Assembly: GCA_902610815.1 (NCBI GenBank)
Contig: CACLXG010000003.1
Span: forward strand, 85,705 to 149,704
Reading direction: 5' to 3'
DNA length: 64,000 nt
DNA from: an uncultured Candidatus Actinomarina sp.
GTDB taxonomy: Bacteria > Actinomycetota > Acidimicrobiia > Actinomarinales > Actinomarinaceae
The translations under genes were made by a program, and so were the position numbers. Shown piece by piece: positions 1-64,000 of the stretch. The first letter of the stretch is position 1, and each line of letters begins with the position of its first letter. Under the pieces are notes generated by a model that saw only the letters and a program-made list of their open reading frames with translations, had not been told where the DNA came from and made no database searches.

Positions 1-2
1 AT

Positions 3-512
3 GATGACAAAGAATACATTATTAGGCACATAAAAAAATACTTTAATGTTGATAATGTTGAATACATATCATCTTGGTCAGGTATACGTGCTCTTATAGA
101 TAACAAACTAACATCGACAAAAAATGTTTCTAGGGGTCATTTTTTTAACAATGTTGATGAAAGATTTATTCAAATTTCAGGAGGTAAACTTACAGGATTT
201 AGACTTATAGCTAAAGAGAGTTTGGAAGTATTGTTTAGTGATAATTTTGAACTAACACCTCTGAGCTTTGTTGATGAGGTTCTAGATTTATCAAATAAAT
301 TTAATGAAAATGATTTAAAGAAATGCTTCGAACACTACTGTATTGTTAAACCAACAGACTACATGCTTAGAAGAACTCATTTAAGTTGGTTTAGTAATAG
401 TGGCGGCAAGAACGAATTTTCAAAAATATTAGAAAATTTTGACACAAATGGCATTGAAAATGATACTTTTGAGGAACTAATTGATGAGGGTCTTTTAAAT
501 AAAACTTACTAG
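3..512 (+). CDS. glpD: Glycerol-3-phosphate dehydrogenase (FAD), C-terminal fragment, 5' truncated by window edge
   Basis: Frame 3 is open from base 3: DDKEYIIRHIKKYF...SWSGIRALI...ISGGKLTGFRLIAKES, matching the GlpD C-terminal 'SGIRPL ... GGKLTTYR' motifs. The ORF-track start at 222 is an internal Met. Confidence 0.75.
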   Translation, partial: DDKEYIIRHIKKYFNVDNVEYISSWSGIRALIDNKLTSTKNVSRGHFFNNVDERFIQISGGKLTGFRLIAKESLEVLFSDNFELTPLSFVDEVLDLSNKFNENDLKKCFEHYCIVKPTDYMLRRTHLSWFSNSGGKNEFSKILENFDTNGIENDTFEELIDEGLLNKTY

Positions 513-772
513 TTATAGTTTGTAGTCATTAGAAAACCTGCACCAATCAACCCTAGTCCGCTCCACAAATACCATCTTGAAACAGATCCAGGTAGCAAAG
601 TTAAATAGTTAAGAACTATCAAAAGAACTCCAACAATCATCAGTGCTGACATAGTGACGACGTACCATCTTGGTGAAGGGCCTTTTCCAGAAGACATTTG
701 ATTAGAAATATTTTTTGACTGTGTAGGTTTGCTACTTCTTGTTCTTTTTTTTGATACTGGCATATTGTTCAA
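509..772 (-). CDS. crgA: Cell division protein CrgA-like small membrane protein
   Basis: 87 aa, basic N-terminus plus two TM helices, PSPRWYVVTMSALMIVGVLLIVLNYL...WYLWSGLGLIGAGFLMTTNY; actinobacterial CrgA signature; adjacent to pknB. Confidence 0.8.
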   Translation of the reverse strand: MNNMPVSKKRTRSSKPTQSKNISNQMSSGKGPSPRWYVVTMSALMIVGVLLIVLNYLTLLPGSVSRWYLWSGLGLIGAGFLMTTNYN

Positions 773-779
773 CTTAGTA

Positions 780-1628
780 TTAATCAGAATTTATTTCAAT
801 CACATTATTTTTATTAACTTTTATTAAATTGTCTTTTTTCATACTAGATAAAGCTTTCTTAAGTTTTATTTCGCTTGTGTTGAGCTCTTTTTTCAGTTCA
901 TAAAATGAAACTGGTTCCTCTGTTATTAAAAACTTGAGTATCTTACCACGTGTCTCTCTGTTGGATCCTTTGTATTTCTCTAATGATTTATTTTTAACTT
1001 TAAAATACTTACTGCAGGAACTTTCAACTGGGCACTCGGCACAATTTGGGCTAATACTTTTACACACCTGACTTCCAAAATCCATAAATGCTTGATTAAT
1101 GTCTCTAGATTTAACTCTACTTAAGAGTAAGTTAGAGTATTTTTTCAAGTAAGAGCCCACATCGTCGATACCGAAAAACCTACTAAGTATTCTTTTAACA
1201 TTTGTGTCTTCTGTAATAATTTGGTCACCATATGCAAATGACCTAATTGCACTATTTGTATACTTTCCAACACCAGGTAAACTTTCAAAATTTGGATATA
1301 AATTGTCAAAACCTATATTTGAAATAATTTTTGAAGCCTCGTGCAATCTTTTTGCTCTATTGTTATATCCCAGTCCTGACCACAACTTTAAAACCCTTTT
1401 ATAGGATGTTTTAGACATAATCTCAGGGGTTGGAAATGCTTTTACAAACACTTCATAGTATTCGTTTGCTCTGTTGAGCTGAGTCTGTTGAGAAATAGTT
1501 TCAAGTAGAAATATTTCCCATGGATTACTAGAACTTCGCCACGAAAACTCTCTCTTATTTGCTTTGTACCACTTATAAAGTTCTTTTTTTAGTTTTTTAG
1601 TTTTAACTTCCAAAGCTAAGCTCAACAA
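780..1628 (-). CDS. mutY: A/G-specific adenine DNA glycosylase MutY
   Basis: HhH-GPD family: LETISQQTQLNRA, LPGVGKYTNSAI, FeS loop CKSISPNCAECPVESSC (C-x6-C-x2-C-x5-C), C-terminal winged-helix-like tail. Confidence 0.85.
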   Translation of the reverse strand: MLSLALEVKTKKLKKELYKWYKANKREFSWRSSSNPWEIFLLETISQQTQLNRANEYYEVFVKAFPTPEIMSKTSYKRVLKLWSGLGYNNRAKRLHEASKIISNIGFDNLYPNFESLPGVGKYTNSAIRSFAYGDQIITEDTNVKRILSRFFGIDDVGSYLKKYSNLLLSRVKSRDINQAFMDFGSQVCKSISPNCAECPVESSCSKYFKVKNKSLEKYKGSNRETRGKILKFLITEEPVSFYELKKELNTSEIKLKKALSSMKKDNLIKVNKNNVIEINSD

Positions 1629-3372
1629 AACCTTCTGGATCTAAAAACTCACCTTCTTTAGGGACCTGGTCGCTAACAGTGCCACCAGTATCTCCAGTTG
1701 CCGAAGGCAATAGACCAACTTCTTGCAATACAGTAGATGCCTCTTGATAATTTAAACCAATTAAACTTGGAACTTCTATTTTTAGACCAAGCGAAACAAT
1801 GACTTGAATAATTTGAGTTGGAGGAACAATTTCTCCTACGCTAGGAATAGTATGTGAGACTAATCCTACATCTACATTCTCAGAATATTCTTCGATAATT
1901 TCATATTCAAAACCTAGAGTTTCTAAAATTTGAATCGCATCTTCAGGAGACTTTCTAGATAGATCACTAATTTTTATAAGGCTCGGACCGGCTGAAATTA
2001 CGAAATCAACTTTTGAGTTTGGACTCATTTTTGTTCCAGCAACTGGATTTTGTGAAATTACAAACCCTCGTGGAATGTTGTCGTCATTTACTTCAATTTT
2101 TTGACCAACAGTAAAGCCACTTTCTTCTATGACATATATTGCTCTCTCTATTTCTAAATCTAATATGTAAGGAATTGGAAACGCCTCAGGACCGACGGAA
2201 ACAATGATTGTAACGAGAGAGTTAGGGTTTGCAACAGTGTTTGCTGTAGGTTGTGTACTTATTACAGAACCTGCTGGTACGGTTGGGCTTGCCGCATTCT
2301 CTATTCCTACTTTAAATCCTAAGTTTTGAAGGTCAGAAAGAGCTTGAGCTTGCTCACTTCCAGTTAGATCAGGAATCTCTAAGAGAGTGGGTGCACCACC
2401 GTCTACGGGCAATCCATCAAAAACTTGAGTTAAAGTCCAAATTGTACCAAAAACAACACCAACTGAAATTAGTAATGCTGGAAGAGTAAATCTTAGTTTT
2501 ATTTTTGGATTTGTGAGGTCTACTAAGTTTTCTCTGGTTTGTTCAGACTGTAAGCTTTTTCTCTGTTGAAGAAAGGTCGCACGTAAGTCTTCTGCAGATT
2601 TAAATCTATCATAATTTGCTTTTTCAAGAAGTTTCATAACAGCATTTTCGACACCTTTTGGTAAATCACGTCGAAAATTTGAGAGCTTTTCAGGTTTTTC
2701 TGTTAAGTGTTTTGTAGCTGTAGATATTGGAGAATCTCCAGAAAAGGGAGGTGTTCCAGCTATAAGTTCATAGATAACTGTTCCAAGAGAGTACAGATCG
2801 GATTCTATTGAAACTGGCTTGCCCTGGGCTTGTTCAGGCGATATATAACTTGCTGTTCCAAGTATTGAGCCAGTTTTTGTAATATCACTCTCTTCATTTT
2901 GCAAAGAAACAATACCAAAATCAGTTACTTTAACCTTTCCATCGGGAGTAATCATAATATTTCCAGGTTTAATATCTCTATGAACTAAACCTTTTTGATG
3001 AGCTGCATGTAGGCCATTTGAAACTTGAGCTCCAATAAATAATATATCACTTAAGCTAATTGTTTTATTTTTTGAAATAATAGATGTGAGAGTGCTACCT
3101 TCTATATATTCCATCACAAAAAAGGGTTCTTCTTCAATCCCCCAATCAAAAATTTGAACAATATTGGGGTGATTCAAATTGGCAGCAGTTTTTGCCTCTC
3201 TCTTAAATCTTTCAACAAAAGCTTCTTGGTTAACATAATTAGGTTTAAGTGTTTTAATAGCAACAAATCTTTCTAGTTGGGTGTCTTTAGCCTTATATAC
3301 AAAAGCCATTCCACCTTCTCCAAGAACTTCTAGTATCTTGTATCTATCTTTAACAACTTGACCAATTTTCAT
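1603..3372 (-). CDS. pknB: Serine/threonine protein kinase PknB-type with four PASTA repeats
   Basis: GEGGMAFVYKA, HRDIKPGNIM, DFGIVSL kinase motifs; TM; four C-terminal PASTA-like repeats. Confidence 0.9.
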   Translation of the reverse strand: MKIGQVVKDRYKILEVLGEGGMAFVYKAKDTQLERFVAIKTLKPNYVNQEAFVERFKREAKTAANLNHPNIVQIFDWGIEEEPFFVMEYIEGSTLTSIISKNKTISLSDILFIGAQVSNGLHAAHQKGLVHRDIKPGNIMITPDGKVKVTDFGIVSLQNEESDITKTGSILGTASYISPEQAQGKPVSIESDLYSLGTVIYELIAGTPPFSGDSPISTATKHLTEKPEKLSNFRRDLPKGVENAVMKLLEKANYDRFKSAEDLRATFLQQRKSLQSEQTRENLVDLTNPKIKLRFTLPALLISVGVVFGTIWTLTQVFDGLPVDGGAPTLLEIPDLTGSEQAQALSDLQNLGFKVGIENAASPTVPAGSVISTQPTANTVANPNSLVTIIVSVGPEAFPIPYILDLEIERAIYVIEESGFTVGQKIEVNDDNIPRGFVISQNPVAGTKMSPNSKVDFVISAGPSLIKISDLSRKSPEDAIQILETLGFEYEIIEEYSENVDVGLVSHTIPSVGEIVPPTQIIQVIVSLGLKIEVPSLIGLNYQEASTVLQEVGLLPSATGDTGGTVSDQVPKEGEFLDPEGFVELSFGS

Positions 3373-3374
3373 AA

Positions 3375-4028
3375 TTAAATCACATTAATAATAATCGCTG
3401 TAACATTGTCTTTAGGTTCTTGTATTAAAACTTCGCTGACTAGAGTATCTGCACTAATCCCCTCTTGTAATTTTTTCTTTAAATACTCATCACCAACTTC
3501 GTTATAAAGACCATCTGTACAAAGAAGAACAACATCCCCACTAGAAAGTTTTATATCTTTTTTTTGTATGTTTAGATTTTTCTTAGTACCTAAAGCTTGT
3601 ATTAAGACGTTTTGATATCCTGGGACATTTTCATCTTCTGTTAATTTTATTAAATTCCTTTTGGATAACACATAGCACCTTGAGTCACCCACATGAGCAA
3701 CATGCATTACACCTGACGCATCAATCTTCACTGCAGTCATAGTTGTTCCCATTCCTTCAGAATCAGCATTGTTGGACTGATACTCAAAAATTTTATTATT
3801 TGCTAATTTTATGTAATCTTCTATATTTTCTAATTCATCACTCATTACAGTGGATGCAATAGAACTTGCAACCTCTCCTTTTTTATGCCCACCCATTCCA
3901 TCAAAAACTCCTGCTCTAAAAGGAAGAGACATATTTCCTGAAATCAAAGGGAAGTGAGAATCTTCATTTTTCTCTCTCTTTGGGCCACATTCAGACTTAA
4001 TTGACCAAACTATTTTTAATTCATTCAT
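3375..4028 (-). CDS. PP2C-family serine/threonine phosphatase (PstP-like)
   Basis: GVFDGMGGHKKGEVAS, HVGDSRCYVL, LLCTDGLYNEV, DNVTAIIINV; adjacent to pknB. Confidence 0.9.
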   Translation of the reverse strand: MNELKIVWSIKSECGPKREKNEDSHFPLISGNMSLPFRAGVFDGMGGHKKGEVASSIASTVMSDELENIEDYIKLANNKIFEYQSNNADSEGMGTTMTAVKIDASGVMHVAHVGDSRCYVLSKRNLIKLTEDENVPGYQNVLIQALGTKKNLNIQKKDIKLSSGDVVLLCTDGLYNEVGDEYLKKKLQEGISADTLVSEVLIQEPKDNVTAIIINVI

Positions 4029-4132
4029 CCATACATAATCTTAGTTGTGAAATGTATTTGTTTTCTTAGACTTAATAAAGAACTAGAATATTACAAAATG
4101 CATTCCAAGCATACTTATGAAAAGGTTGAAAT

Positions 4133-5113
4133 ATGCAAAGAAATATAAGATATTTGATTTTCTCAATAGTAATTTCAATATTTTCTATCGGAATCTTTCA
4201 GTACTATCAGAATTTTAATGAGTCAAGAATATTTAATACATTCCTAGAAAATGCGGGAGTTGTTTCAACTTTGCATGTAGACAGCTCTGAACAATTTAAA
4301 ACTTTACTTGATTTTTCTGAAGTTAGCAGAGAAGAATTTGAGTCAACGTTAAATAATGTAATTTCAAATGCAAGAGAAGCATATGAGATATTAAATAATA
4401 CAGATTCTTCCCTAACTTTAAAAGAGAAAGAACTTTTATCCTTAGCAAATTTATACTGGCTTCAAGGATTAGAACTTTTTGAAGTCTCTATTCTAACATT
4501 GATTGATAATCCAGATTCTGCCAAAGTTCAGGAGTCTATTGCTCAAAGTATCTCTGATTTATCAATTGGTGACAGATCTTACGAAGAATTTCTTTTTTTA
4601 ATAAAGACAAATTCTGAAGCAGCAGGAACTTTTTTGCCAGTTCTATATGAAATAGAATATGTAGGCCTTGAAGATAATTCATTTAAATTTGCGGACTTGC
4701 TTGTTGAAAAAGCTAAATCTAGCACAGGCGGATTGTTTTTACGAAGAAATTTGTCTATCTCAGGGGCTGAGTTTGAACCCACTCCAATTGCAGTAACAGA
4801 GGATGATTATTTTGTACTATTAAATGAAAAAATAGAACTTCAAGTTGTTCTTACAAATGAAGGAAATGTTGATTCTTATGACGTTGTTATTTTAATTTTA
4901 GTAACTGATGAATACGGAGAAACTATTCATGAGCAGCAATCCAAAATTGACTCCATAGGTCCTCAAGAAAGCAGAATTTTCTATAGTGATGCAATTAATA
5001 TAGAAGCAGGTGTATTACATGAGTGGTTTATTAAATTAGAAGAAGTAGAAAAAGAGGAAAACCTAAATGATAACTTATATAGTATTTTTGGTTTTATTCC
5101 CCCAGAAGGATAA
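4133..5113 (+). CDS. Membrane-anchored protein with C-terminal CARDB-like Ig-fold domain, unknown function
   Basis: N-terminal TM (YLIFSIVISIFSIGIFQYY), helical middle, C-terminal 'VVLTNEGNVDSYDVVILILVTDEYGETI...IDSIGPQESRIF' resembling CARDB. Confidence 0.55.
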   Translation: MQRNIRYLIFSIVISIFSIGIFQYYQNFNESRIFNTFLENAGVVSTLHVDSSEQFKTLLDFSEVSREEFESTLNNVISNAREAYEILNNTDSSLTLKEKELLSLANLYWLQGLELFEVSILTLIDNPDSAKVQESIAQSISDLSIGDRSYEEFLFLIKTNSEAAGTFLPVLYEIEYVGLEDNSFKFADLLVEKAKSSTGGLFLRRNLSISGAEFEPTPIAVTEDDYFVLLNEKIELQVVLTNEGNVDSYDVVILILVTDEYGETIHEQQSKIDSIGPQESRIFYSDAINIEAGVLHEWFIKLEEVEKEENLNDNLYSIFGFIPPEG

Positions 5114-5116
5114 CCT

Positions 5117-6367
5117 ATGCTAGACCCTACAATATTGAAAGATAATTTAGAAGTTTTAGAATCAAATATTTCAAGAAGAAATTTAAAAATAGATGTTAAC
5201 AACTTAATTTCTTTAAATGAAGAAAGAAAATCTTTACGATTTGATGCAGAACAAAAACGTTCTCAACAAAAGGAATTAGGTAAGCAAATTGCAAATGCCG
5301 ATGAAAGTGAAAAAGAAGGATTGTTAAACAAAGCTTCAGAATTGAGTAACGAGGTCAAGTTGTTGTTTGAACAAGTTGATAAAAAAGATGAAGAATTCCT
5401 AAACTTGTGGGTAAAGATTCCTAATTTAATTTCTGAAACTTCACCAGATGGAAAATCTGACAAGGATAATTCAGAAATTAAAAAAGTTGGAAATATTAAA
5501 GATATACCTAATCCAAAAGATCACTTAGAAATTGCTTCTAAATTAAATTTGATAGATGTTGAAAAAGCTTCAGAAGTTTCAGGTTCAAGGTTTGCATATC
5601 TATTTGGAGATTTAGTAAAAATTGAGTTTAATTTAGTCTCTTGGGCCTTAAATAAATTATCAGAAAAAGGATTTACTCCGACAGTCCCACCAGTTTTGGT
5701 GAGAGAAAATGCTTTGTATGGTACTGGTTTTTTCCCAGATGATGCAGAGCAGGTTTATGAAATTCCAAATGATGATTTGTTTCTTGTGGGTACTTCTGAA
5801 GTTCCCCTTGCTGCACTGCATGCAAATGAAATTATCAACATGGAAGAATTGCCTCTAAGGTACGCAGGGTTTTCAACATGTTTTAGAAGAGAAGCCGGTA
5901 CTTATGGAAAAGACACTACAGGAATATTTAGAGTTCATCAATTTGATAAAGTTGAGATGTTTTCATTCTGTAATCCTGAAAAATCTGAAGAGGAACACGA
6001 ATTTATTCTGTCAGTAGAAGAAGAACTTTTACAGTCTTTGGAGATACCATACAGGGTTGTAGATGTTTGTGCAGGAGACCTGGGTGCTTCTGCTGCTAAA
6101 AAATACGACATCGAAGCATGGATACCAAGTCAAAATACATATAGAGAGGTTACTTCATGCTCTAACACAACAAGCTTTCAAGCAAGAAGGCTGAATATAA
6201 GAGCAAAGTCAGAAGGAGAAACTAATGTACTACATACTTTAAATGGAACAGCCATTGCAGTGGGAAGAATTTTAATTGCCTTAATTGAAAACAACCAAAC
6301 TGAAGATGGTAAGGTCGAGTTTTCTGATAAATGTGCTGAAATTATAGGTGTTAAAAACCTAGGCTAA
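5117..6367 (+). CDS. serS: Seryl-tRNA synthetase
   Basis: Class II aaRS motifs: TGFFPDDAEQVYEI, FRREAGTYGKDTTGIFRVHQFDKVEMF, LNGTAIAVGR. Confidence 0.95.
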   Translation: MLDPTILKDNLEVLESNISRRNLKIDVNNLISLNEERKSLRFDAEQKRSQQKELGKQIANADESEKEGLLNKASELSNEVKLLFEQVDKKDEEFLNLWVKIPNLISETSPDGKSDKDNSEIKKVGNIKDIPNPKDHLEIASKLNLIDVEKASEVSGSRFAYLFGDLVKIEFNLVSWALNKLSEKGFTPTVPPVLVRENALYGTGFFPDDAEQVYEIPNDDLFLVGTSEVPLAALHANEIINMEELPLRYAGFSTCFRREAGTYGKDTTGIFRVHQFDKVEMFSFCNPEKSEEEHEFILSVEEELLQSLEIPYRVVDVCAGDLGASAAKKYDIEAWIPSQNTYREVTSCSNTTSFQARRLNIRAKSEGETNVLHTLNGTAIAVGRILIALIENNQTEDGKVEFSDKCAEIIGVKNLG

Positions 6368-6943
6368 TAAGAGGCTTCCAACCATACTTAAACCTAAAAT
6401 GATATATACAGCTCTTTCCCATGATATAAAAATACCTCTAAAATAAAATCCTGAAGATGAATTTTTTATCAACCAACCTTGTAGACTTTCTCCTAAAATT
6501 AACCAAATCCCAACACAAAAAGGAAGAACAGTAAAATAAATAAGTGCACCTTCGATACTCGTTAATTTAAACGCTGTTAGACCTGATACAGCCATAACAA
6601 TTCCTTTTGGGTTTATCCATTGAAACAAGCACCCTTGTATAAAAGTTAGAGGCTTTTTTAATCCAGAATTATCTTCAACAGAAGTTTTTGTAATTGAAAT
6701 TTTGTAAGCTATGTAAATTATTACGATATATCCAACATATTGTATATATTGAAATACTTCATTAGGAATGAAAGATAACAAAAATCCACCAATTAAGAAT
6801 AAAAATGTAAATCCAAACCAAATGCCTAAAAAGTGAGGAATAGATTTTTTGCGACCAAACTTTATTCCAGATGCCATAAGCATAGAGTTGTTTGGGCCCG
6901 GTGTAATCGCAGTTACAAACGCAAAAATGAAAAACTCAAACAT
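6359..6943 (-). CDS. LysE/RhtB family transporter
   Basis: ITPGPNNSMLMASGIKFGRKKSIPHFLGIWFGF signature. Confidence 0.85.
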   Translation of the reverse strand: MFEFFIFAFVTAITPGPNNSMLMASGIKFGRKKSIPHFLGIWFGFTFLFLIGGFLLSFIPNEVFQYIQYVGYIVIIYIAYKISITKTSVEDNSGLKKPLTFIQGCLFQWINPKGIVMAVSGLTAFKLTSIEGALIYFTVLPFCVGIWLILGESLQGWLIKNSSSGFYFRGIFISWERAVYIILGLSMVGSLLLA

Positions 6944-6983
6944 TTGGCTATATTAACACCAACACTTGAGATAATTAAATAAG

Positions 6984-7442
6984 ATGAAATATATATCAGA
7001 TGAAGACAAGATGAGAGTAGCTCTTGATGAAGCAAGAAAAGCTCACAATATTGATGAAGTTCCTGTGGGTGCAGCAATATTTGATAAAGACGATAACTTA
7101 ATCTGTGCAAATCATAATAGAAGAGAATTAGATCAAAACCCAGTCTCTCATGCGGAGATACTAGTTTTAGAAGAAGCTTCACAAATCTTGGGTACTTGGA
7201 GACTTGAAGACACAACAATAGCAGTAACTTTAGAACCAGACGCTATGTGTGCAGGTGCAATTCTAAACGCCAGAATTAGCAAACTTATTTATGCTGCACC
7301 AAACCTCAAAGCAGGTGCAGCATATTCATTATATAACATTCCACAAGACCCTCGACTTAACCATCATGTCGAGATAAAAGATAATATTCTTTCTCATGAA
7401 TCTGAAGCTATATTATCCTCTTTCTTTGACAGTAAGAGATAA
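6984..7442 (+). CDS. tadA: tRNA-specific adenosine deaminase TadA (variant zinc-ligand motif)
   Basis: VPVGAAIFDKDDNLICANHNRRE, HAEILVLEEAS, LEPDAMCAGAILNARI, LNHHVEI; the canonical PCxxC reads P-D-A-M-C. Confidence 0.85.
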   Translation: MKYISDEDKMRVALDEARKAHNIDEVPVGAAIFDKDDNLICANHNRRELDQNPVSHAEILVLEEASQILGTWRLEDTTIAVTLEPDAMCAGAILNARISKLIYAAPNLKAGAAYSLYNIPQDPRLNHHVEIKDNILSHESEAILSSFFDSKR

Positions 7443-7468
7443 CTAAAATAGAATCTCAGGTTTTTTTC

Positions 7469-7557
7469 GGAGGGATCGCATAGTCTGGCCTAGTGCGCAC
7501 GCTTGGAAAGCGTGTAAGGGTTTATCCCCTTCGAGGGTTCGAATCCCTCTCCCTCCG
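7469..7557 (+). tRNA. tRNA-Ser (GGA)
   Basis: Acceptor GGAGGGA/TCCCTCC+G, anticodon stem-loop CACGC-TTGGAAA-GCGTG, long variable arm, T-loop GGTTCGAATCC; no encoded CCA. Confidence 0.93.
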
Positions 7558-7577
7558 CAAAAAGAAAGAAACCATCT

Positions 7578-7663
7578 GGAGGGATGGCCGAGCGGACGAA
7601 GGCGATAGTCTTGAAAACTATTGTATGTATTCCATACCGTGGGTTCGAATCCCACTCCCTCCG
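7578..7663 (+). tRNA. tRNA-Ser (TGA)
   Basis: Acceptor GGAGGGA/TCCCTCC+G, anticodon stem-loop ATAGT-CTTGAAA-ACTAT, long variable arm, T-loop GGTTCGAATCC. Confidence 0.93.
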
Positions 7664-7670
7664 CTGACTT

Positions 7671-7757
7671 GGAGAGGTGACTGAGTGGCCTAAAGTGCTC
7701 GCCTGCTAAGCGAGTGGGGAAGAAATTCCCTCGAGGGTTCGAATCCCTCCCTCTCCG
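7671..7757 (+). tRNA. tRNA-Ser (GCT)
   Basis: Acceptor GGAGAGG/CCTCTCC+G, anticodon stem-loop CTCGC-CTGCTAA-GCGAG, long variable arm. Confidence 0.93.
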
Positions 7758-7761
7758 CAAA

Positions 7762-7835
7762 GCGCCCGTAGCTTAACTGGATAGAGCATCTGATTACGGA
7801 TCAGAAGGTTGGGGGTTCGACTCCCTCCGGGCGTG
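7762..7835 (+). tRNA. tRNA-Arg (ACG)
   Basis: Acceptor GCGCCCG/CGGGCGT+G, anticodon stem-loop TCTGA-TTACGGA-TCAGA, T-arm GGGGGTTCGACTCCC. Confidence 0.93.
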
Positions 7836-7852
7836 CTCTAATTATTATTAAA

Positions 7853-8515
7853 TTAATAGTTCCAGAGTGGCTCTTCTAAATTCCAATTAGTTTTATTGCC
7901 CCAAGTATTTAAATACGTAACTTCATCTACTGGAGTTCTTTTAGCAACACCCCATTTGCCTAGTGGATAACCCGCAGTTACAACAGCATCTATCTTCCAG
8001 CCCTTGTCGCTTGGAATATTTAAGATTTCAAAAGCTTTTTCTGGTTTAAACATTCCCAGTACGGTTGTCAAGCAAGTGCCTACACCATGAGCTCTTCCTG
8101 CAAGCATTAAACTCCAAATTGCAGGGAATATAGAAGACCCAGTTGGGTCATTTCTTGATAACACTACAAACATTGCAGGCACTTTATGAAAATTTTCTGA
8201 AAGCCAGGCTGCAGATTTAGTGATTCTGATTACCTGCTCAGCCTTTTCATCATCAATAACATTTGAAGCTCCCAAATCTGAAGTTCCTCCATAAAACTCT
8301 TTAACATAAAAATCCCAGGCCGCTCTATATAAATCTCCCAATTGATTTCTAATCTCTTGATCAGTAACTAAAATAAATTTCCAACCTTGACGATTAGAAC
8401 CACTTGGTGCTCGAATACCAGCATCAACCATCTGTCTTAAAACATCTTCAGGAATTGGATTTTCACTAACTCTACGCATCGCCCTTGTTGTATATAAAGC
8501 TTCGAATACATCCAT
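7853..8515 (-). CDS. Nitroreductase-family flavoprotein
   Basis: FEALYTTRAMRRVSENPIPEDVLRQMVDAGIRAPSGSNRQGWKF; VTAGYPLGKWG. Confidence 0.85.
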   Translation of the reverse strand: MDVFEALYTTRAMRRVSENPIPEDVLRQMVDAGIRAPSGSNRQGWKFILVTDQEIRNQLGDLYRAAWDFYVKEFYGGTSDLGASNVIDDEKAEQVIRITKSAAWLSENFHKVPAMFVVLSRNDPTGSSIFPAIWSLMLAGRAHGVGTCLTTVLGMFKPEKAFEILNIPSDKGWKIDAVVTAGYPLGKWGVAKRTPVDEVTYLNTWGNKTNWNLEEPLWNY

Positions 8516-8541
8516 CAGACAATCTTACTAAGATTAATTAA

Positions 8542-9354
8542 ATGGATGATAAATTAATCAAAGAAATTAAAGGGAATGTTGCCTATGTTTGGATAAACAG
8601 GCCAGATAAAAAAAATGCTCTTGATTCTGATGTTTGGTTTGGTTTACCAAAGATTATTCAAGAAATAAATGATAAGGACGAAGCTAGCTGTATCGTAATA
8701 TCTGGTAAAGGAGACAGTTTTTCTGCCGGTATAGATATAACAATGTTCATGTCTGACATGAGCCTAAATGAAAACTTATCTACGACACCTCAAGACAGAC
8801 GAGAATTAATGGACCTTATTGAAAGTATGCAAGGTGCATTTACAACTATTGCTAAATCTAAAATACCAACGATTGCATTGGCTCATGGGTTTTGTATCGG
8901 TGGTGCGACAAGTCTAGTTTCAGCTTGTGATATTAGATTAGCAACTAAAGATGCGAAGTTTTCCATCGGCGAAACAAAACTGGGCCTAGTTGCTGATGTA
9001 GGTGTTATTCAGAGAATGCCAAATATTGTATCAAGTGGAGATATGAATGAGCTTGCACTTACAGGTCGGATATTTGACGGTCAACACGCTGAAAAAATTA
9101 GATTTGTCAGTAAAGCGTATGATAATTCAGATGATTTATTTGATGCGGGAGAAAAGCTTGCTAATGAAATTGCGTCCAACTCAACAAGAATTGTTCAGGC
9201 AACTAAACAAGCATTAGAAAAGAGTTCTAACTTAACGATCGATCAAGGTCTTGAATATGCAAAACTATGGAGTACGTCGTTTTTAGTTTCAGAAGACCTC
9301 AGAGAAGGCGTAATGGCGTTTCTTGAAAAAAGAGAACCTAAATTTAATGAATAG
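8542..9354 (+). CDS. Enoyl-CoA hydratase/isomerase (crotonase) family protein
   Basis: VAYVWINRPDKKNALDSD, SGKGDSFSAGIDI, KSKIPTIALAHGFCIGGATSLVSACDIRLAT. Confidence 0.88.
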   Translation: MDDKLIKEIKGNVAYVWINRPDKKNALDSDVWFGLPKIIQEINDKDEASCIVISGKGDSFSAGIDITMFMSDMSLNENLSTTPQDRRELMDLIESMQGAFTTIAKSKIPTIALAHGFCIGGATSLVSACDIRLATKDAKFSIGETKLGLVADVGVIQRMPNIVSSGDMNELALTGRIFDGQHAEKIRFVSKAYDNSDDLFDAGEKLANEIASNSTRIVQATKQALEKSSNLTIDQGLEYAKLWSTSFLVSEDLREGVMAFLEKREPKFNE

Positions 9355-10324
9355 AATTAAATGTTGAAATAGCAAACCTATCAGTCATTCCTGCGACGTA
9401 GTCAACAGAGTTTGCAATATCGCTTTGATTTTGAACATAATTTTTTGGAAGTTTATCTGGATTTTTTTCATAATAGATTACCAAGGCTTCAACGATATTT
9501 TTTGCTTCAGATCTTTGGGCTAGTGTTTCTTCTCTTAAATAAACCTTATCGAACATAAACTCTCTTAATTCATGCATAACTGTTAATATTTCTTCATCCA
9601 TTTGTAAACTACCACCGGAAGAAGCTTTAAAAACACCTGAGATTAATGAATTGATCCATGTTTTTCCTGGTGAACCCAAAATAGACGTAATATTTTTTGG
9701 AATGTCAGATTCTTTTAAAACACCTGCTCTTATAGCATCTTCAACATCGTGAGAGAGATAAGCAATTCTATCAGCAAATCTACAAATTAAACCTTCGGGA
9801 GAGAATGGAGGCTCTTTATATCTCCAGGGGTGTTTTTCAATTCCATTTATAGTTTCTTTTGTCAGATTAAGAGGTTCTATTACAGACAACATTCTTACGG
9901 AGTTCTCAGAGTGACTCCAGCCACCATCAAGCATATCATTTAATACATCTTCTCCAGTGTGACCAAATGGTGAATGACCTACATCATGTCCTAAGCAAAT
10001 TGCCTCAGTCAAATCTGGATTTAAACCTAACGTTTTAGCAATAGATCTTCCAATTTGGGTTACATTAAGTGTATGAGTCATTCTTGTTATAAAATGATCT
10101 CCATCAGGATTTATAAAAACTTGTGTTTTATGTTTCAATCTTCTGAAAGTTTTTGAGTGAATAATTCTATCTCGATCTCTCTCAAAACATGTTCTGAACG
10201 CATCTGGTTCTTCATTTAAGTGTCTTCCTAAAGAGTTGGAAGAAAAAGTAGCATTGCTGGATAGAGTAACACGTTCATTTTGCTCTCTCCATATCCTATC
10301 TCTAAGGATAAATGAATCGTTCAT
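9344..10324 (-). CDS. dgt: Deoxyguanosinetriphosphate triphosphohydrolase-like HD protein
   Basis: FRRLKHKTQVF, RMTHTLNVTQIGR, LGHDVGHSPFGHTGE HD-domain signature. Confidence 0.88.
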   Translation of the reverse strand: MNDSFILRDRIWREQNERVTLSSNATFSSNSLGRHLNEEPDAFRTCFERDRDRIIHSKTFRRLKHKTQVFINPDGDHFITRMTHTLNVTQIGRSIAKTLGLNPDLTEAICLGHDVGHSPFGHTGEDVLNDMLDGGWSHSENSVRMLSVIEPLNLTKETINGIEKHPWRYKEPPFSPEGLICRFADRIAYLSHDVEDAIRAGVLKESDIPKNITSILGSPGKTWINSLISGVFKASSGGSLQMDEEILTVMHELREFMFDKVYLREETLAQRSEAKNIVEALVIYYEKNPDKLPKNYVQNQSDIANSVDYVAGMTDRFAISTFNSIH

Positions 10325-10333
10325 ACAACTACT

Positions 10334-10885
10334 TTACAAGTTGTAGCTCTCTAGTAAAGAGCTTAATTCCATCCAGTCATTTAAATCTTTTGTTCCAGAA
10401 ACTGGTCTATTATAAGGGCGAACAAACCTGAGAATTAATTTTTCGGGCACATGCTTAACAAAGTTTTCTAACTGATGAGGGGCATCATCAATATATACAT
10501 CACAGTTTATGTTCCACTTATCTTCAATAAAATGAATTTCTTTAGAAGGAATTGTATTTTCCCCAAGCCAAATAAGCGTATCGTGAATTGACCACCATGG
10601 TTTAGAGGACAAGATTACAATTTCATGACCTGCCATGGACAACTCAATTAGTACCTCAACTGCATTGTCGTATGTTCTTAAATTCCTAAATATAGAAGAA
10701 CCATTAAAATCTTTTGCCCAATTCCAAAAATCAATTTCTTCCTCGAAGTGAGTGAGAGGTTTTGATAAGCCCCATTCGGTAATATCTTTTTCTAGAACCT
10801 CTTTACCGAAGTCTTTTTTATATTGAGATGTCCATCCGCTAGTAAAGTCTGCTACAACCCCATCTAAATCAACACCTATTCTCAT
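10334..10885 (-). CDS. 5'(3')-deoxyribonucleotidase (NT5C-type HAD phosphatase)
   Basis: MRIGVDLDGVVADFTSGW start; KWNINCDVYIDDAPHQLENF. The ORF-track N-terminal extension (10951) is probably not coding. Confidence 0.75.
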   Translation of the reverse strand: MRIGVDLDGVVADFTSGWTSQYKKDFGKEVLEKDITEWGLSKPLTHFEEEIDFWNWAKDFNGSSIFRNLRTYDNAVEVLIELSMAGHEIVILSSKPWWSIHDTLIWLGENTIPSKEIHFIEDKWNINCDVYIDDAPHQLENFVKHVPEKLILRFVRPYNRPVSGTKDLNDWMELSSLLESYNL

Positions 10886-10945
10886 TTGACTTAGTCTAAT
10901 TGTATGATGCATTATGGAAAGTAAAAGATAGTAACATTTATTTAT

Positions 10946-12487
10946 ATGCAAGAAGCACTATACAGAAAATATAGACCTAGCTCTCTAGAGGAGTTAGTTG
11001 GGCAATCTGATGCCGCACAACTCATCAGTGAACAAATAAAAAATAATAACTTGAGTCATGCGTACTTATTTTCAGGACCAAGGGGAGTTGGTAAAACTTC
11101 TTTAGCACGCATTATTGCAACAACAATTGGGTGTGATCCAGTATTTGATATTACTGAAATAGATGCAGCGTCTCATAATAAAGTAGATGATGTTCGAGAG
11201 CTTAATGATAGTGTTAATTTTATTGCAAGCAGTCCAGGAAAGAAAAGAGTATTCATCCTTGATGAAGTACATATGCTTTCTAATGCTGCTTCAAATGCAT
11301 TTTTAAAAACCCTTGAAGAGCCACCCGAACATGTAATTTTTATACTTGCAACAACTGAACCAGAGAGAGTGATTGAGACAATTAGAAGCAGAACAACACA
11401 AATAGCATTTAAAAGAATAAAAAACGCTGATATCATTACTTCTCTTGAAAAGATTAGTAAGGCTGAAAAAATTAAGTTGTCTAAAGACATTTTAGAGTAC
11501 ATTGCCAACCAAAGTGATGGTTCACTGAGAGATGCCATTAATCTATTTGAACAGACTTTCTCAACTTTCGGCAACAAAGCCACTATGGAACAACTTTATA
11601 GTATTTTAGGAAAGGTTACGACAACAGATTTACTTAAAATATTAGAAGCAATGGGAACTCAGGATACTGCAACTGTTCTTAGAGTACTTAGGGCAAATTA
11701 TAAAAACGGATTACAGGCTATTGATATCTTAAATTCCATTACAGATCTTTTCAGAAATTTATTTTACTTTAAGTATCTGCCTGAAGATGAAAACTTCACT
11801 TCATTAAGTGATTCTGAAAAAGAGTTAATCAAAAATTGTAATGATATTATTTCTGCAAAAGATTTATCAAGAATTTTAGATATGCTTGATGAGATTAATC
11901 AAAGTATTAGAACTTCACCGTCCCAAGAATTAAAATTAGAACTATTTCTAGTAAAACTTATTAAACCACAATTGGCGACGGATATTAAGTCTGTGAGTAG
12001 AAGAGTTGATATGCTAGAAGAGCATGGTGTAACAGGAAAAATTTCTGAAAAGCAAGAAACATCTCCAGATAAAAAAAAACTAGGTAATGAAAAAGTAGCT
12101 AAAGATAAACCTAAAAAAGAAAATACTAAGAAACCAATTGTAAAAAATGATATTGAGAACTTTGATGTTTATTGGCCAAAAATACTAGAGGAGGCTAAGT
12201 CGATTCTTACACCAAGAAAGTACTCTTACTTAACACTTGTAAAACCTGAGGTTATAGACTCAAATAATTTAACTTTATATATAGATAGTGAAAACGAATA
12301 TCTGATATCTGAACTTCGTAAGTCAGATGAAATTATTGAATTAATTAAATCAAATGTTACCCAGAAAATGGGGGTAGAAGTAACTGTTGCTATTCAACCG
12401 TATGAAGGGCTTCAAAATAATAATCAAACAAGTAAAGATGTACAAAGTAACATTAGTGAAATTTTTGATGTTGAGAGTATTGATTAA
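10946..12487 (+). CDS. dnaX: DNA polymerase III subunit gamma/tau, lacking the zinc-finger module
   Basis: YRKYRPSSLEELVGQ, GPRGVGKTSLARIIATTIGCDPVFDITEIDAASHNKVDDVREL, RVFILDEVHMLS, LEEPPEHVIFILATTEPE. Confidence 0.93.
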   Translation: MQEALYRKYRPSSLEELVGQSDAAQLISEQIKNNNLSHAYLFSGPRGVGKTSLARIIATTIGCDPVFDITEIDAASHNKVDDVRELNDSVNFIASSPGKKRVFILDEVHMLSNAASNAFLKTLEEPPEHVIFILATTEPERVIETIRSRTTQIAFKRIKNADIITSLEKISKAEKIKLSKDILEYIANQSDGSLRDAINLFEQTFSTFGNKATMEQLYSILGKVTTTDLLKILEAMGTQDTATVLRVLRANYKNGLQAIDILNSITDLFRNLFYFKYLPEDENFTSLSDSEKELIKNCNDIISAKDLSRILDMLDEINQSIRTSPSQELKLELFLVKLIKPQLATDIKSVSRRVDMLEEHGVTGKISEKQETSPDKKKLGNEKVAKDKPKKENTKKPIVKNDIENFDVYWPKILEEAKSILTPRKYSYLTLVKPEVIDSNNLTLYIDSENEYLISELRKSDEIIELIKSNVTQKMGVEVTVAIQPYEGLQNNNQTSKDVQSNISEIFDVESID

Positions 12488-12825
12488 TTTTCTTTAAGAT
12501 TTAATTCACTTAACGCAACTGTAATTCTTCTTGAGCCTTGATTTTGAGCACTTTTACATAATTCAATAAAGCTCCTTAACTCACCAGTTCGAAATTTCTT
12601 TAACTCATCACCAGATTCGATTTTTGTGTTTCTTTCTCTTTCCAAAAGTTTTATTTCTATCTCTTTTGCTCTAGCAAGGTAAGTGCTACTTACCTCGAAT
12701 AAAGTATCTACCCCATCAGCTATTGGTGGGTTGATGTGTCCCATAAGAACATCAATGTATTCCTTTATTTCATCGTGCAAATCTTGGGCACTAGAGAGAC
12801 CTTTTTTTAATGGAAATTTTTGCAT
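12484..12825 (-). CDS. Hypothetical protein
   Basis: 113 aa ORF tightly packed (1-4 nt overlaps) between dnaX and murJ. Confidence 0.55.
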   Translation of the reverse strand: MQKFPLKKGLSSAQDLHDEIKEYIDVLMGHINPPIADGVDTLFEVSSTYLARAKEIEIKLLERERNTKIESGDELKKFRTGELRSFIELCKSAQNQGSRRITVALSELNLKEN

Positions 12826-14303
12826 TATCTTCTTTTAGCTATATTAATATACTCAAAGTTTAGCAAGTTTAATGAGACAAAAATCACTACAGGTATAAGT
12901 AATAAGCTAAAAATTAAATTTAATATTCCAGAAAGTGAAATTGAGATTCCAAAAACAAAATAAACTAAAACAAGAATCAAAGTAATTTTAAAAAACTCAA
13001 CTACTAAATTTTTATTAAAAATTCTTTCCGAATTAAATTTGATCGATACGAGTAGCACAACGCAGTATATGTATAAGGAAAAAATTATAATCCATGCATA
13101 TGTCTGAGAATTACTTGCAGCATTAAAAAGCATGATTGAAGTTAAAACAGTAATTAAGCTACCCGTTATTACTGGAAACCAAAATTTTTGTTGGACATAA
13201 TACGATCTTGTAAGAATCTGGTTGATAGACCAAGGAATTATTGCCAGAGAAATAATAACAAATACTCCACTTACTCTAGATGTATCTGTACTTGTAAAAG
13301 CTCCTCGTTCATAAATTATTTTTATTAAGTAATCTGCATTTACAATTGCAACAATCATCAACGATCCACCAATTAGAAACAAATAAGATAGTTGTTTTTT
13401 TACTAGTTCAGATAGTTCATCAATTTCTTTTTTTTGATAAAGCCTAGAAAGCAACGGATAGCTTGCCACTCCAACTGCCTGAGCAATAATACCAACTGGA
13501 AGAAGCGCTATCCTCCTTGCATATCTAAACGTTGCAACACTTCCAGCAGTAAGAAATGTACCAAAAATTCTAAATAGCTGCTCATCAATTACTGCAATCG
13601 ACTGACCAATAATTAATGGGAATGAAATAACAACGTATTCTTTCAGGTGTTTTATTTTTGGAGCAAGAAAATAGAAATTTAATCCCGATTTTTTTGCACC
13701 ATAAATCTGAATTATAAAATGACCTATTATTGACCCAATTAATGTTCCAAGAGCAAAACCTTCAACAGTTTCTTCAGGGGATGATGAATTTACCCATCCA
13801 AACAAAATAATTGTTGAGTTGTAAACTACTGGTGCAAGCGCCGCATATCTAAAGCTGTCATGAAAATATTGATATGACATAAGTATTGCTCCAATAAAGA
13901 AAAATACTTGGCTAAAAATAATTGGAGTAAATACCTTTGTAAAAAAACCTAATGACTGAATCTCTAAAAACTCTGCAAACTGAAATCTGAAAGAATATGT
14001 TATTAGTGAAAAAAGTACAAAAACTATTGAAAGTCCATAAAGAATTGAAAGGAAATATTTTTCTAACTCTTCTTTACCTTTCTTGCTCATTATTGGTATC
14101 AATGTGATTGCTAGGTAGCCTCCAGCAGAAAGATAGAAAAGAAAGTCAGGAATTATAAATGCTAAGTCCAACGTATCTGTAGCTTCCGATACTCCTGCCC
14201 AATTAGCTAGAAGTATTTCCCTAAAAAATCCAAGTACTCTACTTGCCGCATAAGAAAAAGTTATTATTGAGATAGATCCAATTAATTTTTTATAATTTTG
14301 CAT
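12825..14303 (-). CDS. murJ: Lipid II flippase MurJ/MviN
   Basis: Polytopic; YAASRVLGFFREILLANWAG, ARRIALLPVGIIAQAVGVASYPLLSRL. Confidence 0.88.
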   Translation of the reverse strand: MQNYKKLIGSISIITFSYAASRVLGFFREILLANWAGVSEATDTLDLAFIIPDFLFYLSAGGYLAITLIPIMSKKGKEELEKYFLSILYGLSIVFVLFSLITYSFRFQFAEFLEIQSLGFFTKVFTPIIFSQVFFFIGAILMSYQYFHDSFRYAALAPVVYNSTIILFGWVNSSSPEETVEGFALGTLIGSIIGHFIIQIYGAKKSGLNFYFLAPKIKHLKEYVVISFPLIIGQSIAVIDEQLFRIFGTFLTAGSVATFRYARRIALLPVGIIAQAVGVASYPLLSRLYQKKEIDELSELVKKQLSYLFLIGGSLMIVAIVNADYLIKIIYERGAFTSTDTSRVSGVFVIISLAIIPWSINQILTRSYYVQQKFWFPVITGSLITVLTSIMLFNAASNSQTYAWIIIFSLYIYCVVLLVSIKFNSERIFNKNLVVEFFKITLILVLVYFVFGISISLSGILNLIFSLLLIPVVIFVSLNLLNFEYINIAKRR

Positions 14304-15168
14304 GTAACTCTTTCATTTTAGATAGTAATTCATAGGGAACTTTTATAGGGGAATTTTCGTATCCTATACCTAATAGATTATTTGGTTTTCTACTTCCATG
14401 AAAATCACTACCTCCTGATACTAAAAGTTTTTGATTTTCACACACTTCTAACAATGTATTGATGGTGTTATGAGAGTAACCTGGATAATAAACTTCAATT
14501 CCGTCAATATCCATATCTTTTAGAGTCTGAATATAATTATGAAAATTATTATCTATCCAGTTGTCTGACTTTGAATATAATTTATTGCTCATAAGAGTAT
14601 GAGGATGAGCAAGAAACACTAAAGATTTTGATTGCTTTGCTAGATTTATAATTTCTTTTATACCCAGCTGATGATTATCAATCCCATCTATTTTTCCATT
14701 ACCAAGATATTTTGAAAAAGCCTCAGAAATGTTTGAAACATAATTTTTTTTAACCATAAGTTCTGCAATATGAGGCCTTCCAGGTACTTTTGTCTCTAAG
14801 CTATCAAGATCTTTTTTATCAATATAAATTTCAAATTCTTCCAAATTATCAATAATTGAATAATTTCTTTCAATTTTATTTTGCCTCAATTCATGTAGTT
14901 TTTTATCTAAGGGTGACTCTTCTTTAAGAAAATATACCAATAAATGAGTACCTCCAAATTTATTAGTATCATCAAGAAGATTCCAACTTACACTTATTTC
15001 TACACCATGGATTATCTCTATATTGTTTTGTTGAGGAACCTTAGTGAGGTATTCATGGTCTGAAATACAAATAGCCTCTAATTGTAGTTCTATAGAGGAT
15101 TCAATAATAGCTTCAGTTGAATCGGTTCCGTCAGAATTTACTGAGTGAACATGTAAATCTATACTCAT
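14290..15168 (-). CDS. PHP-domain phosphoesterase
   Basis: MSIDLHVHSVNSDGTDS, ISDHEYL, VFLAHPHTL, VSGGSDFHG. Confidence 0.85.
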   Translation of the reverse strand: MSIDLHVHSVNSDGTDSTEAIIESSIELQLEAICISDHEYLTKVPQQNNIEIIHGVEISVSWNLLDDTNKFGGTHLLVYFLKEESPLDKKLHELRQNKIERNYSIIDNLEEFEIYIDKKDLDSLETKVPGRPHIAELMVKKNYVSNISEAFSKYLGNGKIDGIDNHQLGIKEIINLAKQSKSLVFLAHPHTLMSNKLYSKSDNWIDNNFHNYIQTLKDMDIDGIEVYYPGYSHNTINTLLEVCENQKLLVSGGSDFHGSRKPNNLLGIGYENSPIKVPYELLSKMKELHAKL

Positions 15169-15226
15169 AAAACAAGAGTACTAGGGTCTTTAATTCTTTA
15201 ATAAATTAATTAGAATGTTTCCAATG

Positions 15227-16435
15227 AGTTTAATAGTACAAAAATTTGGCGGTACGAGCGTTGCAGATACAGATTCACTCAGAATTGTTGCTGAGAGAAT
15301 TATCGATTGCAAAAAAAATGGTAATGACGTAGTAGTTGTTCCATCTGCAATGGGTTCCAGTACAGATGAGTTAACTCAACTTGCAAACGATCTTTCAGAA
15401 AACCCAACACCTAGGGAACTGGATATGCTCTTATCAGCAGGTGAGAGAATCACAATGTCTTTATTATCAATGCATTTAAATAGTCTTGGTTATAGCTCTT
15501 TTTCTCTTACTGGTTCTCAAGCTGGGATAATTACAACTTCTAGACATGGACAAGCTGAAATAGAGGAAATAACTGGTGAAAGAGTTAAAGAAGGCTTAGA
15601 AAACGGAGACATTGTAATTGTTGCTGGGTTTCAAGGCTTTAACAGAGATACAAAAGAAATAACAACCTTAGGCAGAGGAGGTTCTGATGCTACTGCAGTT
15701 GCACTTGCTGCTGCTCTTGGAGCAGAGAGGTGTGAAATATTTACTGATGTAGAAGGTGTGTTTACCGCAGACCCGAGAGTTATCAAGTCTGCTGAACTAA
15801 TTCCTGAAATCACTTATGAAGAAATGTTAGAAATGGCTTCTTCTGGAGCTGGAGTTTTAATGGCTAGGTCTGTAGAATTTGGCAGAAGGTATAATGTACC
15901 AATAATTGTAAAATCTACATTTAAAAATAATGAAGGAACTGAAGTAAAAGAGAAAGTAATGGAAGAAGCATTAGTTAGTGGAGTGACACATAATACTAAA
16001 GAAGTAAAATTTACTCTTTTTGAGGTTCCAGATCAACCTGGAATTGCTGGAAAAGTTTTTGGTTTATTGTCTCAGATCGGCATCAATGTAGACATGATCG
16101 TTCAAAACGTGTCCAAAGACTCTATAACTGATATCTCATTTACGGCGCCTACTGAACAAAAAGATGCTGTTGAAGATATGTTAAAAAATATTGCTACAGA
16201 GCTTAAAGCCAAAGGTTACGATGTTGATGAAAATATCGGAAGAGTTTCGATAATTGGAGCTGGGATGAAATCAGAATCTGGAGTTGCATCTAAAATGTTT
16301 CAAATATTAGGGGAAAACTCAATAAATATTTCGATGATTTCAACTTCTCCTATAAGAGTTTCTTGTGTAATCGATAGTAAAGATATAAACCATGCCGTGG
16401 AGGCCTTACATAAGGAATTCATAGAAAAAGAATGA
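15227..16435 (+). CDS. lysC: Aspartate kinase
   Basis: MSLIVQKFGGTSVADTDS, TTLGRGGSDATAVALAAAL, FTDVEGVFTADPRV, two ACT domains; ends in a TGA stop overlapping asd. Confidence 0.95.
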   Translation, partial: SLIVQKFGGTSVADTDSLRIVAERIIDCKKNGNDVVVVPSAMGSSTDELTQLANDLSENPTPRELDMLLSAGERITMSLLSMHLNSLGYSSFSLTGSQAGIITTSRHGQAEIEEITGERVKEGLENGDIVIVAGFQGFNRDTKEITTLGRGGSDATAVALAAALGAERCEIFTDVEGVFTADPRVIKSAELIPEITYEEMLEMASSGAGVLMARSVEFGRRYNVPIIVKSTFKNNEGTEVKEKVMEEALVSGVTHNTKEVKFTLFEVPDQPGIAGKVFGLLSQIGINVDMIVQNVSKDSITDISFTAPTEQKDAVEDMLKNIATELKAKGYDVDENIGRVSIIGAGMKSESGVASKMFQILGENSINISMISTSPIRVSCVIDSKDINHAVEALHKEFIEKE

Positions 16436-17418
16436 AGATAGCAATTGTTGGTGCAACAGGCCTTGTTGGCACAAATATTATAAGTTTATGTGAAAAGTAT
16501 TTCGATATAGATACTGAATACACACTCTTTGCTTCAAAATCCTCCGAAGGAAAAAAAATAAAAATTAATGACAAGGAACTAACCGTTAAGGAACTTAATA
16601 AAGAAAATATTGGAGAATACAATATTTCGCTCTTTTCAGCTGGTGGAGAAAGGTCTAAAGAATATGCACAGACTTTCATAAACAAAGGTTCGTTTGTTAT
16701 TGATAACTCATCTATGTTTAGAATGAAACACGAAATACCTCTTGTTGTGTATGGAATTAATGAAAATATAATTACAAAAGAATCAAGACTAATATCTAAT
16801 CCGAACTGCACAACAATGGGATTAGTAATGGCTTTAAAGCCCCTACATGACAAATACACCCTATCTTCCATGACACCTGTTGCTTATCAGGCAGTGTCTG
16901 GATCAGGATCTGAAGCTATAAAATCATTAGAAAATGAAACTTTATTAGGGAATAAATTAGATGCAAATTTTGAACAAGCTTATTATTCAAATCCAATAGC
17001 TCGGAATGTTATTCCTCTTGCAGGAAGCTTAACTGATAATGGATACACTGATGAAGAAATGAAATTTGTGCATGAATCAAGAAAAATACTATCAATTTCA
17101 GATTTAGTTGTTGAACCTTCTAATGCAAGAGTTGGAGTAAGGACAGGTCATGGAACTTTTTGTTCTGCAGTATTTGAAAATGAAGTTGATGTAGAGGAAT
17201 GCGCTGATTTACTAAATAATTTTGACGGTGTAGAAGTCTGGAATGATTCATTACCAACACCATTAGATGTAGAAGGCAAAGATGAAGTCTTAGTTTCTAG
17301 ACTTAGACAAGGACTTTCCTCAAAGAAGATTTTAAACTTTTGGGTAGTCTCCGACAACCTTCTAAAAGGGGCTGCTTTAAATGCAGTCCAGATAGCTAAG
17401 TTTGTGGAAAAATTATGA
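16432..17418 (+). CDS. asd: Aspartate-semialdehyde dehydrogenase
   Basis: MKIAIVGATGLVGTNII, NPNCTTMGLVMALKPL, catalytic Cys context, R-x-GHG; overlaps lysC. Confidence 0.93.
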   Translation: MKIAIVGATGLVGTNIISLCEKYFDIDTEYTLFASKSSEGKKIKINDKELTVKELNKENIGEYNISLFSAGGERSKEYAQTFINKGSFVIDNSSMFRMKHEIPLVVYGINENIITKESRLISNPNCTTMGLVMALKPLHDKYTLSSMTPVAYQAVSGSGSEAIKSLENETLLGNKLDANFEQAYYSNPIARNVIPLAGSLTDNGYTDEEMKFVHESRKILSISDLVVEPSNARVGVRTGHGTFCSAVFENEVDVEECADLLNNFDGVEVWNDSLPTPLDVEGKDEVLVSRLRQGLSSKKILNFWVVSDNLLKGAALNAVQIAKFVEKL

Positions 17419-18065
17419 TTTCTACGAATGAAAAACTAGCTAAAAAACAAAGAAAAATACTAGGGCCTCTAGGAAGGTTATTGCTAAAAGTTTTTAGGTG
17501 GGAAATTAAAGGAAAAATTCCTGATTTAGAAAAAATGATACTTATAGGTATTCCCCATACAGCTATGAGAGATGCTTGGTATGGGCTATTAGCTGTATGG
17601 GCATTAGATCTAAAAGTTAATTTTTTTGGAGCTGCTTGGGTTTTTACAAGGCTTCCAAGTTTATTTACGATATCTAAAAATTTAGATAGGCAGGGAATTC
17701 CCTGGCCATTTTGGTGGTTACAAAAGTACTTGATGCTTAAGCTGGGAGGAATTCCTGTTTATCGTGTCAACTCCAAAGGATTAATTAGAGGAGCTGTTGA
17801 AGAATTTAAGACAATTGATAACTACATTTTACTTATAGCCCCAGAAGGGGGAGTTGAACCTGTTAAGCAATTTAGAAGTGGCTTTTATTACTTAGCAAAA
17901 GGATTAAATATACCCTATGTGCCAATTGAGATTGATTTTAAAAATAGGTGTTTTGGAATCCAAGAGCCTAAGTATATAACTGGAACATTTGAACAAGAAT
18001 CAGAAAAAATAGCCAGCTTATTTAGTGGAGTTGAAGGAGCAACTAGAACTTTTAAAATGTTATAA
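17415..18065 (+). CDS. 1-acyl-sn-glycerol-3-phosphate acyltransferase-like protein
   Basis: LIGIPHTAMRDAWYG (HTxxxD-like), LIAPEGGVEPVKQFRSGFYYLA. Confidence 0.7.
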   Translation: MISTNEKLAKKQRKILGPLGRLLLKVFRWEIKGKIPDLEKMILIGIPHTAMRDAWYGLLAVWALDLKVNFFGAAWVFTRLPSLFTISKNLDRQGIPWPFWWLQKYLMLKLGGIPVYRVNSKGLIRGAVEEFKTIDNYILLIAPEGGVEPVKQFRSGFYYLAKGLNIPYVPIEIDFKNRCFGIQEPKYITGTFEQESEKIASLFSGVEGATRTFKML

Positions 18066-18735
18066 AGAAGGGGATAAACAAACTCAAAATATAATTACCA
18101 ACTGGTATTTGCTTTAATCCTAATAGATTTATTCCAACACCTACGAGTAAAACTCCACCAATACCCGCAATTGAATCTGCTACGACTTGGTCTATCGACC
18201 CTCCGAGACCTAATGCGCACAATGTAAAAAATCCTTGATAGAAAAGAATTGAAACCCCCGAGTATCCTGCTCCTTTCCCACCACTTGAAGTTAGAAAAAG
18301 TACTAGAAAACAATCGAGTGCTGTTTTAATTAAAAGTAGTTCTATATTCCCTTCTACAACGTCGAGAAAAGGACCAACAATTGCCAGCGGACCAGTAACT
18401 ACAATTAGAGATGCAGTTAAATAGCTTTCAATAAACTTACTTTTTTCCGAACTATCTTTTTCAAATTTATTATGTAGATACTCTCCAAAACTTTTTATTC
18501 TCTCTTCTATCCTTAAGTAAGTTCCTATAATCGCACCAATTAGTACGGCTACTAATGTGAGTAAAAACTCGGGACTTTTTAGCGACTCTCTTATTCCAAG
18601 AGTAAGAACAAGAAGACCAAGTGGTAATAAATTATTTTCGAAATTTTTAATCTCTTTTTTAACGAAGAGTCTCGTTAAAACTCCAACACCAATTACAGCA
18701 AAAGAATTTATTAGTGTGCCTATTCCTGGAATCAT
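18052..18735 (-). CDS. DUF554 family membrane protein
   Basis: [24 protein letters not shown]...[17 protein letters not shown]554-like. Confidence 0.75.
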
Positions 18736-19298
18736 AACTTTTTAAAGTCAGTGTGACTTCTGCTTGGAGTAGGTCCTTCCTGCCCCTGGTACTTACTCCC
18801 ATAAGTTTCTGATCCATATTCAGATTCTGAAGGCGAATTCAGATAGTAAAACGATATCTGACCTATTTTCATTTCAGGGTAAATTTTTATTGGAAGATTT
18901 GCTACATTTGAAAGTTCAAGTGTTAAGTAGCCCGAAAATCCTGGATCCACAAAGCCTGCAGTAGAGTGAATTAATAAACCAATTCTTCCAAGTGAACTTT
19001 TTCCTTCGAGTCTGGCAACAACTTTATTTGAAAGAGAAACTTTTTCGAATGTGGTTCCAAGTACAAATTCACCGGGGTGAAGCACAAACGGCTCTTCAAT
19101 ACTTGCAGTTACAAGTGAAGTTAGATCATCTTGTTGAGCTTTTGGATCAATATGAGAATATTTATGGTTTTCAAAAACCCTAAAATCTGCACCTACTCTA
19201 AGATCTATACTTGAAGGTTGAATATATTCTTCAATCAATGGGGATATTTCGATATCATTATTTTTAATTGAATTTTTTATGTCTATATCTGATAACAT
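18732..19298 (-). CDS. dcd: dCTP deaminase
   Basis: [68 protein letters not shown]. Confidence 0.93.
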
Positions 19299-19341
19299 TT
19301 TTCCACTTACTCCTTGAATATAATAATCGTTTTATAAAAAA

Positions 19342-19542
19342 TTATCTGTTTATTAAAGATGCAATAGACCAAAGCGTTATTAAAAGACCAACACCAGTTA
19401 AAAAAATGGTTCTACTCAGATACATATTTTCCCTTTTATGATTCTTGTTAAAAAAAGCAGCAAGGTTTCCAGCAACCATTGCCGCCCCAACACCCAACAA
19501 AAGAAGAATAATTGTTAAATCTAGTGCAAATGGATCATTCAT
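19342..19542 (-). CDS. Small two-TM membrane protein, unknown
   Basis: 66 aa, LDLTIILLLLGVGAAMVAGNLAAFF...RTIFLTGVGLLITLWSIASLI. Confidence 0.5.
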   Translation of the reverse strand: MNDPFALDLTIILLLLGVGAAMVAGNLAAFFNKNHKRENMYLSRTIFLTGVGLLITLWSIASLINR

Positions 19543-19564
19543 AACTTATATTATGATAATGAAT

Positions 19565-20410
19565 ATGATCAAAGCTAGTGAAGTGATAGAAATATTTTTA
19601 AAATATGGAATTTCAAACTTAAAAGATGAAAGCAAGTATGAGATTTCAGAACTTGATGGTATTACAAATACAAGCTATGTTGTAGATCTGGATAATGAAA
19701 AGTACGTTCTAAGAATACCTGGTGATAACCCAGATGTAATTAATAGAAAATCTGAAAAACAAAATACATTAAAAGCACAGGAATGTGGATTGACCTTACC
19801 TTATTTAATTTTTGATGAATATACGGGAGTAAAAATTTCCAAATTTTTTGATATATACACATATAAATCATCTGATTTTAAAAACGAAAATTTGAGAAAG
19901 GAAGCCTTCAAAAAACTGTTTGATTTACATAACTCTGATTTAGTTTTTGAAAATAATTTTTCACCACTTAGTGTTTTTAGTGAAATTGCTGATATTTCTA
20001 ACTCAATCGAGAAAGAAGCAAGAGATGTTGGGTTCAAGATTATTAATAAAATTAAAGAAATTGGTATTAATAATGAGCCTTGTCATCAAGATCTTTATTC
20101 AGGTAATTTTGTTATATATGATGACCAAACCTATTTAATTGACTGGGAATACTCATCAATGGGAGACAAGTATTTTGATTACGCAGACTTATTTTGGCAA
20201 AATGAGTTCGACTTAGATAAGAGTATGCGTCAACAGGCACTCAATGAAATTGATATTCAAAAAAAAGATGAAATCGAAAAGTTTGAATATTTTGAAATAT
20301 TATCCATGGTCACATGGGGATTATGGGCATTAAAACGTTCTCCAGAAGACAATGATGGTAAAAAAGCTTTACAAAAAGCAATAAAACTTGGCATTGATAA
20401 AAAACTTTAA
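19565..20410 (+). CDS. Choline/ethanolamine kinase-like (LicA/APH fold) protein
   Basis: GITNTSYVVDLDNEKYVLRIPG, CHQDLYSGNFV, YLIDWEYSSMGDKYFDYADLF; the ORF-track start 19445 overlaps an opposite gene, so a later start (19553/19565) is preferred. Confidence 0.82.
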   Translation: MIKASEVIEIFLKYGISNLKDESKYEISELDGITNTSYVVDLDNEKYVLRIPGDNPDVINRKSEKQNTLKAQECGLTLPYLIFDEYTGVKISKFFDIYTYKSSDFKNENLRKEAFKKLFDLHNSDLVFENNFSPLSVFSEIADISNSIEKEARDVGFKIINKIKEIGINNEPCHQDLYSGNFVIYDDQTYLIDWEYSSMGDKYFDYADLFWQNEFDLDKSMRQQALNEIDIQKKDEIEKFEYFEILSMVTWGLWALKRSPEDNDGKKALQKAIKLGIDKKL

Positions 20411-20481
20411 AAAGATTTTCAATTAATCATGAAAGTCCGTTAGAATTTCGCAGTTAGGAAAAAAGGAAAAAAATTTAATTT

Positions 20482-20577
20482 ATGGGATCTTTGATTAAAA
20501 AAAGACGTAAAAAAATGTCAAAACATAAATATCGTAAGCGTCGTAAATCAAATAGACATAAGAAGAAAAGCGTTTAG
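20482..20577 (+). CDS. bS22-type AURKAIP1/COX24-domain mini ribosomal protein (31 aa)
   Basis: Not in ORF track: MGSLIKKRRKKMSKHKYRKRRKSNRHKKKSV*, matching actinobacterial 'MGSVIKKRRKRMxKKKHRK' proteins; AAAAAGGAAAAAAA upstream. Confidence 0.85.
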   Translation: MGSLIKKRRKKMSKHKYRKRRKSNRHKKKSV

Positions 20578-21426
20578 CTAGATTTCTCTCTCTTCATTTA
20601 AGAAATCTTCAATTTGTTGAACAAGATTATCTTCTGAAAAATTATCTTCGATACTAACATCAGCATCTTCTAATTTAGAGACATACTCTGCTAAATCTTG
20701 AGAGTTTTCCATAGCTTTGTTAATTTTTAGTTCAAACTGTTGTCCTTCACTTTGAATTCCAGAGTCATCAATATCGATTTTTAAAATATCAGATGTTTTA
20801 TTCAAGAGGGCACTCATTCCCTTCGGGTATCCGCCACTACTTAAATAGTGAGGTACCGCTGCCCACAGACCTGCTGTCTCAATACCATTATCTCTGAGGG
20901 TTTGACCAACCACACTGGTGATGCCTGTAGGTCCAGAATAATTTGGATTAAAGACATTGTATCTTGAATGAAAGGTTGGATCTCCACTAACACCAAATAT
21001 TGGAACAGGAAGTGTGTGTGCAACTTGTCCAAAAAAAGCACCTAAAGTAACTGCTTTTTTTACACCAAGCTCCAGCAAAGTATCTGTAATATTCCTAGAG
21101 TAATCTTTCCATTTCATTGATGGTTCTTCACCGAAAACCAATATCAGGTCACTTTTCAACTTATAGTCTTCAATTGAATAAAAAGATGTTTGAGGCCAGT
21201 GAAAGTTTCTTTCTCCAAAGTCTTTAACCTCAATAATCGGCCTTCTCATTTGGTAGTTGTAATAAGAATCTGAATTTAATTCTGCAAAGGGTTCAACATC
21301 ATACGTACTGCTTAAGTTCTCAACACAGCCAGTAGCAGTGTTGCCAGCATCACTCCAACCTTCAAATGCAAGTATTGCAACAGGTTCTGATAAAAGTGGC
21401 TTTCTATACCAAACTACATCTTCCAT
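20578..21426 (-). CDS. PAC2 family protein (proteasome-assembly-chaperone-like)
   Basis: LLSEPVAILAFEGWSDAGNTATGCVENL, LGAFFGQVAHTLPVPIFGVS. Confidence 0.85.
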   Translation of the reverse strand: MEDVVWYRKPLLSEPVAILAFEGWSDAGNTATGCVENLSSTYDVEPFAELNSDSYYNYQMRRPIIEVKDFGERNFHWPQTSFYSIEDYKLKSDLILVFGEEPSMKWKDYSRNITDTLLELGVKKAVTLGAFFGQVAHTLPVPIFGVSGDPTFHSRYNVFNPNYSGPTGITSVVGQTLRDNGIETAGLWAAVPHYLSSGGYPKGMSALLNKTSDILKIDIDDSGIQSEGQQFELKINKAMENSQDLAEYVSKLEDADVSIEDNFSEDNLVQQIEDFLNEEREI

Positions 21427-21469
21427 ATTTGAAGAATAATGTAGAGACAGATTTATTTAAGATTAATTT

Positions 21470-23566
21470 TTAGAGTTTTCTTGAAGAGTTTATAACCACA
21501 GAAATACTAGAAAGAGCCATTGCTAATGCTGCTAAATTAGGTGTAATAAGACCAATAACCGCAATGGGTATCATAAGTGTGTTATAAACAAAAGCAAGAA
21601 AAAGATTTTGATATATTCTATATTTTGATTTTTTTGAAAGATTAAATATTTCACTCAGAGTCTCTAATCCTCCTTTATGAATTAATATGTCTCCAGAAAC
21701 TTGTGCTATCTGGCTACTAGAAGAAGTGGTTACTCCAACATCAGCCTGTTTAATTGACGGTGAATCATTAATTCCATCACCAACAAAAATTACCCTACCA
21801 TCTTTTTGGATGTCTTTCACAAAGTCTAGTTTTTCCTCAGGGCTTTTATCAGAATAAAATTCTTCTATGTTTTGTTTTTTAGCAAATTTTTCTACATTAA
21901 CTTTTTTATCACCAGATAGAATTATGATACGTTTCTCTTCTTTCAGCTCTCCTAAAAAATCGTTAGATACAGATGATTCTTCTTCTAGATACAAAAAATA
22001 AGTTTTATCATTTATTGATACCTTAAGGGATGAATCATTTTTTTCATTGTTTTTTTCAATTCTAATATGATGTTCTTCAACAATACCTTCAATTCCAACA
22101 CCGGATTTTTCTTTTATATTTGAAGCAGGTAAAAGGGATAAATCCTCTAACTCCGCTTGATATACAATACTTTTTGCAATTGGGTGTTGAGAATAATTTT
22201 CAAGACTTGCAATCAACTGCAAAACAGTACTTCTTGGGATGGTTTCATCAAGCATTTGAATTTCTCTGATCTGAAAGACACCAGATGAAAGAGTACCAGT
22301 TTTATCAAAGACCATTGTATTTATGTCACCAAACTTTTGAAGAATATCAAAATTCTTGAAAAGAAAACCTTTTAGTTTACTGGTTGTTGCAGTTTTGAAT
22401 AACACTATTGGAGTTGCTAACCCCAATGCACATGGACATGCTATTACTAATACAGCTATTGCGTTTTTTAAGGCGTCTATTAGGGAGATATCTTGAATTA
22501 AATACTTTAAGACAAAAGTACTAAAACTAATTAATAAAACAACAGGTACAAAATATTGTGTAATCGTGTCTAGGGATTTTTGAATGTCTGGCTTAGTACC
22601 CTGAGCATTTCTGATTAACTCTTCGATAATGTTGTAAGTTGACTTTTGGTATGATTCTTTTACTTCAATCTCTATATTTCCTTGTAAATTAATACTTCCC
22701 CCAACAACTTGATCTCCTTTTTTCTTAATTAGAGGAACTGACTCACCAGTAAGAAGGCTTTCATCAACAGTAGTTTCACCTTCAACAATCTCTCCATCAA
22801 CTGGAATAATTTCACCAACCATTACATTGAAACTATCTTTTTCTTTAACGTCTTTTGTAGGTATTTCAATTCTGTCTTGATTTCTGTTTACTATCAGCGT
22901 TTTTGGCATGCGGCTTTTTATTGATTCCGATGTTTTCACAGATTCTTCTATTACCTTGTCTTCAACCGCTTTACCAATGAGTAAAAAGGAGACTATAAAA
23001 GCTCCAGTATCAAGAAACATTTTATTTTCACCTGAAGCAGTACTTACCGAAGAAACGATTTCAGCTGGTAACAGAGAGATTAACAAAGAGCTCAAACTTC
23101 CAAGCGAGATTAAAGTGTCCATATTGAAATCGAGATTTTTAATTTTTTTAAATGCAGATATATGAAAATTTCTTCCAAGAACTAAAATTACAAAAAAACC
23201 AATAAGGTAAGATATTAAATCTAGTCCTGCTTCAAAAAAATACCTAAGAGAAACAGTCATTAACAAAGAAGCTATAGGGGTAAAGATCTTAAATTTGATA
23301 TTTTTTTCAGTGCTATCTTCAGCAGCTTCTTTTGCTTTGTAGCCGATCTTATTTACTGATTTAATAATCGCATCAAAATCAAAATTTTCATTATATGCAA
23401 TGTCTACAATTGCAGATTTTAATGGAAAACTTACTGATGCATCTAATACATGCTCGTTTTTAGTTAGTACACGTTCAACTCTTGCAGCACAAGCTGCACA
23501 AGTCATACCATCAATATCTAAATTGACAGATTTAACTTGATTCGACAACTGTGTAACCTTGTTCAT
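21470..23566 (-). CDS. copA: Copper-translocating P1B-type ATPase
   Basis: HMA domain GMTCAACAARVERV, ACPCALGLATP, FDKTGTLSSG, FVGDGINDSPSIKQADVGV. Confidence 0.92.
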   Translation of the reverse strand: MNKVTQLSNQVKSVNLDIDGMTCAACAARVERVLTKNEHVLDASVSFPLKSAIVDIAYNENFDFDAIIKSVNKIGYKAKEAAEDSTEKNIKFKIFTPIASLLMTVSLRYFFEAGLDLISYLIGFFVILVLGRNFHISAFKKIKNLDFNMDTLISLGSLSSLLISLLPAEIVSSVSTASGENKMFLDTGAFIVSFLLIGKAVEDKVIEESVKTSESIKSRMPKTLIVNRNQDRIEIPTKDVKEKDSFNVMVGEIIPVDGEIVEGETTVDESLLTGESVPLIKKKGDQVVGGSINLQGNIEIEVKESYQKSTYNIIEELIRNAQGTKPDIQKSLDTITQYFVPVVLLISFSTFVLKYLIQDISLIDALKNAIAVLVIACPCALGLATPIVLFKTATTSKLKGFLFKNFDILQKFGDINTMVFDKTGTLSSGVFQIREIQMLDETIPRSTVLQLIASLENYSQHPIAKSIVYQAELEDLSLLPASNIKEKSGVGIEGIVEEHHIRIEKNNEKNDSSLKVSINDKTYFLYLEEESSVSNDFLGELKEEKRIIILSGDKKVNVEKFAKKQNIEEFYSDKSPEEKLDFVKDIQKDGRVIFVGDGINDSPSIKQADVGVTTSSSSQIAQVSGDILIHKGGLETLSEIFNLSKKSKYRIYQNLFLAFVYNTLMIPIAVIGLITPNLAALAMALSSISVVINSSRKL

Positions 23567-23741
23567 CGAGCATGCTAGAAACAAGAGACAAATCTAAATC
23601 TGTAGAAGATTTGACCTCTACTGATTTTTGATCAATATCAACGTTAACAGTTTCAACATTTTCAAGACTATTTATAGCTGACTCAATTGTTTCTTTACAG
23701 TGTCCACAACTAATTTCAGGTACAGTAAATTTTGTTTCCAT
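23532..23741 (-). CDS. copZ: Copper chaperone, HMA domain (CopZ-like)
   Basis: 69 aa, VPEISCGHCKETIESAINSLENVETVNVDIDQKSVEVKS; overlaps the copA start. Confidence 0.85.
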   Translation of the reverse strand: METKFTVPEISCGHCKETIESAINSLENVETVNVDIDQKSVEVKSSTDLDLSLVSSMLDEQGYTVVESS

Positions 23742-23771
23742 ATCTAAATAATAATATTGATGGGTTTATAA

Positions 23772-23800
23772 AATAAGCCCCTATTTTATAGGGGCTTATT
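23772..23800 (-). terminator. Strong intrinsic terminator (13-bp perfect stem)
   Basis: AATAAGCCCCTAT-TTT-ATAGGGGCTTATT; on the minus strand followed by TTTTAT, downstream of the 64-aa mini-protein. Confidence 0.75.
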
Positions 23801-23801
23801 G

Positions 23802-23823
23802 GAAATCTCATGGGGGAGATTTC
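23802..23823 (-). terminator. Second hairpin in tandem, same 3' region
   Basis: GAAATCTC-ATGGGG-GAGATTTC 8-bp perfect stem immediately next to the terminator. Confidence 0.5.
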
Positions 23824-23847
23824 ATTAAAAGTGGGGGGGGTTAAAGA

Positions 23848-24042
23848 TTAAGCAGTTTCTTGGAGAATTCTGCCTCTAACTCTAGGGTATTTCACTGGAG
23901 CGTGATTGAAGCAATGATCTCTTTTGTTATATATACTTAGTTGAGTACTGCAAGATTCGTCTTTACATACTCTGCCCTGGTCAAAACTTTTTGAAGGCCT
24001 TATACCGCCTTTAATTTGACTCGCCTTTAGTCCGTCTGTCAT
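23848..24042 (-). CDS. Stand-alone C-x4-C-x12-C-x2-H mini-protein, paralog of 48762..48962
   Basis: MTDGLKASQIKGGIRPSKSFDQGRVCKDESCSTQLSIYNKRDHCFNHAPVKYPRVRG; clear paralogy with the second copy. Confidence 0.8.
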   Translation of the reverse strand: MTDGLKASQIKGGIRPSKSFDQGRVCKDESCSTQLSIYNKRDHCFNHAPVKYPRVRGRILQETA

Positions 24043-24060
24043 TTTATTCCTTTATATACT

Positions 24061-24078
24061 TTGTGAATATATTCACAA
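24061..24078. promoter_or_regulatory. Perfect palindrome matching CRP-type TGTGA-N6-TCACA operator
   Basis: TTGTGAATATATTCACAA, 19-36 nt upstream of the start codon of the minus-strand gene ending its 5' side at 24042. Confidence 0.55.
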
Positions 24079-24107
24079 GCTTAACACTTTTATTTTAGAT
24101 GGCAACT

Positions 24108-26006
24108 TTATTTTGACAAGTTTTTTTGGGATAAAAAGGCCTCATCGTTCCATTTTCTACCTAAAAAGTCCTGAACCATGCTTTCAGCAGGTACAGTTCC
24201 TCCAGGTTTGAGAATTTTATTTTTATAGTCAACACCAACAGAATTAGACAATACTCCTTCATTTTCAAATCTACTAAATAAGTCATCACCAATTATTTCA
24301 GCCCATAAATAACCATAATAAGCTGCATCATACCCACCAAGTAAATGTCCAAAAGCTGCTAGATGATTGATATCTTTCGGATATGTTATTGTTGTAACTT
24401 TTTGAGCTGCATGTTCTATTTCTAAAAGGCTATCGTTAAAGTTTTCACCATGTAAATGTTGGTCTGCAAGACCAAATGAAACCTGCCTGAGTGTAAGTAA
24501 ACTAACTCCAATATTTTTTGATTTATTCAATTTTTCACATATTTCTTCAGACAATGAATCACCAGATTCAATATGCGTTGAAATTCTTTTCATACAATCA
24601 ACTTTCCATACCCAATGCTCCATAATTTGACTTGGTGCTTCAACGAAGTCCCATTCACAGTTTGCACCAACAAATCTCGTATATTTTGATTTTCCAATTC
24701 CATTGTGTAGAACGTGGCCAAATTCATGAAATAGAGTTTCAACCTCATCAAAAGTCATTAACCCATCTCCTGTGTTCGGGTTTGGGAAATTTGCAACCAT
24801 TGAGCATATTGGCAACTCTTGTCTCCTAGATCCGCCAGAAGATATATCGAATACTGCGGCGTGTGTAAATTTTCCTTCTCTTGGGTAAAGATCTAAATAA
24901 AAATAAGCCAACTGCTGACCATCTTTTTCCCACAAGGACCAAAGCTCAACATCTTCATGCCATGCAGTTTCATTTGATTCAGGTTTTATTTGTAAATCAA
25001 ATACCTCTTCACAAACTTTAAACATTTCAGTTTTCACATCATGTATGTAGAAGAATTTTTTTAGTTCACTATTCTCAATACTGCTTACCTTACTTCTTTC
25101 TTTTGAAATAAAATAGCGTATATCCCAAGGATTTATATCAGTAGTCTCGATGTTATCTATAGCAAGTATACTTTTTTCAACTTCAGCCGCTTTTTGTAAT
25201 TTTGGGATCAAGCTCTCATACATTGTCGCTACATTTTTTGGTGACTTTGCCATTCTATTCTGCAATCTATATTCAGCCCAAGTTTTAAATCCAAACAATA
25301 AAGCCTTTTCATTCCTTAGTAGAACAGCTTCTTCAAGAATTGGACTATTTTCTTTTACAGCTCGATTGTTAAATGCTTTCCATACAACTTCTCTAGTTGT
25401 TCTTACACTGCAGTTTTCCATAACAGCATTGATATCTGGATAGGCCATTGATATAACAAAACTATCATTATTTTTTCTTAAGTTCTTAAGTTCATTTTGA
25501 CTTAGCCCGTTTAGTTCATCTTCCAAAAACAAAACTTCAGTTTTATCTTTTGCAATATTTTCTGAAAAAGAAATACTGAGATCTATAAGCTTTTTTTCAA
25601 TTTCTGTAAGCCTATCTTTTTTTTCATCTGATAAACCATGTCCTGCGTCTTTGAAGTCAATTTCTAAATCCCTATAAAATGTTTTCGATTCCTCATCTAA
25701 ATTACTTGTTTGTATTTCTTTAAACTTTTTGTAAAGATCTTGATCTTTAAAAATTTCAAGTGCAAGATTTTGTATTTTTGAATCAGCTTCATTTCCAAAA
25801 TCTCTTATCTTTTCATCTGGATGTACATTACCCATAAAGGCAATGCGTCCAGAAAGATCATAAATTGTACTCTCTAGTTCATTAAACTTGGATAAATCAA
25901 TGTCTTCAGAAGATTTAATATTACTAACCAAAACTTTACATTCTTCGATCGAGCTGTTTAAGTCTTCTTCTAATTTTCCTAAAGATATGTCTGAATAGTT
26001 GTACAC
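24108..26006 (-). CDS. M3 family oligopeptidase (PepF/oligoendopeptidase-like)
   Basis: TLFHEFGHVLHNG (HExGH), FVEAPSQIMEHWVW, HLLGGYDAAYYGYLWAEIIGDDLF. Confidence 0.9.
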   Translation of the reverse strand: MYNYSDISLGKLEEDLNSSIEECKVLVSNIKSSEDIDLSKFNELESTIYDLSGRIAFMGNVHPDEKIRDFGNEADSKIQNLALEIFKDQDLYKKFKEIQTSNLDEESKTFYRDLEIDFKDAGHGLSDEKKDRLTEIEKKLIDLSISFSENIAKDKTEVLFLEDELNGLSQNELKNLRKNNDSFVISMAYPDINAVMENCSVRTTREVVWKAFNNRAVKENSPILEEAVLLRNEKALLFGFKTWAEYRLQNRMAKSPKNVATMYESLIPKLQKAAEVEKSILAIDNIETTDINPWDIRYFISKERSKVSSIENSELKKFFYIHDVKTEMFKVCEEVFDLQIKPESNETAWHEDVELWSLWEKDGQQLAYFYLDLYPREGKFTHAAVFDISSGGSRRQELPICSMVANFPNPNTGDGLMTFDEVETLFHEFGHVLHNGIGKSKYTRFVGANCEWDFVEAPSQIMEHWVWKVDCMKRISTHIESGDSLSEEICEKLNKSKNIGVSLLTLRQVSFGLADQHLHGENFNDSLLEIEHAAQKVTTITYPKDINHLAAFGHLLGGYDAAYYGYLWAEIIGDDLFSRFENEGVLSNSVGVDYKNKILKPGGTVPAESMVQDFLGRKWNDEAFLSQKNLSK

Positions 26007-26043
26007 TTAACTCCTTTAACTTTTTATATGATAGTATTTAGTT

Positions 26044-26280
26044 ATGGAAATCAAACTTGAATTTTGTGTAGTTTGAAACTACACACCTCGTGCAGTTGGC
26101 ACGATTGAAGATATCTTAGAAGTTTACGGTAATAAAGTTACAAATATTCAACTAATTCCTAGCGGTGGTGGAGTATTTGAATTACATTTAAATGAAAAAT
26201 TATTATTTTCAAAAAAAGAACTTGGAAGACACTCAGAAGATGGAGAAATTCTTAAATTAATTGAAGAAGATCTTGGTTGA
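26044..26280 (+). CDS. SelW/SelT/SelH (Rdx)-family selenoprotein; in-frame UGA (Sec) at 26074..26076
   Basis: Reading through TGA: MEIKLEFCVVUNYTPRAVGTIEDILEVYGNKVTNIQLIPSGGGVFELHLNEKLLFSKKELGRHSEDGEILKLIEEDLG*; CxxU in the Rdx thioredoxin-like context, GGGVFEL and FSKKELGR motifs continue in the same frame after the TGA. Confidence 0.9.
26065..26104 (+). promoter_or_regulatory. Candidate bacterial SECIS region: UGA-centred hairpin plus downstream 6-bp hairpin
   Basis: TGTGTAGTT-TGA-AACTACACA (26065-26085) and TCGTGC-AGTTG-GCACGA (26088-26104); the downstream apical loop starts about 17 nt after the UGA and has a G within its first two bases. Confidence 0.65.
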
Positions 26281-27011
26281 ATTTACCGTTTGATTTAAAT
26301 CTATTTGAAGTAATTTTCATTGCAGTATTACTTTTTATTGGCTCTGCCATCCAAGGAGTTTTGGGTTTTGGCTTTGCTGTTATTGCTTCGCCAATAATTG
26401 TTCAAATTGAGCCTAGCCTTGTACCTCAACTGCTTGCGTTACTTGGTTTGCCAATTGCTTTAAGAGTTTTTTACAGAGAAAAAGACGAAGTTGATTTATC
26501 TAAAGTCAAGCCACTTATTTTAGGTCGGTTAATAGGGGGGCCAATTGGACTCTTATTATTGTTAAACTTATCCGAAAAGTATTTATCAATCTCTGTGGGA
26601 CTCATTGTCTTCATAGCAGGTGCAGGTTCTTTTTTTGGCTGGGAAATAAATAGAAACACATTAAATTCTTTTTTTGCAGGTACTTTTTCAGGTATTTTTG
26701 GGATGATTGCAGCCATTGGTGGCCCTCCTGTAGCTTTGCTTTATAGAAATACTAAATCTCAGGAATTTAGGCCATCTCTCAATAGTGTATTTAGCATAGG
26801 CATTTTGATTACATTGTCTCTTTTAATGTTTAGTGGCAATCTTTATTTTGACCATATATTTTTATTTATGTTATTTCTTCCAGTTGTTTTGATAGGAATT
26901 AGAGTTTCTAGTTCACTTTTCTCAAAAGTCTCAGATAGTTTTATTGCCCAGTCGGTAACTTATTTTTCATTGATTTCTGGGCTTTATGTTATTTTGAGAA
27001 ACATAAATTAG
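26277..27011 (+). CDS. TauE/SafE (TSUP) family permease
   Basis: LLFIGSAIQGVLGFGFAVIASPII, FFAGTFSGIFGMIAAIGGPPVALLYRN; TTG start overlaps the stop of the selenoprotein gene. Confidence 0.85.
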   Translation: MNLPFDLNLFEVIFIAVLLFIGSAIQGVLGFGFAVIASPIIVQIEPSLVPQLLALLGLPIALRVFYREKDEVDLSKVKPLILGRLIGGPIGLLLLLNLSEKYLSISVGLIVFIAGAGSFFGWEINRNTLNSFFAGTFSGIFGMIAAIGGPPVALLYRNTKSQEFRPSLNSVFSIGILITLSLLMFSGNLYFDHIFLFMLFLPVVLIGIRVSSSLFSKVSDSFIAQSVTYFSLISGLYVILRNIN

Positions 27012-27048
27012 TTTATTTCAACTAGGGGGATTATTAACATATAAGCAT

Positions 27049-28536
27049 ATGTTTATGAACGCCATTATTGCCGGCTTGCTTTACTTCTTAAGTTTTCCTC
27101 CTTATGATTTTTGGTATTTAATATTTCCAGCACTTTATCTTTTTTATTATTCATTACTTTCAAGTACAAAATCTTTTCTGCCAGGATTTATCTTTGGGTG
27201 TGTTGCTTACGGTGTGATTCTATTAGGAATTCAATCAATAGGACTTGAAGCCTGGATACCATTGACAATTTTAATGGGATTGATGTATGGAGCATTTTCA
27301 AAACTATTTTCTTATCTAAATAAAAAATCCAGAACTAATTTCTATGTATTATTAGCAGCTTTAGCAGTCTTTGATCTGATTAGGGCATATTTTCCTTTTG
27401 GCGGTTTTCCTTGGGGTTTTCCATCAACAGTTTTACTAACAGGCCCTATAGATAGTTCGTTATTTTTTAAAGTCCCTTTATCATTCAAAAATTTTGGACC
27501 AACGGGATCCTCTCTTTTACTACAATCCCTTCCTTTAATAATTGCACTTAGTGTCTTTTCAAAAAGCAAACAAAAAAATTATTTAAAGGATTACATAATA
27601 TTTTTATTAATAATTTTTACAATATTCATTTCAAATTATGTGGTTAATGACTATCAGCACACTCAACATGAAACATCAGAACTAAACATCGTAATTGTTC
27701 AAGGAAACAGTCCCTGTCCCGGTGCAAAAAACAGATGTAATAATGAAAGACAAAAAATTTATGATAGCCATTTAGCCCAAACACAAACTATCGATGGAAA
27801 TTTTGATTTAGTTGTTTGGCCAGAAAGCTCAACAGGATTTAACAATGATCCTGGAATACACAGTAGAGTTCAAAAAGATATTTCTACTGAAGCTTTAAGA
27901 CTAGGTTCCTATTTTTTAGTAGGGGGAGACAGGCCTGTTCAAAAACAATATTTTGAAAATTATGGAATCTTTATCAACAAAGAAGGAGAGGTTGTAGATC
28001 AATATTTAAAACAGCATCCAGTTCCATTTGGAGAGTATATTCCATTTAGAAAATATTTAGAGTGGATTCCCCCGCTAGCACTGGTTCCTCGTGACATGAT
28101 TAGGGGAGATGGTCAAAAAATATTTATGGTTAATGATTCAAAAATATCAACTGTTATCTCATTTGAAGGATCTTTCCAAAGATACATTAGGAACAGTGTC
28201 TTAGACGGTGCAGAGTTAGTTGTAATCCTTACTAACCAAGCAAGCTATGGAGAAAGCGGGATGTCGGACCAATTTATATTAATGTCCAGGGCAAATGCAA
28301 TTTCAAACGATAGACCAATTATACATGCAGCAATTACAGGTAAATCAGCGTTTATAGATCACAATGGAAAAGTTATTTCTAAAACTGAATTATTTGAAAC
28401 AACAACATTAATTGAAAAACTTGAGTTAAGACAAACAGAAACTCCATACAGCAAATATGGAAATTATTTAAATTATATTTTTATAATATTTGGAGCTCTT
28501 ACATTTGCTAGAAGATTTATTCGTCAAGTTGATTAA
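27049..28536 (+). CDS. lnt: Apolipoprotein N-acyltransferase
   Basis: FPPYDFWYLIFPALYL, LVVWPESSTGF, KQHPVPFGEYIPFRKYLEW, AELVVILTNQASYG (nitrilase-like). Confidence 0.88.
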   Translation: MFMNAIIAGLLYFLSFPPYDFWYLIFPALYLFYYSLLSSTKSFLPGFIFGCVAYGVILLGIQSIGLEAWIPLTILMGLMYGAFSKLFSYLNKKSRTNFYVLLAALAVFDLIRAYFPFGGFPWGFPSTVLLTGPIDSSLFFKVPLSFKNFGPTGSSLLLQSLPLIIALSVFSKSKQKNYLKDYIIFLLIIFTIFISNYVVNDYQHTQHETSELNIVIVQGNSPCPGAKNRCNNERQKIYDSHLAQTQTIDGNFDLVVWPESSTGFNNDPGIHSRVQKDISTEALRLGSYFLVGGDRPVQKQYFENYGIFINKEGEVVDQYLKQHPVPFGEYIPFRKYLEWIPPLALVPRDMIRGDGQKIFMVNDSKISTVISFEGSFQRYIRNSVLDGAELVVILTNQASYGESGMSDQFILMSRANAISNDRPIIHAAITGKSAFIDHNGKVISKTELFETTTLIEKLELRQTETPYSKYGNYLNYIFIIFGALTFARRFIRQVD

Positions 28537-29737
28537 ATGGTAAGTTTTTCATAGCCACAGCCTCTATTACACCACTTTGGAAAACTCGTAATCCAAATTT
28601 TGGAAGAATTGCAAATAAGTGATCAAAAATGTCTGATTGTATTTTTTCATAAGCAACCCACTCTGTTGTATTCGTAAATGTATATATTTCTATAGGCACT
28701 CCTTCAGGAGAAGAGGGTAATTGACGAACTAAAAAAGTCATGGTGTCAGTGTTTAAATTTTGACTTTGCTTCAAATAGTTCTCAACATAGGCTCTATAAG
28801 TTCCAATATTTGTTAATCTCCTAGTTTCTAATTGGTTAGAAGACTCACTGTTTAATTTATTAAACTCTTCTAACTCATCGTTTTTTTCTGAAATATAGCT
28901 CTTAATTGGTGAAAGCTTTTGAAGTTCGACTATTTCTTCTGCAGTTAAAAACTTAATACTAGAAATATCTATTAATATTGATCTTTTTATCCTCCTCCCT
29001 CCATACTCAGACATTGCCCTCCAGTTTTTCACAGAAGTATTAACAATTTTTGATGTAGGTATTGTTGTAATTGTTTTGTCCCAATTTTGTACTTTTACAG
29101 TGTGAAGGGCTATATCTACAACATCTCCATCTGCACCAAACTCGGGAACCTCTATCCAGTCACCAATTTTAATTATGTCATTTTGACCAATTTGGACTGA
29201 TGCTACAAAAGAAAGAATTGTATCTTGAAAGACTAACAACAATACTGCAGTCAAAGCTCCAAGACCACTTATGTAATAAGCAACTGATTGACCAGTTATT
29301 ATTGCAAAAATAATTATTGCGATGAATGATGCGATAATTATTTTAATTATTTGAATATATCCTTTGATAGGTTTATTTTTTAATACATCTATATTTTCAG
29401 AAACTTTATTGAACACAGTGAGCATTTCAAGAATGGTAAGACCGACAAACAAAGTCAGTAATGAATCAAGAAGTCTAGAAATTATTGGATTTGAAAATAT
29501 TTCAAGATTAAATCTAGGAGACGAGGTCAAAAAGGTAAAAACTATAATTACTAGAACATATGAAAGTCGGTTCAGAAATTTTTTTTCCAGAAATAAATCA
29601 TCAATAAACGTTGATGTTCTTTTTGCTATTTTTTTTAAAGCAGGAAAGAGGATGCTTCTCAATACAAAATAAGTAATGATTAAAATCCCAAAAATTATTG
29701 CAAGAGACGAGAGTTCTGAGGTTGATAAATTATTCAT
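28517..29737 (-). CDS. Mechanosensitive ion channel, MscS family
   Basis: GQNDIIKIGDWIEVPEFGADGDVVDIALHTVKVQNWDKTITTIPTSKIVNTSVKNW. Confidence 0.88.
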   Translation of the reverse strand: MNNLSTSELSSLAIIFGILIITYFVLRSILFPALKKIAKRTSTFIDDLFLEKKFLNRLSYVLVIIVFTFLTSSPRFNLEIFSNPIISRLLDSLLTLFVGLTILEMLTVFNKVSENIDVLKNKPIKGYIQIIKIIIASFIAIIIFAIITGQSVAYYISGLGALTAVLLLVFQDTILSFVASVQIGQNDIIKIGDWIEVPEFGADGDVVDIALHTVKVQNWDKTITTIPTSKIVNTSVKNWRAMSEYGGRRIKRSILIDISSIKFLTAEEIVELQKLSPIKSYISEKNDELEEFNKLNSESSNQLETRRLTNIGTYRAYVENYLKQSQNLNTDTMTFLVRQLPSSPEGVPIEIYTFTNTTEWVAYEKIQSDIFDHLFAILPKFGLRVFQSGVIEAVAMKNLPFNQLDE

Positions 29738-29751
29738 AATTAAATTTTACC

Positions 29752-30432
29752 TTAAAATCCTTTTTGTTGGCTTATCCAAGGTTTAGGTGAATTATTTAGG
29801 AATTCGTCAACACTTGGACCATTTAAATTTTGTAAACTTCTTTGACCGACAATATATGAAATTACTAAAAGAATCAAGGTGCTTTGATTAGATGTTGCAA
29901 GTTTGATTACAACCAGTATTTCAGGATTGTTAAAGAAGTAAATTTGCAACCCAGCCTTTAGAGACAAATAAATGGTCCAGATAATAGCAACTTTTGTATA
30001 AGCTGGGCGTACTCTTGGGTGAAAATACCACTCTTTAGGCCAATTCCTAAATGCTTTTGAACTATATATGGTAAATGGCTTTCTTATGAGTATCGAAATT
30101 AATCCAAAGATTGCAATTGTTGCGTCTCTTATAATTCCAGGAATGAAAAATCCAGAAGCACTTCCTTGAAGTCTTGCTAGAAGTAGTGCAATAGCAGATC
30201 CAACAAATCCGTAAAAAACAAACTTTAAATCTTGTTTTCTCAGTCTTCTGTAAATTAGAAAAACAATTAGTAATCCACCTGTACTAAAGATCGCTGTATT
30301 TAAATCAACAAAGTTAGCCAACACTACAAAAAACACTGGAGCAATTACAGCATCAATTACACCTTCATTGTTTGGAAGTAAATCTTTAACTTCTTCTCTT
30401 ATTTCAAGAAATTTTGATTTAAATTTATCCAA
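29752..30432 (-). CDS. DUF3159-like polytopic membrane protein
   Basis: Multiple TM segments; RKPFTIYSSKAFRNWPKEWYFHPRVRPAYTKVAIIWTIYL. Confidence 0.6.
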   Translation of the reverse strand: MDKFKSKFLEIREEVKDLLPNNEGVIDAVIAPVFFVVLANFVDLNTAIFSTGGLLIVFLIYRRLRKQDLKFVFYGFVGSAIALLLARLQGSASGFFIPGIIRDATIAIFGLISILIRKPFTIYSSKAFRNWPKEWYFHPRVRPAYTKVAIIWTIYLSLKAGLQIYFFNNPEILVVIKLATSNQSTLILLVISYIVGQRSLQNLNGPSVDEFLNNSPKPWISQQKGF

Positions 30433-30433
30433 T

Positions 30434-31696
30434 TTATTGAAATTTATCTCTAAACGTTTTTTCGTCGACGTTTTTATTAACTTGATTTTCTAAATCTGGA
30501 AATTCTAATTTAAATTCTTTTTCAAGCTCTTTTTTTAATTCTTCAGCAGATAAATTGTTAAAAATTTCTTCTTGAATTTTTCTATATGCTGTATCTCTAT
30601 CAACTCCGTTGTTCACAAGATATGAAAGATATTTTTGACTTACAGATTTATTTTTTGCATCTTCAAGGTTTACATTTATTTTTTCATAATTTATAACTAG
30701 GTGTTTTAGTATTGAATTCAACTCGATACTCATAAAACTAATAAGGTGAAAAGCATCTGGGAGCATAATCCTTTCTACTGAGGAATTAGAAATGTCTCTT
30801 TCGTTCCATAAAACCATATTCTCTAAGCTAGTGCTCACATAAGATCTCATTATTCTTGCTAAACCGGTTATTCTTTCGCTACCAATAGGATTCTTTTTAT
30901 GTGGCATTGCCGAAGAACCTTTTTGTCCATCTTTAAATGACTCGAACATTTCAGATATCTCAGAACGCTGATAGCTACGTATGTTTGTAGCAATCCTTTC
31001 ATAAGTAGATGCGAGTATACCAAGTGAGCTAACAACTTCTGCATACCGGTCTCTACTTACAATCTGATTTGCAAACTGTTCAGGCTTTAAATTCAATTTC
31101 TCAAGTGTAAGCTTCTCCATTTCCGAAGTAACTACTGAGTGGTTTCCAACTGGGCCACTTAATTTACCAAAAGAAATATTATTTTTAGAATTCTCAAGTC
31201 GATTCAATCCTCGAGCAACTTCTAGATGCCAGTTGCCAAAGATATTTCCTAAAAAAGTTTCTTCTGCGTAAACACCATGAGTTCTCCCAATAATCGAAGT
31301 ATCTTTTTCTTGCACAGCTTTTTCCTGTAAAGTTGAAAGCAAATCGTTTACTAAACCCTTAACATAATCAAGTGACTGCATAATTAAAACGCTATTTGCA
31401 GTATCTACTATGTCTGAGCTTGTTAATCCATAATGTATCCAATTAGAACCTTCACCAACTTTTTTTTGCAATATATCAACAAATGAAGCTAAGTCATGGT
31501 TTGTAATCTCCTCTTGTTTATACACTTCATCCTTTTGAACAATTGATTGATTTATTTTTTTAGCGATTCCATTTTCAGCTACACCCAACCCTTCTAGTGT
31601 CTCAACATATTTTTCTTGAACCAATTTCCATGTATCGAATTTGTTTTGATCTTCCCAAATAGAATTAATTTCTGGATTTAAATATCTTTCAATCAT
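30434..31696 (-). CDS. purB: Adenylosuccinate lyase
   Basis: IHYGLTSSDIVDTANSV, GRTHGVYAEET, GQKGSSAMPHKKNPIGSERITGLAR. Confidence 0.95.
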   Translation of the reverse strand: MIERYLNPEINSIWEDQNKFDTWKLVQEKYVETLEGLGVAENGIAKKINQSIVQKDEVYKQEEITNHDLASFVDILQKKVGEGSNWIHYGLTSSDIVDTANSVLIMQSLDYVKGLVNDLLSTLQEKAVQEKDTSIIGRTHGVYAEETFLGNIFGNWHLEVARGLNRLENSKNNISFGKLSGPVGNHSVVTSEMEKLTLEKLNLKPEQFANQIVSRDRYAEVVSSLGILASTYERIATNIRSYQRSEISEMFESFKDGQKGSSAMPHKKNPIGSERITGLARIMRSYVSTSLENMVLWNERDISNSSVERIMLPDAFHLISFMSIELNSILKHLVINYEKINVNLEDAKNKSVSQKYLSYLVNNGVDRDTAYRKIQEEIFNNLSAEELKKELEKEFKLEFPDLENQVNKNVDEKTFRDKFQ

Positions 31697-31697
31697 T

Positions 31698-32969
31698 TTA
31701 AATTATTATATTTTCTGTTCTCTCAGGCCCAACAGAGATGAACGTAATGGGTACTTCAATAAAGTCTTCAATTGCTTTTATGTAAGTTTGTGCATTTTTG
31801 GGTAAGTCTTCAAAATTCTTTACAGAGGAAATATCTTCTGTCCAGCCATCAAAAGCTTGATAAACAGGCTCAGCTTTATAATGAATACTTTCTTTATATG
31901 GATAATTTGTAAAAAGCTCATTTTCATATTTGTATCCAATACATAAATTTATTTCTTCTAGTCCTGAGAGAACATCAAGTTTAGTTATAAATAGCTCAGT
32001 TAAAGAATTAACTCTTACTGAAAACTTCAAAGAAATTAAATCAAGCCAACCACATCTTCTTCTACGACCAGTAACTACACCAAACTCTGCACCCTTTTCG
32101 ATTAGATAATCACCAATCTCATTTTTTTGTTCTGTTATAAATGGTCCACTTCCAACTCGAGATATATAGGCTTTTGTTACTCCAACAATACGATCTATAT
32201 TTTTTGGACCAACTCCGGATCCAATAGCAGCATTACCCGCTGAAGTATTTGAGCTAGTTACAAATGGATAAGTTCCATGATCTATGTCGAGCAGTGTTCC
32301 CTGAGCTCCTTCAAATAAAATTGTTTTGTTCTCTTTAATAGCATTTTCAATTAAAAGTGAGGTGTCTTTTATATGGTTAGCAACAATATCTCTATAACCA
32401 TTAAATTCTTCAATTATTTCCTCAGCTACCAAAGGGGGTCGCTCGTAGATTTTTGTAAGAGTGAGGTTAGTTTCTTCAATATTTGATTTTACTTTTTTTT
32501 CAAATACTTCTTGGTCTAACAAGTCCTGTACCCTTATGCCACGTCTCTGTATTTTGTCCGCATAACAAGGTCCAATTCCTTTTTTTGTGGTTCCTATTTT
32601 GTTTTCTCCTAAACTCTCTTCAATCAATTCGTCAAGTAATTTGTGATAGGGCATTATAAGATGAGCATTTGGTGAAATAGCTAACTTCTCAGTATCTATG
32701 TTCTTATCTTCTAACATTTTGAGTTCTTGTTTTAAAAAGCCCAAGTCTATTACACACCCTGAACCGATTACTGGAACACAGTCAGGATATAGAACTCCAG
32801 AAGGTGTTAAAGACAGAGCAATTTTATCTTCTCCAACTACAATTGTGTGACCAGCATTGTTTCCGCCTTGAAATCTGACAACAAAATCAGCTGTTGAAGC
32901 AAAAAAATCTGTGACTTTACCCTTACCTTCATCTCCCCACTGGGCGCCGAGAACTACGGTAGTGGACAA
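31698..32969 (-). CDS. purA: Adenylosuccinate synthetase
   Basis: TVVLGAQWGDEGKGKVTD, RFQGGNNAGHTIV, GTTKKGIGPCYADK, GVTKAYISRVGSGPF. Confidence 0.97.
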   Translation of the reverse strand: MSTTVVLGAQWGDEGKGKVTDFFASTADFVVRFQGGNNAGHTIVVGEDKIALSLTPSGVLYPDCVPVIGSGCVIDLGFLKQELKMLEDKNIDTEKLAISPNAHLIMPYHKLLDELIEESLGENKIGTTKKGIGPCYADKIQRRGIRVQDLLDQEVFEKKVKSNIEETNLTLTKIYERPPLVAEEIIEEFNGYRDIVANHIKDTSLLIENAIKENKTILFEGAQGTLLDIDHGTYPFVTSSNTSAGNAAIGSGVGPKNIDRIVGVTKAYISRVGSGPFITEQKNEIGDYLIEKGAEFGVVTGRRRRCGWLDLISLKFSVRVNSLTELFITKLDVLSGLEEINLCIGYKYENELFTNYPYKESIHYKAEPVYQAFDGWTEDISSVKNFEDLPKNAQTYIKAIEDFIEVPITFISVGPERTENIII

Positions 32970-33169
32970 TTTTTTCTCCTTAGATACAACATAAAATAAT
33001 AATGCAGTTTTCTTATAAACAGTAGGAGTTTCTTAGCGAATTTATATTAAATTGCAAACAGTTTGTTTATTTACATAATTTTTCGTTGATACATAAATCT
33101 AACTATATTAAATTAATAACATACGGCTTCTAATGAAGCTGTCTACTTTTAATTAAAAGGAGATAAACA

Positions 33170-34252
33170 TTGAATAAAAAAGCAATTGTTTTTCTTTTAG
33201 TATTTGCAATGGTAATTGTCGCTTGTGGAGACACAGCCGAAGAAGAAGTTGCTGTTGAAGCTACTGAAGAAGAACATGACCACGAAGGGGAATCAACTCT
33301 TGAACAAGTTCAAGAAAGAGGATTCCTTAAGTGCGGTGTTAGCACCGGTGCAACTGGATTCACTGAAGTAGGGGACGACGGTTCTTATTCAGGATTTGAC
33401 GTTGACTACTGTTATGCAGTTGCTGCTGCTGTTTTCGGCGATTACAGTAAAGTTGAATTTAAGCAACTTACTGCTGCTGAAAGATTCACAGCACTTAGCG
33501 CTGGTGAAATCGACGTGTTAATAAGAAACACAACATGGACTCAAAGCCGAGACACTGAGCTTGGTAATGATTTTGGACCAACAACTTACTTTGACGGTCA
33601 ACAATTAATGGGTAGAGTTTCTGATGGACTTTCTTCATCTTCAACTCTTGCTGACATTGATGGTCTAAGAGTATGTACAAATGCTGGTACAACCACTGAA
33701 AAGAATATTACAGAAGGTGCTGGACTTGTAGGAGCTACTATTGAGCTCGTTACAGTTGAAGCATTCTCAGAAGCAATTGACAAGTTCATTGCTGGTGAGT
33801 GTGATATTGTAACAACAGACGGTTCAGGATTAGTTGGTAGAAGAGCAGTTAATGATGCTCTTAATGACTGGGCAATTTTCCCACAATCACCAATTTCAAA
33901 AGAACCATTAGGTCCAACATACAGATCAAATGATAGCCAATGGGCTGACATCATTAACTGGACTGTTTATGCAACAGTCATTGCTGATGAGTATGGAGTT
34001 ACAAGAGCTAACATCGACTCATTTGACTATGATGCTGCACCAGAAATGGGTAGATTATTTGGTAAGAATGACGGAGAGCTTCAAACCAAGATGGGTCTTA
34101 GTGCTGATGCGTATTACAACGTTGTAAAGCAAATCGGTAACTACGACGAAATCTTCTCACGAAACCTAAATCCATTAGGTCTCTATAGAGAAGGTGGAGC
34201 TAACGCTCGCTGGACAGAAGGCGGATTAGTTTACGCACCACCAGCAAGGTAA
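33170..34252 (+). CDS. Amino-acid ABC transporter substrate-binding lipoprotein (AapJ-like)
   Basis: TTG start behind AAAAGGAG; lipobox VIVACGD; RGFLKCGVSTGATGF, GFDVDYCYAVAAAVFGD, IDVLIRNTTWTQSRDTELGNDFGPTTYFDGQQLM. Confidence 0.92.
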   Translation: MNKKAIVFLLVFAMVIVACGDTAEEEVAVEATEEEHDHEGESTLEQVQERGFLKCGVSTGATGFTEVGDDGSYSGFDVDYCYAVAAAVFGDYSKVEFKQLTAAERFTALSAGEIDVLIRNTTWTQSRDTELGNDFGPTTYFDGQQLMGRVSDGLSSSSTLADIDGLRVCTNAGTTTEKNITEGAGLVGATIELVTVEAFSEAIDKFIAGECDIVTTDGSGLVGRRAVNDALNDWAIFPQSPISKEPLGPTYRSNDSQWADIINWTVYATVIADEYGVTRANIDSFDYDAAPEMGRLFGKNDGELQTKMGLSADAYYNVVKQIGNYDEIFSRNLNPLGLYREGGANARWTEGGLVYAPPAR

Positions 34253-34271
34253 TTTTTACCTATTTATAATT

Positions 34272-34300
34272 AGTAAAAGGGGCTTTTAGCCCCTTTTACT
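34272..34300 (+). terminator. Intercistronic terminator/attenuator (12-bp perfect stem)
   Basis: AGTAAAAGGGGC-TTTTA-GCCCCTTTTACT between binding-protein and permease genes. Confidence 0.75.
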
Positions 34301-34335
34301 TTGAATATGAAAACTTAATCTGATAGGATTTATTT

Positions 34336-36135
34336 ATGAAAAATGGACTAAAAGCACTTTCCTTTTTTAGGAATGTTGTTTTTCTAAAGTGGGCATCACA
34401 AATCATTTTTCTAGTAGGTCTTTTATACATAATCTGGAGCTATATTCAGAATGCAGTTGTAAATCTTGAACAAACAAATATAGCTTTTTCATGGGGATGG
34501 TTAGGAGAAACACCAGGTGTTTCGATAGCAGAAGGCATGTATACTCTTCCTAATTCTGGTCGTCAGATGATTCAAGTTGGAATGTTAAATATGTTAAGAG
34601 TCACAGTCACAGGTATTTTTGCTGCTACATTTTTAGGTACGTTTCTTGGAATTGCTCGACTTTCAAAAAACTATATAGTCGAGAAAACCTCCACAGGCCT
34701 TCTAGAGGTTGTTCGTAATGTTCCCTTACTAGTCCAAATTTTCTTCTTCCAAGCTTTTGTTTTAACTTTTCCTAGACTTGAGGTTTTTGATGTAGGGACA
34801 TATAACCTTCATGTGAGCGCAAAAGGCATTGCTTTCCCGTGGCTAAATAGACAGCCCACAGCATATTTATTTTGGGTTTATCTATTGGCTATTCTTATTT
34901 TGGCTAACAGAATTTATAAATGGCGGGTACAAATTCTTGAAAGAGAAGGTAGAGAAACTAGGCCTTTTCTTTGGTCAGTTGGAATCTTTCTCGGACTACT
35001 AGTCGCTGGCTGGTATGGAGGATATCGAATCATGGGTATCATTGGATTTTTAGCTGGCTATATTTCAACCGGAGTTGACCTTCTACCTGCAATCTTTTAT
35101 CAGATACTTTTCTCTTCAATTGCAGTATTTATTGGTTTCAAGTCTACAAAGAAGTTTATAGATAGTAAAAAATCAGAAGAAGCACAAGGAATTTATAGCG
35201 ACGATGATTATTTTAAAATAATATTAAATGTCATAGTTGTATTACTAGTTGTTGTTTTAATGTTTTCTTCTGTAGGATTGGGTCTTTCTAACTTTTTAGT
35301 TGGTGACGAAATTGTTTTTAAAGCTGACTGGGGAGTTCCACAGTTCTTTGACGGAGTTAATAATAAATTATATTGGAACCCAGAAGCAAAAATTGTATTA
35401 GATCCTCAACTGGACGGAATGAAAAGAGCAGAAATCATAGATTGGATTGCCGTCCCCGGAACAGAAGTGACAGAGGGTGATGTGGTAGCAAGAGCCACAG
35501 CAAAAGACTTAAAGGGAGATTTAAATCAAGAAATTTCTATTTATGCGAAATACACAGGTGTAATAGAAGAAGTTTTTGTGTCTGAGGGAGACACTGTAAA
35601 AATAAATGAAAAAACATATGACATTCGAGTAACAGACAGCAAGCCATTAGAACTTTCAAGACCACGGGTTGAACAAATCGGAACAACTAAATTTAAAAGA
35701 TATGCTGATGGGTATGGCAAAAGCCTTTCCGTAGGATATTTTGCTATTTGGCTTGGCGTAGTGCTCTATACTGCAATATTTATCTCAGAAGTAGTTAGAG
35801 CTGGAATAATGGCAGTTTCAAAAGGACAGTCTGAAGCAGGTCTTTCTCTTGGACTAGGAAGGGGTGCCCTATTAAGGTTAGTTGTCTTACCGCAGGCAAT
35901 AAGGGTAATGCTTCCACCAATGGGTAATCAATATCTAAACCTTGCCAAGAACACGTCTTTAGGGATAGCCGTGGCATATCCAGAAATTGTTGCAGTAGGA
36001 CAAACTTTATACAATCAAGAAGGGCAGACATTGCCAGTATTTTTAATCTGGATGGCATTTTATAGTACAGTAAGTTTGACTATTTCAACAATAATCAATT
36101 ATTACAATAGAAAAATGAAGATAGTGGAGAGGTAA
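34336..36135 (+). CDS. General amino-acid ABC permease (AapQ-like) with inserted biotinyl/lipoyl-like domain
   Basis: VEVVRNVPLLVQIFFFQ, FISEVVRAGIMAVSKGQSEAGLSLGLGRG, PPMGNQYLNLAKNTSLGIAVAYPEIV; extra segment DWIAVPGTEVTEGDVVARA...AKYTGVIEEVFVSEGDTV. Confidence 0.9.
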   Translation: MKNGLKALSFFRNVVFLKWASQIIFLVGLLYIIWSYIQNAVVNLEQTNIAFSWGWLGETPGVSIAEGMYTLPNSGRQMIQVGMLNMLRVTVTGIFAATFLGTFLGIARLSKNYIVEKTSTGLLEVVRNVPLLVQIFFFQAFVLTFPRLEVFDVGTYNLHVSAKGIAFPWLNRQPTAYLFWVYLLAILILANRIYKWRVQILEREGRETRPFLWSVGIFLGLLVAGWYGGYRIMGIIGFLAGYISTGVDLLPAIFYQILFSSIAVFIGFKSTKKFIDSKKSEEAQGIYSDDDYFKIILNVIVVLLVVVLMFSSVGLGLSNFLVGDEIVFKADWGVPQFFDGVNNKLYWNPEAKIVLDPQLDGMKRAEIIDWIAVPGTEVTEGDVVARATAKDLKGDLNQEISIYAKYTGVIEEVFVSEGDTVKINEKTYDIRVTDSKPLELSRPRVEQIGTTKFKRYADGYGKSLSVGYFAIWLGVVLYTAIFISEVVRAGIMAVSKGQSEAGLSLGLGRGALLRLVVLPQAIRVMLPPMGNQYLNLAKNTSLGIAVAYPEIVAVGQTLYNQEGQTLPVFLIWMAFYSTVSLTISTIINYYNRKMKIVER

Positions 36136-37937
36136 TGGTTGATTTAATTAAAAAGAATGTAAAGTCATTACAGGAGAGTCTGTTCTCATCAATTGGATCT
36201 TCAGTTTTAACCATAGCCACAACCTATCTTGTAATTAACTTTTTCAGAGGAATGCTTGGTTTTGCATTAACGTCAGACAAAGACTGGCTAGCCGTGTTAA
36301 ATAATATGCAGCTTTACATGGTTCAAGCCTACCCTGAGGAGGACTTCATTAGAGTTTGGCTATCAGTAGGACTTACTTTTGTTCTTGCAGGGCTATCAAT
36401 TGGTATTTGGAGAAGCGAAGAAAGGGTCAAAAGTTCACAAGTTTTTAATTCATTTTTCAAGGGAGGTCTTGGTGTATTATTTTTTACAATCATTGCTCCA
36501 ACAAATGCCAGTTTTATGGGAAATGATGGATCTGTCATAACAGAAGAAGTCTTTTCTATGGATTCAAGGTTAGGGATATTGATTCCGGTTGTTGTTTTTT
36601 GTGTAATATTTTTTAGTATTCGATTTATAAACGTGAAATTTACTGTAAATAGTTCTGACATGGTTTTCTTTTATTTATTTATTCCAGTAGCACTTCTTTG
36701 GTTTGTAAAGCTTCCAACTATTCAACTAGATCAAAATAATGAAAGAATTATTCCTGACCCCATAATGCCTATAGCTAGTAGCACAAAAATTCCGTGGACA
36801 GTTATTTTTGTATCATTCTTAGTTAGTTACTTTATTGGAATGTATCTTAAAAATATAAAAAGTATTAAATCAATCATGTCTTTATCGTGGTTTTTACTAC
36901 CTCTTTTAATTTTTTCTTGGATATTCAAAAAACCACAAATTGATATGTCACTTGTGCTTGGTAGTGATCTTCCTATATTCGGAGTCTTCTTGCTTTGGGG
37001 TTTTCTAGTAATTACTTTTGTAAATAACTCTATTTTTAAAAAATATTATTCAACCTACTTAGGTGTAACATTTCTATTGACACTTGCTGGAGTGTTTTCT
37101 GGTTTACCAATGTTGGCTAAAACTTGCTTGCTTTTAATAACTTTATTTTCTGTTGTAGTACCAGCGGTATCAACCTCGTCACAGGGTAAAAGGAGTCTTT
37201 TAATCGTATGGGCGGTTGCGTTAGTTACTCTCACTTTTCTTCTTAGAGGGGGAGCATCAGATACAGGTATAGTTGTTCCAGGTTCAAGTATTTTTGGAGG
37301 TTTCTCTTTAACTTGGTTACTAGCAATTTTTGGCACATATGTATCATTCCCGCTTGGTGTCTTATTGGCATTAGGAAGAAATTCAAAATTACCAATAATT
37401 AGAATTGTTTGTACTGGAATTATAGAATTAACTAGGTCTGTTCCATACATAACCTGGCTATTTTTTGCAAGCGTTACATTAGCAGTATTTTTACCTGCAG
37501 GAGTTGAGTTTAATCTAATAGTTAGAGTATTAATGGTTACAGCATTCTTCAGTGGAGCATATTTTGCTGAAAATATCAGGGGTGGATTACAGTCAATTCC
37601 AAAAGGTCAATATGAAGCAGCTGATGCAATAGGAATGAGTCCTTTTCAGAAGATTTCTTTAATTATTATGCCACAGGCCTTAAGAGCTGTTATACCTACA
37701 TTGGTCAGCAGTGCTATCACCGCTTTTAAAGACTCCAGCCTTGTAACAATTATTGGATTATTTGATTTTCTCACTATTGGAAAAACTGTTATCGGAAATC
37801 AATCAATACCTGTAAACTTTGTAGGTCACGATAGAGAGAATTTAATTTTTGTTGCAATTGTGTATTGGATATTTACATTTACGCTTTCAAGACGAAGCAT
37901 GAAAGTTGAAAAGAAGTTAGGATTAGGAGAAAGGTAA
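36135..37937 (+). CDS. General amino-acid ABC permease (AapM-like), extended by extra TM region
   Basis: ELTRSVPYITWLFFASV, FFSGAYFAENIRGGLQSIPKGQYEAADAIGMSPFQKISLIIMPQALRAVIPTLVSSAITAFKDSSL. Confidence 0.9.
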   Translation: MVDLIKKNVKSLQESLFSSIGSSVLTIATTYLVINFFRGMLGFALTSDKDWLAVLNNMQLYMVQAYPEEDFIRVWLSVGLTFVLAGLSIGIWRSEERVKSSQVFNSFFKGGLGVLFFTIIAPTNASFMGNDGSVITEEVFSMDSRLGILIPVVVFCVIFFSIRFINVKFTVNSSDMVFFYLFIPVALLWFVKLPTIQLDQNNERIIPDPIMPIASSTKIPWTVIFVSFLVSYFIGMYLKNIKSIKSIMSLSWFLLPLLIFSWIFKKPQIDMSLVLGSDLPIFGVFLLWGFLVITFVNNSIFKKYYSTYLGVTFLLTLAGVFSGLPMLAKTCLLLITLFSVVVPAVSTSSQGKRSLLIVWAVALVTLTFLLRGGASDTGIVVPGSSIFGGFSLTWLLAIFGTYVSFPLGVLLALGRNSKLPIIRIVCTGIIELTRSVPYITWLFFASVTLAVFLPAGVEFNLIVRVLMVTAFFSGAYFAENIRGGLQSIPKGQYEAADAIGMSPFQKISLIIMPQALRAVIPTLVSSAITAFKDSSLVTIIGLFDFLTIGKTVIGNQSIPVNFVGHDRENLIFVAIVYWIFTFTLSRRSMKVEKKLGLGER

Positions 37938-37943
37938 TCGCTT

Positions 37944-38672
37944 ATGAGCATAATTCAAACAAAAGATGTTAAAAAATGGTTTGGAGACTTCCAAGCATTA
38001 AAAGGTATAAGTATGGATGTAGCCGAAGGAGAGGTCCTTGTTGTCTGCGGGCCTTCAGGTTCAGGCAAGTCTACGTTTATTAGATGTATTAACAGACTTG
38101 AGCAACACCAAGAAGGGCAAATAATTGTTGATGGAATTGAGCTTACAAATGATTTAAAGAATATTGAAGCAATTAGGTCTGAAGTGGGAATGGTTTTCCA
38201 AAGCTTCAATCTTTTTCCACACTTAACTGTAATGCAGAACATTACTCTTGCACAGATATGGGTTAGGAAAAAGAATAGAGCTGAATCAGAGGAAAAAGCA
38301 ATGGAACTTCTAGAGCGAGTGGGAATTCCTGAGCAAGCACAAAAATTCCCAGGACAATTATCAGGTGGACAGCAACAAAGAGTTGCTATAGCAAGAGCAC
38401 TTGCAATGGAGCCAAAAATTATGCTTTTTGATGAGCCAACTTCAGCATTAGACCCTGAAATGATTAAAGAAGTTCTAGATGTAATGAAAGAGCTAGCTAA
38501 GTCTGGAATGACAATGATTGTTGTTACTCATGAAATGGGATTTGCTAAAGAGGTTGCCGATAGAGTTATGTTATTTGACGAGGGTATGCTTGTTGAAGAA
38601 AATACTCCAGAAGAATTCTTCAACAATCCAAAGAGTGATAGAACTAAACTTTTCTTAAGTCAGATTCTCTAG
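37944..38672 (+). CDS. Amino-acid ABC transporter ATP-binding protein (AapP/GlnQ-like)
   Basis: [54 protein letters not shown]. Confidence 0.95.
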
Positions 38673-39811
38673 AGTTTATCCCAAAGATTTTTTTCAGCTA
38701 AATCTATGATCGATGCACCCATTGCATATGCACCATCATATATGGCTTTATGGCCACCTTCAGTTAATGTGGCTGCTGCATATTCTGGTTGGTGATTAAC
38801 AGCTTCTTTTTCACCTATACCAAGCATCGGATGTATGGATGGAAAGATTTGGGATACATTTCCCATGTCAGTAGAACCTAAACCAGGTCTGGTGGCATCT
38901 TTTTGTAACATCATTTTTCTATTTACATCTTGCGCATTCTCCATAAAAAGTTTGTAAAGAGTCTCATTATTATTTATTTCTTCATATTTGTAATCAGGAG
39001 AAGAAATTTTTACTTCACATTTTGTTGAAAGTGCTGCAGCATTTACAAAATTGTAAAAATCTTGCTCTAACTGGTCTAGACCTTCTTTGTTAAGAGATCT
39101 TAGGTACCATTCTGATACTGTGTATGATGGAATAATATTGGGCTTAAAACCACCCTCTCTAATTACACCATGCATTCTGTTACTTTGAACCATTTGTTGT
39201 CTGTAAGTTGATGCACTAACAAATAGTTGAATTTGAGCATCTAGAGCATTAATACCTTTATCAGGTGCGCCAGCAGCATGAGCATCTTTACCAAAATACT
39301 CAATAGTATATTGTTGGATTGTTGTAAAAGTTGGGTTTACAACATCTTCATATCCTGGGTGTATCATCATGGAACACGAAGCATCTTCAAAGGCTCCTTC
39401 ATTAATAAGTATAATTTTTCCACCACCACCTTCTTCAGCAGGAGTTCCTAGGAGCTTTACTCTAATTCCTAGCTTTGAAGCTATATCTTTTAAACCCAAT
39501 CCAGCACCTATAGATGCTGTTGCAATAATGTTATGTCCACATGCATGGCCAATTTCAGGCAAGGCATCATATTCAACACATATGACTGTAAGAGGACCCT
39601 CTTCACCAAACGTAACGTCAAAAGCTGTTTCAAGGCCATGAGAAGGGTAATTAACAGGTTTTGAGTTGTTTTGTATATAGTCAACTAGATATTTTGATGT
39701 TTTAAATTCTTGAAATCCTAATTCTGGATTTTCGTACATCCAATCACTAACATCACACAAACTTTCAAATAAACTATCAAGGCAACTTTTGAATTCATTT
39801 TTATAGGTCAT
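38669..39811 (-). CDS. M20 family amidohydrolase/peptidase
   Basis: [72 protein letters not shown]. Confidence 0.88.
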
Positions 39812-41082
39812 GAATTGATTTTACTAAAGAAATCTTTTTGGTACACACTAGAATTATTCCAAATTATCCAATCAAGACCCTTATCTTCTGCTGCTTTAAT
39901 ATTTAACCTTACATCTTCAGAGGAATGCCAAAATCCCTGAAGAAAAGGTCTTAAGTTTTTCCCTTTTACCCCTCTTAAAAGACCATCATTTAAGGCTGCT
40001 GTAACAACTTCGTATGGGAAATTGTTTGGATAACTGTATCCAAATGAGCCTTTAGAATAATGGGAAGGATAGACCATAGGAGAAATAAAATCTACAGTAT
40101 TGACAATTGTCTCTAAGTGCTGTCCTATACCGTTATCATTTTTGGCATTTAGGACATATCCAAATACATCTGCAGAAACTAGACACCCGTTGTCATGTAG
40201 TAGGTCTGTAGCATTTTGAAGAAATGAGTTAATATTTTTAGTCCTGTTTTCAAAATTACTTTCCTCATCATAAACTAAGCCCTGATAACTTGTATCAGGG
40301 TATCTTATATAATCAAATTGAATCTCATCAAAACCTAGCAAGCATGCTTCAAGAGCAACGTTTAGGATGTACTCTCTGCTCTTACTATCACTAGGATCAA
40401 GAAAGTATTGACCGTCTTGGGTGTAAGGCTTATTGGTTGAAATATCCTTGATAGTTGATTCAGGATAATTTCTAGAAAAGATGGGATCTTGAAAAGCAAC
40501 CACTCTACCAATTAAATAAATATCAAATTCTTCTTTAAAAGACTTTAAAGTTTGGGTATCGTATTTAATTCTTTTATTTTTTAATTTTTCTACCTCTGTG
40601 ATTTCACTGTCATAGAGTAAATGACCATTATCTGATTTAACATCAAGAACTATTGTGTTTACAACAGTGTTTGAGAGAATATCTTTAATTGGATTTATTT
40701 TTTCTTCTCTTAAAAAATGATAGCCACTTAGATAAATTCCTTTAATACCACCATTAGCAACACTGAATTCCTCCCACCGATTTACAGCGATATATTCATT
40801 AATGTCTTTTAAATTTTCATTTTGAATTTCTTCAAAATTATTAAATAGACTGTTGTTACTATTTGTTAAAACCTGTAACTTTGAACTAATTGATTGCTTT
40901 TGATCTTCCGAAAGAGAGATATTATTTTTCTCTTTAACATCTGTGTCCTCAAATAATTTTTCACTAATCTCAACCACTAAATCAAAATAAGTTATTCCAT
41001 CATCATTAACATTATTAATGCTTAAAGGCACTATTAAAAATGCAATAAGTAAAATTAGAAAAAATACCCTGTTCATAATCAT
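39808..41082 (-). CDS. Exported putative glycoside hydrolase (DUF4015-like)
   Basis: N-terminal hydrophobic segment; GIYLSGYHFLREEKI, IVLDVKSDNGHLLYDS, GFDEIQFDYIRYPD, SADVFGYV, FISPMVYPSHYSKGSFGYSYPNNFPYEVV. Confidence 0.78.
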   Translation of the reverse strand: MIMNRVFFLILLIAFLIVPLSINNVNDDGITYFDLVVEISEKLFEDTDVKEKNNISLSEDQKQSISSKLQVLTNSNNSLFNNFEEIQNENLKDINEYIAVNRWEEFSVANGGIKGIYLSGYHFLREEKINPIKDILSNTVVNTIVLDVKSDNGHLLYDSEITEVEKLKNKRIKYDTQTLKSFKEEFDIYLIGRVVAFQDPIFSRNYPESTIKDISTNKPYTQDGQYFLDPSDSKSREYILNVALEACLLGFDEIQFDYIRYPDTSYQGLVYDEESNFENRTKNINSFLQNATDLLHDNGCLVSADVFGYVLNAKNDNGIGQHLETIVNTVDFISPMVYPSHYSKGSFGYSYPNNFPYEVVTAALNDGLLRGVKGKNLRPFLQGFWHSSEDVRLNIKAAEDKGLDWIIWNNSSVYQKDFFSKINS

Positions 41083-41132
41083 ATTTTAGATTACTAATAC
41101 TAATCTTTCATAGCTAGTTTTATAATATCTAT

Positions 41133-41882
41133 ATGAATAATCAGAACTATTTAAAAGCAGAAAAGTTTTTCGAAATACCGGTAATGATTTCTGTCCTTAT
41201 GCTCATACCAGTATTAATTATCGAATATACGCAACAGGCTCTTAGCCCTGTAGCTTTATATTTAAACTGGGGAATTTGGATAGTTTTTTTAATGGAGTAT
41301 GTGATTTTATTTTACTTTGCAGATGATAAATTAAAGTTTGTTAAAAGTCATAAGATCGAATTGGTAATTGTTATTTTTTCATTTCCAATTGTTCCGGAGG
41401 GTTTGCAGTCTTCAGGGTTTCTGAGATTTGCAAGGCTTCCAAGATTATTAAACGCATTAAGATTTTTTAGACTTGCAGCTTTATTAGGAAAATTTGCAAC
41501 AACTGTAAAGTCAATTTTTAATTCAAAAGGTCTAAGGTTTATTGTTTATGCAACCATTGGCATTGTATTGTTCTTTGGCTTTCTCTTCTATATTTCTGAA
41601 CCAGGCGTCACATCATACAGTGACGGCCTATGGTGGGCACTTGTGACAATAACTACGGTTGGCTATGGGGACATCACCCCCCTAACAAACCTTGGCAGGA
41701 TTATCGCTAGTTCTTTGATGATTATGGGTATAGGATTTATAGCTACAATTACAGCTGCTGTTTCTTCTTACTTCATATCTAGTTTTAGTGACAAAGAGGT
41801 AACCATAAATGAATTAGGTGAAAAGTTAGATAAACTTGAAGAAGAAATAAAAAGTTTGAAAAAAGAAATAAATGATAGATAA
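41133..41882 (+). CDS. Voltage-gated potassium channel-like protein
   Basis: S4-like RFARLPRLLNALRFFRLAALL; pore TITTVGYGDITP; C-terminal coiled coil. Confidence 0.88.
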   Translation: MNNQNYLKAEKFFEIPVMISVLMLIPVLIIEYTQQALSPVALYLNWGIWIVFLMEYVILFYFADDKLKFVKSHKIELVIVIFSFPIVPEGLQSSGFLRFARLPRLLNALRFFRLAALLGKFATTVKSIFNSKGLRFIVYATIGIVLFFGFLFYISEPGVTSYSDGLWWALVTITTVGYGDITPLTNLGRIIASSLMIMGIGFIATITAAVSSYFISSFSDKEVTINELGEKLDKLEEEIKSLKKEINDR

Positions 41883-43563
41883 TAAACTGCTAGAGCTCTC
41901 TAGTGATTTTTTTCAAAACTCCCTAGCCTCATCTCCCAGCTCAGCAATCATGCGAGGATACAAAGAATATTTTGATCAAATAGAAGAGCTTACTGAGGAA
42001 ACTTTCAACAAAGAAGAACAATTAGTAAATGAATTTATATATAGATTAGACAATATAGACTTAAGCACTCTCTCGCATAGAGAACAAATAACACACGGAA
42101 TGCTTGAATTTGCTTTAAGCTCTAAGAAAGATGCACTGTTAGATAAGAGTTGGGAATTTGGTGCCGGGGTATCTGGATATACGGGATACCTGATTGATTA
42201 TAATCAGCGATTATTTATTCCCGATGTTGAGTCAGCTGACATGTTACTGAAAAGATTAGAATTATACGAAAAATTTTTTACACAGGTTGCTCAAGTTCAA
42301 AAAGATGGGCTTTTAAATAATAGAGTTGCTACAAAAAGAAACCTTTTACGAACCATTGATCAGTTAGAGAGCTATCTCAACAACCCCTTAAACAAAGACA
42401 CATTATTATTAGTTAACTTTTCAACCGACATAGGAGAATTAGAAATATCTAATTGGAAAGAAAAAGCAAAGAAAATTATTGAAACAAATGTAAGGCCTGC
42501 TGTTTTATCTTATTTAGATCAGCTAAGGAAAGAGCACCTTCCGAAAGGTCGTACAGATGAAAAGTCAGGGATTGTATGGATTGAAGGTGGGGAAGAGACT
42601 TATCTGAGGGCCTTAAGAAGATATACAGGTCATAAAGATACAACTGTTAAAGAAGTTCATAATATAGGAATTTCTGAGATAGAAAGACTAAAGACTGAGT
42701 TTTTTGAGATCGGAAAAAATGTCTTTTCGGATGCAAATTCACCCGAAGAAGTAATTCATAAAATGCAGACAGAACCAGCAATGCGGTATGAAAGCAAAGA
42801 ACAGATGCTTCAGATAGCTGAAGATACTATTGAAAGATCTTACAAGCCTCTTGACAAGTGGTTTACCATATTTCCAAAATCTCCCTGTAAAGTTTTACCT
42901 GCACCTCCTGAATCTGAGCAGCATGCTCCTCCAGCTTATTATGTAGCGCCGCTACCCGATGGTTCAAGAGATGGAACATATTTTCTTAATACTTATAAGC
43001 CTAAAACCAAAAGTATTTTTGAAGCAGAGTCTGTTGCATTTCATGAAGCTATTCCAGGTCATCATTTAGATAGAACTATTGCAGTTGAATTACAAGATGT
43101 TCCAGATTTTCAACGTTATGTAGCATCTACAGCATTTGTAGAGGGTTGGGGGCTTTATGCTGAGCAGCTTGCAAATGAAATGGGGCTTTATTCTAACGAT
43201 GTTCAGCAACTAGGAAGACTAGGAAATGATGCATGGAGAGGATGTCGACTTGTGCTTGACACAGGCATGCATGGTATGGGGTGGTCTCGAGAAAAAGCAA
43301 TAGAATTTTTTAGGGCCAATTCTCCAATAGAAGAAATTAATGCAAATATTGAAACAGACAGATACATCGCTTGGCCAGGACAAGCATGTTCATATAAAAT
43401 GGGTCAGTTAAAAATTGAAGAACTGCGAAGAAAAGCTGAAAATGAACTTGGTAAAAATTTTGATATTAGATATTTTCATGATGAAGTTTTGTGTGATGGG
43501 GGAATAACACTTCCGATCCTAGAAAATAAAATTAAGGAATTTATAAAAAAGTATAAAGATTAA
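41872..43563 (+). CDS. DUF885 family protein
   Basis: AFHEAIPGHHLDRTIAVEL, FVEGWGLYAEQLANEMGLYSNDVQQLGRL, DTGMHGMGWSREKAIEFF. Confidence 0.88.
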   Translation: MIDNKLLELSSDFFQNSLASSPSSAIMRGYKEYFDQIEELTEETFNKEEQLVNEFIYRLDNIDLSTLSHREQITHGMLEFALSSKKDALLDKSWEFGAGVSGYTGYLIDYNQRLFIPDVESADMLLKRLELYEKFFTQVAQVQKDGLLNNRVATKRNLLRTIDQLESYLNNPLNKDTLLLVNFSTDIGELEISNWKEKAKKIIETNVRPAVLSYLDQLRKEHLPKGRTDEKSGIVWIEGGEETYLRALRRYTGHKDTTVKEVHNIGISEIERLKTEFFEIGKNVFSDANSPEEVIHKMQTEPAMRYESKEQMLQIAEDTIERSYKPLDKWFTIFPKSPCKVLPAPPESEQHAPPAYYVAPLPDGSRDGTYFLNTYKPKTKSIFEAESVAFHEAIPGHHLDRTIAVELQDVPDFQRYVASTAFVEGWGLYAEQLANEMGLYSNDVQQLGRLGNDAWRGCRLVLDTGMHGMGWSREKAIEFFRANSPIEEINANIETDRYIAWPGQACSYKMGQLKIEELRRKAENELGKNFDIRYFHDEVLCDGGITLPILENKIKEFIKKYKD

Positions 43564-43580
43564 ATTTTTTTGTTTGGAAA

Positions 43581-44726
43581 TTACACAAAATAATATGTTA
43601 GTTTTCTCAAAAGCCATTCTAAAGGTCCAAACTTAAAATTATCTATTATAGGCTTTGACCAGTATATTTGCAGACCCCATACAGCAAATATGTAGATAAT
43701 TAATTGTGATCTTGAGAAAGTACCTATTTCAAATAATCCCCTCAATACGACTACACCAATAAGTGTTTGAGTTATATAGTTTGTAAAAGCCATCTTTCCA
43801 CATGCACGCAATCTTGTTGTAATGCTTTTTTTAAGTTTTATATTCATGATTGTTAGCAATCCAACATATCCAAGCACCATTGGGATTGCTGAGAGTGTAA
43901 GCCAGAGCCGACTTGTAATTGCAATTTCAGCACTATATTCAGATGAAATAAGTAAATAAATACTATAAATTGAAAAAGGCAAGCCTGTGCTAAATCCATA
44001 AAACATCAATTTTTTGTAAAAGTCTATGCCTCTAGTTCCTTGAATAATGTTTAGTCTGTACAGTAAAATTCCAACAAGCATTAAAGTCATTGCTCTATTA
44101 CTTGCATCTAAAACAAGTAAAAGACCACTTATATTTCCCCAGCTAGGTTCTTTTGGAAACCAAAACTTTCCAAAATTCAGAGAACCGCCTTCACTTGCAG
44201 CAACTACCCAGGCCTCTTCTAAAATTAAATTTCCAGAAGCATCATATAAAGAACCAATATAATTTATAAATAAAAGATCTATAAAAACTAAAAATGTGAC
44301 AAAAAATATTGTTATTTTATTATTTTGAATTTGAGAAAACAAAATTATCCAAAAAGCACAAAGAGCATATATTATGAGAATATCTCCCTCCCAAATTGAG
44401 ATATGGATAACGCCAAAAAAAAGTAATAAAAAATTTCTCCAAAAAGAAAGTAACTTTGGTCTTTTAACTTTTTGTTTTGCATTATCAAGAAAAATAATAA
44501 GGCCAACACCAAAAAGCATTGAGAATAAGCCCATCATTTTATATTCAAAAAATACTGAGGATATCACGATAACAACCCAATCTAATAAGTTTTCCGCACC
44601 ATATGTGGAATGATTAAATAGAGCTGTAATTGGTAAACCAAATGATATTACATTTATTAAAAGTATTCCAAGAAGAGCAAAACCTCGAATGAAATCAAGG
44701 TTTGCAATTCTTTTAGATGAGTCCAT
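43581..44726 (-). CDS. DUF418 family membrane protein
   Basis: SKRIANLDFIRGFALLGILLINVISFG...GKMAFTNYITQTLIG. Confidence 0.85.
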   Translation of the reverse strand: MDSSKRIANLDFIRGFALLGILLINVISFGLPITALFNHSTYGAENLLDWVVIVISSVFFEYKMMGLFSMLFGVGLIIFLDNAKQKVKRPKLLSFWRNFLLLFFGVIHISIWEGDILIIYALCAFWIILFSQIQNNKITIFFVTFLVFIDLLFINYIGSLYDASGNLILEEAWVVAASEGGSLNFGKFWFPKEPSWGNISGLLLVLDASNRAMTLMLVGILLYRLNIIQGTRGIDFYKKLMFYGFSTGLPFSIYSIYLLISSEYSAEIAITSRLWLTLSAIPMVLGYVGLLTIMNIKLKKSITTRLRACGKMAFTNYITQTLIGVVVLRGLFEIGTFSRSQLIIYIFAVWGLQIYWSKPIIDNFKFGPLEWLLRKLTYYFV

Positions 44727-44737
44727 TAATTATATTT

Positions 44738-44956
44738 TTACTCTTCTTCTTCAGTGTAACTTTTATTAAACATCCAAAGTATGGTGTAAGCTAATGCAAT
44801 CCCAAAAATGTAAAAGTTAAAATTAGGAAGTTCATTAATTTCAAGATTAAAAATACCATCGACAATAGCAATTAAAACTCTGAGTACAATTCCAGAACCA
44901 ATCAGTCTTCCAAAACTAAATTTTTTTAAAAAAGCTATTATATTACCAGTATCCAT
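44738..44956 (-). CDS. Small membrane protein, unknown
   Basis: 72 aa, two hydrophobic segments; packed between DUF418 and hspR. Confidence 0.5.
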   Translation of the reverse strand: MDTGNIIAFLKKFSFGRLIGSGIVLRVLIAIVDGIFNLEINELPNFNFYIFGIALAYTILWMFNKSYTEEEE

Positions 44957-44966
44957 TGTCTTAATT

Positions 44967-45356
44967 CTATATGTTTTTCTTTAGGGAGTTGTTTGATTTC
45001 TTAACAATTTCATTTTTATAGCTTTGGTGAATTTCTTTCTCTTTATTTTTTGAGTCTATTTTTTGATTTGAAATCTCATTTTCTAAATTAATAATTTTGT
45101 TTTGTAATTCTTCAATTTTATCTTTCATTTCATAAATAATTTTTATTCCATCTAAGTTGATTCCTCTTTGTGATAAATTTTGAATCTGAATTAATTTATC
45201 TATGTCTTCTTGAGAGTATCGCCTAGTTCCCCCTCCAGTTCTAAATGGCTTAATTAAACCTTTTTGTTCATAGGTTCTTATCGTTTGTTGATGGATACCT
45301 GAGAGGGTAGAGGCTACTGAAATAAAATATATAGCCTTGGAGTCATCACTACTCAT
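44967..45356 (-). CDS. hspR: Heat-shock repressor HspR (MerR family)
   Basis: YFISVASTLSGIHQQTIRTYEQKGLIKPFRTGGGTRRYSQEDI; follows dnaJ. Confidence 0.88.
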   Translation of the reverse strand: MSSDDSKAIYFISVASTLSGIHQQTIRTYEQKGLIKPFRTGGGTRRYSQEDIDKLIQIQNLSQRGINLDGIKIIYEMKDKIEELQNKIINLENEISNQKIDSKNKEKEIHQSYKNEIVKKSNNSLKKNI

Positions 45357-46434
45357 ATAAATAATCCCTTGGACTGTCTCCAGATTCAAATTGATCACGA
45401 TAATTTTCAAGATGCTTTTTTGCAGATCTTGATAAATTTGTAGGTGGAGATATAAATACTTTTACATATAAATCACCAGGCCTTCTACCTTGAGGGGTAA
45501 TGCCTGCACCTTTAATTTTAAAAGTTTTTCCACTAGGAGTGCCAGGAGGAATTTTAAGAGTTACTGATTTTTCAAGAGTTGGAATTTTAATACTTGAACC
45601 AAGCGCAGCCTCTGTAAAAAGTAAAGGAACTTCAAGAATGAGATCGCTATTACTTCTTTTAAAGAATTTGTGTGATTCAACAGCTACTTGAACCAACAGG
45701 TCTCCATCTGGTGCTCCTGCGTCTCCTGCGCCACCTCTTCCGCGTAACCTAATAACTGTTCCGTTATCTACTCCAGATGGAACTTTTACTTTTATAGATT
45801 CATTTTCAACCACAGCACCAGAACTCTTACAGGTTTTACATGCTTTATCAATAACATTCCCCTGACCTTTACAAGCAGAACAAGTTTGTGCAAATGAAAA
45901 GAAACCTTGATTAGAGGCAGTTTGTCCACTTCCATTGCAAATGTTGCATCTGTGAAATGCTTCACCCCTATCAGCTCCAGTTCCTTTACAGGCAGAACAT
46001 GCAACTTCTTTGCGAAGAGGTATTACAGTTTCTACCCCCTTAGCAGCTTCATCGAAAGATATGTTTATGTTTGTTTGGTAAGTTTGGCCTTTTCGCCTTC
46101 CACCAGACCCTCCAAAGCCAAAGATGTCTCCTAAATTTCCAAACAAGTCGCCAAAGTCATCTACATTAAATCCTTGACCTCCAAAGCCTCCAAAGCCTGA
46201 AGCTCCCATTGCACGTACCTGGTCGTACTCTTGTCTTTTTTTTTCATCTCCTAAAACTGAGCTTGCTTCTGAAATCTCTTTAAAATTCTTTTCTGCTTCT
46301 GTATCACCTGGGTTTAAATCTGGGTGATTTTCTCTTGCCAGTTTCTTGTAAGCTTTTTTTATATCCTCAGTACTGGCATCTTTTGAGACACCAAGTGTGG
46401 CGTAGAAATCCTTGTCTAACCAATCCCTACTCAC
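45349..46434 (-). CDS. dnaJ: Chaperone DnaJ
   Basis: J domain KDFYATLGVSKDASTEDIKKAYKKLARENHPD; four intact CxxCxGxG-type repeats. Confidence 0.96.
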   Translation of the reverse strand: MSRDWLDKDFYATLGVSKDASTEDIKKAYKKLARENHPDLNPGDTEAEKNFKEISEASSVLGDEKKRQEYDQVRAMGASGFGGFGGQGFNVDDFGDLFGNLGDIFGFGGSGGRRKGQTYQTNINISFDEAAKGVETVIPLRKEVACSACKGTGADRGEAFHRCNICNGSGQTASNQGFFSFAQTCSACKGQGNVIDKACKTCKSSGAVVENESIKVKVPSGVDNGTVIRLRGRGGAGDAGAPDGDLLVQVAVESHKFFKRSNSDLILEVPLLFTEAALGSSIKIPTLEKSVTLKIPPGTPSGKTFKIKGAGITPQGRRPGDLYVKVFISPPTNLSRSAKKHLENYRDQFESGDSPRDYLYE

Positions 46435-46927
46435 TTTTAACTTTTACCATTGCAGGGCGAATTAAATTTCCCTGAAATAAATAACCTTTTCTTAAGATTG
46501 TTTCAATCTTTTGAGAGTCCCCTTCTCCTGAATGTTCAACTGCTTCATGTATTGAAGGATCAAAATTTTCTCCAATAGTTCCAATTTCTTCAACCTGTAG
46601 ACTCTCCAAAACTGAATTTAAAAGATTGTTAAAAGTTTCAAGCTCTTTTGAAACCTCCTCTTGCTTCATAGCCATTTCAAAGTTGTCAATAAGAGGGAAA
46701 AGAGTGTTAACAAAGTATGCAACAGATGCTGTACCTATGCTTTCTTTTTCTTTTTCTGTTCTTTTTTTAAAATTATCAAATTCCGCCGCAAGCCTTAGGT
46801 AGTCATCTTTTATTTTTTCATATTGTGATAGAGGTACAGAAGTTTCTTCAATTATCTCTTCCTTATCAGAAGAATCATCAGAAGTATTGTCTACTTCTTC
46901 AATTAAAGACTCTTCTTCTTTATTCAT
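46427..46927 (-). CDS. grpE: Nucleotide exchange factor GrpE
   Basis: [19 protein letters not shown]...[11 protein letters not shown]...[16 protein letters not shown]. Confidence 0.93.
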
Positions 46928-48728
46928 CCTCTATAACTTCACCTTCAACTACGTCACCTGACTCATCTGAAGATGGATTAGCTGTATCATTTTGAGCTTC
47001 CGCATATAATTTCTCGGCAAATGATTGACTAGCTTTTGCAAGCTCATCAATACCATTTTTCAAATCATCAATTGACAAATCTTCATTTTCTAAAAGTTTT
47101 TTCAATTTATCATTTGCATCGTTGATTGCTGTTATCTCTTCTTCTGTTGCCTTGTCTTTATTATCTTCTAACATCTTTTCAGTTGACGTAACCATACCTT
47201 CAGCCATATTTCTGGTTTCAACAAGCTCTTTCTTTTTTGCATCTTCATTAGCATGTTGTTCAGCATCTTTTACCATTCTTTCAATCTCATCTTCTTCAAG
47301 TGCTGTACCGCCAGTAATTGTTATAGCTTGCTCTTTGCCTGTCCCCAGATCTTTAGCATTGACATTTACAATACCATTAGCATCAATGTCAAAAGTTACC
47401 TCTATTTGAGGCGTTCCAGCCATTGCTGCAGGTATATCTGTTAAAGTGAATCTTCCTAGAGACTTATTTCCAGATGCCATCTCTCTTTCACCTTGTAAGA
47501 TATGAATCTCAACCTGGGTTTGATTGTTTTCAGCTGTACTAAATACTTCGGACCTTTTGGTTGGGATTGTTGTATTTCTTTCAATCATTTTGGTCATGAT
47601 CCCACCTTTGGTCTCAACACCCAAAGTAAGAGGTGTGACATCTAATAAAAGTACATCTTTTACATCACCTTTTAGTACACCAGCTTGAATAGCAGCTCCA
47701 GATGCAACAACCTCATCAGGATTAACTCCTTTGTGTGGATCTTTACCTGTTAGAGACTTTACAAGCTGTTGAACTGATGGCATTCGAGTTGAACCACCAA
47801 CCAATATCACATGGTCAATGTCTGAAAATTTCATTCCAGCATCAGTTAATGCATTCTCGACGGGTTTTCTGGTTCTTTCAACCAAGTCAGCTGTAATTTT
47901 TTCAAACTCAGATCTACTTAGTTTTTCAAGTAAGTGCTGAGGCCCAGCATCGTTGGCAGTAATAAATGGCAAGTTAATTTCTGTTTCACTAGTAGATGAA
48001 AGTTCGATTTTAGCTTTTTCTGCACCTTCTTGAACTCTCTGAATTGCCATTTTATCATTTGATAAATCAATACCAGTTGATGATTTAAATTTATCAATTA
48101 ACCAATCCATCACCCTTTGATCCCAATCATCTCCACCTAGTTTTGAATCTCCTGATGTTGACTTAACTTCAAATACACCTTCAGAAATTTCTAATATAGA
48201 AACATCAAAAGTGCCGCCACCTAAATCAAATACTAGAATTTTTTGATCTTCATTGTTCTCTAGTCCATACGAAAGAGATGCAGCAGTAGGTTCGTTTATT
48301 ATTCTTAATACGTTTAATCCAGCAATTTGACCGGCTTCTTTTGTAGCTTGTCTTTCAGCATCATTAAAATAAGCTGGAACAGTAATGACTGCATCTGTAA
48401 CATCATCTCCTAAATATGATTCAGCATCTCGTTTAAGTTTTTGTAATATTCTTGCTGATATTTCTTGTGGTGTATAATCTTTGCCTTCAAAGGTTTCTTT
48501 CCAATTCGTCCCAATATGTCTTTTGATAGATCTTACTGTGTTATCCGGATTTGTTATTGCTTGTCTTTTTGCAAGCTCACCAACTAAAACTTCTTCAGAT
48601 TTAAAAGCAACAATAGAAGGTGTTGTTCTATTTCCTTCCGCATTAGCAATAACTGTTGGTTCACCACCTTCTAATACTGCTACAACACTATTGGTTGTTC
48701 CCAAGTCAATTCCTACGGCTTTTCCCAT
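46920..48728 (-). CDS. dnaK: Chaperone DnaK
   Basis: [49 protein letters not shown]. Confidence 0.98.
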
Positions 48729-48761
48729 TTTGAATTATCCTTTCTTAAAAATTCTTAGTTA

Positions 48762-48962
48762 TTAAACAGGCTCTTGCTCTCTTGGCAAATGCCCTCTTAC
48801 CCTTGGATAGGAGACAGGTGCGTGAAGAAAACAAAATTTCTTTTTGTTGTATACGCTTATTACTGTTTCGCAAGTATCAAATGCGCATACTCGACCTGTA
48901 GTGTATTTTTTTGATCTCCTTACACCAGGTTTAACTTGTGATGCAGTTAAAGTTCCGCTCAT
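48762..48962 (-). CDS. Stand-alone C-x4-C-x12-C-x2-H mini-protein, paralog of 23848..24042
   Basis: MSGTLTASQVKPGVRRSKKYTTGRVCAFDTCETVISVYNKKKFCFLHAPVSYPRVRGHLPREQEPV; immediately upstream of dnaK. Confidence 0.8.
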   Translation of the reverse strand: MSGTLTASQVKPGVRRSKKYTTGRVCAFDTCETVISVYNKKKFCFLHAPVSYPRVRGHLPREQEPV

Positions 48963-48999
48963 TGTTTACCATCCTTATCTATATTAATATATATATATT

Positions 49000-49021
49000 A
49001 TCTAAGTATAAATACTTAGAT
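49000..49021. promoter_or_regulatory. Perfect 10-bp-arm palindrome in the divergent region between the mini-protein and proC
   Basis: ATCTAAGTAT-AA-ATACTTAGAT, about 38 nt upstream of the minus-strand start codon. Confidence 0.45.
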
Positions 49022-49126
49022 TTGTATTAAATATAACATATTTATTATTTTAAACAAAAATATTTTTAAATTATATTATAAAAGTCTTTATTTAAACTCT
49101 TTTAACATTGCTGATATTATTGAAGA

Positions 49127-49924
49127 ATGGAAAAAATGGATATTCACATAGTTGGTTTAGGCAATTTAGGATCCGCATTTTTGAAGGGGCTAAAAGATTT
49201 ACGGGCAAATACAGATATTTACTTATACGAGGATTCAAAGGATGTAAGACAGACTATACAGGAAAATTACTCATTAACGTCCAAAGAGTCTTTAAATGTA
49301 ATTACCGAAGGCGTTTTAATTTTATGTATTAAGCCTCAGAATATTAATGATTTTTTTGATACCTATAAAGATAAAATAGCAAGAGATGTTTTAATTTGCT
49401 CACCAATTGCAGGTCTGGAAATAAAAACAATTGAAAAGTATTTAGAAAATAACGTTTTAAGAATTATGCCTAATTTATTAATTGGAGAGAAAAATGGTTT
49501 TATTCCTTTTACTTCAAACTACGAAGGAGATTATCTCAACTTTATTCATAATATATTAAAAAATTTAGGAACTGTTAAAAAAGTTGATGAATCCATGTTT
49601 GCTATTGTTACAGCTTTATCAGGCAGTGGGCCCGCTTGGTTTTATGAGCTTTCAAATCAGCTTGTAAATGCTGGCACTGAACTTGGATTAAGTCTTAAGG
49701 ATTCTGAATTAATTATTAAAGAACTTGTGAAAGCTCTTCCTTTACTTATACATGAAGATGAAACATTTAAAGATTTGGTAAATAAAGTAAAGTCACCTGG
49801 TGGAACTACTGAAGCTGGACTCAATTCGCTTAATGATGCTTCATTTGATACAATAATTCTCGAGGCAATTCAAAAAGCAACTCAAAGGTCAACTGAGATA
49901 TCTAAAGAATTAAATAATGAATAA
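49127..49924 (+). CDS. proC: Pyrroline-5-carboxylate reductase
   Basis: IHIVGLGNLGSAFLKGL, LRIMPNLLIGEKNGFIPF, ALSGSGPAWFYEL, VKSPGGTTEAGLNSL. Confidence 0.88.
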   Translation: MEKMDIHIVGLGNLGSAFLKGLKDLRANTDIYLYEDSKDVRQTIQENYSLTSKESLNVITEGVLILCIKPQNINDFFDTYKDKIARDVLICSPIAGLEIKTIEKYLENNVLRIMPNLLIGEKNGFIPFTSNYEGDYLNFIHNILKNLGTVKKVDESMFAIVTALSGSGPAWFYELSNQLVNAGTELGLSLKDSELIIKELVKALPLLIHEDETFKDLVNKVKSPGGTTEAGLNSLNDASFDTIILEAIQKATQRSTEISKELNNE

Positions 49925-52076
49925 GTTTTTAAGCAAATATAAAGCTAATGACTATGTATTGCTATTTTCTGCTGGAGCATCAGTTGGAACTCTTTTTTTA
50001 TGGGCTGCAAGTTACATATTTCCCGAAGGGGAAATAGTTGGAGGAAGAAGAGTATTTGAGAACATTCCTAAAGTTCTTCAGTATATATTTTATGTTTTAA
50101 GTGCTACAACAATTTATATTTCTGGTTACTTATTTTCTCTTCGAGTGAAAAATTGGACTAGAGGTAAGGAAGAAAAAAGAGATGTTAAATTATCACAAAG
50201 GATATATAAACTTTTTGATGGATTGACTATGCGAACCGTTCTTAGGTTTAAAGCTGCCGGTCTTATGCATTCTTTAATTTATATAGGTTTTCTTGGTCTG
50301 TTTGCAGGTACTGTAACTTTAGAGATTCATCACCTCATGCCTCCTTCGTTAAAATTCTTACAAGGAACAACATATATTGTTTATTCATTCACACTAGAAC
50401 TGGCAACTATAGCTTACTTAACAGGACTTTTTTGGGCTTTAGCTAGGCGCTTAATTGGTACTGAGTACAGGATTAAGACTAAAACCACTATGGACGATTA
50501 TTTGACCCTTTCTTTATTAATTTTCATTGGAATATCAGGCATAACCACTGAAGCTGGAAGAATCGCATTTGAAAATTTTCCAGATTACGAAAGGTGGTCA
50601 TTCATTGGTTATGCTGTTGGTCAATTTTTAAACCTTTCGAATCCTGAACTTTTTCATAGGATTTCATGGGTACTACATGTAGTTTCATTCTTTGTATTTT
50701 TAATAGCTATTCCACTTTCTAAACTAAGGCACATATTTACATCTCCGATAAATATGTTTATGTCACCAAAAGAAAGACCAAAAGGTGCAATGAAATTTAT
50801 TGGCAATCTTTTAGAAGCAGAGGATATTGACAATGTAGGTACCGAAATCATTGATCACTTTACTTGGAAACAGTTAATGGACTTAGACGCATGTACCGTA
50901 TGTGGTAGATGTACATCTGTATGTCCTGCAAATCAAACAGGTAAGTCTTTAGACCCTAGAGAAATAATATTAAAAGTAGGGCAGGTAATGTCCGAGTCTG
51001 GCCAACCTGCAGTGCCTGCAACCGTCTCAACACCAGGTCCTTTACGTGTAAATTCTGATAATGTTTTTGAAAGAATTACTTCTGAAGAACTCTGGGCTTG
51101 TACTTCTTGTAAAGCCTGTGATGAGATCTGCCCTGTTAATATTGAAATTCTAGACAAAATACTCGACATGAGAAGACACCTTGCATTGATGGAATCCGAC
51201 TTTCCTGCAGAATTAGGAAAAGCATATGTCGCAATGGAGAACTCATCAAACCCATGGGGGGCTTCTCAAAACGACAGATTAAAATGGACTGAAGATCTTA
51301 ACTTTGAAGTTCCTGTAATTGATGAAAGCAATTATGAAGAGTATGACTATCTGTATTGGATCGGTTGTGCTGGAGCTTTTGATGATAGGAATGTGCCTGT
51401 TACAAAAGCTGTAGCAACTTTATTAAAAAGGGCTGGAGTTTCGTTTGCTGTTCTAGGACCAAAAGAGGTTTGCACTGGTGATTCTGCAAGAAGAACAGGT
51501 AATGAATTTGTTTTTCAACAATTAGCTATTCAAAATATTGAGAATATGAATAATCTAAAAGTTGAAAAAATTATAACCCAATGTCCACACTGTTTTAATA
51601 CAATAGCAAATGAGTATCCACAACTTGGAGGAAACTATCAAGTAATTCATCACAGCCAACTTTTGACAGAATTAGTTCAGTCCGGAAGAATCGAAGTTGG
51701 CACTAGTGATAAGCCTTACAAAATCACATATCATGATTCTTGCTATTTGGGAAGGCATAATGATATTTATACTGCACCACGAGAAATTGTAGGATCTATA
51801 GGTGGTATTGAAATTAGAGAAATGAAAAGACAAGGAACTCAGAGCTTTTGTTGTGGTGCTGGCGGTGGAAGAATGTGGATGGAAGAGTCTGTAGGTAAAA
51901 AAGTTAACATTGAACGTTCACAAGAAGCTATTGATACTGGAGCAGATGAAGTTGCTGTTGCTTGTCCTTTTTGCTACATAATGATGGACGATGGTGTAAA
52001 AGAACTTGGCTATGGTGATAATGTTAAAGTAAGAGATGTATCGTTAATACTTCTTGATAATTTAAAAAAAGACTAA
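49917..52076 (+). CDS. Membrane-bound (Fe-S) heterodisulfide-reductase-like protein
   Basis: DACTVCGRCTSVCPAN and CTSCKACDEICPVN 4Fe-4S motifs; two CCG-type domains (CPHCFNTIANEYP...HDSCYLGRHND...CCGAGGGRMWMEE). Confidence 0.88.
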   Translation: MNKFLSKYKANDYVLLFSAGASVGTLFLWAASYIFPEGEIVGGRRVFENIPKVLQYIFYVLSATTIYISGYLFSLRVKNWTRGKEEKRDVKLSQRIYKLFDGLTMRTVLRFKAAGLMHSLIYIGFLGLFAGTVTLEIHHLMPPSLKFLQGTTYIVYSFTLELATIAYLTGLFWALARRLIGTEYRIKTKTTMDDYLTLSLLIFIGISGITTEAGRIAFENFPDYERWSFIGYAVGQFLNLSNPELFHRISWVLHVVSFFVFLIAIPLSKLRHIFTSPINMFMSPKERPKGAMKFIGNLLEAEDIDNVGTEIIDHFTWKQLMDLDACTVCGRCTSVCPANQTGKSLDPREIILKVGQVMSESGQPAVPATVSTPGPLRVNSDNVFERITSEELWACTSCKACDEICPVNIEILDKILDMRRHLALMESDFPAELGKAYVAMENSSNPWGASQNDRLKWTEDLNFEVPVIDESNYEEYDYLYWIGCAGAFDDRNVPVTKAVATLLKRAGVSFAVLGPKEVCTGDSARRTGNEFVFQQLAIQNIENMNNLKVEKIITQCPHCFNTIANEYPQLGGNYQVIHHSQLLTELVQSGRIEVGTSDKPYKITYHDSCYLGRHNDIYTAPREIVGSIGGIEIREMKRQGTQSFCCGAGGGRMWMEESVGKKVNIERSQEAIDTGADEVAVACPFCYIMMDDGVKELGYGDNVKVRDVSLILLDNLKKD

Positions 52077-52390
52077 CTATTTGAACCCATAAAGAATTTT
52101 TGGATACTCCCTCCAGACTTCTTAATACTATATATTACATATAAAGCGATTGTAAAACTTCCTAAAGTCATTACAAAAAAAGTCCAAACAATAGAAGGTA
52201 TAATATTTTCTTTATAAAAAATCCATAAACTAAACAAAATAAATCCTGAATATAGATCAACAAGCGAGACAACACCCCAGGGCAAACTAGGTATTGGTGA
52301 ATCAAATATTGAAACTTCACTTTGTGCCCAGATAATTACTATTGTCATAGTAACTGTTATAAAGTATGAAATAATTTTTGTTATAGTCAT
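52073..52390 (-). CDS. Hypothetical membrane protein
   Basis: Hydrophobic 105-aa frame from the internal Met (MTITKIISYFITVTMTIVIIW...); the ORF-track start overlaps the divergent gene. Confidence 0.5.
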   Translation of the reverse strand: MTITKIISYFITVTMTIVIIWAQSEVSIFDSPIPSLPWGVVSLVDLYSGFILFSLWIFYKENIIPSIVWTFFVMTLGSFTIALYVIYSIKKSGGSIQKFFMGSNS

Positions 52391-52421
52391 AAGATAGATT
52401 TTAAATAAAGAAAAATTAAAA

Positions 52422-53039
52422 ATGAGTGAAAGAAAAATATTATCAAAAATTTTACGTCTTGATAAAAACATATATAGTGATTTGATAAATCTCGATAATG
52501 CCTTACAAAAAGGTATTTTAATTTACATAACAGTTACATCTTTAAATACTTTAAGTCAAACGAGGTTTTTTGCTAATTTATTAGATTTTATAGAAACAAA
52601 TCTTATTTTAATAAAAAATGAATTTTCAGATGAAGAGTTTCAAATTGTTCAAGCTTTGGTTGATGACTATTCAGCTCTTTACAGGCAACAAGAAGTCACC
52701 ATAACACTACTTTTCTCATCTGTATTTACGGCAACACTAATATCTTTGATTGGGCTTTCAATATGTTATTTAATTCTAAAATTTTTGTTATCAAAAGATC
52801 CAAAACCAGCAGAATTAATTATCATTTCCTGTTTTTCAAGTGCCCCGGGTTTGCTTGTGTTTTTTGCTTTAATAAGTTCAAATATATTAGCTCAATTTTT
52901 TCTTATAATGATAACAGGTATCTATGCATTAATAGCTTTTGCCTCAGGACTTAAACAAGTTTATTTCCTAAAAAATATTGAGGTTGTTTTATTATTAGTA
53001 GCACTGATTTTCAGTGGTGCAATATTAGGGCCAATGTAG
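52422..53039 (+). CDS. Hypothetical polytopic membrane protein
   Basis: 205 aa, several TM segments in the C-terminal two-thirds. Confidence 0.55.
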   Translation: MSERKILSKILRLDKNIYSDLINLDNALQKGILIYITVTSLNTLSQTRFFANLLDFIETNLILIKNEFSDEEFQIVQALVDDYSALYRQQEVTITLLFSSVFTATLISLIGLSICYLILKFLLSKDPKPAELIIISCFSSAPGLLVFFALISSNILAQFFLIMITGIYALIAFASGLKQVYFLKNIEVVLLLVALIFSGAILGPM

Positions 53040-53041
53040 TT

Positions 53042-53638
53042 GTGCAAGCAGCAGTAATTTTAGCCGCAGGTAGCTCAAGCAGAATGGGGTTTCCTAAACA
53101 GTTAGCTGAAGTCAGGGATAAACCATTACTTCAAGCAATAATTGATAAAGTTAATATAAATTTTGATAATTCTTCTGTCGTTCTTGGATCTGAAAGTGAA
53201 GTAATTTCAGAAAAAATAGATTTTAAAAATTCAAATATTTTAATTAATGAAAATTGGCCAGAGGGTATAACGTCTTCAATTAGGACAGCTTTATTTTTCT
53301 ACCAAAATCAAAAGGAGATTAATGATATAATTTTTTTTCTTGGAGACCAACCAGAAGTAGAGGTTGAAGTTATAGATGGTCTCAAAAACGATGACCATGA
53401 TGGTAGTAAGGTTTTGATTCCCCAATATAGATACAAACTTGGATTTCCAATCTTAATTCCGAGAATGTTTTGGCCAAAATTAGAGTTGATTACTGAAGAC
53501 GATCAAATTGATGAAGAAAAATCAGTATTTCAAGATTTCGATTTAGTAGATTTTCTTATCTCGTCAGAAATTGAAATTAAAAAACTAAATTTCAATTTCT
53601 TAGAACCTATTGATTATGACGAGGAAAAAGATTTTTAA
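53042..53638 (+). CDS. MobA-like NTP transferase (molybdenum-cofactor cytidylyltransferase-like)
   Basis: QAAVILAAGSSSRMGFPKQLAEVRDKPLLQ, WPEGITSSIRTAL, FFLGDQPEV; GTG start. Confidence 0.82.
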   Translation: MQAAVILAAGSSSRMGFPKQLAEVRDKPLLQAIIDKVNINFDNSSVVLGSESEVISEKIDFKNSNILINENWPEGITSSIRTALFFYQNQKEINDIIFFLGDQPEVEVEVIDGLKNDDHDGSKVLIPQYRYKLGFPILIPRMFWPKLELITEDDQIDEEKSVFQDFDLVDFLISSEIEIKKLNFNFLEPIDYDEEKDF

Positions 53639-53701
53639 GAGTGGGAAAAACTCTTAAAAAAAATCGTTTCTTTATGTAATTTATTTTGTAAAATTTAAAA
53701 C

Positions 53702-54106
53702 ATGAATTCAATTGACTCAATAAATGGTATGACACATACCGAAGCAACAAAGCTAAGAAGAGCTAGAGTCAGAACAACAACAACTTTTTTACAAATTGCA
53801 TCTTCTAGGTCTGGAAGGGCTCTCTTAACAAAAGAAACAGGAATTAATTCACCGAAATTATTGCACTGGGCAAGGCGTGCCGAATTAATGAAAATTAAAA
53901 ATCTAGGAAGAGACTATGCGGATTTACTTGAAGCTGCTGGAGTAGAAAGTGTATCTGAGCTAAAGAGAAGAAATCCCGAATCACTTCATGAAGTAATGGC
54001 AAAAATTAATTCAAAAAGAAATATAGTAGACAGAATGCCTTCTCTAAAGAGAGTTACTAATTGGATCGAAGACTCTAAAGATATAGAAATTAAGGTTTCT
54101 TCATAA
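53702..54106 (+). CDS. DUF4332-like helix-hairpin-helix protein
   Basis: GINSPKLLHWARRAELMKIKNLGRDYADLLEAAGVESVSELKRRNPESLHEVM. Confidence 0.7.
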   Translation: MNSIDSINGMTHTEATKLRRARVRTTTTFLQIASSRSGRALLTKETGINSPKLLHWARRAELMKIKNLGRDYADLLEAAGVESVSELKRRNPESLHEVMAKINSKRNIVDRMPSLKRVTNWIEDSKDIEIKVSS

Positions 54107-54132
54107 CCAAGTTTCCCATCTATCATTAAATT

Positions 54133-55839
54133 GTGAATAAAAAAACCGTAAGAATAGCTGGTGCCCAAATGTCATTTCCAGTAGGGGCCATACAGAAAAA
54201 TAAGCAAACTATTTTAGACTGTTTTGAAGCAGCGGAAGAAAAAGAAACAGATATCCTAATTTTTCCTGAATTAGCATTGACAGGGTATCCACCTGAAGAC
54301 CTACTTTTAAGAGAGAGTTTTGTTGGAAAAAACTTTGCTGTTTTGGAAGAATTAGCTGAATTTTCTAGCACAACTAGTGGTCTTGTTGGTTTTGTTGACA
54401 GAAATTTGGATGATAATCATATAGACAAACAAAAAAGACACATTGCTAATGCGGCAGCAATAATCCAGAACGGCGATGTAAAAGGAATCTACCACAAGTG
54501 CTTTCTTCCAAATTACTCCGTATTCGATGAAGCTAGGTATTTTGCTAAGGGCAACAATCCAGGAAATGTATTTTGGTATGAAGATGTTGGTATTGGAATA
54601 AGTATTTGCGAAGACATATGGATTGAAGAAGGACCTGCATTACAACAAGTAGAGAATGGTGCATCTTTAATAATTAACATAAATGCTTCTCCTTATGATC
54701 AAAATAAAACAGACTTAAGAAAAGAGCTTGTTATCAACCAAGCTAAAAAATTAGGTGTACCAATTATTTACCTAAACATGGTTGGTGGCCAAGACGAATT
54801 AGTTTTTGATGGAGGTTCATTTGTTGTAGATGGTAAAGGGGAAATACTTTATCAAGCACAACAGTTTGAAGAGGAGTTGTTCTATATTGATTTAGATTTG
54901 GAAGTTAAAGAACAGCCTAAAGGATCAACACTAGAGATTAGACAAAAAGGTTTTGAGCTAGAACCCTTACAGTCTGCACTACTTTTATCAAAAAATGAAT
55001 CTCTGTATTCAGCACTAAAATTAGGGTTGTTCGATTACGTTAGTAAAAATAATTTTAAAAAAGTACTTGTAGGACTTTCTGGAGGAATAGATTCTGCTTT
55101 GACAGCAACTATTGCCGTTGATGCTCTTGGGTCTGAAAATGTTATAGGTGTGGCATTGCCGTCCAAATACAACAAAGAAGAATCTCTTGTCGATGCTCGA
55201 TTACTTGCGGAAAACCTTGAAATAGAATTTAAGGTAATAAAAATCGAAGAAATAGTAAATATTTTTAGAAATACTTTAAAGGAAAGTGTTGATGAAGAAC
55301 TTGGACAAACAACAGATGAAAACATCCAGTCACGCGTAAGGGGTAATATTTTAATGGCTTTATCCAATCAAACTGGAGCCATGGTTGTTTCTACAGGTAA
55401 CAAGTCTGAAATGGCTGTAGGTTATTCAACTCTTTATGGTGATTTAGCAGGAGGCTTCGCATTATTAAAAGATTTATATAAAACTGAAGTTTATAACTTA
55501 GCAAATTTCAGAAATTCAATTTCAAACGTAATTCCTCAAAATACAATTGATAAAGAGCCAAGTGCAGAATTAAGACCAGATCAGTTTGATAAGGATTCCT
55601 TACCAGAATACGAACTTCTTGATGAAATTTTACGTATGTATATTGAAGAAGATAGTTCCTCAGAGAAGATTATTTCTACGGGCATTGATGAGAATATTGT
55701 TTATGATGTCTTATCCAAAGTCGATAGAAATGAATACAAGAGAAAACAAGTTGCACCAGGAGTAAAATTGACGGAAAAAGCATTTGGTAAAGATAGAAGA
55801 ATGCCGATTACAAATACCTATATTCGAGAGAGAGGATAA
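54133..55839 (+). CDS. nadE: Glutamine-dependent NAD+ synthetase
   Basis: Nitrilase domain LIFPELALTGYPPEDLLLR plus synthetase VGLSGGIDSALTATIAVDALG, STGNKSEMAVGYSTLYGDLAGG. Confidence 0.95.
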   Translation: MNKKTVRIAGAQMSFPVGAIQKNKQTILDCFEAAEEKETDILIFPELALTGYPPEDLLLRESFVGKNFAVLEELAEFSSTTSGLVGFVDRNLDDNHIDKQKRHIANAAAIIQNGDVKGIYHKCFLPNYSVFDEARYFAKGNNPGNVFWYEDVGIGISICEDIWIEEGPALQQVENGASLIININASPYDQNKTDLRKELVINQAKKLGVPIIYLNMVGGQDELVFDGGSFVVDGKGEILYQAQQFEEELFYIDLDLEVKEQPKGSTLEIRQKGFELEPLQSALLLSKNESLYSALKLGLFDYVSKNNFKKVLVGLSGGIDSALTATIAVDALGSENVIGVALPSKYNKEESLVDARLLAENLEIEFKVIKIEEIVNIFRNTLKESVDEELGQTTDENIQSRVRGNILMALSNQTGAMVVSTGNKSEMAVGYSTLYGDLAGGFALLKDLYKTEVYNLANFRNSISNVIPQNTIDKEPSAELRPDQFDKDSLPEYELLDEILRMYIEEDSSSEKIISTGIDENIVYDVLSKVDRNEYKRKQVAPGVKLTEKAFGKDRRMPITNTYIRERG

Positions 55840-55844
55840 TCGTT

Positions 55845-56669
55845 TTGTATTTAGTCAATGATTTGGAAGTCACAAAAGAAGAATTTACTTTGCCTGTAGA
55901 AAATTTAGCAGTCTGGAGAGGAGATGGGGTCTTCGAAGCTTTAAAGATTCATGATCACCATCCCTTTGGATTAGATAAACATATTGATAGATTAAAACAA
56001 TCTTGTAAAAAACAACTATTTGAAAATGTAGATTTTAATTTAATTAGAAATAATATTTTAAACATAGCATCAAGGCACAAAAGTGGCTATGTAAGAGTTT
56101 TAATCTTGAGAAACGAGTCAGATGACGAATTTACAATTTATTCTTTTTATCAGCCATTAATAAATTTACCTGAAGAATTTACATTACAATCTCAACCTGC
56201 ACCATGGCATTCTGGTGGAGATTATGAAGTTGATAGTAAAAATATAGTTGGTTCAAAATCTACTTCTTATGCTTATAACATAAAGCAAACTAGAGAAGCA
56301 GTTAGAGATGGTTTTACAGATGCCCTCCTTATTAATAATAAAGGCGTAGTTTTAGAAGGCCCAACTTTTTCTGTTGGCTGGATCAAGGGTGAAGTTGCTT
56401 ATGTACCAGATATAGATTTGGGAATTTTAGACTCGATAACTAGACAGTATTTATTAAAGTTTGGTGAAGAAAACAAAATTCAAACAGCTATTTCTAGAGT
56501 GACAATAGATGAGCTCTATGAAGTTGATACAGTTTTTGTTATGTCTACGGCTAAACATGGAGTATTTGTTTCAAAGATTGATAATCAATTATTTGAGCAG
56601 TCACCTTTATTAAACACCATACAAGATTTATTTGCGAAAGAAGTACTTAAGGAAAAGCAAGAAAGTTAA
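55845..56669 (+). CDS. Class IV aminotransferase (BCAT/ADC-lyase family)
   Basis: AVWRGDGVFEALKIHD, GSKSTSYAYNIKQTREA, DALLINNKGVVLEGPTFSV. Confidence 0.85.
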   Translation: MYLVNDLEVTKEEFTLPVENLAVWRGDGVFEALKIHDHHPFGLDKHIDRLKQSCKKQLFENVDFNLIRNNILNIASRHKSGYVRVLILRNESDDEFTIYSFYQPLINLPEEFTLQSQPAPWHSGGDYEVDSKNIVGSKSTSYAYNIKQTREAVRDGFTDALLINNKGVVLEGPTFSVGWIKGEVAYVPDIDLGILDSITRQYLLKFGEENKIQTAISRVTIDELYEVDTVFVMSTAKHGVFVSKIDNQLFEQSPLLNTIQDLFAKEVLKEKQES

Positions 56670-56679
56670 GGAGGGTAAA

Positions 56680-57708
56680 GTGAGACTCACAGAGTATTCT
56701 CATGGCTCAGGTTGAGCATGTAAACTCTCCCAAGGAGAGCTTGCTCAGGTTCTGAAGCAATCAAAACAAAATAATTCAAACAATTCTGAAGTCTTAGTTG
56801 GATTAGAAAATCCAGATGATGGCGCAGTTATTGATCTAGGAAACAGTATGAAAATTGTACAAACAGTTGATTTTTTTACTCCTATTTTAGATAACCCTTA
56901 TGACTGGGGTAGAGTTGCCGCAACAAATGCATTATCTGATATTTATGCAATGGGAGGTGCACCTATTTCATCTTTACAGTTAGTTAGTTGGCCAAGAGAA
57001 GATATAGGTTTTGACGTTTTATCAGATGTTATTAAAGGGGGTGCAGATGTAATGAAATCTGCCAATTGCAATATTGTTGGAGGGCACAGTATTGATGACA
57101 AAGAACCAAAATATGGTTTTGCTGTAACAGGTATCGTTAATGAAAAAATCTATACAAAAACGAATATTAAAAATGGAGATAAACTTTTTCTAACCAAGCC
57201 TCTAGGTTCTGGAATTATTGCAACCGCAATAAAAAAAGGCGTTGCCGATGAAGAAGCAATAAATCAGGTAACAAATGTAATGACAACCTTAAATGATGCA
57301 GGCCTTGAAGTCGCAAAGCACCTCAACGCAAATGCAATTACAGACGTTACTGGTTTTGGACTTCTTGGCCACCTCAGTGAGATGTTGATTGATGAAAAAT
57401 TATCAGCAAATTTGATATTCGATAAAGTTCCAATCATTGAGTTTGCAAAAAATTATTTTCATAGTGGCATTTATCCATCAGGAAGTCAAAGAAATTTTGA
57501 CTCAGTAAAAGACTTTATCTCATTCGAGGATCAAGACGAGGCACTTTTATTAGCAGATGCTCAAACCAGTGGAGGATTATTAATTTCTGCACCTGCTGAA
57601 ACAGATATAGATTTGATAGAAATTGAAAAAATATATGGGGTTTTTATAAAAGAAATTGGAAATATAACTGATAGATATAATCAAAAAATAAATATTATTA
57701 GAAGTTGA
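56680..57708 (+). CDS. selD: Selenophosphate synthetase SelD, itself a selenoprotein; in-frame UGA (Sec) at 56713..56715
   Basis: GTG start behind AAGGAGGG; read-through gives MRLTEYSHGSGUACKLSQGELAQVLKQ...VQTVDFFTPILDNPYDWGRVAATNALSDIYAMGGAPISSLQLV...GGHSIDDKEPKYGFAVTG. The ORF track begins only at an internal Met (56848). Confidence 0.95.
56713..56747 (+). promoter_or_regulatory. bSECIS-like stem-loop in selD
   Basis: UGAGCA-UGUAAA-CUCUCC-CAA-GGAGAG-CU-UGCUCA: 6-bp outer stem including the UGA, internal loop, 6-bp upper stem, apical loop. Confidence 0.8.
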
Positions 57709-58628
57709 TGATTAAAACACTAACTAAAATTTTTGCTTTTACTGCAGTAACAAAAAGTCTACTTGAGACCAAAAAGAGCCAATCTGCAGGAACTACACAA
57801 ATTCACCCAAGTAAAATTCCAGGCAGGACTGTATTCATAAGAGAAAAAGAATACTTTATTAGAGAAAATATTATAGAAGGCACAACTCCTATAATATTTC
57901 TCCACAGCTGGGGGTCAGACTCCCTAGGAAGCTGGTTTAAAATATTGCCTAAAATTAAAAATAAAACCTCTTTTGTTGCTATAGACATGCGTAATCATGG
58001 AAAGTCTGATGCTAGTTGGGACAGGTGGGACGTAGATGAAAATGCCGATGTTGTTATTAGCATTCTAAAAGAGCTTGGCATTTCAAGTTGCAATATTGTT
58101 GGTTGGTCAATGGGAAGTGCAGTTGCAATGTCAATTGCTAAAAAAAATAATCCATTAGTAAATAAATTAGTTTTAATTACACCTTTTAGCTGGCTTGGCG
58201 GTGCTGTGTATAGCGATAAAGTAGCATTTAAAATATTTGTTAGTTTTGTAAGAATAAGAGAAAGATTATTCCCTAATTTCAATCCAAAATCTAAGTTTTC
58301 ATTTTTAAAAAAATCAAACTCTATTAACGATGAATATACAGAGTGGGCATGGAATAATCTGCATAAGTCAAAAGATGACTTCATTTACGCAGATGGGGGA
58401 AGATTTGTTGTTCCTTATGATGCAAGGTCTTGGATACAAGAAATTAAAGCTGAGACCCTAGTAATTACTGGGGGTAGAGATAAACTTGTACCAGAAGAAA
58501 CTTCAAATGATGTTGTTAAGAGATTAAACAAAGTAAAAGTGAAAACTTTTCCTGATGCTGGCCACTCAGTTCCATGGACACATGAAGAAGATCTAATAAC
58601 AGAACTTAAAGAATTTTTTAGTTTATGA
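57705..58628 (+). CDS. Alpha/beta hydrolase
   Basis: TPIIFLHSWGSD, FVAIDMRNHGKSD, NIVGWSMGSAVAMSI, VITGGRDKLVPE, DAGHSVPW. Confidence 0.88.
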   Translation: MMIKTLTKIFAFTAVTKSLLETKKSQSAGTTQIHPSKIPGRTVFIREKEYFIRENIIEGTTPIIFLHSWGSDSLGSWFKILPKIKNKTSFVAIDMRNHGKSDASWDRWDVDENADVVISILKELGISSCNIVGWSMGSAVAMSIAKKNNPLVNKLVLITPFSWLGGAVYSDKVAFKIFVSFVRIRERLFPNFNPKSKFSFLKKSNSINDEYTEWAWNNLHKSKDDFIYADGGRFVVPYDARSWIQEIKAETLVITGGRDKLVPEETSNDVVKRLNKVKVKTFPDAGHSVPWTHEEDLITELKEFFSL

Positions 58629-59758
58629 AAAAAAATGTACTATTTTTCTCACCAACTTTTTATGAATTACCTTTAAATGAAAATATAAAAAAAAAGTACG
58701 ATAATTTAAGTGAAGTCGCAAATGTTACAGTTCTTGCATTCTCGAGCCAAAAAAAAATACATACTGAATCAGAAACAACTTTTTATTTAAATAAAAAAAA
58801 CAAATCAAGAATTTTTAACTATTTGAAAATATTTTTTGTATCTTATTTTCAAATACCAAAATTAATCTCCCAATATGAAATTGAAATAGTTACATTTCAA
58901 GATCCAGTAACAAGTTTTCTGGGTGTTTATAAAATTAAAAAAAAGTATAAAGATGTAAAAATAGTTATTGAATCACATGGAGATTTTATAAATACTTTGG
59001 AGTTAGAAAAAAATCTAACATTTCCAAATTTATATAAAAATTTATTTTCCAGGATGGCATCTTACACAATAAATTGTGCTGATATGTTGAGAGCAGTTTC
59101 TTCTTCTACAGAGGAGCAAGCACTGTCTTTTAATCCATCAAAGCGTGTTGTAAGATTTCCAGCATGGATAGATTTTGAAATATTTAGCAACATCGACCCC
59201 TTAAGAGATAATAAAGGAAATTTTAAAATACTCTTTATTGGAAGTGTGACTGATAGAAAAAAACCCCATATGATTATCGATGCCTTGCCTGAGTTAATTA
59301 GTGACAAGGTTGAACTGAATATAGTAGGCCCAACACCCAATCAGAACTATCTAGAAAGTCTCAAAGACAAAATAAAATCAAAAAATGTTGCAGATAGAGT
59401 TTTTATTCACGGAAATAAAAATAGAGATGAAGTGAAAAAGTTTTACTCTGAAAATAACTTAATGATTCTTCCCTCGGTATCAGAGGGTCTTGCAAGAGTA
59501 ATATTTGAATCTCAAGTCACAGCATGCCCTGTGCTTGTTACAGACGCTCCAGGAATGCAAGACATAGTTATAGATGGACAAACTGGTTATGTTTTTGAAA
59601 GTAATAATTTAGATTCTATGATAAAAAAAATAAATCATGTGATTCAAAATTACAATGAAGCAACTTCTGTTGGAATAAATGCAAAAGAATTTATTTTATC
59701 TAATTATTCCTCTGATAATTTTAAATTTAGTTTTCAAAAAATATTCGACACGGTTTAA
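58625..59758 (+). CDS. Glycosyltransferase family 4-type (group 1)
   Basis: ILFIGSVTDRKKPHMIIDAL, LMILPSVSEGLARVIFESQVTACPVLVTDAPGMQDIV. Confidence 0.85.
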   Translation: MKKNVLFFSPTFYELPLNENIKKKYDNLSEVANVTVLAFSSQKKIHTESETTFYLNKKNKSRIFNYLKIFFVSYFQIPKLISQYEIEIVTFQDPVTSFLGVYKIKKKYKDVKIVIESHGDFINTLELEKNLTFPNLYKNLFSRMASYTINCADMLRAVSSSTEEQALSFNPSKRVVRFPAWIDFEIFSNIDPLRDNKGNFKILFIGSVTDRKKPHMIIDALPELISDKVELNIVGPTPNQNYLESLKDKIKSKNVADRVFIHGNKNRDEVKKFYSENNLMILPSVSEGLARVIFESQVTACPVLVTDAPGMQDIVIDGQTGYVFESNNLDSMIKKINHVIQNYNEATSVGINAKEFILSNYSSDNFKFSFQKIFDTV

Positions 59759-59809
59759 CTAATTACCCCTTCAACACAAACTGTCTTGCTATATTGCTAT
59801 TCTTAAAAT

Positions 59810-60835
59810 ATGGAAAATATAATTTATGGAGTAATCGTTATCCTTTTGCTTGCCAATCTGTATTTTGTAACAAGAAAAGAAACTGAAGAAGAGAATAAAG
59901 ATGATGAGTATTTAATTAAAGGAATTGTAAGTGAAATAATTGAAAATGAAGAATCTCAAATATACAAATTACTCAATAGATCCGACCAGACAGTAAAAGA
60001 ATTTTTAGAGAAGACTGGTGAAATTAAGTCCTCTATTACCGGAGTAGACCAGCAAACTAGAAATTTAATATCTGTATTAAACAACAATCAAAGTAGAGGG
60101 CAGTGGGCAGAGTTTCAGGTTGAAGACTTACTAGAAATTATGGAGTATAAAGAGGGAATTCACTACCAAACCCAAAAAAGAATGTCTAGCGGAACGATTC
60201 CTGATTTTACTTTTTTTCTTCCGGAAAATAAAACAATTAATATGGATTCAAAATTCCCATTAACGAATTACATGGAGATAGCCAAGCTTAATAGAGATCT
60301 TGAAGATGAAACTCTTGACGAGTTAGCAAGAAAAGAAATAACCGAATCGATAAGAAATAAAAATAAGGATTTTTTAGACAAAGCGATCAAAACTAAAATT
60401 GATGATACATCTTCCAGAGAAGGATACATATCAGCAGATGAGGGCACCGTTGATTTTGTTTTAATGTATATTCCCCTAGAAAATTTGTATCACTTTTTAT
60501 TAACTTCAGAAATTGGCGCAAGTAGAATGCCTGTTATTCAATATGCTTTTTCTAAAAAAGTTATACTTGTAAGTCCACAGACACTAATGGCTTATCTTGA
60601 GACCATAAGGCACTCCATGAAACTTTTTAGTTTGCAAACCGATACTAAAAATATTTTGGCAACTCATGAAAAGATAAAACTAGAAATTAGAAAGTTTATC
60701 GAATCTTTTGATGATGTTACTAAAAGACTAGACCAGACTGTAAAATCTTTTGAGGCATTAAAAACTACTAGAGTAAATAAACTTGAGAAATCATTCGAAG
60801 AATTAGATAGCGTAAATAAAGAATTAGAGGACTAG
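59810..60835 (+). CDS. rmuC: RmuC-family protein
   Basis: SRGQWAEFQVEDLLEIMEYKEGIHYQTQKR, PDFTFFLPENKTINMDSKFPLTNY, VDFVLMYIPLENLYHFLL, LVSPQTLMAYLETIRH. Confidence 0.88.
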   Translation: MENIIYGVIVILLLANLYFVTRKETEEENKDDEYLIKGIVSEIIENEESQIYKLLNRSDQTVKEFLEKTGEIKSSITGVDQQTRNLISVLNNNQSRGQWAEFQVEDLLEIMEYKEGIHYQTQKRMSSGTIPDFTFFLPENKTINMDSKFPLTNYMEIAKLNRDLEDETLDELARKEITESIRNKNKDFLDKAIKTKIDDTSSREGYISADEGTVDFVLMYIPLENLYHFLLTSEIGASRMPVIQYAFSKKVILVSPQTLMAYLETIRHSMKLFSLQTDTKNILATHEKIKLEIRKFIESFDDVTKRLDQTVKSFEALKTTRVNKLEKSFEELDSVNKELED

Positions 60836-61224
60836 TAATTATCGGCTAGTCTTGTGACAACCATAATGCATTTGTCATCTATATAATTTTTACTATTAGA
60901 TTCTAAATACGAAGAAATTTCTGAACTCTCTGCCCCAGGCTGATACCAGAAGTTATCATAACCTGATTCAACCAAGTCCTTTGTTAATTCCAATCCAACA
61001 TTGGGTGGCACTACAAAATTTATTATTGAAGGTTTTTCACTAAGTTCAGCAACATTGTTGTAGGACTTTAAACCAGCAACATTATCTTCTTTAGGGTTTA
61101 TCGGAACAACATTATGGCCTTTTGATACTAAGTCTAATAAAATCTTATTTCCGTATTTTTTTTTATCATTACTTGCTCCTATGAGAGCTATTAAGTTATT
61201 TTTGTTTTTTAGTGAATCAATCAA
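60832..61224 (-). CDS. CoA-binding domain protein (YccU-like)
   Basis: NNLIALIGASNDKKKYGNKILLDLVSKGHNVVPINPKE, FWYQPGAESSEI. Confidence 0.82.
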   Translation of the reverse strand: MIDSLKNKNNLIALIGASNDKKKYGNKILLDLVSKGHNVVPINPKEDNVAGLKSYNNVAELSEKPSIINFVVPPNVGLELTKDLVESGYDNFWYQPGAESSEISSYLESNSKNYIDDKCIMVVTRLADNY

Positions 61225-63015
61225 TTAGAAGTTTTCAGCCTTCATTGCATACAAATCATCTTTACCTGCAGTAATAGATGATGCGTATCCTGAAGCTAAA
61301 GGTAATAGTTGTTCCATGTAGAATTTTGAAAGTGTTAATTTGTCTTTGTAGAACTCATCACCGGTTTCTTTAAACTTTTTATTTGCAAGAATTGCAGCTT
61401 TACTCATATAATACCCACCTAAAACTTGACCAAACATTTTCAAATATGGTGTGGCACCAGCACTTGCATCAACCAACTCTCCCTCAAGCATTTTAGAACC
61501 AAGCCATAAAGTTATTTCAGATAATGTATTTACTTCTTTTTCAAGCTTTTCAGCCATTGATACAAGCTCTTCATCGTCTTGTTTCATTTCATCAATAACT
61601 TTATTGACATCTGATAGAAGCCTTTGCATTGCTTGACCATTATCAAGAGGTAGCTTTCTAAACATTAAATCTAATGCTTGAATTCCATTTGTTCCTTCAT
61701 AAATTGGAGCTATTCTTGCATCACGTAAGTACTGAGCTACTCCTGTTTCTTCAACATAGCCCATGCCTCCATAGACTTGGATTGCAATATTAGACAATTC
61801 AACTCCAAGATCAGATATCCAAGCTTTAGTTATAGGTGTCAATATTCCACACCTTTCTTCACCAAATGCTTTCATTTCTTCATCTTCACCAAAGTACTCA
61901 ACATCAAGCATTAACTGGTTATCATACATGAGGTATCTCATTGCATCGACATATGCTTTAATTGTCATAAGCATTCTTCTAACATCTGCATGATCAATAA
62001 TTGTTGAATTTTTAGCGTCTTCCTTAGACATCCCTACAGGTCTTCCTTGTACTCGGTCTCTAGCATATTGAGCAGCACCCTGCAATGAACCTGAAGCACA
62101 TGCTAATCCTTGTCCACCTACCCATACACGAGCTTCGTTCATCATCGTAAACATATAGTTAAGACCTCGGTTCTCTTCTCCAACTAAATAACCAACAGAA
62201 CCATCATATTCCATAACACAAGTCGGACTTGCATGAATTCCCAGCTTTTCTTCAATAGATATACAGCTTACATTATTTGAATCACCTACAGATCCATCAT
62301 CATTAACTGTATATTTTGGCACTATAAACATAGAGATACCTTTAGTACCCTCAGGAGATCCAGGAACTTTAGCCAAAACAAGGTGAATTATATTTTCTGT
62401 CATATTATGTTCACCAAATGTAATCCAAACTTTTGTGCCCGTTATTTTATACGAACCATCCTCTTGAGGCTCAGCCTTTGTAGTAATTGTTCCGAGATCT
62501 GACCCTGACTGAGGCTCACTCAAATTCATTGTTCCTGTCCACTCACCTGAAACAAGTTTTGGTAAAAATTTATCTTTTTGTTCTTGGCTGCCGTGGAAAT
62601 TTATAGCAGAAATTGCACCAGCACTTAAACCCGGTGCTAAACCAAAAGCTAAATTGGCTGTACTAAGAATTTCTAAAGTTCCACCAGACAAAGTTATAGG
62701 CATTCCACCACCACCAATATCAGATGGCAAAGATATTGATGCCCACCCTGCTTCGGCGAACTTTTTATAGGCATCAACAAACTCTTCAGGCATTGTTACA
62801 ACACCATCATTGATTGTTGCTCCTTGTTGATCTCCTATAGCATTTATTGGTGCAAGGACTTCTTCAGAGAATTTAGCACATTCTTCCATTGTTGGAATAA
62901 CAATATCTTCTGAAAAATCACTAAATGCTGATATTTTATTGAGAACATTATAAGAATCAATAACTTCATAACCAAAGACTATGTCTTTGACTGGTGCTTT
63001 ATAGGGAACCGCCAT
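61225..63015 (-). CDS. Long-form acyl-CoA dehydrogenase (DmdC-like)
   Basis: YKAPVKDIVFGYEVI, EWTGTMNLSEPQSGSDLG, YKITGTKVWITFGEHNMTENIIHLVLAKVPGSPEGTKGISMFIVPK, EGTNGIQALDLMFRKL. Confidence 0.88.
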   Translation of the reverse strand: MAVPYKAPVKDIVFGYEVIDSYNVLNKISAFSDFSEDIVIPTMEECAKFSEEVLAPINAIGDQQGATINDGVVTMPEEFVDAYKKFAEAGWASISLPSDIGGGGMPITLSGGTLEILSTANLAFGLAPGLSAGAISAINFHGSQEQKDKFLPKLVSGEWTGTMNLSEPQSGSDLGTITTKAEPQEDGSYKITGTKVWITFGEHNMTENIIHLVLAKVPGSPEGTKGISMFIVPKYTVNDDGSVGDSNNVSCISIEEKLGIHASPTCVMEYDGSVGYLVGEENRGLNYMFTMMNEARVWVGGQGLACASGSLQGAAQYARDRVQGRPVGMSKEDAKNSTIIDHADVRRMLMTIKAYVDAMRYLMYDNQLMLDVEYFGEDEEMKAFGEERCGILTPITKAWISDLGVELSNIAIQVYGGMGYVEETGVAQYLRDARIAPIYEGTNGIQALDLMFRKLPLDNGQAMQRLLSDVNKVIDEMKQDDEELVSMAEKLEKEVNTLSEITLWLGSKMLEGELVDASAGATPYLKMFGQVLGGYYMSKAAILANKKFKETGDEFYKDKLTLSKFYMEQLLPLASGYASSITAGKDDLYAMKAENF

Positions 63016-63056
63016 AAGTATTTATATTAGTAGATATTTATGAAAAGTATAAATTG

Positions 63057-63908
63057 CTATCGAGGGTTTACTTCTACAAGTTGTGATATTTCTTCGATTT
63101 TTTCAATTGTAGGTTTATCATTTGTTCCAGCTACGATAGCACCTGCTGCACAGGCTTTCTTTATATTTGGAATTAAGTCGTTTACACCAAAAGCCGCAAT
63201 ATATGCTGCAGTTGCATCGCCAGCACCATTTGAATTTATAGTTTTAAAATCTGGAGGAACTATTTCTATAGCCCCTTCTGCACCAAGTAGCCTTGCTGGC
63301 AAGTTTGAGGATGTCAAGAGTATATACTCTACAGTTTTTGAATCTATAAGATTATTAGCTTCATCAACACTAATTTCATCTTTGCTGACTATAAGAAAGT
63401 CTAATTTGTAATCAATTTCATATTCATAACCTGCTTGGCAAACAAACAAATTATTTTGTTTTTTGAGATCTTTTAGTTTATCTTTAATGAACCTAATAGA
63501 GTACCTATCTATAATTAGCGAATCAAAGTTGTTTAAATTTTCGAAATTACTCCACTCAAGACCTTCATATCCTGAAGAGACTATTGTTCTCTCACCGGAA
63601 GAGTCTACAAAAATAGAACATGTTGGAGTCAATGACTGATTGATTATTAAACCATCAAAATTTATGTTATTTTCTTCTAAATAGTCAACTAAGTATTTAC
63701 CCATAGGGTCACTACCAATACTATTTCCTCTAACTTGAACTGATTTCTTCCAAAGAGAAATTAATTCCGAGCAATTTATAGCAGTCCCTCCTGGCCTCAT
63801 AGAAGACTTTAAACTACGAATGTCACCACCTTTACTTGGCAATTCATCAACAAAGTAAATTAAATCAGGATTTAAAGTTCCAAAACAAAGAATATTCTTA
63901 AACGACAT
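63057..63908 (-). CDS. PfkB-family carbohydrate kinase
   Basis: GTLNPDLIYFVDELPSKGGDI, RPGGTAINCSELIS, VRGNSIGSDPMGKYL, NSNGAGDATAAYIAAF. Confidence 0.85.
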   Translation of the reverse strand: MSFKNILCFGTLNPDLIYFVDELPSKGGDIRSLKSSMRPGGTAINCSELISLWKKSVQVRGNSIGSDPMGKYLVDYLEENNINFDGLIINQSLTPTCSIFVDSSGERTIVSSGYEGLEWSNFENLNNFDSLIIDRYSIRFIKDKLKDLKKQNNLFVCQAGYEYEIDYKLDFLIVSKDEISVDEANNLIDSKTVEYILLTSSNLPARLLGAEGAIEIVPPDFKTINSNGAGDATAAYIAAFGVNDLIPNIKKACAAGAIVAGTNDKPTIEKIEEISQLVEVNPR

Positions 63909-63925
63909 GAATTAAGAATTTTTAA

Positions 63926-64000
63926 TTATACAAGTCCGCTAATTACTGCTCCTGCAACCAGGATCGCAATGTAGCTAAACAAACCACCGACAATGGCAGC
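63926..64000 (-). CDS. C-terminal fragment of a membrane protein, truncated by window edge
   Basis: Minus-strand frame AAIVGGLFSYIAILVAGAVISGLV* runs off the window end. Confidence 0.4.
   Translation of the reverse strand, partial: AAIVGGLFSYIAILVAGAVISGLV

Follow-up and report, generated by a model that had tools for sequence, protein, structure and literature searches.

The locus studied here raises the question of how a lipoyl-type domain came to lie within the permease of an amino-acid ABC importer and what it may do there. The window, i.e. the whole stretch of 64,000 nucleotides analysed, belongs to a Candidatus Actinomarina genome of 1.1 Mb being 94% complete. It encodes on the forward (+) strand an operon composed of the cognate substrate-binding lipoprotein of family 3 (33170..34252; AapJ-like, SBP_bac_3, lipobox-like start), the AapQ-like polar amino-acid ABC permease of 599 aa carrying the insert (34336..36135), an AapM-like partner permease of 600 aa (36135..37937) and an ABC ATPase (37944..38672; ABC_tran, 2.7e-40). 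The insert-carrying permease contains the domains HEQRo_perm_3TM (residues 78-138) and BPD_transp_1 (residues 469-594), and the BPD_transp_1 core, the EAA loop and the presence of a binding protein and an ATPase in the operon assign it to the AapQ/HisM type of polar amino-acid ABC permeases. It shares the core and the operon order binding protein-permease-permease-ATPase with the AapQ-type general L-amino-acid permeases, from which it differs in that the whole Acidimicrobiia subfamily is longer and in that the lipoyl insert is found in an Actinomarina clade only. The partner permease shows a long N-terminal membrane extension with ~385 additional, mostly hydrophobic residues ahead of the core domain, this extension being highly variable among lineages. 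A promoter scan revealed no signal above chance, and six terminator-like sites were found compared to 3.0 expected.

The preliminary description had reported two half-motifs of a biotinyl/lipoyl-type fold in this permease, and both are found there within an insert spanning residues 349-433 (35380..35634, +). The first half-motif, DGMKRAEIIDWIAVPGTEVTEGDVVAR (35416..35496, +), aligns to the first half of the lipoyl domains in E2 and in the free lipoyl proteins, and the second, about ISIYAKYTGVIEEVFVSEGDTVKINEKTYDIR, covers 35533..35628 (+). The insert is framed by native outer-loop flanks, residues 315-348 (35278..35379, +) and 434-465 (35635..35730, +), both being common to insert-free orthologues. 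Taken as a fragment, the window's insert scores 24-25 bits with PF00364 (Biotin_lipoyl), above the cut-off of 22.1 bits, whereas the whole 599-aa protein scores just below it with 19.6 bits. This last value might point to a chance resemblance or an assembly artefact, a reading which is refuted by the match of all 19 distinct inserts to this one family (best E 6.5e-11), by the agreement of the structure prediction and by the presence of the insert in 20 genomes, comprising many independent assemblies of both single cells and MAGs. A whole-genome search revealed four places matching PF00364 in the window genome, i.e. the insert, E2, a BCCP-bearing carboxylase and GcvH, the identities of the latter three being assigned by reading the ORFs.

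Searching the PDB with the insert profile returned E2 lipoyl domains at the top (1LAB, 3.5e-5), and the NCBIfam matches of the inserts are mostly E2 lipoyl domains as well. AlphaFold2 models the insert alone poorly (pLDDT 53.6); the Foldseek matches of this model are nearly all lipoyl or biotinyl domains. The domain is modelled better within the whole protein (mean pLDDT 66, insert ~50-67), for which the core helices match ArtQ (4yms) and the insert forms strands at residues 350-353, 362-370, 383-391, 398-403, 408-412, 420-422 and 428-431. The insert model, which is of moderate confidence, superposes on the E2 lipoyl domain 3crk_C with a TM-score of 0.80 (target length) and 2.0 A, and Foldseek assigns a probability of 1.0 to lipoyl/biotinyl domains. 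The barrel-sandwich domain suspected earlier is thus supported by sequence profiles and the predicted structure alike, and by a distribution among the genomes in which presence and absence are cleanly separated. Judged by its sequence it is lipoyl-type, not biotinyl-type; a biotinyl origin was rejected, BCCP scoring far below the lipoyl proteins.

The insert explains only part of the unusual length noted for this permease. The protein is long with its 599 aa, but only ~83 residues of the excess represent the lipoyl domain, and insert-free orthologues already reach ~505-545 aa because of extra membrane segments in the whole Acidimicrobiia subfamily. The permease gene is present in 39 of the 42 genomes of the Actinomarina genus group, 20 of which contain the insert (19 complete, one partial), the remaining 19 lacking it cleanly. 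The alignment of the filled site 'NKLYW[about 85 aa]TDSKPLELSRP' with the empty site 'NALDWSITGTPYELN' shows a clean insertion. In a tree calculated without the insert columns the carriers form one clade (support 99/96) and a single change is needed, so the insert was gained once.

Among 395 Acidimicrobiia genomes, 164 match the permease at 1e-40, and close orthologues occur in only five of 397 phylum genomes, all of them Acidimicrobiia. No second lipoyl insert was observed in the 20 of these Acidimicrobiia sequences compared residue by residue, the main over-long ones included, most other full-length frames being ~505-545 aa and a few, of 546-563 aa, having been read in part. A lipoyl domain elsewhere in the permease family was rejected, as the over-long frames compared in the search of the 395 Acidimicrobiia and 397 phylum genomes contained other inserts. 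Among the frames compared, the domain is confined to one Actinomarina clade instead of being a standard part of the permease family; the preliminary description had called it unexpected. Three Acidimicrobiia genomes (L082, L083 and L084 of G227, G111 and G301) show an unrelated, apparently helical insert of ~110 aa in the same loop, for which neither a Pfam match above cut-off nor a PDB match was obtained. The loop has thus received an insertion twice, independently, which shows that the site accepts domains. In two further loci (L085 and L086 of G338 and G324) the orthologous permease contains a long hydrophobic insertion in a cytoplasmic-side loop being short in the others.

As to the source of the domain, a free lipoyl protein of ~90 aa, adjoining PDH-type E1 alpha/beta genes, is encoded in several Actinomarina genomes, both carriers and non-carriers of the insert. 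With the insert profile the free lipoyl proteins reach 38-43 bits compared to 25-28 bits for E2, and taken one by one, 18 of the 19 inserts resemble the former more closely. In trees of 82 columns the inserts and the free lipoyl proteins group together with a support of 98/100, rising to 100/100 when long-branch rows are left out. Constrained alternative origins were not rejected by the AU test (p 0.17 for E2, 0.20 for an acetoin-type origin). These sequence comparisons favour, but do not prove, the free-standing Actinomarina lipoyl protein as donor of the insert, with E2 being a possible, second-best candidate. At L133-L139 (e.g. L135:2042-2311) PDH-type E1 alpha and E1 beta form an operon with the free-standing ~90-aa lipoyl protein; no E2 catalytic domain was found in the ~4 kb read at these loci, and genes for mannitol PTS IIC or HPr lie near the operon in those scanned.

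The position of the insert relative to the membrane can be derived from the core of the transporter. Polar amino-acid permeases have a fixed core topology of five helices. ArtQ (4yms) residues 17-93 and 95-215 align to permease residues 81-156 and 475-595, so that almost all of residues 157-474 belongs to an expanded outer TM2-TM3 turn. The helix formed by residues 466-493, with the insert located just ahead of it, runs into the EAA coupling loop; as this loop must be cytoplasmic, the other end of the helix and the insert should lie outside, irrespective of the number of upstream helices. The basic loops 195-211 and 268-292 and the C-terminus are consistent with an inside location, and the insert is acidic. 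The topology thus suggests the lipoyl-type insert being placed on the outer face of the membrane in the loop joining core helices 2 and 3. The expansion between the core helices also contains a DDDxF motif at residues 289-293 (35200-35214) being invariant across the 39 aligned orthologues.

The insert resembles the lipoyl domains of E2 and the free lipoyl proteins (PF00364) in whole-domain sequence, predicted fold, half-motifs and the G/W/PG/GD positions, but it differs from them in the cofactor-bearing region and in being part of a membrane protein with a likely location outside the cell. True carriers, such as E2 and the free lipoyl proteins, bear the lipoyl-lysine in a tight hairpin (DK motif); in the window this place is taken by Asn397 (codon 35524..35526, +), and Asn is found in all eight rows of the window's clade. 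The lysine hairpin of the insert is furthermore ~6 residues longer than in lipoylated carriers. As for the lipoylatable Lys considered in the preliminary description, it is present in 10 of 19 inserts, four of these showing 'DK', but lost in the window's clade and replaced by Thr in one insert (L014). The Lys-bearing inserts and a LipB-like protein encoded beside E2 in the genome could speak for a working lipoylated domain, e.g. a redox switch or carrier; we regard this as very improbable given the Asn and Thr residues, the longer loop and a probable location on the far side of the membrane from the cytoplasmic lipoylation enzymes. Because the lysine is lost in the window's clade, the loop is longer and the location is probably outside, lipoylation of the insert is unlikely, and the domain is probably without cofactor.

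A lipoyl fold lacking the modified lysine is known from the periplasmic adaptors HlyD, AcrA and MacA, in which a hairpin takes the place of the lysine loop (PMC4446572). These adaptors resemble the insert in having a lipoyl fold outside the membrane, a replaced or extended lysine loop and a tie to a transporter (PMC4446572), but they act in exporters as proteins of their own and bear a helical hairpin in this loop, whereas the insert is part of an importer permease with a short loop extension only. HlyD_D23 and related profiles match the insert weakly and cover the lipoyl half-motif only, which does not place it among HlyD-type adaptors with their helical hairpin and beta-barrel domain. An analogy for a role is provided by MalF-P2 of the maltose ABC importer. 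Like the insert, it is a folded domain located in an outer loop of the permease, the importer being of type I, and it makes direct contact with MalE (PMC3150292). It differs in its size of ~180 residues, is not homologous to the insert by anything tested and touches MalE, while a contact of the insert is putative.

We tentatively favour a model, holding it slightly less probable than even, according to which a lipoyl domain was copied, most likely from the small free-standing Actinomarina lipoyl protein, and entered the permease in a single event, within the outward-facing loop that joins core helices 2 and 3. The domesticated, unlipoylated fold would serve as a folded exofacial contact or spacer module beside the dock of the lipoprotein-type binding protein, where it might steady or position the binding protein or the channel mouth, as MalF-P2 does in the maltose importer. 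The clean insertion, the single gain, the lipoyl profile and fold, the proximity to the free lipoyl proteins, the outer topology, the lysine lost in the window's clade with the lengthened loop, the MalE contact of MalF-P2 and a low omega within clades (0.07, 0.21 and 0.04) are in favour of this model, the omega values showing the insert being under purifying selection within clades. Between clades, in contrast, the insert is the fastest-evolving and least conserved part of the transporter, with an identity of 36-46% compared to 63-67% for the flanking loop, 86-93% for the permease core, 83-92% for the binding protein and 69-80% for the partner permease. As regards the putative docking role raised in the preliminary description, so rapid a divergence next to a conserved binding protein speaks against a dock under tight conservation. 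The lack of linked changes in the partners as well as the sister lineages without insert also count against the model. The idea that the insert co-evolved with the binding protein or the partner permease was rejected, as neither showed insert-linked indels.

An alternative is a passenger tolerated after an accidental insertion at an insertion-tolerant outer loop, having no role of its own, with selection keeping only the insert fold to avoid harm to the permease. This possibility, which we consider nearly as likely as the contact or spacer module, would account for the fast divergence between clades with retention of the fold residues, for the partner proteins without linked change and for the unrelated ~110-aa insert at the same loop in another Acidimicrobiia group. 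It is less easily reconciled with the low within-clade omega, with the fact that all sampled lineages descending from the gain have retained the insert although the genus is strongly streamlined, and with pseudogenised or shortened copies not being seen. An exposed outer position and an amino-acid sequence diverging faster than any other part of the operon would also suit a variable shield, in which the domain diversifies under pressure from phages or grazers and masks a conserved transporter. We consider such a shield improbable, as a receptor role is putative and omega is below 1 in all comparisons, the between-clade ratios being rough with dS near saturation.

The lipoyl fold, the permease type and the idea of an outer-loop domain are already known, while their combination appears to be new: in the open-licence literature searched, no previous description of an ABC importer permease with a lipoyl domain was encountered, and the insert is not mentioned in the Actinomarinales genome paper (PMC7771536). 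The finding provides one more example of a transport system with a lipoyl fold beyond the membrane, here an importer and not an exporter. It represents a domain insertion of single origin into a membrane transporter for which orthologues with an empty site and the likely donor gene persist in the same genus, and the effect of the insertion on an ABC importer is therefore directly testable. It is conceivable, albeit rather unlikely at present, that a metabolic carrier domain was recruited to an ABC importer, where it became a new exofacial subdomain altering recruitment or release of the binding protein; a single insertion with a traceable donor would then have changed amino-acid uptake in one clade of these marine bacteria with their streamlined genomes.
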